Assembly (NCBI GenBank): GCA_029266775.1
Contig: JAQSWF010000016.1
Span: forward strand, 1-32,991
DNA length: 32,991 nt
DNA from: Pseudonocardia sp.
GTDB lineage: Bacteria; Actinomycetota; Actinomycetes; Mycobacteriales; Pseudonocardiaceae
Direction of reading: 5' to 3'
The notes under the pieces were generated by a model that did no database searches, had not been told where the DNA came from, and saw nothing but the letters and a program-made list of their open reading frames with translations. Of this stretch, positions 1 to 32,991 are shown piece by piece. The position numbers and the translations under genes were made by a program. Every line of letters starts with the position of its first letter. The first letter of the stretch is position 1.

Positions 1-2
1 TG

Positions 3-59
3 GCGGCCGCGGCGCCGGTGCTGGTCGGCACATGCGGCTCCGCCGTGACGCGGGGCTGA
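3..59 (+). CDS. 3' end of an unidentified upstream gene (partial)
   Basis: An open frame enters from the left edge and stops at TGA 57-59, 21 bp before the next start. The 18 visible residues are alanine-rich and end in GSAVTRG. The tight spacing to the cell-wall fusion gene suggests the same transcript. Too little is visible to name a product, and the frame could be open by chance in such GC-rich DNA. Confidence 0.35.
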   Translation, partial: AAAAPVLVGTCGSAVTRG

Positions 60-80
60 GCGGGGAACGGGGGAGCGGGG

Positions 81-3023
81 ATGCTGATCACCGGACCGAC
101 CACACCGCCACCCGCTCCGCGCCAGAGGCGACGGCGGACGTGGCAGCAGCGACGAAACCGCCGGGGCAGTGCCTTCGACCTGCTCGCCGTCGTGGCCGCA
201 CTGACGCTCGTCGGGCTCGGGCTGGCCAACCTGCATCTTACGGGGGCCGACGAGCTCGCGCTGCGGCAGGGCACGATCGCAGTCGGCGGTGTGCTGGCAC
301 TCGGGGCGTTCTGGCGGTTCCGCGTCCGGCTACTCGGGATCCTCGGCATCGCCGCGTACGGCACGAGCGTGCTGCTGCTCGCCGCCGTGCTCGTGACCGG
401 CATCTCGGCGAACGGGGCGACGCGGTGGATCGCGGTCGGTCCGGTCAGCTTCCAGCCGTCCGAACTCGCCAAGCTGGGGCTGCTGCTCGTCCTCGCCGGC
501 ATCCTGGGGTCGGGGCAGCCGGAGTGGCGACGCGCCACGCTGGCCGTCGTGGCCGCTGCCGTGCCGATCCTGCTCACCGTGGTCCAGCCCGATCTCAGCA
601 CGACGACGCTGCTGGCCGTCCTCGCCGGATCGATGCTCGTCATCGGGCGGGTGCCGCTCCGGTTCCTCATGCCCCTGGTTGCGGCCGCAGCCGTGTCGGC
701 ACCGCTGCTGATCGGCCTGCTGCGGCCCTACCAGGTCGAGCGCCTCGGCAGCTTCCTGGTCGGGGCGCACGAGGCCCCGACCGGCTCGGGTTGGGCGGTG
801 CGGCAGGCGCACATCGCGGTCGGGTCGGGCACCCTCTTCGGGAGCACCGACGACCCGATGCGGCTGCTGCGCGCGCAGTACCTGCCCGAGCGGGAGACAG
901 ACCTGGCACTCGCGAGCCTGGTCGGGCAGTGGGGTTTCGTCGCCGGGGCCGGTGCCGTGCTCGCTGGGCTGATCCTCGTCTGGCGGCTGGCGTTGGCCGC
1001 CCGCACGTCACGGACCCCGCACGGAGCCCTCGTCGGCGGCGGACTGGCAATCCTGATGGGCGTCGAGATCGTCGTGTCGGTGGGCGGCAACCTCGGGCTG
1101 CTCCCGCTGGCCGGCGTGCCGTTCCCGCTGCTCAGCTACGGTGGGACGGCCCTGGTGGTGCACCTGGCGGCGATCGGGGTCGTCCTCGCCGTGCGTCGCG
1201 ACGGCGGGCGCCGCCCGCTCTGGGCGTCGTCGCGGCGGCACAACCCGCGGCCCCGGCTCGTCCGCACGACCGCGATCGCGCTCTCGACGCTGCTGGTGGC
1301 GTTCGGGCTCTACGGCTGGCGGCTGCAGAGCACCGAGGGCCCGGCTCTGCGGCTCGCCGGCCAGGAGCAGATGACGCGCTGCGTCCGGCTGCCCGCCCCG
1401 CGGGGCGCGATGACGGACCGGCACGGCGCAGTGCTCGCTGCCAATGCCGCAGACGTCGGCAGAGGCGTGGACCGGGTCCTGGTCGTCCCGGCCATGCTGC
1501 GAAGCCGGCCCGCGGACGTCGACGTCCTCGCGGCGCTGACCGGGACGCCGCGCGCCGACCTCGACGCCGGAATCCGGGCCGCCGACCCCACGACGCTCGC
1601 GCTCCCGGTCGCCGACGTGCCGCGCGGCACCGCCGACGCGGTCGCCGCGGCCGGGATCCCCGGCGTGTTCGTCGTCCCGGAGGCCCGCCGGGCCTACCCG
1701 ACCGGCTCGTTGCTCGGCCCGGTGCTCGGCTTCGTCGGGGTGGCGACACCGGACGACGTGGAGCGCTGGCCGGATCTGCCCTCGGGTGAGGTCGTTGGGC
1801 GGGCCGGCCTCGAGCAGCAGTACGACGCCGTGCTGCGCGGCATCAACGGGCGGCAGTGCCTCTACGTCGACCCGCGGGGTGTGCCGGTGGCGCTCGGCGA
1901 GCGGCAGGATCCGGTCCCCGGCGCGGACCTGCGGCTCGCCCTCGACCTGGGCCTGCAGCGGCAGTTGGACGCGAGCCTGGCCACGGCCGTTCGGGCCCAG
2001 CCGAGGCCGGCGGGCCGGATCGGCGCCGCGGTGGCGATGGACCCGCGGTCGGGCCACGTCCTGGCGATCGCGAGCACGCCGTCGTTCGACAACTCCGTCT
2101 ACGGGCCGCCCGTCGACGTCCCCGCGCTGCGCGACGCGGCCGCCGCGCCGGGCGCGCCGATGCTCGAGCACGTCACGCAGGCGGTCGCTCCGCCCGGGTC
2201 GACGTTCAAGATCGTCGTCGCCGCGGCCAACCAGGCCCACCCGAGGTTCGCGCCGCAGCGGCCCATCCCGACGGGCGCCGACTTCACCTACGGCGGCCAC
2301 ACCTTCGGCAACTGGAAGCCGATGGGCCCGATGAACCTGCCGCAGTCCATCGCCATGTCCAACGACGTCTACTTCTACAAGCTGGCCGTCGCGCTCGGGG
2401 CGGACGCGATGATCGACACGGCGCGGGCGCTCGGGGTCGGGGAACGCACCGGCATCGACCTGCCGGGCGAGGCCGCCGGGTACCTCGGCACGCCGGAGTC
2501 GGTCGGCCGGGAGTGGTACGGCGGGTCGACGGTGATCCTCGGCATCGGCCAGGGGTACCTGCAGGTCACCCCGATCCAGAGCGCTCGATGGACAGGTGCG
2601 GTGGCCACCGGGAACCTGGTCACGCCGCGGCTCGGCCTGGCCGTCGGGACGGGAGACGGGCCGGACACCGCGCTCCCCGCGCCCGCCGCGACGCCCCTGC
2701 CCTTCGCCGACGCACTGGGGCCGGTGCGCGACGGGATGCGGGAGGCGGTGACCAGCGGCACGGCGGTGCGGCTCGCCGGCCTGCCCGCGGCGGTCGGCGC
2801 GAAGACGGGTACCGCCCAGGACGGCGGGCTTCCGGACGACGAGTACGACAACTGGATCACGGCCGCGGCCCCGTTCGACAACCCGGAGATCGTCATGACC
2901 GCGCTCGTCCAGGGGCCGGGCACGGGGGCGAACAACGCGAAGGACGTGGTGTCGGCCGGCCTGCGCCACTACCTGGACCACCGCGCGGACGTCGTGACGA
3001 CCGCACCGCTGCAGACGCCCTGA
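81..3023 (+). CDS. SEDS (RodA/FtsW)-class B PBP fusion, peptidoglycan polymerase/transpeptidase
   Basis: This 980-residue membrane protein joins both halves of a peptidoglycan synthase in one chain. Residues about 30-375 are a polytopic SEDS domain. It has the motif FPLLSYGGTALV near its end and an acidic residue, D274 in ETDLALASLVG, at the place of the SEDS catalytic aspartate. A further membrane segment at about 395-412 matches the single N-terminal anchor of a class B PBP. It is followed by the RGAMTDRHG motif of the PBP N-terminal region and a transpeptidase domain with all three active-site motifs: S707-T-F-K710, S760-N-D and K908-T-G. The ATG at 81 is preceded by GGGGGAG with good spacing. 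Known biology: SEDS proteins polymerise lipid II glycan strands and their partner PBPs crosslink them, normally as separate subunits. Whether this one acts in elongation or division is not shown; the facing mreB gene favours elongation. Confidence 0.95.
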   Translation: MLITGPTTPPPAPRQRRRRTWQQRRNRRGSAFDLLAVVAALTLVGLGLANLHLTGADELALRQGTIAVGGVLALGAFWRFRVRLLGILGIAAYGTSVLLLAAVLVTGISANGATRWIAVGPVSFQPSELAKLGLLLVLAGILGSGQPEWRRATLAVVAAAVPILLTVVQPDLSTTTLLAVLAGSMLVIGRVPLRFLMPLVAAAAVSAPLLIGLLRPYQVERLGSFLVGAHEAPTGSGWAVRQAHIAVGSGTLFGSTDDPMRLLRAQYLPERETDLALASLVGQWGFVAGAGAVLAGLILVWRLALAARTSRTPHGALVGGGLAILMGVEIVVSVGGNLGLLPLAGVPFPLLSYGGTALVVHLAAIGVVLAVRRDGGRRPLWASSRRHNPRPRLVRTTAIALSTLLVAFGLYGWRLQSTEGPALRLAGQEQMTRCVRLPAPRGAMTDRHGAVLAANAADVGRGVDRVLVVPAMLRSRPADVDVLAALTGTPRADLDAGIRAADPTTLALPVADVPRGTADAVAAAGIPGVFVVPEARRAYPTGSLLGPVLGFVGVATPDDVERWPDLPSGEVVGRAGLEQQYDAVLRGINGRQCLYVDPRGVPVALGERQDPVPGADLRLALDLGLQRQLDASLATAVRAQPRPAGRIGAAVAMDPRSGHVLAIASTPSFDNSVYGPPVDVPALRDAAAAPGAPMLEHVTQAVAPPGSTFKIVVAAANQAHPRFAPQRPIPTGADFTYGGHTFGNWKPMGPMNLPQSIAMSNDVYFYKLAVALGADAMIDTARALGVGERTGIDLPGEAAGYLGTPESVGREWYGGSTVILGIGQGYLQVTPIQSARWTGAVATGNLVTPRLGLAVGTGDGPDTALPAPAATPLPFADALGPVRDGMREAVTSGTAVRLAGLPAAVGAKTGTAQDGGLPDDEYDNWITAAAPFDNPEIVMTALVQGPGTGANNAKDVVSAGLRHYLDHRADVVTTAPLQTP

Positions 3024-3027
3024 GGCA

Positions 3028-4017
3028 TCAGCTCCTGCCGTACGCCGCGAGCAGCGGGCGGTTGCGCAGCGCACGCGCCGCGCCCTCGGCCACGCACGTC
3101 AGCGGTTCCTCGGCCAGCTTCACCGGCAGCCCGAGGCCGCGTTCCAGGTCCGTCGAGAACCCCCGGACCAGCGAGCCACCGCCGAACACGAGCACGCCCT
3201 CGCCGAGGACGTCCGTGACGGCCTGCGGGGGGAGCTCGTCCAGGCAGCCCGCGAGCGTCCGGATGATCTCGTCGGTGATCGGGCGCACCGCCTCGGCCAC
3301 CTCGGCCGCGCGGATCGTCACCAGCCGCGGGCGCCCCGTCGCGGCGTCCCGGCCCTGCACCACGATCGGTTCGTCGTCCGCCACGGCCGCACGGATCTTG
3401 AGGTCCTCGGCGCCGAGCTCGCCGACGTGCAGCTGGTGCCCCTCGCGCAGGAGTCGGTGCACCGCAAGCGTCATCTCGTCGCCGGCCAGCTTGCTGGAGC
3501 GGTGGGCGAGCACGCCGCCGAAGCAGAACGCCGACACCTCGGCGGTCCCGCCACCGACGTCGACGACCATGTGGACGCGGCGCTCCAGCGGGTCGATCCC
3601 GCAGCCCACCGCCCCGGCGATGGATTCGTCCAGCGCCGTCACCGGGCGGATGCCGGCCTCCTCGGCGGCCTCGACGAGCGCGCGGCGTTCGAGCGTGGTG
3701 GAGCCGACCGGCGCTCCGATGACGGCCCGAACCGGACCGGTCCACCCCCTCCGTCCCGCCGCCCGCAACACCCGGCGCAGGTAGAGCCGGGCGACCTCGA
3801 GGTCGACGACCACGCCGTCGTGCAGCGGCCGGACGGCGACGTAGTCCGCCGGGGCGCGACCGAGCAGCTCTGCCGCGTCCCTGCCCACTGCGAGCACCCG
3901 CTCCCGCCGGCTCCCGCGGCGGTGCAGCAGCATCACCGACGGCTCGTCCAGGACGATCCCCCGACGTGCCTCGCTGACCACGGTGTTGGCGGTGCCGAGA
4001 TCGATGCCCAGTTCCAC
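3028..4017 (-). CDS. mreB: MreB-like actin-fold cell-shape protein
   Basis: The 329-residue product is close in length to MreB. It shows the actin/Hsp70 nucleotide-binding motifs: phosphate-1 GIDLGTANT at residues 4-12, phosphate-2 VVDVGGGTAE at 151-160, and an adenosine motif FGGGSLVRGF near 283-292. MreB filaments position the elongation machinery (RodA, PBP2) at the inner membrane. The GTG at 4017 follows a GGGGGG ribosome site with 7-bp spacing. The gene converges with the SEDS-PBP fusion, leaving 4 bp between stop codons. No mreC or mreD is visible in the window. DnaK was considered, but the length and the absence of a substrate-binding domain rule it out. Confidence 0.9.
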   Translation of the reverse strand: MELGIDLGTANTVVSEARRGIVLDEPSVMLLHRRGSRRERVLAVGRDAAELLGRAPADYVAVRPLHDGVVVDLEVARLYLRRVLRAAGRRGWTGPVRAVIGAPVGSTTLERRALVEAAEEAGIRPVTALDESIAGAVGCGIDPLERRVHMVVDVGGGTAEVSAFCFGGVLAHRSSKLAGDEMTLAVHRLLREGHQLHVGELGAEDLKIRAAVADDEPIVVQGRDAATGRPRLVTIRAAEVAEAVRPITDEIIRTLAGCLDELPPQAVTDVLGEGVLVFGGGSLVRGFSTDLERGLGLPVKLAEEPLTCVAEGAARALRNRPLLAAYGRS

Positions 4018-4029
4018 GCCGCAGCCCCC

Positions 4030-4113
4030 CTGATCGGCTTCCCCCGGAAATGACCAGCCTCCAACGCCGCCCCGGTCGCGGTCCAGGGGGAACAGGAATA
4101 TGAGGCCGATCAG
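4030..4113. repeat. Long-range inverted repeat between mreB and the hyu operon
   Basis: CTGATCGGC (4030-4038) is matched by GCCGATCAG (4105-4113), and TTCCCCC (4039-4045) by GGGGGAA (4086-4092). The result is a 16-bp two-part stem with a 12-nt bulge on one side. The outer arm touches the mreB ribosome site on one side and the stop codon of the amidohydrolase gene on the other. It could end hyu transcription or fold the mreB leader. There is no T-run, so it is not a classical terminator. Confidence 0.45.
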
Positions 4114-4731
4114 TCACCCGCGCAGCCGGGCCGCCGCGTCGTCGAGGTCGACGACGTCGGCGTACTTCGCGTCGAGGTCGGCCAGATTGTTCTCGTGCAG
4201 GTCGGGGGAGCGGTCCGCGCATGCCTGCCGCACGACCTGAGGCCGGAAGCCGTGGTTCAGCGCGTCGGTCGCGGTGGCACGAATGCAGCCGGACGTCGAC
4301 ACGCCGCTCACGACGACGGTGTCGACGCGTGCGGTGTGCAGGGTGGCGGCCAGCGAGGTGCCGAAGAAGGCCGAAGCGTACTGCTTGGCGACGACCGGCT
4401 CGCCCGGCTTCGGGGCCAGTGGCGCGGCCATCTCGCCCCAACCGCCGGCGGCATCGTCGGCGAACACGGCCAGCGCGGGCACCTTCCGGACGAACAGCCC
4501 GCCGTCCGCGAGGCCCGCGGTGTACCGGACGACCGTCCAGACGACCGGCCGCCCGCCGGCGCGGGCCGCGTCCACGAGCGCGGCGGTCGCGGCCACGGCC
4601 GGGCCGGGATCGGGCAGGAGGAACGGCCCGCCTGGCTCGGTGTAGGCCCGCACGAGGTCGACGACGAGCAGGCCCGGACGGTCCCCCCAGCCCAGCCGGC
4701 TCGAGAACGCGGTGCCGTGCGGGCCGCTCAC
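4114..4731 (-). CDS. Isochorismatase-family cysteine hydrolase, N-carbamoylsarcosine amidohydrolase-like
   Basis: The 205-residue protein has the isochorismatase/cysteine hydrolase fold. Its probable catalytic triad is visible: D25 (LLVVDLVRAY), K116 (VVAKQYASAF) and C149 (VSGVSTSGC). The VSTSGCIRATATDA stretch is typical of the N-carbamoylsarcosine amidohydrolase branch, which releases sarcosine, CO2 and ammonia. The GTG start overlaps the hyuB stop by 4 bp (GTGA), so it is the last gene of the gntR-hyuA-hyuB operon. That position supports action on the carbamoyl product of hydantoin opening. A maleamate or other amide substrate cannot be excluded. Confidence 0.87.
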   Translation of the reverse strand: MSGPHGTAFSSRLGWGDRPGLLVVDLVRAYTEPGGPFLLPDPGPAVAATAALVDAARAGGRPVVWTVVRYTAGLADGGLFVRKVPALAVFADDAAGGWGEMAAPLAPKPGEPVVAKQYASAFFGTSLAATLHTARVDTVVVSGVSTSGCIRATATDALNHGFRPQVVRQACADRSPDLHENNLADLDAKYADVVDLDDAAARLRG

Positions 4732-6595
4732 GTCCAGGACGGCCGGGTCGGCGCCGGCAGCCCGGTCTCCTCCGCGCAGCGGGCCAGCAGCTCCTCGATC
4801 GGCGGGCCCATGTCGAACACGGGCAGCTCGGCCGGGCGGCCGGCCCGCATCTCGTTGCGAAGCGCCGCCGTCGCCGCCCCGTCGACCGCGCCGTCGACGA
4901 CCACCACCCCGTAGCGGCGCGCGCCCTCGGCCGTCACCAGCCCGCGCCGCACCTCCCGCGCCACGAGCTCCGGCTTGCGCTCGAGCGGGTCACCCCACCC
5001 GCCGCCACCCCAGGTGACGAAGTGCAGCACGTCGCCAGGGAAGACCTTGACGTCGTGACACTTCGACGGCAGCACCTGTCGGGTCCCGTCCCCACGCTCG
5101 ATCCATTTGCGGCCGCGCGCCCCGGGCGTCCCGCCGTTGACGCCCCCGGGTAGGTCAACCACCGGTCGTCGTGGATCGCGATCTCGCCGGGCTCCTCGAA
5201 CACGTACGCCACGTCCACGCCGTTCCCGCCGCGGTGCAGGCCGGCGCCGCCGGTGTCGGCGACGGTCTCCCACTTCTCGATCCGCAGCGGGTAGTACGAC
5301 TCGAGGTACTCGCAGGGGATGTTGACGAAGCTCGGCCACAGCGAGTGCCCGTCCGGCCCGTCGCCGAGCGGGCGGCCGGGGATGCCACCGAAGCCGATCG
5401 AGTACAGCTGGAACCACTCGCCGGCCCGGTCGCCGGAGGTGTAGTGCCCCGAGTACATGAAGTGCGGCGACGAGGAGAAGCCTGCCGCGTTGAGCAGCGC
5501 CGGGTTGGTCTGCCCGAGCAGCCCGCCGAACAGGTCGAACACCCGCCCGATGCCGTGGTTGCGCCCGTTGAGCGACGCCGGGTGCTTCGGCTTCCAATAC
5601 GAGCCCTCCGGGATCGTCACGTCGACCAACGGGTAGAAGCCGTCGTTCCACAGGATCTGCGGGTCGGCCACCGTGATCATGTAGATCCCGAAGAACATGC
5701 GTGCGAGGTTCTCGTTGAGGTAGTAGTTCACCGGTCCGACGGCCTGTGGCGACGATCCGGTGAAGTCGAGGTGCACGGTCGAGCCGGTGCGCGTCAGCGA
5801 CAGTTTCAGCTGGTAGGGGCCGTATCCGACGCCGTCGTCGCAGACGTAGTCGGTGAACGACAGCGTCTTTCCCTCCTCGAACACCAGCTCGAGCAGCACC
5901 TTCATCGCGTCGTAGTTGCGCTGGAGCAGAGCGTCCAGCGCGGCGAGGTAGGTGCCGGTACCGAACCGTTCGCACATCTCCACGACCCGCCGGCCGGCGG
6001 TGCGGCACGCCGCGACCAGGCCGTTGAGGTCCGCTCGGTTCCAGTCCGGCATCCGGACCTGGTTGAGCACGATGCGCAGGGCGTCGTCGTTGAGCCGCCC
6101 CTGCGCGTAGAGCTTGAAGGGCGGGATCACCACGCCCTCCTCGTAGATCGTGCGGGCGTCGGTCGGCATCGAGCAGGGCGTTTTCCCGCCGACGTCCGAC
6201 ATGTGCCCGAACATCGACGCCCAGCCCACGACCCGGCCCTCGTGAAAGATCGGCATGACGACCAGCCAGTCGTTGGCGTGGCTGATCGCGGCGCCGCAGG
6301 CGTACGGATCCGACGTGAGCAGGACGTCGCCCTCTTCGATCGTCCCGTCGAAGTTCTCGAGGAAGTCGGGGATCGAGAGCCCGAACTGGCCGACCACCAT
6401 CTTCCCGCTCGGGTCGCCGATCAGCGGGAACTCGTCGTGCTGCTCGCGGATACCGGGGGAGAGCGCGGTTCGGAACAGCACCTCGTCCATCTCGTAGCGG
6501 GCGTTGCGCAGCGCATTCTCGATGAGGTCGAGGGTGACGGGGTCGACGGGTGGCTTGTCGACGGTGCCGGCCGCGGTCTCGATGATCGTCGCCAT
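4728..6595 (-). pseudogene. hyuB: Hydantoinase B / N-methylhydantoinase B subunit, one-base frameshift
   Basis: The translation from ATG 6595 matches HyuB throughout (TLDLIENALRNARYEMDEV, SDPYACGAAISHANDW, SLNGRNHGIGRVFDL). At about residue 483 the C-terminal part continues in another frame (VNGGTPGARGRKWIERGDG up to the stop at 4728). One extra C in the C5 run at 5143-5147 would restore YPGGVNGG and a 622-residue protein of normal family length. Read as given, the 553-residue product ends in an unrelated tail. HyuB pairs with HyuA to open hydantoins or 5-oxoproline with ATP. The gene starts 1 bp after the hyuA stop and overlaps the next gene by 4 bp. The rest is well conserved, so a sequencing error or a very recent mutation is likely. 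Confidence 0.85.
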
Positions 6596-6596
6596 C

Positions 6597-8642
6597 TCAA
6601 GCCTCCACGGGTCGGATCAACAGGCTGCCGGACGCGTGCACCGTTGCCGCGTGGTCGGGCAGCACGAGAGTGGTCGAGTCCATCTCCGTGACGATCGCCG
6701 GCCCGACGATCACATCGCCCGCGCGCAGCGTGGCCCGGTCGTAGACCCGGGCGTCGACCGTGGCGCCCGAGAGATGGACGGGATGGGTGTCGACCGGTTC
6801 GGGCGGGCCCTCGGTGGGTGGCAACGTGACCGGTGCGACGGACGGGCGCGGCCCGGTGACGGTCGCGCGCGCGTTGACCAGCTCGTGGTCCTGGGTGAGG
6901 AGGAAGGAGAACAGCCGCTCGTGCTCGGCGTCGAACGCCGCCGTGAGCGCTGCGAGATCGAGCTTCTCGACGTCGATCGGGATCTCGAAGCCCTGGCCGT
7001 GGTAGCGGACGTCGACCTGGTAGGTCGCGATCTGGTCGGCCTCGGGCACGCCCTGGTCGGCCAGCCGGGCGCCGGCGTCGGCAGCGAGCTCGCCCAGGAT
7101 CTCGGCCAGGTCCGCGTTGGTCAGCTCGGCACTGTGACCCTTCCCGAAGGGGCGCAGCACGGTGCGCGCCGACTCGCTGCGCGCCGACGTCGTCGCGTCG
7201 CCCAACGCGCAGAGCACGCCCGGCGACGGCGGCACGATCACCGGCCAGGCGCCCGTCAGCTTGCCGAGCGCGTTCGCGTGCAGCGGCCCGGCCCCGCCGA
7301 ACGCGACCAGGGCGAAGTCGCGCGGGTCGAAGCCCTGCTGCACCGACACCAGGCGCAGCCCGCCGAGCATGTTCTCGTTGACGATGTCGACGATCCCCGC
7401 CGCTGCGGCCTCCGGAGACGGCAACCCCATCGCCTCGGCGACCTTCTCGACGGCCGTCCGCGCGGCACCGACGTCGAGGGTGATCTCGCCACCCGCCAGC
7501 GACGGCGGCAGGTAGCCGAGCACGACGTTCGCGTCCGTGACCGTCGGCTCGGTGCCGCCCCTGCCGTAGGCGGCGGGCCCGGGGTCGGCGCCCGCGGACT
7601 GCGGGCCCACGCGCAGCGCCCTGGTCAGCTGGGGGACGTGCGCGATCGAGCCGCCGCCGGCGCCGACCGTCCGGACATCCACACTGGACGCGCGCACCGT
7701 CAGGTCGCCGACTTTCGTCTCCCGCCCGATCCGCGGCGTGAGCCCCTGGACGAGCGCGACATCTGTGGAGGTGCCCCCCATGTCGAAGGTGATGAGGTCG
7801 GAGAACCCGCACTGCTCGGCGACCCACACCGCGCCTGTGACGCCACCGGCCGGGCCGGACAGCAGCATCGTCACCGGTGCGGCGACGGCGGCCTCCGCGG
7901 CGGACAGCCCGCCGTCGCTGCGCAGGATCGCCAGTTCGCCGGCCACTCCGTCCGCGCGCAGGCGCCCGGACAGCGCCTCCACGTACCCCTTGACGTGCGG
8001 CTGCACGTAGCCGTTCGCCACCGTGGTGACGGTTCGCTCGTACTCGCGCAGCTCGGGCAGCACGTCACTGGACAGCGACACGGGCACGCCGGGCAGCACC
8101 TCCGCGGCGATCGCGGCGACGCGCCGCTCGTGGGTGGGGTCCGCGAAGGAGTTGATGAGCGAGACCGCCAGTGCGTCGATCCCCGACAGCGTGTTGAGCT
8201 GGGTGCGGACGTCGGCCTCGTCCAGCTTCCGGATAAGCATGCCGTCCGAGGCGATGCGCTCGTCGATCTCGACGGTGTTCTCCAGCGCGGCGAGCGGCTC
8301 CGGCTTCGGCCAGATGATCCAGCCGGCGAGCCCACCCGGCACGTAGGAGCGGGCGATCTGCAGCACCTGCCGGAAGCCCTTGGTGGTGACGAGCCCGACG
8401 GTGGCGCCCTTCCCCTCGAGGATCGCGTTGGTGGCGACCGTCGTGCCGTGCAGCACCTGCGCGACGTCCGACAGGGCGATGCCCGCCTCCTCGCACACCC
8501 GGGCGACACCGGTGCGTACCCCGACGGCCTGGTCCGTCGGGGTCGACGCGGTCTTCGCCCGCCAGGTGCGCCCGCTGACCTCCTCGACGAGGAGCACGTC
8601 GGTGAAGGTCCCGCCGACGTCGACCCCGAGCCGGTAGCTCAT
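6597..8642 (-). CDS. hyuA: Hydantoinase A / N-methylhydantoinase A, ATP-binding subunit
   Basis: The 681-residue protein starts MSYRLGVDVGGTFTDVLL, the typical HyuA N-terminus with an actin-like phosphate loop. A second nucleotide motif, DMGGTSTDVAL, comes mid-protein, with LLSGPAGGVTG just before it. Length and motif order fit hydantoinase A/5-oxoprolinase N-terminal subunits, which activate the ring with ATP while HyuB supplies the rest of the active site. An in-frame ATG 31 codons upstream exists, but I chose the start at 8642. It gives the family N-terminus and overlaps the gntR stop by 4 bp (ATGA). With the downstream amidase, the substrate is probably N-methylhydantoin or a related hydantoin; acetophenone carboxylase or oxoprolinase activity is possible. 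Confidence 0.93.
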   Translation of the reverse strand: MSYRLGVDVGGTFTDVLLVEEVSGRTWRAKTASTPTDQAVGVRTGVARVCEEAGIALSDVAQVLHGTTVATNAILEGKGATVGLVTTKGFRQVLQIARSYVPGGLAGWIIWPKPEPLAALENTVEIDERIASDGMLIRKLDEADVRTQLNTLSGIDALAVSLINSFADPTHERRVAAIAAEVLPGVPVSLSSDVLPELREYERTVTTVANGYVQPHVKGYVEALSGRLRADGVAGELAILRSDGGLSAAEAAVAAPVTMLLSGPAGGVTGAVWVAEQCGFSDLITFDMGGTSTDVALVQGLTPRIGRETKVGDLTVRASSVDVRTVGAGGGSIAHVPQLTRALRVGPQSAGADPGPAAYGRGGTEPTVTDANVVLGYLPPSLAGGEITLDVGAARTAVEKVAEAMGLPSPEAAAAGIVDIVNENMLGGLRLVSVQQGFDPRDFALVAFGGAGPLHANALGKLTGAWPVIVPPSPGVLCALGDATTSARSESARTVLRPFGKGHSAELTNADLAEILGELAADAGARLADQGVPEADQIATYQVDVRYHGQGFEIPIDVEKLDLAALTAAFDAEHERLFSFLLTQDHELVNARATVTGPRPSVAPVTLPPTEGPPEPVDTHPVHLSGATVDARVYDRATLRAGDVIVGPAIVTEMDSTTLVLPDHAATVHASGSLLIRPVEA

Positions 8643-9316
8643 GCCTGGGTCCCTTCTGCAGTGGTGCAACGGGCCGCCCGCACCATCACGGCCCGGGCGT
8701 TGTGGATGTGTGCCGTCATCACGGCCGCCGCCCACGCGGGGTCGCGGGCCCGCACGGCAGCAGCGATCTCGACGTGGTGGGCCAGGCTGCGCGCCAGCGA
8801 CGCATCGTCGTAGGTGTGGAAGTTGCGCAGCACGATGGGGGCGTGCACCGCGCCGGCGAGCGCGGCCGCGGTGGCCGGCCGGTCCGCGAGCGCGACCAGG
8901 AGGCCGTGGAACGCGCGGTTGAGAGGAACGAGCGCGTCGAGATCACGGCCCGGCCCCGGCGCTCCCGTGCGCTGCATCGCGAGGGCCAGCCGCTCCAGCT
9001 CTGCGGCGTCGTCGGCCGTCGAGTGCGGCACCGCCAGCGCGGTGAGCTTGGGCTCGAGCGTGGCGCGCAGGTCGAACACCTCCTCGAGCTGGGCCACCGT
9101 CCAGCTGGTGACGCGCGCACCTCGGTTCGGCACGATCTCGACGAGGCCCTCGGCGGCCAGCCGACCCAGTGCCTCGCGCACGGGGGTGCGGCTCACCCCG
9201 AGCCGGTCGGCCAACTCCGTTTCGCCGAGCCGGGCACCGGGGGAGAGCTCGCCTCGCAGGATCAGCTCCCGCACCGTGCTCAGCGTCCGCCCTGCCGACG
9301 TCACGGCCTGCGTCAC
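8639..9316 (-). CDS. GntR-family (FCD type) transcriptional regulator of the hyu operon
   Basis: The 225-residue protein has an N-terminal winged helix (about 15-72, with LADRLGVSRTPVREALGRLA) and an all-helical FCD ligand domain, as in FadR-type GntR proteins. The GTG at 9316 follows GGGGAGG with 5-bp spacing. It is the first gene of the hyu operon and divergent from the PEP mutase-like gene. Two TTGTRTGCA-type sites lie in the 110-bp gap, so it probably controls both directions. The ligand is unknown; a pathway intermediate is the simple guess. Confidence 0.92.
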   Translation of the reverse strand: MTQAVTSAGRTLSTVRELILRGELSPGARLGETELADRLGVSRTPVREALGRLAAEGLVEIVPNRGARVTSWTVAQLEEVFDLRATLEPKLTALAVPHSTADDAAELERLALAMQRTGAPGPGRDLDALVPLNRAFHGLLVALADRPATAAALAGAVHAPIVLRNFHTYDDASLARSLAHHVEIAAAVRARDPAWAAAVMTAHIHNARAVMVRAARCTTAEGTQA

Positions 9317-9335
9317 GGGACCTCCCCGTCCAAGA

Positions 9336-9408
9336 TTGTGTGCAAGCTAGAGGCGAGCGGGTTGGCCGGGCAAGGCGCAGGCGCTACTTTCCGCCCGTCT
9401 GCATACAA
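9336..9408. promoter_or_regulatory. Paired GntR-type operator half-palindromes
   Basis: TTGTGTGCAA (9336-9345) and CTGCATACAA (9399-9408, reverse complement TTGTATGCAG) are near-identical and inverted relative to each other. They sit next to the two divergent start codons (9316 and 9427). The TTG-N4-CAA shape resembles known FCD-type GntR operators. Binding by the adjacent GntR protein is inferred. Confidence 0.55.
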
Positions 9409-9426
9409 ACGACAGGGGGTCAGACG

Positions 9427-10256
9427 GTGGGACAACTGCTGCGCACACCCGGTGCGCCCCGTGCCCGGGTGCGGGAGCTGTTGGCCGGTCCGGGGCCGCT
9501 CCTCGCCCCCGGCTCGTACGACGCCCTGTCCGCTCGACTTGTCGAGCAGGCCGGCTTCTGACGGGTACCGAGATGATCGACAATGCCCGCCGGATCGTCG
9601 CCGCCGTCGATGTGCCGGTCATCGCCGACGCGGACACCGGATACGGCAACGCGATCAACGTCGTGCGCACCGTCCAGGCCTACGAGCAGGCCGGGGTCGC
9701 CGGGATCCACCTGGAGGACCAGGTGATGCCGAAGAAGTGCGGGCATATGAGCGGCAAGGCGGTGATCGGCGCCGAGGAGATGGCCGGCAAGATCCGCGCC
9801 GCGGTCGCCGCCCGGCGTGACCCGGACTTCCTGCTGATCGCGCGCACCGATGCCGCGGCCGTCGAGGGGCTGGACGCGGCTATCGCCCGTGCCCGCCTGT
9901 TCGCCGACGCCGGTGCCGACGTGCTGTTCGTCGAGGCGCCGACCAGCGAGGCCGACATCGAGCAGGTCACTACGCAGCTGCGCGACCTCGCACCCCTGGT
10001 GTTCAACTGGACCGAGGGCGGTCGAACCCCGGGCCTGTCGCTCGCCCGCATCGCTGAGCTCGGGTTCTCGCTCGTGCTGTTCCCCCTCGGCACACTGTTC
10101 GCCGCGACGGCGGGCATCCGGTCGCTGCTCGCGACGCTGCGGGCGGACGGCACGCCGGCGGCGGCTCTGGTCGGTGTGCCGTCGTTTGACGAGTTCACCG
10201 AGCTGGTCGGCCTACCGGAAGTCCGCGAGCTCGAGCGGCGGTTCGGGTCCGTGTGA
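9427..10256 (+). pseudogene. Isocitrate lyase/PEP mutase-family protein with internal deletion
   Basis: The N-terminus from GTG 9427 (AGGGGG ribosome site 7 bp upstream) reads RVRELLAGPGPLLAPGSYDALSARLVEQAGF and then stops at 9559-9561. The family sequence resumes in another frame as LTGTEMIDNARRIV from 9558 and runs to 10256. It includes the loop EDQVMPKKCGHMSGK, which carries the KKCGH motif of 2-methylisocitrate lyase and carboxyphosphonoenolpyruvate mutase relatives. The join lacks roughly 20-25 residues that normally hold the substrate-binding Y-x-(S/T)-G loop. A shorter product from ATG 9573 (227 residues) would also lack this part. The gene is divergent from gntR and probably co-regulated with the hyu operon. 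Confidence 0.8.
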
Positions 10257-10281
10257 TCGCGGCACCGCGGCTAAGGTTCAG

Positions 10282-10681
10282 CTACCGAGCAAGGCAGTAC
10301 TTCGCGAAGTAATATCCGGAACCGCCCTGCGAACCGCTGACGGCCGTCAGCGCCGTGACGGCCTTCCCCATCGGCTTGGCAACGAACCAGTTGTACTGTT
10401 GATCCTTGCGGAACTCGACGGGCAGATACCGGGCCGCGTCTGCGGCTATTTTCTCGGCAGGCTCACCCCTCCGAAGTGATCGAAACGTACTGATGCCTTG
10501 CTCGATAGCGTCTCGCACGGGTCCTGCCTCGATGACGACAGGTAGGCTCCTCGGTAGTGCGGGTGGCCGCAGCTTCGATCGCGTCTTCGGATACGGAGCC
10601 GAGGTGGACAAGGCCGAAGACTCCGGCTGCGAGCACAGCCAGTATGCTGCCACTCACTCCGACCTTCTTCTTGTCGACCAC
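10282..10681 (-). pseudogene. Small hypothetical membrane-anchored protein, one-base frameshift
   Basis: I do not recognise the family. From GTG 10681, with GGGGGG 5 bp upstream, the frame reads a lysine-rich start (VVDKKKVG), one hydrophobic helix (SILAVLAAGVFGLVHLG) and then SEDAIEAAATRTTEEPT. The rest continues one base out of frame: VVIEAGPVRDAIEQGISTF through YNWFVAKPMGKAVTALTAV to GYYFAKYCLAR and TAG at 10282. Removing one base near 10540 joins the halves into 132 residues. This suggests a small protein with an N-in anchor and an outside domain. Its AT content is higher than that of its neighbours, which hints at separate origin. Confidence 0.5.
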
Positions 10682-10805
10682 GGGCCCCCCAATTTGCCTG
10701 GTCACGCCGTCGCTGGACAGTAGCTGGCTTGAAGCCGACGGCCATACCGTTACAACGTTCTCAAACCGCAGTTCACCAACGTGCTCACCTGTCACAGAAC
10801 TCGCT

Positions 10806-12140
10806 TCAGGGGTGCACTCCGAGATGCTCGCGCAGGGTCGTGCCCTCGTACTCGGTGCGAAACGAGCCCCGCTCCTGCAGCAGCGGGACGACCTTCTCGG
10901 CGAACTCGTCGAGCCCGCCCGGGGTGATGTGGGGGACGAGCACGAAGCCGTCACTCGCGTCGGTCTGCACGAACTTGTCCATCGCGTCGGCGACGGCGGC
11001 CGGCGTGCCGATGAACGACTGGCGCCCGGTGACCTCGATGACAACATCTCGCAGCGACAGGTTCTTGGCCTCGGCGAGCGCGCGCCACTCGTTCGCGGTG
11101 GCCATCGGGTCGCGGTACATCCGCACGCTGGCCCGGCCCTTCGAGATCGTGTTCTCGCCGGGGATCGGGTCTTCGACCGGGAGTGGGCCGTCCGGGTCGC
11201 GGTCGGAGAGGTCGCGGTTCCACAGCTGCTCCGCGAACTTGATCGCGGTCTGGCCGCTGACCTGGTGGCGGCGGACGGCGTAGGCCTTCGCGTGGGCGTC
11301 GGCGTCGGTGTCGCCGAGTGCGAACGTCGTGGCGGGCAGGATCTTCAGGTCGTCGGGTGCGCGGCCGTACCGGGCGAGCCGGCCCTTGACGTCGGCGTAG
11401 AACGCGCGGCCCGCCTCGAGCGTCGAGTGTCGCGTGAAGATGGCGTCGGCGTCCGCGGCGGCGAACTCCCGGCCCTCCTCGGAGTCGCCGGCCTGGAGGA
11501 TCACCGGGCGTCCCTGCGGGCTGCGCGGCACGGCGAAGCGGCCCGCGATGTCGAACTGATCCGACCGCACCGCGAACCGGCCGGCATCGGGGTCGGTGAG
11601 GAACCGGCCCGACGCCGGGTCGGCGACGACCTCGTCGCCGGTCCACGAGTCGAACAGCACGCGCGTCGCGGCGAGGAACTCTCTGGCCCGCAGGTAGCGC
11701 TTGTCCTGCGGCAGGAAGCCGCCCCTCCGGAAGTTCTCGCCGGTGAACGCGTCCCACGAGGTGACCACATTCCACCCGGCCCGCCCGGCCGAGAGGTGGT
11801 CCAGGGTGGCGAACTGGCGGGCGACCTCGTACGGCTCGTTGAACGTCGAGTTGATCGTCCCGGTGAGCCCGACCCGGTCCGTGACGGCGGCGAGCGCAGC
11901 GAGGACGGCGAAGGTGTCGGGGCGGCCGACGACGTCGAGGTCGTAGATCAGGCCGTTCTGCTCGCGCAGCCTCAGCCCTTCGGCGAGGAAGAGGAAGTCG
12001 AACTTCGCCCGTTCCGCGGTGCGGGCGAAGTGCACGAACGAGGAGAACTCGATGTGGCTGCCGGCCGCCGGGTCGCTCCACACGGTGGTGTTGTTGACGC
12101 CCGGAAAGTGCGCGGCCAGGTGGATCTGCTTGCGCGGCAT
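10806..12140 (-). CDS. NtaA/SnaA/SoxA-family FMN-dependent monooxygenase
   Basis: The 444-residue protein is a luciferase-like (LLM) monooxygenase of the nitrilotriacetate monooxygenase component A / pristinamycin IIA synthase A / DszA group. Typical stretches are FLAEGLRLRE near the N-terminus, DHLSAGRAGWNVVTSW and the GDSEEGREFAA segment. These enzymes use FMNH2 from a separate reductase to oxidise amines, sulfonates or sulfones; no reductase gene is visible nearby. ATG 12140 has GGAGG 8 bp upstream and lies 13 bp after the next monooxygenase gene, so the two form an operon. The substrate cannot be read from sequence. Confidence 0.93.
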   Translation of the reverse strand: MPRKQIHLAAHFPGVNNTTVWSDPAAGSHIEFSSFVHFARTAERAKFDFLFLAEGLRLREQNGLIYDLDVVGRPDTFAVLAALAAVTDRVGLTGTINSTFNEPYEVARQFATLDHLSAGRAGWNVVTSWDAFTGENFRRGGFLPQDKRYLRAREFLAATRVLFDSWTGDEVVADPASGRFLTDPDAGRFAVRSDQFDIAGRFAVPRSPQGRPVILQAGDSEEGREFAAADADAIFTRHSTLEAGRAFYADVKGRLARYGRAPDDLKILPATTFALGDTDADAHAKAYAVRRHQVSGQTAIKFAEQLWNRDLSDRDPDGPLPVEDPIPGENTISKGRASVRMYRDPMATANEWRALAEAKNLSLRDVVIEVTGRQSFIGTPAAVADAMDKFVQTDASDGFVLVPHITPGGLDEFAEKVVPLLQERGSFRTEYEGTTLREHLGVHP

Positions 12141-12153
12141 CGGCGGTGCCTCC

Positions 12154-13323
12154 TCAGGAGCGGAGCGCGTAGCGGTTGGCGGGACGCGGCAGCCCGAACA
12201 GGCCGCGGAGGGTGCCGGCTTCGTAGGCCGTCCGGTAGGCCCCGCGCCGCTGGAGCTCGGGGACCAGCCCGCGGGTGATCTGACGCAGGTCGTGCGGTAG
12301 GGCCCCGGGTCGCAGTCGGACCCCGCTCAGTCCCGCCGCGTGCCACTCGAGCACGAGGTCGGCGAGGTCCGCGGGCGTGCCGGCGAAGACCGCCGCGTCG
12401 CTGCGGTAGGGCCGACCGAGCCGCTCGTCCAGACGGGCGAGCCGATCGGTGGCCGCGGCCGCATCGTCGTCGAGGAAGACGACAAGGTCGCCGAGAACAT
12501 GCACCGGCTGGTCGGCCCGGCTCGCGGCTTCCTGCTCCCCTCGGATCTCGATGAGCATCCGGGCAATATCGGACGTGTTGCGCGGCGTGACGAAGCCGAG
12601 GTCGGCCGAGCGGCCGATCAGCCGGTAGGCGACGTCGCGGTGCGCGAGCGCGGCCACCAGCGGCTGGCCCTGCGGCGGCCGCGGGGTGATCGACGGTCCG
12701 CGCACCGAGAAGAACGGGCCGGTGAAGTCGACGTAGTGCAGCTTGTCCCGGTCGACGAACCGGCCGGTCGCGGCGTCGCGGATCTCCGCGTCGTCCTCCC
12801 AGCTGTCCCACAATCGGCGCACGACCTCGACGTAGTCCGCGGCCTCGTCGAACAGCTCCGCGAGCGCGGGCGTCGTCGGCTCGTCCAGACGGATCGGCGG
12901 GATCGTCCGCCTGCCGAACAGCGCGGCCTCGTCCGGCCGCGTCGACACCCGGACCTGCAGCCCGGCCCGCCCCGTGCTCACGTAGTCGAGCGTGGCGATC
13001 GCCTTGGACGCGTGGAACGGCTCGGTGTGCGTCACGACCTGCGTCGGAATGATCCCGATGCGCCGGGTCAGCGGCGCGATCCGGGCTGCGACCAGCACGG
13101 CGTCGAGCCGGCCGCGGACCTGGTCCACGCGGGCGTCGGACGGCAGGCCCAGGGTGTCGTCGATCGTGACGAGGTCGAGCAGCCCCCGCTCGGCCTCGGT
13201 CACCAGGTCTGCCCAGTAGGCGGCGGTGAACAGCGCGTCGGGTCGCGCGTCGGGCTCCCGCCACGCCGAGGGATGCCAGCCGGTGCCGTCGAGTGCCACG
13301 GCGAGGTGCAGCGGAGGCGCCAT
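12154..13323 (-). CDS. LLM-class flavin-dependent oxidoreductase
   Basis: The 389-residue protein is a second luciferase-like flavin monooxygenase, distantly paralogous to its downstream partner. Shared marks are [13 protein letters not shown] in the N-terminal part, [18 protein letters not shown] in the place of the partner's DHLSAGRAGWNVVTS, and a C-terminal [20 protein letters not shown] segment. It is the first gene of the two-gene operon. No strong ribosome site precedes ATG 13323. Two such enzymes in tandem often act on related sulfur or amine compounds, but this is inference only. Confidence 0.9.
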
Positions 13324-13477
13324 GACCGGCCCAACCCGCCCGGCGGCCCGGAGATTCCGCGTCCCTCCGCTCCGCCCGGACGAAGCGACAGTGGCTGTCG
13401 GTGCACCCGACGCCGCTCGTGCGCCGTCGCGACGCCGATTACATGAGCCAGAGCGCCGTCGCGACGATCACCATGAG

Positions 13478-13693
13478 CTGGAGTGGGCGACCTCGTGCCC
13501 GCCGCCGCGGCACAACGTCACCGAGCTGCCGCGGATCCGCTCGGAGCGCCCGGCGTTCGAGCTGCACTACCCGGAGTACGTGGAGCGGTACCGCAACGAG
13601 GCGCACGTTGGCGGGCGAGCCTCGCCGTTCGAGGTCGCCGCGCAGGGTGCGGCGCAGGAGACGCAGCCCAACGACGACCCGCGGTCGCGCTGA
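13478..13693 (+). pseudogene. ctaD: Orphan C-terminal fragment of cytochrome c oxidase subunit I (ctaD remnant)
   Basis: About 71 codons read [18 protein letters not shown], then [20 protein letters not shown], and end at TGA 13691. This closely matches the cytoplasmic C-terminal tail of actinobacterial CtaD as I recall it. The heme- and copper-binding membrane helices, over 400 residues, are absent upstream, where the monooxygenase operon lies instead. The fragment has no clear start codon or ribosome site of its own. It looks like a leftover from a rearrangement or partial duplication. Confidence 0.7.
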
Positions 13694-13780
13694 CGGCTCG
13701 GGCCGGTGCGGCGGCCGAGTACCTCGGGCTCCCGATAGCCGGTAGTTCGCGGTGTACAACCCCCCGGCCGGCGGAGTAGA

Positions 13781-13797
13781 CCGGTAGCACGTACCGG
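13781..13797. promoter_or_regulatory. Inverted repeat upstream of the thiolase gene
   Basis: CCGGTA and TACCGG flank a 5-nt spacer, about 46 bp before the thiolase start. This is a plausible regulator site or 5' leader hairpin. No regulator gene is adjacent, so the owner is unknown. Confidence 0.35.
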
Positions 13798-13843
13798 AGC
13801 CCGGTCGGGACCGGTCGCATCGACTTTCGAGGAGCGAAAGCGC

Positions 13844-15055
13844 ATGAGCTTCGGCAAGCACAACGACGCGGACGTCGTCATCTCCACCGCGCTGCGCACC
13901 GCGATCGGCACGTTCGGCGGCTCGCTGAAGGACGTGCCCGCCGCGGAGCTCGGGGCCACGGTGGGCACCGCGGTCGTCGAGCGGTCAGGGGTAGATCCCG
14001 CGCAGATCGACCAGGTGATCGTCGGCAACATCCTGTCCGCGGGCCAGGGCATGAACCCCGGTCGCCAGGTCGGCATCCGGAGCGGGGTGCCCGTCGAGGC
14101 CCCCGGCCTGACCCTCAACCGGATGTGCGGCTCGGGCCTTCAGGCTCTCGTGTCGGCCGCGCAGGAGATCGCGCTCGGCGACGCCGACGTGGTGCTCGCG
14201 GGCGGCATCGAGAACATGGACCAGGCGCCGTTCCTGCTGCCCAAGGGCCGCTACGGGTACCGGATGGGCATGCCCGACGCCAAGATCGTCGACCACATGG
14301 TCTACGACGGCCTCTGGGACATCTTCAACAACTACCACATGGGCCTGACGGCCGAGAACGTCGCGGAGCGCTACGGGATCACGCGCGAAGACTGCGATGC
14401 CTACGCCGCCCGCAGCCACCAGCTCGCGGCGAAGGCCAACAGCGAGGAGGTCTTCTCGGGCCAGATCGTGCCGATCGAGATCAAGGCCAAGAAGCAGACC
14501 GTCGAGTTCACCACGGACGAGCACGTACGGCCCGACGCGACCGCCGAGGGCCTGGGGCGGCTCAAGCCGGTGTTCAAGCGCGACGGCGGCGTGGTCACCG
14601 CCGGCAACGCCAGCGGGGTGAACGACGGCGCGGCGTTGATGCTCGTGACCAGCTCCACCAAGGCCGAGGAGCTCGGGGTGCCGGTGCAGGGCCGGCTCGT
14701 CGCGGCGGCGGTCAGCGGCGTCGACCCGGCCTACATGGGTATCGGCATGGTGCCCGCGTCGAACAAGGCGCTGGAGAAGGCCGGGCTGACCATCGAGGAC
14801 ATCGACATCGTCGAGGCGAACGAGGCGTTCGCGTCGGTCGCTCTGGCCGTCCAGCGTGAGCTGAAGGTGCCCGACGAGAAGATGAACCCGGTCGGCGGCG
14901 CCGTCGCGCTCGGCCACCCGATCGGCGCGACGGGCGCGGTGCTCGTCGTCAAGACCCTGCACGAGCTGGAGCGCCGGCAGGGTCGCTACGGGCTCGTGAC
15001 GCTCTGCATCGGCGGCGGGATGGGGATCGCCGCGGTGCTGGAGCGCGTGTCCTGA
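13844..15055 (+). CDS. Acetyl-CoA acetyltransferase (thiolase)
   Basis: The 403-residue protein is a complete thiolase. The acylated cysteine is C95 in NRMCGSGLQAL. The second half has GHPIGATGA with H358, and C388 in the CIGGGMG motif near the end. It exchanges acyl groups between two acyl-CoA molecules, either condensing acetyl-CoA or cleaving a 3-ketoacyl-CoA. ATG 13844 has GAGGAG upstream. It stands alone between a remnant region and a converging gene, so the pathway (beta-oxidation, acetoacetyl-CoA formation, or other) cannot be fixed from context. Confidence 0.95.
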   Translation: MSFGKHNDADVVISTALRTAIGTFGGSLKDVPAAELGATVGTAVVERSGVDPAQIDQVIVGNILSAGQGMNPGRQVGIRSGVPVEAPGLTLNRMCGSGLQALVSAAQEIALGDADVVLAGGIENMDQAPFLLPKGRYGYRMGMPDAKIVDHMVYDGLWDIFNNYHMGLTAENVAERYGITREDCDAYAARSHQLAAKANSEEVFSGQIVPIEIKAKKQTVEFTTDEHVRPDATAEGLGRLKPVFKRDGGVVTAGNASGVNDGAALMLVTSSTKAEELGVPVQGRLVAAAVSGVDPAYMGIGMVPASNKALEKAGLTIEDIDIVEANEAFASVALAVQRELKVPDEKMNPVGGAVALGHPIGATGAVLVVKTLHELERRQGRYGLVTLCIGGGMGIAAVLERVS

Positions 15056-15068
15056 CCCGCGCCGTTGT

Positions 15069-15105
15069 CCCCTGGCCGCATCCGATGGGTGGGTGCGGTC
15101 AGGGG
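15069..15105. terminator. Probable bidirectional hairpin terminator
   Basis: A 15-bp stem (arms 15069-15083 and 15091-15105, 13 of 15 positions Watson-Crick, the others G-T) with a 7-nt loop lies between the converging thiolase and dioxygenase genes. The 3' arm covers the last 7 bp of the dioxygenase gene. There is no strong T-run, as is common in high-GC actinobacteria. Confidence 0.6.
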
Positions 15106-16070
15106 CGACATAGCGGCGGGAGAGCTGCTTCGATCGTCTCCCGGTCGGGCTCGAGCCAGGGCGGGAGCTTGAGCGTCCGGCCCAGCTCGAGCAGCGGCTC
15201 GTCGACGGCGAAGCCGGGCTGGTCCGTGGCGATCTCGAAGAGCACCCCGCCTGGCTCGCGGAAGTAGATCGACGTGAAGTAGCGGCGGTCGAGGATCTCG
15301 GTGACCGCAAGCCCGGCCTCGACGAGCTCGGTACGCCAGCGTGCCTGCGTCTCGCCGTCGGGTGCGCGGAAGGCGACGTGGTGCACCGTGCCGCCGGCCT
15401 GGAGACCGCGGTTTCGGGCGGGGTCGGCGACGACGTCGACCGTGCCCGCCGGGGTGTCCCCGGCGGTGGTGAAGCGGGCGCCCGTGCCGCTCTCGCCCGA
15501 CAGGTCCATCCCGAGCAGACCGGTCAGCAGTCCGGCGGTCGGCTCGAGCAGCCGCTCGGTCAGCGCGACCGCGTGCAGCCCGCGGACCGCGTGCTCGCCC
15601 GGCACCCCGGCGTGTCCGTCCCAGCCCGATCGGGCGTCCCCGGAAGCGGCGACCAGGTCGATGACCAGCCCGTCGGGATCGCGGAACGTGAGCACCTCTT
15701 CGGCCGCGTCGCCGGCGTCGCGGTCGCGCGGAGGATCGACGTCGATGCCGCGGTCGGTGAGCCGCCGCTGCCACCAGCCGAGCGAGGTGGGCGGGACGCC
15801 GAAGGCCGTCGCCGTGGTGAGCCCGGTGCCCTGCCGGCCGGGCGGCACGGACGGCCACGGGAAGAACGTGAGCAAGGTGGAGGGCCGGCCGGCCTCGTCA
15901 CCGTAGTAGAGGTGGTAGGTGCTCGGATTGTCGAAGTTGACCGTGGTCTTCACCAGCCGCAGGCCGAGGACTGCGGTGTAGAAGTCGACGTTGCGCTGTG
16001 GGTCGGACGCGATCGCGGTGACGTGGTGCAGCCCGTGCGGCGCGACGCTCATGCCCGCACGGTAGGCCAC
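15099..16070 (-). CDS. Ring-cleaving dioxygenase of the VOC superfamily (MhqO-like)
   Basis: The 323-residue protein has two glyoxalase/VOC modules. The first opens with GLHHVTAIASDPQRNVDFYT and contains LRLVKTTVNFDNPSTYHLYY; the second has HHVAFRAPDGETQARWR and TSIYFREPGGVLFEIATD. This is the standard layout of the ring-cleaving dioxygenases that include MhqO and linked hydroquinone resistance enzymes, which use a divalent metal. A GTG at 16070 sits 7 bp after the permease stop with GAGG just upstream; an in-frame ATG six codons later (16052) is an alternative. The gene is the last of the metal importer operon, which might hint at metal-responsive expression. Confidence 0.88.
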   Translation of the reverse strand: MAYRAGMSVAPHGLHHVTAIASDPQRNVDFYTAVLGLRLVKTTVNFDNPSTYHLYYGDEAGRPSTLLTFFPWPSVPPGRQGTGLTTATAFGVPPTSLGWWQRRLTDRGIDVDPPRDRDAGDAAEEVLTFRDPDGLVIDLVAASGDARSGWDGHAGVPGEHAVRGLHAVALTERLLEPTAGLLTGLLGMDLSGESGTGARFTTAGDTPAGTVDVVADPARNRGLQAGGTVHHVAFRAPDGETQARWRTELVEAGLAVTEILDRRYFTSIYFREPGGVLFEIATDQPGFAVDEPLLELGRTLKLPPWLEPDRETIEAALPPLCRP

Positions 16071-16077
16071 GCCGACC

Positions 16078-16932
16078 TCAGGCGGCGCGGGTCTGGCCGC
16101 GGGCGCGGCCGATCGCGCGGCACACGAGGTAGCAGAGGAACGCCAGGGTGGCGACGTAGCCCGAGATCGGCAGGCCGGGGGCGAGGGACAGGACGGTGCC
16201 GCCCACCAGGGCGATCTCGGCGATCACGACGGACAGCACCGTTGCCAGCACCGGGGCCGCGGTGACGCGGGCGACGGCGGCCCCCGGGATGACGGTCACC
16301 GACAGCACGAGGATCGCCCCGACGACCGGGACGGCCAGCGCCGTGGTGAGCGCGACGAGCACCGCGAACAGCGGGGACAACAGCCGGATCGGGACCCCGC
16401 GCGCCGCGGCGACTTCCGGGTCCGCGCTGGCGAACAGCAGCGGCCGGTAGACCACGGCCAGGGTGCCCAGCACGAGCACGGTCACGAGCCCGAGCAGCCA
16501 CAGGTTCGTGGTGTCGACCGAGACGATCGAGCCGGTGAGCAACCCGAACTTGTTCGACGCCCGTCCCTCGTGCAGCGCGAGGAGCAGCACGCCCACGCCG
16601 AGGCCGAAGGCCAGCACGACGCCGATCACCGAGTCGCGCTCGCGCTGGCGCAGGCCCAGCAGGCCGAACACCAGGCCCGCGACCACGGCGCCCCCGACCG
16701 CCCCGAAACCGACCCCGATGCCCAGCAGCAGGGCCGCGGCGCCGCCGGTGAACGCCAGCTCGGCGGTGCCGTGCACGGCGAACGCCATTCCCCTGGCGAC
16801 GACGAGCGGGGCGAGCACGCCCGCCACGAGGCCGAGCAGCGCGGCCGCGATCAGCGCGCTGCGTACGAACGGCAACGCGAGCAGCTCGCCCGTGCCCGCG
16901 AACGTGAACAGCCGCTCGATGATCGCGGTCAC
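16078..16932 (-). CDS. Metal (Zn/Mn) ABC transporter permease, ZnuB-like
   Basis: The 284-residue polytopic protein is an ABC-3 family permease (ZnuB/MntB type), beginning VTAIIERLFTFAG and including GMAFAVHGTAELAFTGGAAALL near the first helices. Eight or nine hydrophobic segments are visible. I chose GTG 16932, which overlaps the ATPase stop by 4 bp (GTGA); longer upstream extensions are arginine-rich antisense-like sequence. It carries the metal through the membrane for the adjacent lipoprotein and ATPase. Confidence 0.92.
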   Translation of the reverse strand: MTAIIERLFTFAGTGELLALPFVRSALIAAALLGLVAGVLAPLVVARGMAFAVHGTAELAFTGGAAALLLGIGVGFGAVGGAVVAGLVFGLLGLRQRERDSVIGVVLAFGLGVGVLLLALHEGRASNKFGLLTGSIVSVDTTNLWLLGLVTVLVLGTLAVVYRPLLFASADPEVAAARGVPIRLLSPLFAVLVALTTALAVPVVGAILVLSVTVIPGAAVARVTAAPVLATVLSVVIAEIALVGGTVLSLAPGLPISGYVATLAFLCYLVCRAIGRARGQTRAA

Positions 16933-17804
16933 CGCGCTCCCTCCAGGGTCGCCGGGCCGTCCGCGTGCACGTGGCAGTGGTGCTCGGCCTCGTCCAGACC
17001 GACGACGACGAGCCGGTCGCGTACCCGCAACACCTCCACGTCCGTCCGGTACAGCGCGGACAGCGTCTCCGACCTCATGACCGCCTCGGGCGTGCCGATG
17101 CGGAAGCGGCCGTCGACGAGGTACAGCACCCGGTCGACCAGGGACAGGATCGGGTTGATCTCGTGGGTGACGAACAGCACCGCGGTGCCGGCGCTGCGCC
17201 GCCTGCGGTCGATGAGCTGGCTGACGGTCTGTTGGTGGGCGAGGTCGAGTGAGAGCAGGGGTTCGTCGCACAGGAGCACGCGCGGGTCACCGACCAGGGC
17301 CTGCGCGACGCGCAGCCGTTGCAGCTCGCCGCCCGAGAGTCGCCCGACCGGCGCCGTGGCGTAGCGAGCGGCGTCCACGGCGTCCAGCGCTGCGTCGACG
17401 CGACGGGCCCGGTCCCGGCGCCCGCGCAGACCCAGCCCGAAGCGATGGCCGTCCAGACCGAGGCCGACGAGGTCGCGCCCGCGCAGGGGCACGTCGTCGA
17501 GCGCGGTCTTCTGCTGAGGGATGTAGCCGATGTCGTCGTCGCCCCGGCGCGCCGGGTGCCCCCCGATCAGCACCTGCCCGGCCCGCAGCGGCTGAAGGCC
17601 GAGCAGCACGCGCAGCAAAGTCGTCTTGCCCGAGCCGTTGGGGCCGAGGACGGCGAGGAACTCCCCGGGCCCGACGTCGAGGTCCAGCCCGGACCACAGC
17701 GTGCGGGCGCCGAAGCCCATCGCGGCGCCGCGCAGCGACACGGGCGGCGTCCCGTCGTGCCGGCGGTACAGGTCGTGGGTCATCGTCGCGTCCGATCCCG
17801 TCAC
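16929..17804 (-). CDS. Metal (Zn/Mn) ABC transporter ATP-binding protein, ZnuC-like
   Basis: The 291-residue ATPase has a complete set of ABC motifs: Walker A GPNGSGKT at 54-61, Q-loop near Q97-Q98, signature LSGGE at 156-160, Walker B LLCDEP with D180-E181, and H-loop H214 (FVTHE). GTG 17804 overlaps the stop of the binding-protein gene by 4 bp; ATG 17783 is an alternative start. It powers the adjacent ZnuB-like permease. A histidine-containing tail (HHCHVH) near residue 275 may sense or bind metal, which is speculative. Confidence 0.94.
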   Translation of the reverse strand: MTGSDATMTHDLYRRHDGTPPVSLRGAAMGFGARTLWSGLDLDVGPGEFLAVLGPNGSGKTTLLRVLLGLQPLRAGQVLIGGHPARRGDDDIGYIPQQKTALDDVPLRGRDLVGLGLDGHRFGLGLRGRRDRARRVDAALDAVDAARYATAPVGRLSGGELQRLRVAQALVGDPRVLLCDEPLLSLDLAHQQTVSQLIDRRRRSAGTAVLFVTHEINPILSLVDRVLYLVDGRFRIGTPEAVMRSETLSALYRTDVEVLRVRDRLVVVGLDEAEHHCHVHADGPATLEGAR

Positions 17805-18826
17805 GCGGCGTCGGCGTCCAGCGCGGCGGCCAGCTCGCCGAACTGGCGATCCTGCCAGGCGACGTAGTCGTCGGTGCCCTCGGGAAGCGTCTCGGACACG
17901 GTGACCAGCGGGACCGACGCATCGCTCGCCACACGGCCGACCTCGTCCGTCGCGGGGTTCGCGGTCTGGGCGTTGACGAGCACGGCCGCCACCTGCCGCC
18001 CGCCGACCAGCTGCAGCATCTCGCCGAGCACCGCCGCCGGGGGGTCGGTGCCCTCCTCGACTGCCTCGGAGAACTCCGCGGGGGTGGCGTCGAGCAGCCC
18101 GGCGTCCTGTACGAGGTAGCCCGGCACCGGCTCGGTGACGGCGACCCGGTCGCCGCCGTGCGCCGTCTTGATCGCGTCGAGCCGCCCGATGAGGCCGTCG
18201 ACGCGGCCGGTGAAGGCCGACGCGTTCTGCGTGTACGTGGCGGCGCCCGCGGGATCGGCCGCCGCGAGGTCGGCGGCCAGCCGGTCCGCCAGCTTCTTCA
18301 CCGTGGGCAGGCTGTACCAGACGTGCTCGTTGAACACACCGTGCTCGTGCCCCGCCCCGCCGTCGCCGTGCGCGTGCCCCGCTCCGCCGTCCTCGTGGGC
18401 GTGCCCAGCGCCGGCCTCTCCGGTCCCCTCGAGGCCGGAGAGCTCGACGACGTTGACGACGGTGGGCGCGGGGGACGCGACCTCGGCGAGCCTGGTGGCG
18501 AAGTCGTCGTACCCGGCCCCGTTGAGCACCAGGATCTGCGCGCCGGTGACCGCCGCGGCGTCTGCGGGGGTGGCCTCGTACTCGTGCGGATCCGCGTCGG
18601 GGCTGTCGATGATCGACCGCACCTCGACCCGGTCGCCACCCACCGCCCGCACGATGCTGCCGTAGACGTCGGTGGAGGCGACGACTCGCACGGCTGCCGG
18701 GTCCGATGCCTGGGACTCCGCCGGCGCGGTGGCGGGCGCGGCGGTCGTGGTTCCGCAGGCGGTGGCGGTGGCGAGGACGAGGAGCACGGCGGCCGCGGGG
18801 AGCGGGCGGATGCGGGACGGCGGCAC
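17801..18826 (-). CDS. Metal ABC transporter substrate-binding lipoprotein (ZnuA/AztC-like)
   Basis: The 341-residue protein starts with a signal peptide (PLPAAAVLLVLATATAC) whose cysteine follows a lipobox-like TATA, so it is probably a lipoprotein. The mature part is cluster A-I metal-binding type: VVASTDVYGSIVRAVGGDRV, VNVVELSGLEG and EHVWYSLPTVKKLADRL. A His/Asp/Gly-rich insert at about residues 142-162 (repeats of GHAHxDGGA) is typical of zinc-binding members. GTG 18826 has AGGAG 7 bp upstream; the longer open frame upstream is noncoding in character. It is first in a three-gene importer operon. Zinc is the most likely metal because of the histidine loop; manganese is possible. Confidence 0.93.
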   Translation of the reverse strand: MPPSRIRPLPAAAVLLVLATATACGTTTAAPATAPAESQASDPAAVRVVASTDVYGSIVRAVGGDRVEVRSIIDSPDADPHEYEATPADAAAVTGAQILVLNGAGYDDFATRLAEVASPAPTVVNVVELSGLEGTGEAGAGHAHEDGGAGHAHGDGGAGHEHGVFNEHVWYSLPTVKKLADRLAADLAAADPAGAATYTQNASAFTGRVDGLIGRLDAIKTAHGGDRVAVTEPVPGYLVQDAGLLDATPAEFSEAVEEGTDPPAAVLGEMLQLVGGRQVAAVLVNAQTANPATDEVGRVASDASVPLVTVSETLPEGTDDYVAWQDRQFGELAAALDADAA

Positions 18827-18844
18827 GGCGGCGCTCCTGGAATC

Positions 18845-18862
18845 AACGCATGCGCATGCGTT
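18845..18862. promoter_or_regulatory. Perfect 18-bp palindrome in the importer leader
   Basis: AACGCATGCGCATGCGTT is its own reverse complement. It is framed by AATCAAC (18841-18847, overlapping) and GTTGATT (18867-18873). It lies 19 bp upstream of the lipoprotein start, next to its ribosome site. It may be an operator or a leader hairpin that affects translation. Confidence 0.45.
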
Positions 18863-19013
18863 CGTTGTTGATTGATTTCTTGCCACTTTATCGCGCCGAT
18901 CCTGCGCATGGCCGCGTGAATGCATTCGATGTTCGACATATGTTCTGATGCGAATGGCTTTCTGCGCACATCGTCGTCTCCCTTGCAATCGACTGGTGTC
19001 GTGGAAGCCTAGC

Positions 19014-19028
19014 TGACAACGATTGTCG
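19014..19028. promoter_or_regulatory. Putative Zur/Fur-family operator
   Basis: TGACAACGATTGTCG contains the palindrome GACAA-CGA-TTGTC. It resembles the TGAAAAyGATTTTCA-type boxes of actinobacterial Zur and other Fur-family metal regulators. It lies about 190 bp upstream of the zinc-type binding lipoprotein gene. The link to zinc repression is inferred from position and similarity. Confidence 0.5.
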
Positions 19029-19204
19029 TTTGCAGCAGGAGTCGAGCACGCAGCGAGATGCCGCGGCCCGGCTCGCAGCTGGCCGGAGTCGCGCGGCGGC
19101 CGGCCAAGCTCGCCGAGTCGTCGGCCACGTTGGCCGACGCGCTGACGTAAGTCGGCCATATACCCGGCCTGGACACAGGCGGGCGTGATCGCCACGCTGC
19201 GTGT

Positions 19205-19934
19205 ATGACGATCACGCCTTCGACGCCCGTCCGCTGGTGACCGGCGCCGCCCACGGCCTCGGTCGGGAGGTGGCCCGCCAGCTCGCCGAGCGGGGCCACG
19301 CGGTGCTGGTCAGCGCTCGCGACCCGGCGGCCGCCGCACAGACGGCGGAAGAGCTGGGAGCGAGCGTCACCGCGTTGCCGGCGCTGGACCTGACCGATCC
19401 CGACGCGGTGGGCAGAGTCGTCGACGCGATCGGCGCCGACCCTGGCCGCCTTGACGTCCTTGTGAACAACGCCGCGGCGTTCGTCGACTGGTCCGAGACC
19501 GGGAGCGGCGCGGACCTCGACGCCGCGCGGGTGGTGCTGGAGACCAACCTGTTCGGCACATGGCGGCTGACTCAGGCGCTGCTGCCGCTCCTGCGCCGTA
19601 GCCCGGAACCGCGCGTCGTGAACGTCTCCAGCGGCGCCGGCTCGCACGGCGACCCCGCCTTCGGGCTCACCGCCCGAGGCGGGGCCGCCGCGTCCTACGG
19701 CATCAGCAAGGCCGCTCTCAACGCACTGACCGCCACCTTGGCCACCGAGCTCGCCGACACGGGAGTCCTGGTCAACTCGGTGTGTCCGGGGCTGACCGCG
19801 ACCTACCCGGGCGCCGAGGCCATGGGTGCGCGCCCGGTCGAGGAGAGTGCCACGGGCGTGGTGTGGGCGGCCACGTTGCCTGCCGACGGACCGAACGGGG
19901 GCTTCTTCCGCGACACCGAGCCCTGCCCTGGTAG
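19205..19934 (+). CDS. Short-chain dehydrogenase/reductase (SDR), frame disturbed at the ends
   Basis: This is a classical SDR with the nucleotide loop TGAAHGLG, the NNAA motif, a serine motif VVNVSSGAG, and the catalytic pair in YGISK followed by VNSVCPGLTAT. It is an NAD(P)-dependent carbonyl/alcohol oxidoreductase of unknown substrate. As given, the frame runs past the natural end into sequence antisense to the next gene. One more C at 19921-19923 would give the usual ending RDTEPLPW and TAG 19932. The start is also unclear: ATG 19205 gives MTITPSTPV, but needs one base near 19231 to join the body, while GTG 19201 stays in frame with an odd sequence. The intact protein would be about 243 residues. 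Confidence 0.82.
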
Positions 19935-19938
19935 CCGC

Positions 19939-21162
19939 TCATCCGCTCAGGATGGCCGGCAGCGGAGCCGGGATCCGGATCTTGCGGGTCTGCCGGCCGA
20001 CGAGGCGGGGCAGGCCGGGGATCGTGGCGATGACCCGCAGGGCACCGGCGGGGCGGGGGTCGCGATCGCGCAGCCGGCGGGCGCTGTCCTCCTCGACGCG
20101 GACCTGGAAGGCCTGCTCGCGGTCGACCGGCGGCCGGCGGACCTCCTCGACCCGCCGTGCCGCCTCGTCGACACGAGCCTGGTCCACCGAAGACGCCAGC
20201 AGTGGCTCGAGCAGCTGGTTGGCCGCCTCGGCGGCGTCGGCGAGGGCGTAGTTGATCCCGTTGCCGCCGACGGGGGAGCTCACGTGGGCGGCGTCGCCGA
20301 TGAGCAGCAGCCCCGGCTCGGTCCACCGGTCGACGGCCGTGATCCGGACCGGCAGCAGCGTCAGCTGGTTGACCGAGGTGAGCGCGTCGAGCCGGTCGCC
20401 CAGCCAGGGCGCGGCCCGCCGGATCGCCGCGACGATCGGCGCGACGCCTTGGTCACGGACCTCGGGCAGCGTCCCTGCGGGGATGTCGTAGCCGATCTGC
20501 CAGGTGTCGTCCTGACCGAGAAGGACGAGCGCGCTGCCGGGCTCGGCGAACAGGTCCAGCCCGGACAGCGGTGCGTCGTCCGCGCGGCGCGGCACGGCGA
20601 ACCACAGCATGTCCAGGTGCGCGCCGAGCTCGGTGGGCACCACTCCTGACACCTGGCGGACCTTGGACGAGCGCCCGTCGGCGGCGACGACGACGTCCGC
20701 GGTGAGCCGCTCGGCGGCACCGTCCCGGGTGTACTCGACGCCGCAGACCCGGTCGTCCGCATTGCGCAGCAGCGCGCGGAACCGGGCGCCCATCCGGACG
20801 TCGGCGCCGAGCACCTCGGCCTGCCGGGCGAGCCACGGGAGGAAGCGCGCCTGCGGGATGAGCGCGTAGTAGGGATGGCGACGGCTGGCGTTGCGGTAGT
20901 CCGCGAGGGTGTAGGTGCGCCCGGGCGTGTGCCAGCGGAACGTGTGGGCGCGGGTGTGCGGGACGGTGGCCAGCAGCGGCTCGGCGAGTCCCAGGGTGTC
21001 GAGGTAATCCAGAACCGGCGGCGCCAGCGTGTCGCCACGGAACTTCCGGTCGAAGTCGCGGCGGGACTCGAGCAGCGTCACCGCCACCCCGCCGCGGGCC
21101 AGCAGGTAGGTCAGCAGCACACCGGCCGGACCTCCGCCCACCACGACCGCAGAACCGACCAT
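19939..21162 (-). CDS. FAD-dependent aromatic-type monooxygenase
   Basis: The protein of about 407 residues is a class A flavoprotein monooxygenase. It has the Rossmann motif VVVGGGPAGV near residue 6, the DG motif VVAADGRSSKVR, and the second FAD motif LLIGDAAHVSSPVGGNGIN. Such enzymes hydroxylate or epoxidise aromatic and polyketide substrates with NAD(P)H. I chose ATG 21162, which has AGAGGA about 10 bp upstream; GTG 21171 is an alternative. It is divergent from the marR gene, the usual arrangement for a MarR-controlled oxidoreductase, and it converges closely with the SDR gene. Confidence 0.92.
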   Translation of the reverse strand: MVGSAVVVGGGPAGVLLTYLLARGGVAVTLLESRRDFDRKFRGDTLAPPVLDYLDTLGLAEPLLATVPHTRAHTFRWHTPGRTYTLADYRNASRRHPYYALIPQARFLPWLARQAEVLGADVRMGARFRALLRNADDRVCGVEYTRDGAAERLTADVVVAADGRSSKVRQVSGVVPTELGAHLDMLWFAVPRRADDAPLSGLDLFAEPGSALVLLGQDDTWQIGYDIPAGTLPEVRDQGVAPIVAAIRRAAPWLGDRLDALTSVNQLTLLPVRITAVDRWTEPGLLLIGDAAHVSSPVGGNGINYALADAAEAANQLLEPLLASSVDQARVDEAARRVEEVRRPPVDREQAFQVRVEEDSARRLRDRDPRPAGALRVIATIPGLPRLVGRQTRKIRIPAPLPAILSG

Positions 21163-21224
21163 CGTTACCACGTCCTCTCGTCATCGGATCGTGCAGCCAC
21201 GGTGGCCTGTCGCCTCCGCTGCCT

Positions 21225-21247
21225 GGTAGCTCCGCTTCGGAGGTATC
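21225..21247. promoter_or_regulatory. Probable MarR operator in the divergent promoter region
   Basis: An inverted repeat centred on CTCCG-CTT-CGGAG extends to about 10 bp per arm with two mismatches. It lies between the FAD monooxygenase and marR genes. Just downstream, TACTAT at 21255-21260 is placed as a -10 element whose start point would fall on the marR GTG at 21267, suggesting a leaderless mRNA. Confidence 0.5.
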
Positions 21248-21266
21248 TTGCTGCTACTATGCCTCG

Positions 21267-21764
21267 GTGACGGAGCGACCGCAAGACGAGGTGGGACGCC
21301 GGGAGCGAGGAAGGGTCACGGCCTCGGAGGTGTCGTGGGCGGCGCGCGCGCTGCAGCGCGCGCAGGTCGAGCTGGACCGCGCCCTGGCGGCGCGCCTGCA
21401 CCTGCGCGCCTTGGACTACGCCGCCATGGCCCACATGCTCGGAGCGGAATCGCCCCTGGGGCCGGTGGAGCTCGCGTCCCGCCTGGGCATCTCCAGCGGG
21501 TCCGGCACCGAGCTCGCTGACCGTCTCGAACGGGCCGGGCACCTGCACCGCCGGCGAGCTGCCGACGACCGCCGCCGCGTCGTGCTGGAACCGGACGAGG
21601 CATCGGTCGCACGGATGCTGGGCGAGCTGGCCCCGCTCTTCCGCGAGTTGGACGCGCTGGCCGACTCCTTCAGCCCGGACGAGCAGGCCGTCATCGCCCG
21701 CTACCTGTCCGCGGCCGCCGATCAGGTCCGAGCGCACGCCGACACCCTCGCGGGGTCGGCATGA
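21267..21764 (+). CDS. MarR-family transcriptional regulator
   Basis: The 165-residue protein has a MarR winged-helix domain: a helical N-terminal dimer region, the recognition stretch ELASRLGISSGSGTELADRLERAGHL, and a wing HRRRAADDRRRVVLEP. MarR proteins usually repress a neighbouring gene until a small aromatic ligand binds. GTG 21267 has no ribosome site but a well-placed -10 box. The stop overlaps the ATG of the YdeI-family gene by 4 bp. The likely targets are its own operon and the divergent FAD monooxygenase. Confidence 0.92.
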   Translation: MTERPQDEVGRRERGRVTASEVSWAARALQRAQVELDRALAARLHLRALDYAAMAHMLGAESPLGPVELASRLGISSGSGTELADRLERAGHLHRRRAADDRRRVVLEPDEASVARMLGELAPLFRELDALADSFSPDEQAVIARYLSAAADQVRAHADTLAGSA

Positions 21765-22357
21765 ACGACGAGCGGGTGCAGCCGGACTCGGTGCAGGAGT
21801 GGCGGGAGTGGCTGGCGGAGCACCATGCCCGGCCCACCGGCGTCTGGCTGGTGACGCGGCGAGCCGGCTCCGGGGGACCGCGGATCAGCTACGAGGAGTC
21901 CGTCGAGCAGGCGCTGTGCTTCGGCTGGGTGGACAGCAAGGGACGGGCGCTCGACGCGGAGCGCACGATGCTGTGGTTCGCCCCGCGGAAGGCGCGCAGC
22001 GGCTGGTCCCGGCCGAACAAGCAGCGGGTCGAGCGGCTGTCGGCAGCCGGCCTCATGGCGCCCGCGGGGCTCGCCGTGATCGAGGCGGCGAAGGCCGACG
22101 GGTCGTGGACGCTTCTGGACGCCGTCGAGGACCTCGTGGTGCCCGACGACCTCGCCGCCGCGTTCGACGCCGCCCCGCCTGCCCGCGAACACTGGGAGGC
22201 GTTCCCGCGCTCGGTGAAGCGGGGCATCCTCGAGTGGATCGTGCAGGCCCGCCGCCCGGAGACCCGGGCGAAGAGGGTGACCGAGACAGCGGACCGGGCC
22301 AGCCGCAACGAGCGGGCCAACCAGTGGCGCCGGGACCCTGACCCCCCGGCGAGCTGA
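21761..22357 (+). CDS. YdeI/OmpD-associated family protein
   Basis: The 198-residue protein belongs to the YdeI family: SVQEWREWLAEHHARPTGVW at the N-terminus, SYEESVEQALCFGWVDSKGR, the conserved APRKARSGWSRPNKQRVERL block, and a C-terminal EAFPRSVKRGILEWIVQA helix with positive tail. Some relatives are linked to bacteriocin or antimicrobial peptide tolerance, but the molecular role is not established. It is translationally coupled to marR (ATGA overlap). Confidence 0.9.
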   Translation: MNDERVQPDSVQEWREWLAEHHARPTGVWLVTRRAGSGGPRISYEESVEQALCFGWVDSKGRALDAERTMLWFAPRKARSGWSRPNKQRVERLSAAGLMAPAGLAVIEAAKADGSWTLLDAVEDLVVPDDLAAAFDAAPPAREHWEAFPRSVKRGILEWIVQARRPETRAKRVTETADRASRNERANQWRRDPDPPAS

Positions 22358-22396
22358 CGACGGCCGGTATCCGCCTGTCGCGCGCGGATTGCGCTG

Positions 22397-23553
22397 CTAG
22401 AGGAGCGATTCGAGCGCGTCCGCGGCCTGCTGGGCGCCGCCGTAGCCGCGGATCACACCGGCCATTCGTCGTGCACCGCCCGTGAATCGAGCGTCCGCGA
22501 GAACGTCCGTCGCGGCCTGTGCGATCGCATCGCTGCTGGAATCTGGCATCAGCAACCGGCCCGCGCCGAGGGCATGGACCTGCTCTGCGTTGAAGAACTG
22601 ATCGCGGCCCATCGGCGTGCACAGCAGCGGCACGCCATGACCGAGCGCAGCCATCGTGGTGCCGACGCCCGCGTGCGTGATCACCAGTGACGCCGCCGGG
22701 AGGATCTGGGTGTGCGGCACGTAGCGGACCACCTGCGTGTTCGGGCCTGCAGTCAGGGATGGGGGATCGATCGACGGTCCGGTCGTCACGATGGCACGCA
22801 CGGGCAACTGCGCGACCGCATCGACGCACCGTTGCAGCAGATCGGCTTGGCCCTGCTCGCTTGTGCTGAGACTGACGAGGACCAGCGGCATCGGCCCGGC
22901 GCCGACGTCGACCTCGTCGATCTCGCGGCACAGTGGGGGTGCGTCGAGCACGGGCCCGATGCGCAAGACGTTGGACGCATCGCTGACGTCGGGCTGACGT
23001 CGGGCTCGAACTCCTTGGGCAGGGCGACGATCGCGCACGCGCAGGCGTCGTGGACATCGCCGAGTCTCGCGATCGCAGGCAGGCCGAGGTCCGCTCGGTG
23101 CCCGTTCGTGATCGCGATGCCCGGCGCGAACATCTCGACGAGCGGCCCGTCCCGGAAGATCGTGTAGGGCGTGTGGAACAGCGTCGCGGTGGGGACGCTC
23201 GACGCCAGCGCGACGTCGATCGCCGTGAACAGCATGCAGTCGACCAGCACCGCATCGGCCGGCTCCCGGTCCAACTCCCGCTGTACGTCACTGGCGACGG
23301 TCGAGCTGAAGCACAGCTCGTCGATCAGCAGCTTCACCTCGGCCTCGAAGTCGCTCGGATCTTCCATCGCGTCCCAGCCCTCGCCCTGCGGCAAGGAGAC
23401 GAAACGGGCGCCTGCATCGTTGCAACGCTGGGCGATCGCGTCGTGCCCGATCATCCGGACGTCGTGCCCACGTTCGACGAGCGTGCGGGTGATCCCGAGC
23501 GTCGGCACGAGGTTCCCTTGCCCGTCCCATGTGATGACCACATAGCGAGCCAT
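22397..23553 (-). pseudogene. MGT-type (macrolide) glycosyltransferase disrupted by an 11-bp duplication
   Basis: The N-terminal half from ATG 23553 (GAGGGG upstream) reads MARYVVITWDGQGNLVPTLG and later FHTPYTIFRDGPLVEMF, typical of GT1 family enzymes that glycosylate macrolides or other small molecules. The C-terminal half, in another frame, has the nucleotide-sugar signature (THAGVGTTMAALGHGVPLL, then CTPMGRDQFFNAEQV). The halves meet at 22983-23004, where an 11-bp unit occurs twice in tandem. Removing one copy joins FEPDVSDASNVLRIGPV and gives 381 residues, the normal family length. The gene is divergent from a tetR gene and probably induced by its ligand. Confidence 0.86.
22983..23004. 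repeat. 11-bp tandem duplication inside the glycosyltransferase gene
   Basis: CTGACGTCGGG occurs twice head to tail (22983-22993 and 22994-23004). The extra 11 bp shift the frame. One copy encodes the natural PDVS segment, so the second is a late insertion, most simply by slipped replication. Confidence 0.85.
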
Positions 23554-23585
23554 GTGGCAGCCCCCTCGCCTCAGGTACACCGCAC

Positions 23586-23630
23586 TTGACAGCGCGTAAA
23601 GTACGCATACGCTTGACAGCGTGTCAAGCG
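23586..23630. promoter_or_regulatory. Divergent tetR/glycosyltransferase promoters with TetR operator
   Basis: A perfect 9-bp inverted repeat, CGCTTGACA (23610-23618) and TGTCAAGCG (23622-23630), covers the tetR GTG. Toward tetR, TTGACA 23586-23591 and TACGCT 23608-23613 are 16 bp apart, placing the start point on the GTG (leaderless). Toward the glycosyltransferase, TTGACA (complement of 23622-23627) and TACTTT (complement of 23598-23603) are 18 bp apart. A second CTTGACAGCG half-site lies at 23585-23594. Bound TetR would cover the -35 of one promoter and the start of the other. Confidence 0.65.
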
Positions 23631-24217
23631 GTGGGCGTCCCCAGACCCGCGCCCAGATCCTCGAGGCGGCGCGGGCGATGTTCGAGGAGCACGGCTATCA
23701 CGGCGCAGGCCTCGAGGCCGTCGCGAGGAAGGCCGGGGTCTCGCGCCAGGCGATCTACCTCCACTTCCCGTCCAAGGCCGAGCTGCTGGCCGCCCTCCAC
23801 ATGCAGATCTTCGCCATTGACGTCGTGCCCGCCATCGAGCGTCATCCGATCACCGACTCGACGTCTGCACTGGACGCACTCGACGCGACGATCGCCGTGG
23901 ACACCGAAGTGGTCTCCACGGTGTGGCGCATCAGCGAGGTCCTCGCCGTGGCCCGACGACAACATCCGGAAGTCGAGCAGACCCTCAAACCGCGCGACGA
24001 CGAGCGCTACGGCGAACTGCTCAACCTCGGGCACCGGCTCGAGAAGGAGGGCGAGCTGCCGCCCACGATCGGTGTGGCCCTGTTCGCGGACATGCTGTGG
24101 GGCCTCATGAACACCGGCACCTACAGGAACCTCGTCATCGAACGAGGGTGGTCGCTCGATGAGTACAGGCAGTGGGTGCGCGACACGATCCGACTCCACC
24201 TCGAAGTGGGGTGCTGA
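23621..24217 (+). CDS. TetR/AcrR-family transcriptional regulator
   Basis: The 198-residue protein has a canonical TetR DNA-binding domain at about 8-55 (ILEAARAMFEEHGYHGAGLE, then VARKAGVSRQAIYLHFPSK) and a helical C-terminal ligand domain. Its GTG lies inside a perfect inverted repeat, which implies autorepression. The divergent glycosyltransferase is the obvious target, and a natural antibiotic or other glycosylated small molecule the likely ligand, though this is inference. Confidence 0.94.
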   Translation: MSSGGRPQTRAQILEAARAMFEEHGYHGAGLEAVARKAGVSRQAIYLHFPSKAELLAALHMQIFAIDVVPAIERHPITDSTSALDALDATIAVDTEVVSTVWRISEVLAVARRQHPEVEQTLKPRDDERYGELLNLGHRLEKEGELPPTIGVALFADMLWGLMNTGTYRNLVIERGWSLDEYRQWVRDTIRLHLEVGC

Positions 24218-24274
24218 CGCGACGCACCGGGGGTGCCGGTCGCCGCGCGGTGCGGCGCTGCCAGGCTGGCCACC

Positions 24275-24709
24275 ATGAGCATCTCGCTGGAGCAGGCCCG
24301 CGTCGTCGTCGATGCCGCACTCGCCCACGGCATCGAGCAGGGGTTCAACCCGCTGACCGTCGCCGTCCTCGACCCCGGCGGCGCGCTCGTCGCGCTCGCC
24401 CGGCAGGACGGCTCCGGCAACCTCCGGCCGGAGCTCGCCGTGGCCAAGGCCTACGGGGTGCTGGCGCTCGGCATGACGAACCGGGCCATCGCCGCCCGGG
24501 CCGCCGATTCGCCGGAGTTCTTCACGTCGGTCGCCGCGCTCGCCGGCGGCCGGATCCTCTCCGTACCGGGCGGGGTCTTCGTCCGCGACGCCGAGGGGGT
24601 GCTGCTCGGAGCCGTCGGCGTCACCGGGGACACGTCGCTGCACGACGAGGCCGCCGCCGTCGCGGGGATCACCGCGGCCGGCCTCGTGTCGGTCACCGGA
24701 GCCGAGTGA
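24275..24709 (+). CDS. GlcG/HbpS-family (DUF336) heme-binding-like protein
   Basis: The 144-residue protein shows the GlcG/HbpS pattern: ISLEQARVVVDAALAHGIEQ, VAVLDPGGALVALARQDGSG, an AVAKAYGVLALGM helix and GGVFVRDAEGVLLGAVGVTG. Relatives bind heme or cobalamin, or accompany glycolate and diol metabolism. The start MSISLEQ at 24275 fits the family; GTG or ATG codons upstream give atypical extensions. It is monocistronic, 57 bp after tetR, and its role here is not defined. Confidence 0.9.
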   Translation: MSISLEQARVVVDAALAHGIEQGFNPLTVAVLDPGGALVALARQDGSGNLRPELAVAKAYGVLALGMTNRAIAARAADSPEFFTSVAALAGGRILSVPGGVFVRDAEGVLLGAVGVTGDTSLHDEAAAVAGITAAGLVSVTGAE

Positions 24710-24787
24710 CGGCGGTCCCAGAGGGCGGCCCTGGCGAAATATCCGCTGCTCACGGGGTGTTCTAGCCTCTGTAGAAAGGATCTCGTC

Positions 24788-25150
24788 GTGCCCTCGTCGG
24801 ACCGCGCCGTCCTCATCACCGATGCCCCCGAGTCGCCCGCGCAGCAGCGCGCAGACCGCACCCGCCGCTACTCGCTCCTGATGGGCGGACGCCTCGTCCT
24901 GTTCGTGCTCGCCGGGTTGGCCTACCCGCTCTCGTCCTGGCTGGCCGTGGCGCTCCTGGCGCTGTCGATCCCGCTGCCGTGGATGGCCGTGCTCATCGCC
25001 AACGACGCCCCGCCCCGCAGCCGCCGTCGCACGGCCGACTCGCACCGGCTGCCCCCGCCCGCCCCATCGCGCGCGCTCGAGGCGCGCAGCCACGTCGTCG
25101 TCGACGCAGATCCGGTCGTTCCCGGCGGGCTCAGCCGGCGGACCGGCTGA
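24788..25150 (+). CDS. DUF3099-family small membrane protein
   Basis: The 120-residue protein has the actinobacterial DUF3099 pattern: an N-terminal LITDAPESPAQQRADRTRRY, two membrane helices (LVLFVLAGLAYPLSSWLAVA and LLALSIPLPWMAVLIAND) and a basic proline-rich tail. The GTG at 24788 follows AAAGGA. The function is unknown. The 3' end overlaps the end of the opposing decarboxylase gene by 20 bp. Confidence 0.88.
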   Translation: MPSSDRAVLITDAPESPAQQRADRTRRYSLLMGGRLVLFVLAGLAYPLSSWLAVALLALSIPLPWMAVLIANDAPPRSRRRTADSHRLPPPAPSRALEARSHVVVDADPVVPGGLSRRTG

Positions 25151-26516
25151 GCGCCTCGAGCCGCGTCTGCAGCACCGGCAGCACGGTCTCGCTCTCGGGC
25201 TTCATCAGCACGCTGCGCAGGATCCGGCCGCGGTCGACGTCGGCGACCACACGGTGGCCCCGCGCCGCGAGCGCCTGCGCCGTCACCTCGTAGGTCGCGA
25301 CGAAGACGGCCTCGTCGGGCGGGAGCGCCATGCCGGCGTTCAGGACGTGCCCGCTGACCCGGTCGACCTGTGACAGGCGCTCTCGCCGCGGCAGGTAGGT
25401 GACGATGTCGAGGTCGGGCCGCTGGTACGGGGCCAGCTCGTCCGAGTTGGCCAGCGCGGTCGCCCAGCTGAGCGCGGCTCGACGGCAGGGGCGCAGCACG
25501 GCGCCCAACCCGTCGGACGTCAGCGGCACGAGCTGCAGCGTCAGCCAGAGCGCCGCCGCGGCGGCACCGGAGCGGGAGCACTCCAGGGAGATCTCGCCGA
25601 GGTGCCCACCGGCTTCGAGATCATCCGTGTAGTAGGTGTACGGCGATTCGTGCAGGTAGTGCCGGGCGACGTCCGGATCCCGGAACAGGACCGCGCCACA
25701 GCCGTAGGGCTGCAGCCCGTGCTTGTGCGGGTCGATCACCACGGAGTCGCATGCGGCCACCGCCTCGAACGGCGCGGCGGCCACGCCGTCGGCGGTGTCG
25801 TCGGCGATCAGCCGGAAGAACCCGCCGTATGCGGCGTCGACGTGCACCCGGGCGCCGTAGCGGACGCACAGAGGCAGCGCGGAGTCGACCGGGTCGACCG
25901 CGCCGAGCCCGGTGGTCCCCGTCGTGAGCACGACCGTGCCGACGGAGCCCGTCCGCAGCAGCTGCTCGAGCGCGTCGAGGTCCATCCGCCCGGCGGCGTC
26001 CGCGGCGACCGCATCTCCGCGCACCCCGATCAGCTGGCACATACGGCCGTGGGTGTAGTGCGCGTCGGTGCTGTAGGCGACGCCCTTGCCGGGATGGGCC
26101 TCCCGGGCCACGAACAGCGCCTCGAGGTTGGCGATGGTCCCGCTGCTGGTCAGATGGCCCAGGTGCCGGTCGAAGCCGACCATGCCGGCCACCGCCGCGA
26201 CCACCTCGCGCTCCATGACGGCAGTCGCGGGGCCGCCGTCGAGCGCGTGGTTGTTCGGGTTGACCAGCATCGCGGTGAGGTAGCCGACGACCGCCGCGGG
26301 ATGGGGCGGCTTGAGCATCTGCCCCGCGTAGCGAGGGTGGAAGAAGGGGTAGTTGTGCCGCAGCCGCCGCGCCAGCTCGGCGTGCACCGCGCGCAGGGCC
26401 GCTGCGTCGACCGCCGTCACCGGGTGCGGGTCGTAGGGTCCGTACTCCGCCATCCAGCCCGCGATCGCGTCAACGGCGTCCTGCAGATGCTCGACGAGCG
26501 AGGGTGGCAGCGGCAC
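25131..26516 (-). CDS. PLP-dependent (group II) amino-acid decarboxylase
   Basis: The 461-residue protein has the fold of group II decarboxylases (glutamate, tyrosine, diaminobutyrate, aromatic amino acids). K265 in IDPHKHGLQPYGCG is the Schiff-base lysine, and VHVDAAYGGFFRL holds the PLP-binding aspartate with its neighbouring alanine. Substrate-side marks are NYPFFHPRYAGQMLKPPHPAAV near the N-terminus and the HLTSSGTIANLEAL loop. The GTG at 26516 has GGAGAG 5 bp upstream; the longer open frame beyond it is not coding in character. It is divergent from an amino-acid permease gene, an arrangement typical of decarboxylase/exchanger pairs. The exact amino acid is not readable from sequence. Confidence 0.92.
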   Translation of the reverse strand: MPLPPSLVEHLQDAVDAIAGWMAEYGPYDPHPVTAVDAAALRAVHAELARRLRHNYPFFHPRYAGQMLKPPHPAAVVGYLTAMLVNPNNHALDGGPATAVMEREVVAAVAGMVGFDRHLGHLTSSGTIANLEALFVAREAHPGKGVAYSTDAHYTHGRMCQLIGVRGDAVAADAAGRMDLDALEQLLRTGSVGTVVLTTGTTGLGAVDPVDSALPLCVRYGARVHVDAAYGGFFRLIADDTADGVAAAPFEAVAACDSVVIDPHKHGLQPYGCGAVLFRDPDVARHYLHESPYTYYTDDLEAGGHLGEISLECSRSGAAAAALWLTLQLVPLTSDGLGAVLRPCRRAALSWATALANSDELAPYQRPDLDIVTYLPRRERLSQVDRVSGHVLNAGMALPPDEAVFVATYEVTAQALAARGHRVVADVDRGRILRSVLMKPESETVLPVLQTRLEALSRSAG

Positions 26517-26527
26517 GAGATCTCTCC

Positions 26528-26634
26528 ATCGTCGGCGGTCGTGCTTCCGATCATGCTCCGTTGGCGTCAGGGTGGCGTCAGTGCACAGACTCACCGCAGT
26601 CGCGGGCGCTGTCGGGGGCGCGTGCGCCGACGAT
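26528..26634. repeat. Inverted repeat spanning the decarboxylase/permease promoter region
   Basis: ATCGTCGGCG (26528-26537) is matched by CGCCGACGAT (26625-26634); allowing one bulge, the match extends into the GGAG ribosome sites of both genes. Within the gap, GGCGTCAG also occurs twice about 11 bp apart. It may be a shared control element or a chance symmetry. Confidence 0.35.
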
Positions 26635-26643
26635 CGGAGCGGC

Positions 26644-28103
26644 ATGGCTGACCGAGGATCCTCGCCCGGCAACCGGACCAACCTGCTGCGGCCCAAGCCC
26701 GTAGGGACCGAGGCCCGGACCCACGGCGCCGCGCTGTCGCGCTCGATCGGCACGTTCCAGTTGACCATGTTCGGGGTCGGGGCGACGGTCGGGACGGGCA
26801 TCTTCTTCGTGCTGTCGGCCGCGGTTCCGGAGGCCGGTCCGGCGGTGATCGTGTCGTTCGTGCTCGCCGGTGTCGCGGCCGGCCTGTCGGCCATCTGCTA
26901 CGCCGAGATGGCCTCCGCCGTGCCGGTCTCGGGCAGCACCTACTCCTACGCCTACGCCACGCTCGGCGAGATCGTGGCGATGGGGGTCGCGGCGTGCCTG
27001 CTGCTCGAGTACGGCGTGTCGACCGCGGCGGTCGCGGTCGGCTGGAGTGGCTATCTCAACGAGGCGCTGCGCAACATCACGGGGCTGGAACTCCCGCGGG
27101 CGGTGCTCGCCGCCCCGTGGGACAGCGACCCCGGCGTGATCAACCTGCCCGCGGTGGTGCTGGTCGGGCTGTGCATGCTGCTGCTGATCCGCGGCGCGAG
27201 CGAGTCGGCCCGGACGAACGCGATCATGGTGGTGATCAAGCTTGCGGTGCTGGCGATGTTCATCGTCATCGCCCTGACCGCCTTCGACGCCGACAACCTC
27301 GCCGACTTCGCGCCGTTCGGAGCCGGCGGCGTGGCTGCGGCCGCCGGCGTCATCTTCTTCTCCTTCATCGGCCTCGACGCGGTCTCGACGGCCGGGGACG
27401 AGGTCCGCGACCCACAGCGCACGATGCCGCGCTGCTGGCGGCGCTGTTCATCGTGATCACTTTCTACGTGCTCGTGGCGGTGGCCGCGGTCGGTACCCAG
27501 CCGTGGCAGGACTTCGAGGGCCAGTCGGAGGCGGGCCTGTCGCGCATCCTCGAGCTCGTCACCGGCACGCCGATCTGGGCCACGATCCTCGCGGTCGGCG
27601 CGGTCATCTCGATCTTCTCGGTCACCCTGGTGACCCTGTATGGCCAGACCCGCATCCTGTTCGCGATGGGGCGCGACGGCATGTTGCCTCCCGTCTTCTC
27701 CCGGGTCAGCCCGCGGACTCAGACCCCGGTGCAGAACACCGTCATCGTCTCGATCGCGGTCGCGATCCTCGCGGCGGTCGTACCGCTGGACTACCTGATC
27801 GACCTCGTGTCCATCGGCACCCTGACTGCCTTCATCGTCGTCTCGGTCGGCGTGATCATCCTGCGCCGCCGCGAGCCGGACCTGCCGCGCGGCTTCAAGG
27901 TTCCCGGCTTCCCCGTCACGCCGGTTCGGTCGGTGCTCGCCTGCCTGTACATCCTGATCAGCCTGCCGTGGGTCACCTGGCTGGTCTTCGCCGGCTGGGT
28001 CGCCGTGTTCCTCGTCTTCTACCTGTTCTACGGCCGGCGCCACTCGGTGCTCGGGCGGGAGCTGCGGCAGGAGCCGGGCCCGGTCGAGGAGCCGCGGTCG
28101 TGA
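26644..28103 (+). pseudogene. APC-family amino-acid permease, one-base frameshift
   Basis: The N-terminal part reads LSRSIGTFQLTMFGVGATVG, TGIFFVLSAA and FFSFIGLDAVSTAGDEVRDPQRTMP, typical of APC transporters. Membrane segments continue in another frame (ALLAALFIVITFYVLVAVA, then LYGQTRILFAMGRDGMLPP). One base is missing near 27430; restoring it gives an intact protein of about 486 residues and 12 membrane segments. ATG 26644 has GGAG upstream. It is divergent from the decarboxylase gene and overlaps the universal stress protein gene by 4 bp. It would import or exchange the decarboxylase substrate and product. The good conservation on both sides suggests sequence error or a fresh mutation. 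Confidence 0.86.
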
Positions 28104-28987
28104 CCGTCGTCGGGTACGCCCCGCACACGGGCGGGCGTGGCGCGCTCGACCTCGGGCTGGCCCTGGCCCACGCGCGTGACGAGGCGATGGCGGTGGTCAC
28201 CGTCGTCCCACGCCAGTGGACGACCCCGTCCCTCGCCAGGATCGACGCGGAGTACGCCGAGTACGCGCGGCAGGTCGGCGAGTACGCCGAGCAGCAGGCA
28301 CGCGGCTACCTCACCGACACGAGCGTCGACGTCCCCACGGCCTTCCGCGCTACCACGGGCCGGTCGGTGCCGTCCGCGTTGATCGCCGCGTTGGACGAGC
28401 TCGACGCCGGCATGCTGGTCGTCGGGTCGTCGGTGGAGAGCCAGGTCGGCCGGATCGTGGCCGGCTCCACGGCGGAGAAGCTGTTGCACTCCTGCCCGGT
28501 CCAGCTGGCCATCAGCCCGCGCGAGTACCGGTCTGTCGCCGCCGCGGGCTTCACCCGCATCACGTGCGCGTTCTCCGACAGCTCGGCGACGGGGATGGTG
28601 GGCGAGGCTGCGGCGCTGGCCGCGCGGTTGGGCGCGGGCCTGCGGGTCGCGAGCTTCGGCGTGCGGGGCGCCACGATGTACCCGCCCGAGGTCGGGCTGT
28701 CCGCGGAGGACTCGGTGCTGGACTCGTGGGTGAAGCAGGCCGAGGCGGCGCAGCAGCGGCTGGTCGCGGAAGGGGTCGTCGGCCCGGAGGTGCAGTGCGT
28801 GGTCGCCACCGGCAGCGGGTGGGGCGAGGCCCTGTCCGCCGTCGAGTGGCGCACCGGGGAGCTGCTGGTGCTGGGATCGTCGCCGTCCGGCGCGCTGGCC
28901 CGGGTGTTCCTCGGCTCGCGGGCGCGCAAGCTGATCCGCTACTCGCCGGTGCCGGTGATCGTCCTGCCCGGATATCCGGACGTGTGA
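28100..28987 (+). CDS. Two-domain universal stress protein (UspA family)
   Basis: The 295-residue protein holds two UspA domains. The first starts TVVGYAPHTGGRGALDLGLA and has the ATP-binding pattern VVGSSVESQVGRIVAGSTAEKLLH. The second has LVLGSSPSGALARVFLGSRA and RKLIRYSPVPVIVLP. GTG 28100 overlaps the permease stop (GTGA). In many APC transporters a Usp domain is fused to the C-terminus; here it is a separate, translationally coupled gene, consistent with nucleotide-dependent control of the permease. Confidence 0.92.
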   Translation: MTVVGYAPHTGGRGALDLGLALAHARDEAMAVVTVVPRQWTTPSLARIDAEYAEYARQVGEYAEQQARGYLTDTSVDVPTAFRATTGRSVPSALIAALDELDAGMLVVGSSVESQVGRIVAGSTAEKLLHSCPVQLAISPREYRSVAAAGFTRITCAFSDSSATGMVGEAAALAARLGAGLRVASFGVRGATMYPPEVGLSAEDSVLDSWVKQAEAAQQRLVAEGVVGPEVQCVVATGSGWGEALSAVEWRTGELLVLGSSPSGALARVFLGSRARKLIRYSPVPVIVLPGYPDV

Positions 28988-29751
28988 CGACAGCGGTGAC
29001 GACCGACGACGAGGGCCGCTCCGTCTCGATACCGGGCCCGGTCCGGCGCGTCGTCAGCCTCGTCCCGTCGCTCACCGAGACGGTCGCGGCCACCGCGCCG
29101 GGCCTGCTCGTCGGCGCGACGGACTGGTGCACGCATCCGCCCGGCCTCGCCGTGCGGCGGGTGCGCGGGACGAAGAACCCGGACGTGGCCGCGGTGGTCG
29201 CGCTCGCCCCGGACCTGGTGCTCGCGAATGCCGAGGAGAACCGACGCGCCGACCTCGACGCCCTGCGCGCCGCCGGCGTCGCGGTCTACGTGACCGACAT
29301 CCGCACTCTGCCGGACGCGTTCGGCTCGCTGGCCCGCATGCTTGCCGCCTGCGGCCTCGAGCGGCCGGACTGGCTCTCGGCGGCTGACATCGCATGGGCG
29401 TCGGTGCCGGTCGCGACGCCGCGACGGCGGGCCGTCGTCCCGATCTGGCGTCGGCCGTGGATGGCGGTCGGGCGCGACACGTTCACCGGCGCGGTGCTCG
29501 CCCGCCTCGGTGTGGACAACGTGCTCGCCGATCACACGGAGCGCTACCCCCGGATCGACCCGGGCGCGCTTCCGCCGCACGACCTGGTCGTTCTGCCCGA
29601 TGAGCCCTACGCCTTCGCCGCCGACGACGGCCCGGAGGCCTTCGTCGCACCGTCGGTGCTGGTGTCCGGACGGCTCCTCACCTGGTACGGACCGAGCCTG
29701 GGCGAGGCGGCGCATGTGCTGCCCGCGCTGCTGGGTCGGCGGCGGGAATGA
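28984..29751 (+). CDS. Helical-backbone metal receptor (BtuF-like), without signal peptide
   Basis: The 255-residue protein resembles cobalamin/siderophore binding proteins (BtuF/FhuD fold): RRVVSLVPSLTETVAATAPG, TKNPDVAAVVALAPDLVLAN and a C-terminal PHDLVVLPDEPYAF. It starts at GTG 28984 (GTGA overlap with the stress gene) and has no signal peptide or lipobox, so it is probably cytosolic. No ABC permease or ATPase is adjacent. Such stand-alone members are annotated as helical backbone metal receptors; their task is unclear. Confidence 0.87.
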   Translation: MTTAVTTDDEGRSVSIPGPVRRVVSLVPSLTETVAATAPGLLVGATDWCTHPPGLAVRRVRGTKNPDVAAVVALAPDLVLANAEENRRADLDALRAAGVAVYVTDIRTLPDAFGSLARMLAACGLERPDWLSAADIAWASVPVATPRRRAVVPIWRRPWMAVGRDTFTGAVLARLGVDNVLADHTERYPRIDPGALPPHDLVVLPDEPYAFAADDGPEAFVAPSVLVSGRLLTWYGPSLGEAAHVLPALLGRRRE

Positions 29752-30980
29752 TGGACTCCGTGCCGGAAGATCGGGAGTACGACGTCGCCGTCTACGGCGC
29801 GACAGGTTTCGTCGGAGCGCTCGTGGCCGCCCACCTCGCCGAGCACGCGCCGCCGGGAACCCGCATCGCCCTGGCCGGACGGTCGCGAGACCGGCTGACC
29901 GCCCTCCGGGACGGGCTGCCGGGCGGGCCGGACTGGCCGCTGGTGCAGGCCGACGCCGAGGATCCCGCATCCCTCGCCGCGCTTGCCCGCGCGGCCCGGG
30001 TGGTCGCCACGACCGTCGGGCCCTACGCCCGCCACGGCTTGCCGCTGGTCGAAGCCTGCGCGCAGGCCGGAACGCACTACGCCGACCTGACCGGCGAGGT
30101 GCTGTTCGTCCGGCGGGCGATCGACCGCGTCGACGCCGTGGCGCGGGACAGCGGCGCGCGGATCGTGCACGCCTGCGGCTACGACTCGATCCCCTCCGAC
30201 CTCTCGGTGTACCTGCTGCACGAGCGCGCTGCGGCCGACGGGGCGGGTGGGCTGCGGGATGTGCAGCTGGTCGCCACGGCCCGCGGCAGCTTCAGCGGCG
30301 GGACCGTCGACTCGATGCGCGGCGTGATCGACGAGGTTCGGCGCGATCCCGCGGCCCGCCGGCTGGCGGCCGACCCGTTCGCGCTCAGCCCGGACCGGGC
30401 GGCCGAGCCGGACACGCCGCAGCCGGGCAGGACCAGCATTGTCCGGGCGGAAGACGGCACGTGGCTCGCCCCCTTCGTCATGGCGTCCTACAACACCCGC
30501 ATCGTGCGGCGCAGCAACGCGCTGCTGAGCTGGGCGTACGGGCGCGACCTGCGCTACACCGAGGTGATGGGGTGCGGCCGGGGCGTTGTCGGGGCGGCGA
30601 CGGCGGTCGCGACGACCGTCGGCCTGCCCGCGTTCCTGGCCGCGATGAGCGTCGCGCCCACCCGGGCCGTGCTGGACCGGGTCCTGCCCGCCCCGGGCAC
30701 CGGCCCGAGCCCTGAGGCCAGGGCGCGGGGGTGGTTCCGGATGGCCGTGCACGCGGAGACCGAGGACGGACGCCGCTACCGCGCGGACGTGCACGGCACC
30801 GGTGATCCCGGCTACGCCGCGACCGCCATCATGCTGGGGCAGAGCGCGCTGGCCCTGGCGTTGGACGAGGAGCGCCTTCCCGCTCGCGCCGGCTCACTGA
30901 CGCCGGCCACGGCCCTGGGCGACGTGCTGGTGGAGCGCCTGCGCCGCGCGGGCCACGCGTACGACGTCGGCCCGGCTTAG
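29748..30980 (+). CDS. Saccharopine dehydrogenase-like / trans-acting enoyl reductase-family protein
   Basis: The 410-residue protein has an N-terminal Rossmann motif VAVYGATGFVGALVAAHLAEH, TTVGPYARHGLPLVEACAQAGTHYADLTGE and the CGYDSIPSDLSVYLLH segment. These features match the saccharopine dehydrogenase NADP-binding family that includes mycobacterial trans-acting enoyl reductases for lipid synthesis. The ATG overlaps the preceding stop (ATGA); the second M (29751) is an alternative. It is the last gene of the four-gene overlapped set. Its substrate is unknown and no polyketide synthase is nearby. Confidence 0.9.
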   Translation: MMDSVPEDREYDVAVYGATGFVGALVAAHLAEHAPPGTRIALAGRSRDRLTALRDGLPGGPDWPLVQADAEDPASLAALARAARVVATTVGPYARHGLPLVEACAQAGTHYADLTGEVLFVRRAIDRVDAVARDSGARIVHACGYDSIPSDLSVYLLHERAAADGAGGLRDVQLVATARGSFSGGTVDSMRGVIDEVRRDPAARRLAADPFALSPDRAAEPDTPQPGRTSIVRAEDGTWLAPFVMASYNTRIVRRSNALLSWAYGRDLRYTEVMGCGRGVVGAATAVATTVGLPAFLAAMSVAPTRAVLDRVLPAPGTGPSPEARARGWFRMAVHAETEDGRRYRADVHGTGDPGYAATAIMLGQSALALALDEERLPARAGSLTPATALGDVLVERLRRAGHAYDVGPA

Positions 30981-31172
30981 GTTGGCGATCCGGCCTCGGA
31001 CGAGGGCACTCGCGATCGAGGCCGGATCGCCCCGGGCCGGGCCGGGCGCGGAGGGGACGACGTCCGGCGGACCCAGGCCCGCAGAGCCAAGTCTGCGGAC
31101 AGGCCGGACAGTACCGGCCAGGCGTCAGCGGTGTCACGACTGATCACCAGTGGCGGCTCGTATTCTTCCCGC

Positions 31173-32168
31173 GTGCTGCACCAGGTGCCCCGTCCCACGT
31201 TCGGGCCGTGGACGCAGCGCAGGTCACGGGCCCGAGTGCGCGGCGTGGCACCGGCGGCGCTCGCCCTGCTCGACGGCGGCGCCGGTCGCTGGCGTGTCGG
31301 CGAGCCGCTGGACGGCCGCGGCGGTACCAGCGTCGTCGCCGTGCACGACGCCGCGGGACGCGGCGCGCTGCTCAAGATCGCCGGAACGCGGCAGGAGAGG
31401 GCGCAGCTGGCCCGCCAGGTCGAGGTGCTCGCCGCACTCCACGCCGACGACCGCCTCGGTCCGTGGGCCCGACTCGTCCCGCGGACGCTGGCGACCGGAG
31501 AGGTCCAGGGGCTCGCCGTTGTCGTGGAGTCGCGGCTGCCCGGCGCGGACCCCCGTCGGTCCGACCGCGGCGTGGACGGGCAGGTGGTCCCGCTCGCCCT
31601 CCGGGCCCTCGCCGAGCTGCACGCGCGCACCGCTGTGGTCGCGCCGGTCGACGCCGGCGCCGTCGAGCGGTGGGTGCGTGCGCCTGCCGCCCGGGTGCGG
31701 GCCGTGGTTCGCGGACGCCACCGGGTGGCGCTGGACAGCCTCGAAGCCGAGCTGGCGTCGACCCTCGCCGGGCGAGCCGTGGCCCGCGCGTGGGCCCATG
31801 GCGACTACAACCGGACGAACGTGCTGTTCGACGACGGCGCCGTGAGCGGTGTCGTGGACTGGTCGGAAGCCGAGCCGGACGGGCTCGTCGGTGCCGACGC
31901 CCTCACCCTGCTGATGTGGGAGCACGTCCTGACCGGCACGGAGCTCGGCGCAGTGGTGCTGCGGTGGATCGCCGGGCCGGGCGCGGTCGCGGACGTGGTC
32001 GCGGAGATGCAGCGGGACCACGGCGGAGAGGTCCTCGAGGTCCGCACGATGCTGCTGCTCGGCTGGTTGCGCCACGTGGGTGCCAACCTCACCGACTCCA
32101 CGCGGTACGCCGCGAACCCGGTGTGGATGCACCGCAACGTCCGCGCCGTGCTTCGGGGTCTGGGCTGA
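31173..32168 (+). CDS. APH/ChoK-family phosphotransferase
   Basis: The 331-residue protein has a small-molecule kinase fold: WAHGDYNRTNVLFDDGAVSG with the catalytic HGDxxxxN (Brenner) motif, followed by VVDWSEAEPDG, and an N-terminal ATP-grip region GALLKIAGTRQERAQLARQ. Known relatives phosphorylate aminoglycosides, choline, homoserine or sugars; nothing here points to one substrate. I prefer GTG 31173: TATTCT at 31161-31166 suits a -10 box with a leaderless start there, and codons upstream to GTG 31131 have poor GC bias. GTG 31131 is the alternative, 14 codons longer. It stands alone. Confidence 0.85.
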   Translation: MLHQVPRPTFGPWTQRRSRARVRGVAPAALALLDGGAGRWRVGEPLDGRGGTSVVAVHDAAGRGALLKIAGTRQERAQLARQVEVLAALHADDRLGPWARLVPRTLATGEVQGLAVVVESRLPGADPRRSDRGVDGQVVPLALRALAELHARTAVVAPVDAGAVERWVRAPAARVRAVVRGRHRVALDSLEAELASTLAGRAVARAWAHGDYNRTNVLFDDGAVSGVVDWSEAEPDGLVGADALTLLMWEHVLTGTELGAVVLRWIAGPGAVADVVAEMQRDHGGEVLEVRTMLLLGWLRHVGANLTDSTRYAANPVWMHRNVRAVLRGLG

Positions 32169-32208
32169 CCCGCCCTCTGGCTGTCCTCTTCTCGGGAGCG
32201 GTTGTGAC

Positions 32209-32220
32209 CGCTATATAGCG
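32209..32220. promoter_or_regulatory. Perfect 12-bp palindrome with TATA core
   Basis: CGCTATATAGCG is fully self-complementary and lies 68 bp upstream of the VOC remnant. The AT core is unusual for this DNA and could be a promoter with an operator. No regulator is adjacent. Confidence 0.35.
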
Positions 32221-32287
32221 CTGGCTCGGACAGCGAGGCGACCGCCAGCCCCCTCGCGGGCAGCAGCATGAGAGGTCAGCATGGGGG

Positions 32288-32576
32288 ATGAGCGTGCATC
32301 GGCCGGTGATGGACCACGGCTGGATCACGACACTCGCCGACCCGGACCGGCCAGGGGTGCAGATCAGCCTGATGACTCACGATGCGACCGCGCCCGTTGT
32401 CCCCTCGGCCTTCATCGAGGTTGACGACGTCGACGCCTGCCACGTAGCCGCTCTCCGTGCAGGCGCAGAGATCGTCCATCCCCTGACCGGACGAGCCGTG
32501 GGGGGTGCGCCGATTCTTCGTCCGCGATCCGGACGGGCACGTCATCAATGTCCTTGGCCACCCCGAGCCGGCCTGA
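32288..32576 (+). pseudogene. VOC/glyoxalase-family remnant, N-terminally truncated and frameshifted
   Basis: The frame from ATG 32288 reads DHGWITTLADPDRPGVQISL and IEVDDVDACHVAALRAGAEI, the middle of a bleomycin-resistance/glyoxalase (VOC) domain. After HPLT the family sequence continues in another frame, DEPWGVRRFFVRDPDGHVIN, to TGA 32574. Removing one G near 32489-32490 joins the parts. The first strand-helix segment expected before GWITT is absent. Only about 96 residues remain where full relatives have about 120-130. It is probably not functional. Confidence 0.7.
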
Positions 32577-32915
32577 GAACTGTTCACTCCGGGACGGTCT
32601 CCGAGGCGGTTGGTGCCGCCCCCCGCGGTTCACTCTTCGACTGAGGCCACGCCGCTGACGCACGAGGTGATTCACAGGCGGGCGGGTGTTGGTGTTACGG
32701 CGGACGTGCGCGAGAACCGGCTTGCGGCCACGGCGCTGTCGGCGCGCGAGTTCGGTTCGGTGCCCGCGACTTTCAATCGCCGCGCGCGCCGTGCCGCGCG
32801 CAGCTCCTCATTCGGCGCGCGGCGTCCTCACTCGCCGCAGCTGCCTCTACTCCACCCACGTATTGGGTCATGGGCCAATTTTGATGCGATGAAGACATCC
32901 CACGCTGTGATCTTG
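32577..32915. other. Stretch without a supported gene
   Basis: This 339-bp region holds no gene I can identify. It has alternating CG-rich runs (TCGGCGCGCG at 32739-32748 and 32812-32821) and then turns AT-rich from about 32855. One plus-strand frame from 32640 stays open but has no recognisable family and no ribosome site. Confidence 0.4.
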
Positions 32916-32991
32916 TCAAGCGGCGTGTGCGGCGGGGATGTTCCGGTTGGTGGAGAAGGCGATGGTTTCGTCGTAGGTGTGGCGGTTCTTG
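32916..32991 (-). CDS. 3' end of an unidentified gene at the right edge (partial)
   Basis: On the minus strand, 24 codons read KNRHTYDETIAFSTNRNIPA and on to a stop at 32916. The sequence is low in arginine and proline and looks coding. With the AT-rich flank it could be the end of a mobile-element protein, but I do not recognise the family and the rest lies outside the window. Confidence 0.4.
   Translation of the reverse strand, partial: KNRHTYDETIAFSTNRNIPAAHAA

What the first reader, a model, noticed from the sequence alone, without database searches (positions are those of the whole stretch)
81..4017. One-chain SEDS-PBP cell-wall synthase facing mreB
The sequence shows a complete SEDS domain fused to a complete class B PBP with all active-site motifs, and an MreB gene 4 bp away in the facing direction. 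SEDS and PBP partners are normally separate proteins. Natural fusions are known to me but uncommon. Together with mreB, and without mreC/mreD nearby, this may be a reduced elongation module in a group where many members grow without MreB.
Basis: partly seen in the sequence, partly recalled or inferred. Interest (0 to 1): 0.68.

Follow-up and report, generated by a model that had tools for sequence, protein, structure and literature searches.

The report
Three-gene wall-building module with bacterial actin
A single-protein cell-wall synthase sits with a bacterial actin and an uncharacterised membrane protein as a compact three-gene set in scattered actinobacteria, which looks like a natural stripped-down version of the machine that shapes rod-like bacteria.

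Summary
Window 81-3023 (+) encodes an intact 980-aa SEDS-class B PBP fusion and 3028-4017 (-) an intact MreB, tail to tail, 4 bp apart. The linkage is not chance: in a draw of 200 same-family genomes the same 15 carry both and the rest carry neither; within the own genus both are present or both absent. MreC and MreD are absent from all 15.

Forty-seven non-redundant loci in four actinobacterial families and uncultured bacteria show the set; mreB faces, follows or precedes the fusion, yet stays near. The window's copy branches with Geodermatophilaceae: transfer as a unit, or a chimeric contig end.

FtsW and RodA are also present, so this is an accessory system. Most likely it is a natural minimal elongasome in which X stands in for MreCD/RodZ. 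Natural fusions are known; I found no report of the three-gene set.

The parts
3..59 (+). 3' end (last 18 codons and stop) of gene X, the bitopic third partner; the rest lies beyond the contig end
   Evidence: frame 3-56 aligns with the C-terminus of X proteins; where X could be read it is upstream of the fusion on the same strand in 42 of 44 loci. Inferred from 18 residues and position; the X profile does not score it.
81..3023 (+). one-chain SEDS-class B PBP fusion, 980 aa
240..1199 (+). SEDS (RodA/FtsW-like) polymerase domain; conserved Asp274 codon at 900-902
   Evidence: PF01098 residues 54-373; Asp in the same column of 28 of 28 canonical rows
1194..1265 (+). joint between the SEDS C-tail and the PBP N-tail (RRDGxRRxLW...PRLVR), predicted cytosolic, strongly conserved
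   Evidence: motif table (45 of 49 begin RRDG); in E. coli the RodA C-tail and the PBP2 N-tail both touch MreB (PMC13327600, abstract and passages)
1389..1889 (+). PBP dimerisation (pedestal) domain
   Evidence: PF03717 residues 437-603
2022..2942 (+). transpeptidase domain; SxxK codons 2199-2210, KTG lysine 2802-2804
   Evidence: PF00905 residues 648-954
3028..4017 (-). MreB, 329 aa, GTG start, tail to tail with the fusion
   Evidence: PF06723 284 bits; gate Glu kept in the window's copy (LDESIAGAVG)

Best explanation
A three-gene morphogenetic module, X - SEDS.PBP - MreB, that works like a minimal elongasome. The SEDS half polymerises lipid II and the tethered class B PBP half crosslinks the new glycan (shown only as conserved domains and catalytic residues). 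MreB filaments on the membrane orient this synthase, probably through the conserved cytosolic joint of the fusion and through X (inferred). X is a one-pass protein: a kinase-C-lobe-like, catalytically dead inner domain in most copies, one long membrane helix, and an outer Ig-like domain; I infer that it does the job of MreC/MreD/RodZ, contacting MreB inside and the PBP pedestal outside. Because the two enzymes are one chain, MreC/MreD may not be needed to assemble them (inferred). The module is accessory: the host keeps FtsW and RodA. A role in non-polar wall synthesis during development, spore or coccoid/budding growth would fit some of its hosts, but is not tested.
For: Strict co-occurrence: of 200 genomes 15 have both, the rest neither; in genus g1, 4 of the 11 listed have both and 7 neither. 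Nearness kept through rearrangement: of 47 non-redundant loci mreB is downstream facing in 37, downstream same strand in 4, upstream same strand in 4, not found in 2 (one contig edge, one about 7 kb away and split); X is upstream same strand in 42, downstream in 2, unread in 3 that end at a contig edge. In L072/L073 X sits beyond mreB, so there X is tied to the set and not to the fusion's operon. Trees agree: distance correlation fusion-X 0.95, fusion-MreB 0.76, MreB-X 0.80 over 43 loci, Mantel 0.001 each (shared ancestry of the hosts contributes); SEDS, PBP and MreB are each monophyletic against canonical sets (support 0.90, 1.0, 1.0). MreC 0 of 15, MreD 0 of 15. X model pLDDT 80.8; kinase hits by structure and by profile, 56 of 60 listed rows. 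Natural decay: three Rhodococcus plasmids carry the fusion, but no record of the plasmid collection holds a triad-type MreB (best listed 40% identity), and X is in pieces (L029) or not next to the fusion (L028, L030). Precedents: an engineered RodA-PBP2 fusion largely restores rod shape in E. coli (PMC6207328, passages); MreB plus activated RodA-PBP2 mutants form a minimal elongasome without MreCD/RodZ (PMC13327600, abstract and passages).
Against: No expression, localisation or interaction data. The fusion persists without MreB on three plasmids, so MreB is not strictly required. The MreB gate Glu is replaced in 14 of 45 copies, so some may not hydrolyse ATP normally. X shows no match to MreC or RodZ (8 proteins); its kinase resemblance is moderate (Z 10.3; best profile E 0.0053), and in 7 of 44 X copies the profile match begins past the inner domain (L056-L059, L061, L062, L065). 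X was looked for only in fetched neighbourhoods, so its occurrence without the fusion is unknown. The fusion search over the order failed twice, so fusions without MreB outside this family may be under-counted; the genome search scores only a few candidates per genome (4 for the fusion).
Confidence: 0.62

Rival explanations
1. The fusion is a self-sufficient spare wall synthase (stress or beta-lactam tolerant); mreB and X are neighbours kept by shared transfer, not partners.
For: Rhodococcus plasmids carry the fusion with no triad-type MreB in the plasmid collection, two of them among copper or metal-related genes and one near arsenic genes.
Against: Nearness is kept while mreB changes side and strand; 15 of 15 co-occurrence in the family; X is broken or missing where MreB is gone.
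Confidence: 0.15
2. The module is a developmental wall synthase like the Streptomyces Mre system, used for spore or thick-wall formation and not for elongation; biochemistry as in the best explanation.
For: Streptomyces MreB organises spore-wall synthesis (PMC4255298, passages); the genome keeps genes taken as FtsW and RodA; strains of Geodermatophilaceae in one study showed coccoid cells and budding, and MreB was annotated in all genomes there (PMC9686282, one passage).
Against: No expression data; Rhodococcus hosts are not known to me as spore formers.
Confidence: 0.45
3. In many triads MreB is a slow or non-hydrolysing actin that serves as a static membrane scaffold for the fusion.
For: Gate Glu replaced by A, G, D, N or Q in 14 of 45 copies; P2 and adenosine loops also drift in Actinomycetospora-type and some Pseudonocardia copies. 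The residue's role is recalled.
Against: 31 of 45, the window's included, keep the Glu, and the P1 loop is recognisable in all.
Confidence: 0.25
4. The window's triad is foreign to this genome by mis-binning or a chimeric contig end, not by gene transfer.
For: Fusion and MreB branch with Geodermatophilaceae; window plus Pseudonocardia as one clade is rejected (p-AU 2.8e-5 and 5.2e-4); the triad sits at the very end of a MAG contig.
Confidence: 0.2

Closest known systems
Canonical Rod complex (MreB, MreC, MreD, RodA, PBP2, RodZ)
   Same: MreB plus a SEDS/class B PBP pair; best NCBIfam models are pbp2_mrdA and rodA_shape
   Different: SEDS and PBP are one chain; no MreC or MreD in 15 of 15 genomes; a bitopic protein X without a Pfam family is present
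Natural SEDS-PBP single ORF (PMC10449877 cites the Rhodococcus sp. RHA1 genome)
   Same: single ORF encoding SEDS and PBP; one sentence in PMC10449877 (passages), whose reference 18 is the RHA1 genome paper (that paper itself not read)
   Different: no module with MreB and X is described in the passages read
Engineered minimal elongasome of E. coli (MreB + activated RodA-PBP2; PMC13327600)
   Same: MreB and the synthase partly suffice when MreCD and RodZ are absent
   Different: there it needs activating mutations; here it is a natural gene set with an extra partner
Streptomyces Mre cluster (SCO2607-2611)
   Same: actinobacterial MreB-linked wall synthesis (PMC4255298, passages)
   Different: separate genes (composition recalled); the window's MreB is 40% identical to the MreB of a Streptomyces plasmid
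RodZ / MreC
   Same: X has their general topology (theirs recalled): inside part, one membrane helix, outer beta domain
   Different: no Pfam match in 8 X proteins; the inside domain looks like a kinase C-lobe, not a helix-turn-helix
MviN/FhaA pseudokinase control of peptidoglycan in mycobacteria
   Same: a dead kinase fold next to wall synthesis (PMC3989709, one passage)
   Different: X is bitopic, has at most a C-lobe, and lies beside a SEDS-PBP fusion

Membership tests
SEDS glycosyltransferases | PF01098 domain over cut-off and conserved catalytic Asp | tested here: met
   206 bits against a cut-off of 26.4; Asp274 invariant in 17 of 17, same column in 28 of 28 canonical rows
Class B PBPs | PBP_dimer plus transpeptidase domain, SxxK, SxN/SxD, KTG | tested here: met
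   S707, K710, S760, K908, G910 invariant in 17 of 17
RodA / PBP2 equivalogs | score over NCBIfam equivalog cut-off | tested here: not met
   rodA_shape 229.8 against 336.7, pbp2_mrdA 356.2 against 455; filed as a divergent fusion subfamily
MreB | PF06723 over cut-off | tested here: met
   284 bits against 27; the NCBIfam MreB models stay under their own cut-offs (285.7 against 293; 269.3 against 365.75)
Canonical Rod complex | MreC present | tested here: not met
   0 of 15 triad genomes; 8 of 14 control genomes positive
Canonical Rod complex | MreD present | tested here: not met
   0 of 15; 5 of 14 controls positive
Canonical Rod complex | RodZ present | not tested
   no genome search for a RodZ family was made
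Canonical Rod complex | MreB directs the synthase in the cell | not testable with these tools
   needs microscopy
MreC or RodZ (for X) | sequence match to the family | tested here: not met
   8 of the X proteins, Pfam at E up to 1: no MreC or RodZ hit
Protein-kinase fold (for X, inner part) | C-lobe fold and kinase profile similarity | tested here: inconclusive
   VIA Z 10.3 to 6m7z and 8.5 to 6b2p (within the range that helical folds can reach by chance); 56 of 60 listed profile hits are Ser/Thr kinases, best E 0.0053; HRD and DFG motifs not seen in alignment A5

The most novel reading that the evidence does not exclude
X-SEDS.PBP-MreB is a self-contained, horizontally mobile elongasome in which a kinase-derived bitopic protein replaces MreC, MreD and RodZ, coupling bacterial actin inside the cell to a one-chain wall synthase outside; it gives polar-growing actinobacteria a second, non-polar mode of wall growth.
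Probability: 0.35. Interest if true: 0.82.

Novelty: new variant of a known kind. Interest (0 to 1): 0.7.

Why it matters
How much of the Rod complex is needed to make actin-guided wall growth is an open question; the minimal set that I found in print uses mutant E. coli enzymes (PMC13327600). A natural three-gene set, one chain for both enzymes, could be moved into a laboratory host and tested directly. In the family sampled here every MreB found belongs to this set (15 of 15), in a group whose studied relatives grow at the poles; and an uncharacterised protein family becomes a candidate link between actin and wall synthase.

Tried and rejected
Artefact of assembly or frameshift: rejected, the single-chain fusion recurs in the loci. 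Ordinary mre cluster with lost mreC/mreD: rejected, MreB, SEDS and PBP are each monophyletic and on long stems (about 1 change per column) away from the canonical rows. Only a two-gene pair: rejected by X. Gene neighbours further out: comparison of neighbour ORFs over 18 loci (window, 14 genome regions, 3 plasmids) showed no other gene shared by more than about five loci. Window contig as plain Geodermatophilaceae contaminant: not favoured, a chimeric end remains possible.

Second AlphaFold model (X of L072) had pLDDT 57.4 and was not searched. Pfam found nothing convincing for X (GvpG E 0.0044 and two others are below cut-off and taken as noise). Foldseek's own best hits for X (AlkC, Spo0M, E about 2e-4 to 4e-4) have query TM about 0.2 and cover only a common beta sandwich or helical pieces. 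No MreC or RodZ structure was in the rows shown, which excludes nothing. Row L062 in alignment A3 was out of frame; it was dropped from the profile and corrected in A4. A weak X hit on L028, 10 kb from the fusion, was taken as chance. Paper searches for a prior description: (PubMed Central open-licence papers only): none described the three-gene set in what I saw (listings, starts of abstracts and passages); the RHA1 genome paper was not read.
Full report
Observation. The ORFs are as stated: fusion 81-3023 (+, 980 aa) and MreB 3028-4017 (-, 329 aa), stops 4 bp apart. Pfam finds SEDS, PBP_dimer and transpeptidase in the first and MreB in the second, all above cut-off. NCBIfam puts the halves nearest to PBP2 and RodA, but under the equivalog cut-offs. 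The window is the whole of contig C46 of a 3.42-Mb, 318-contig genome, 88.5% complete.

The rest of the genome. It has three SEDS genes: one on C308, a few kb from a PBP gene and taken as ftsW/ftsI; one on C155, taken as rodA, with the first residues of a transpeptidase domain at the contig end; and the fusion. It has one clear MreB; three further hits (70, 34 and 33 bits) were not identified and are taken as other actin/Hsp70-fold proteins or fragments. No MreC and no MreD were found. So the fusion is a third SEDS-PBP system, not the only one.

Linkage. In 200 genomes of the same family MreB was found in 15 (E up to 1e-20) and the fusion in 15 (E up to 1e-60): the same 15 handles. They fall in 6 of 46 genera; within genus g1, 4 of the 11 listed have both and 7 neither. 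In 14 of the 15 the two genes are within about 1 kb of each other; in G169 they are about 9 kb apart. These genomes share ancestry, so the 15 are not independent events; the mixed state within g1 shows at least some joint gains or losses. In 397 genomes of the order MreB was found in 72: 22 at E up to 1e-100 (the window's genome and G113 among them) and 50 weaker ones, mostly 35-43% identical. Of the 20 new strong loci, 19 have the fusion in the 1.5-kb flank; the exception has mreB split into two frames. Of 8 weak loci looked at, none does.

Third gene. Comparison of 14 fetched regions plus the window and three plasmids showed a conserved gene directly upstream of the fusion. X proteins have one clear hydrophobic helix; several show a second, weaker peak inside the outer domain, which the model makes a strand. 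That the N-terminal part is inside is inferred from the Arg-rich stretch before the helix. Four cysteines and a tryptophan of the outer domain are invariant in 16 of 16 rows of A4. In the window only the last 18 codons remain (3-56, stop 57-59), so X's presence there is an inference. The remaining 63 loci are distant; no single ORF with both domains was found among those tested.

Arrangement. X is upstream on the same strand in 42, downstream in 2 (L072, L073) and unread in 3 (window, L054, L064: contig edges). Within genus code g4 one locus has mreB facing (L049) and three have it on the same strand (L051, L053, L054), so mreB was turned round in place. These loci were found through either MreB or the fusion, and X was sought only beside them; only the family survey tests MreB and fusion independently.

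Trees. SEDS, PBP and MreB of the triads are each monophyletic against 28, 64 and 43 canonical rows. Fusion, X and MreB distances agree over 43 loci, to which shared host ancestry contributes. I read this as transfer of the triad as a unit; a chimeric contig end is not excluded. That genus code g1 is Pseudonocardia is inferred from the tree.

X structure. AlphaFold2 on 16 sequences: pLDDT 80.8, pTM 0.47. Residues 46-196 are helices with a short hairpin, 219-261 one long helix, 287-386 a beta sandwich. The X of L066 and L072 show kinase-like words (LHxxGxVH...G.VRL.PG). VIA-align ranked a kinase lacking the glycine loop first (6m7z, Z 10.3, rmsd 3.4, 121 aligned) and a mycobacterial kinase lower (6b2p, PknB; Z 8.5, rmsd 3.1, 117 aligned); the tool warns that helical folds can reach such Z by chance. 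A profile of 13 X proteins against PDB sequences listed 56 Ser/Thr kinases among 60 rows (many of them PAK4 constructs), best E 0.0053, over the catalytic-loop region. Catalytic HRD and DFG residues are not seen in the alignment. I take a dead kinase C-lobe as likely, not proven. In 7 of 44 X copies (L056-L059, L061, L062, L065) the match begins past this domain. Six of these seven have an MreB without the gate glutamate, and their MreBs group on long branches: what one would expect if X's inner domain works on MreB, but few lineages are involved and long branches may attract each other.

Natural decay. Three Rhodococcus plasmid records carry the fusion (46-48% identity), two among copper or metal-related genes and one near arsenic genes. 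No record of the plasmid collection shows a triad-type MreB (best listed 40%). X is in pieces on one (L029) and not found next to the fusion on two. The rest of those genomes was not searched. The fusion can therefore outlive MreB, and X seems to go when MreB goes, as expected if X links the two.

MreB. The P1 loop is recognisable in all 45; the gate glutamate is replaced in 14 of 45 and kept in the window's. The residue's role is recalled.

Literature. Single SEDS-PBP ORFs are mentioned in PMC10449877 with the RHA1 genome as reference. A linked RodA-PBP2 works in E. coli (PMC6207328, passages). MreB with activated RodA-PBP2 is a minimal elongasome, and MreB touches the RodA C-tail and the PBP2 N-tail (PMC13327600, abstract and passages); in the fusion these two tails become the conserved joint. 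By 2012 all actinobacteria studied grew at the poles, and mycobacterial and corynebacterial genomes lacked MreB (PMC3296230, passages); [quoted passage not shown] MreB was annotated in all Geodermatophilaceae genomes of one study (PMC9686282, one passage). Nine searches (listed under Tried and rejected) showed no description of the three-gene set.

Verdict. A real, conserved, probably transferable module; a new variant of the elongasome kind, with an uncharacterised partner family. Function is inferred.

Noticed in passing
L028, L029, L030 (Rhodococcus plasmids): SEDS-PBP fusions without MreB on large plasmids, two among copper or metal-related genes and one near arsenic genes; X broken or not beside them. 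Perhaps a metal-tolerant spare wall synthase.
   Followed up: partly
L056-L060, L062, L065, L076, L173, L175, L176, L179-L181: MreB copies in which the gate glutamate is replaced by A, G, D, N or Q (14 of 45); possible non-hydrolysing actins.
   Followed up: partly
L063 and L183 (Blastococcus sp. TF02-09): mreB is split into two reading frames and lies about 7 kb from the fusion: decay or sequencing error.
   Followed up: no
L072, L073 (uncultured bacteria): Most divergent triads; X lies beyond mreB and has a longer N-terminal part; its model was too poor to search.
   Followed up: partly
window 4117-9316: Isochorismatase, hydantoinase B and a GntR/FCD regulator, with a further long ORF 6597-8735 between them that was not scanned; looks like an ordinary catabolic operon.
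   Followed up: no
window 23627-25093 and 28942-29970 (-): ORFs of 489 and 343 codons without a Pfam match at E up to 0.001; the second overlaps another ORF and may not be a gene.
   Followed up: no
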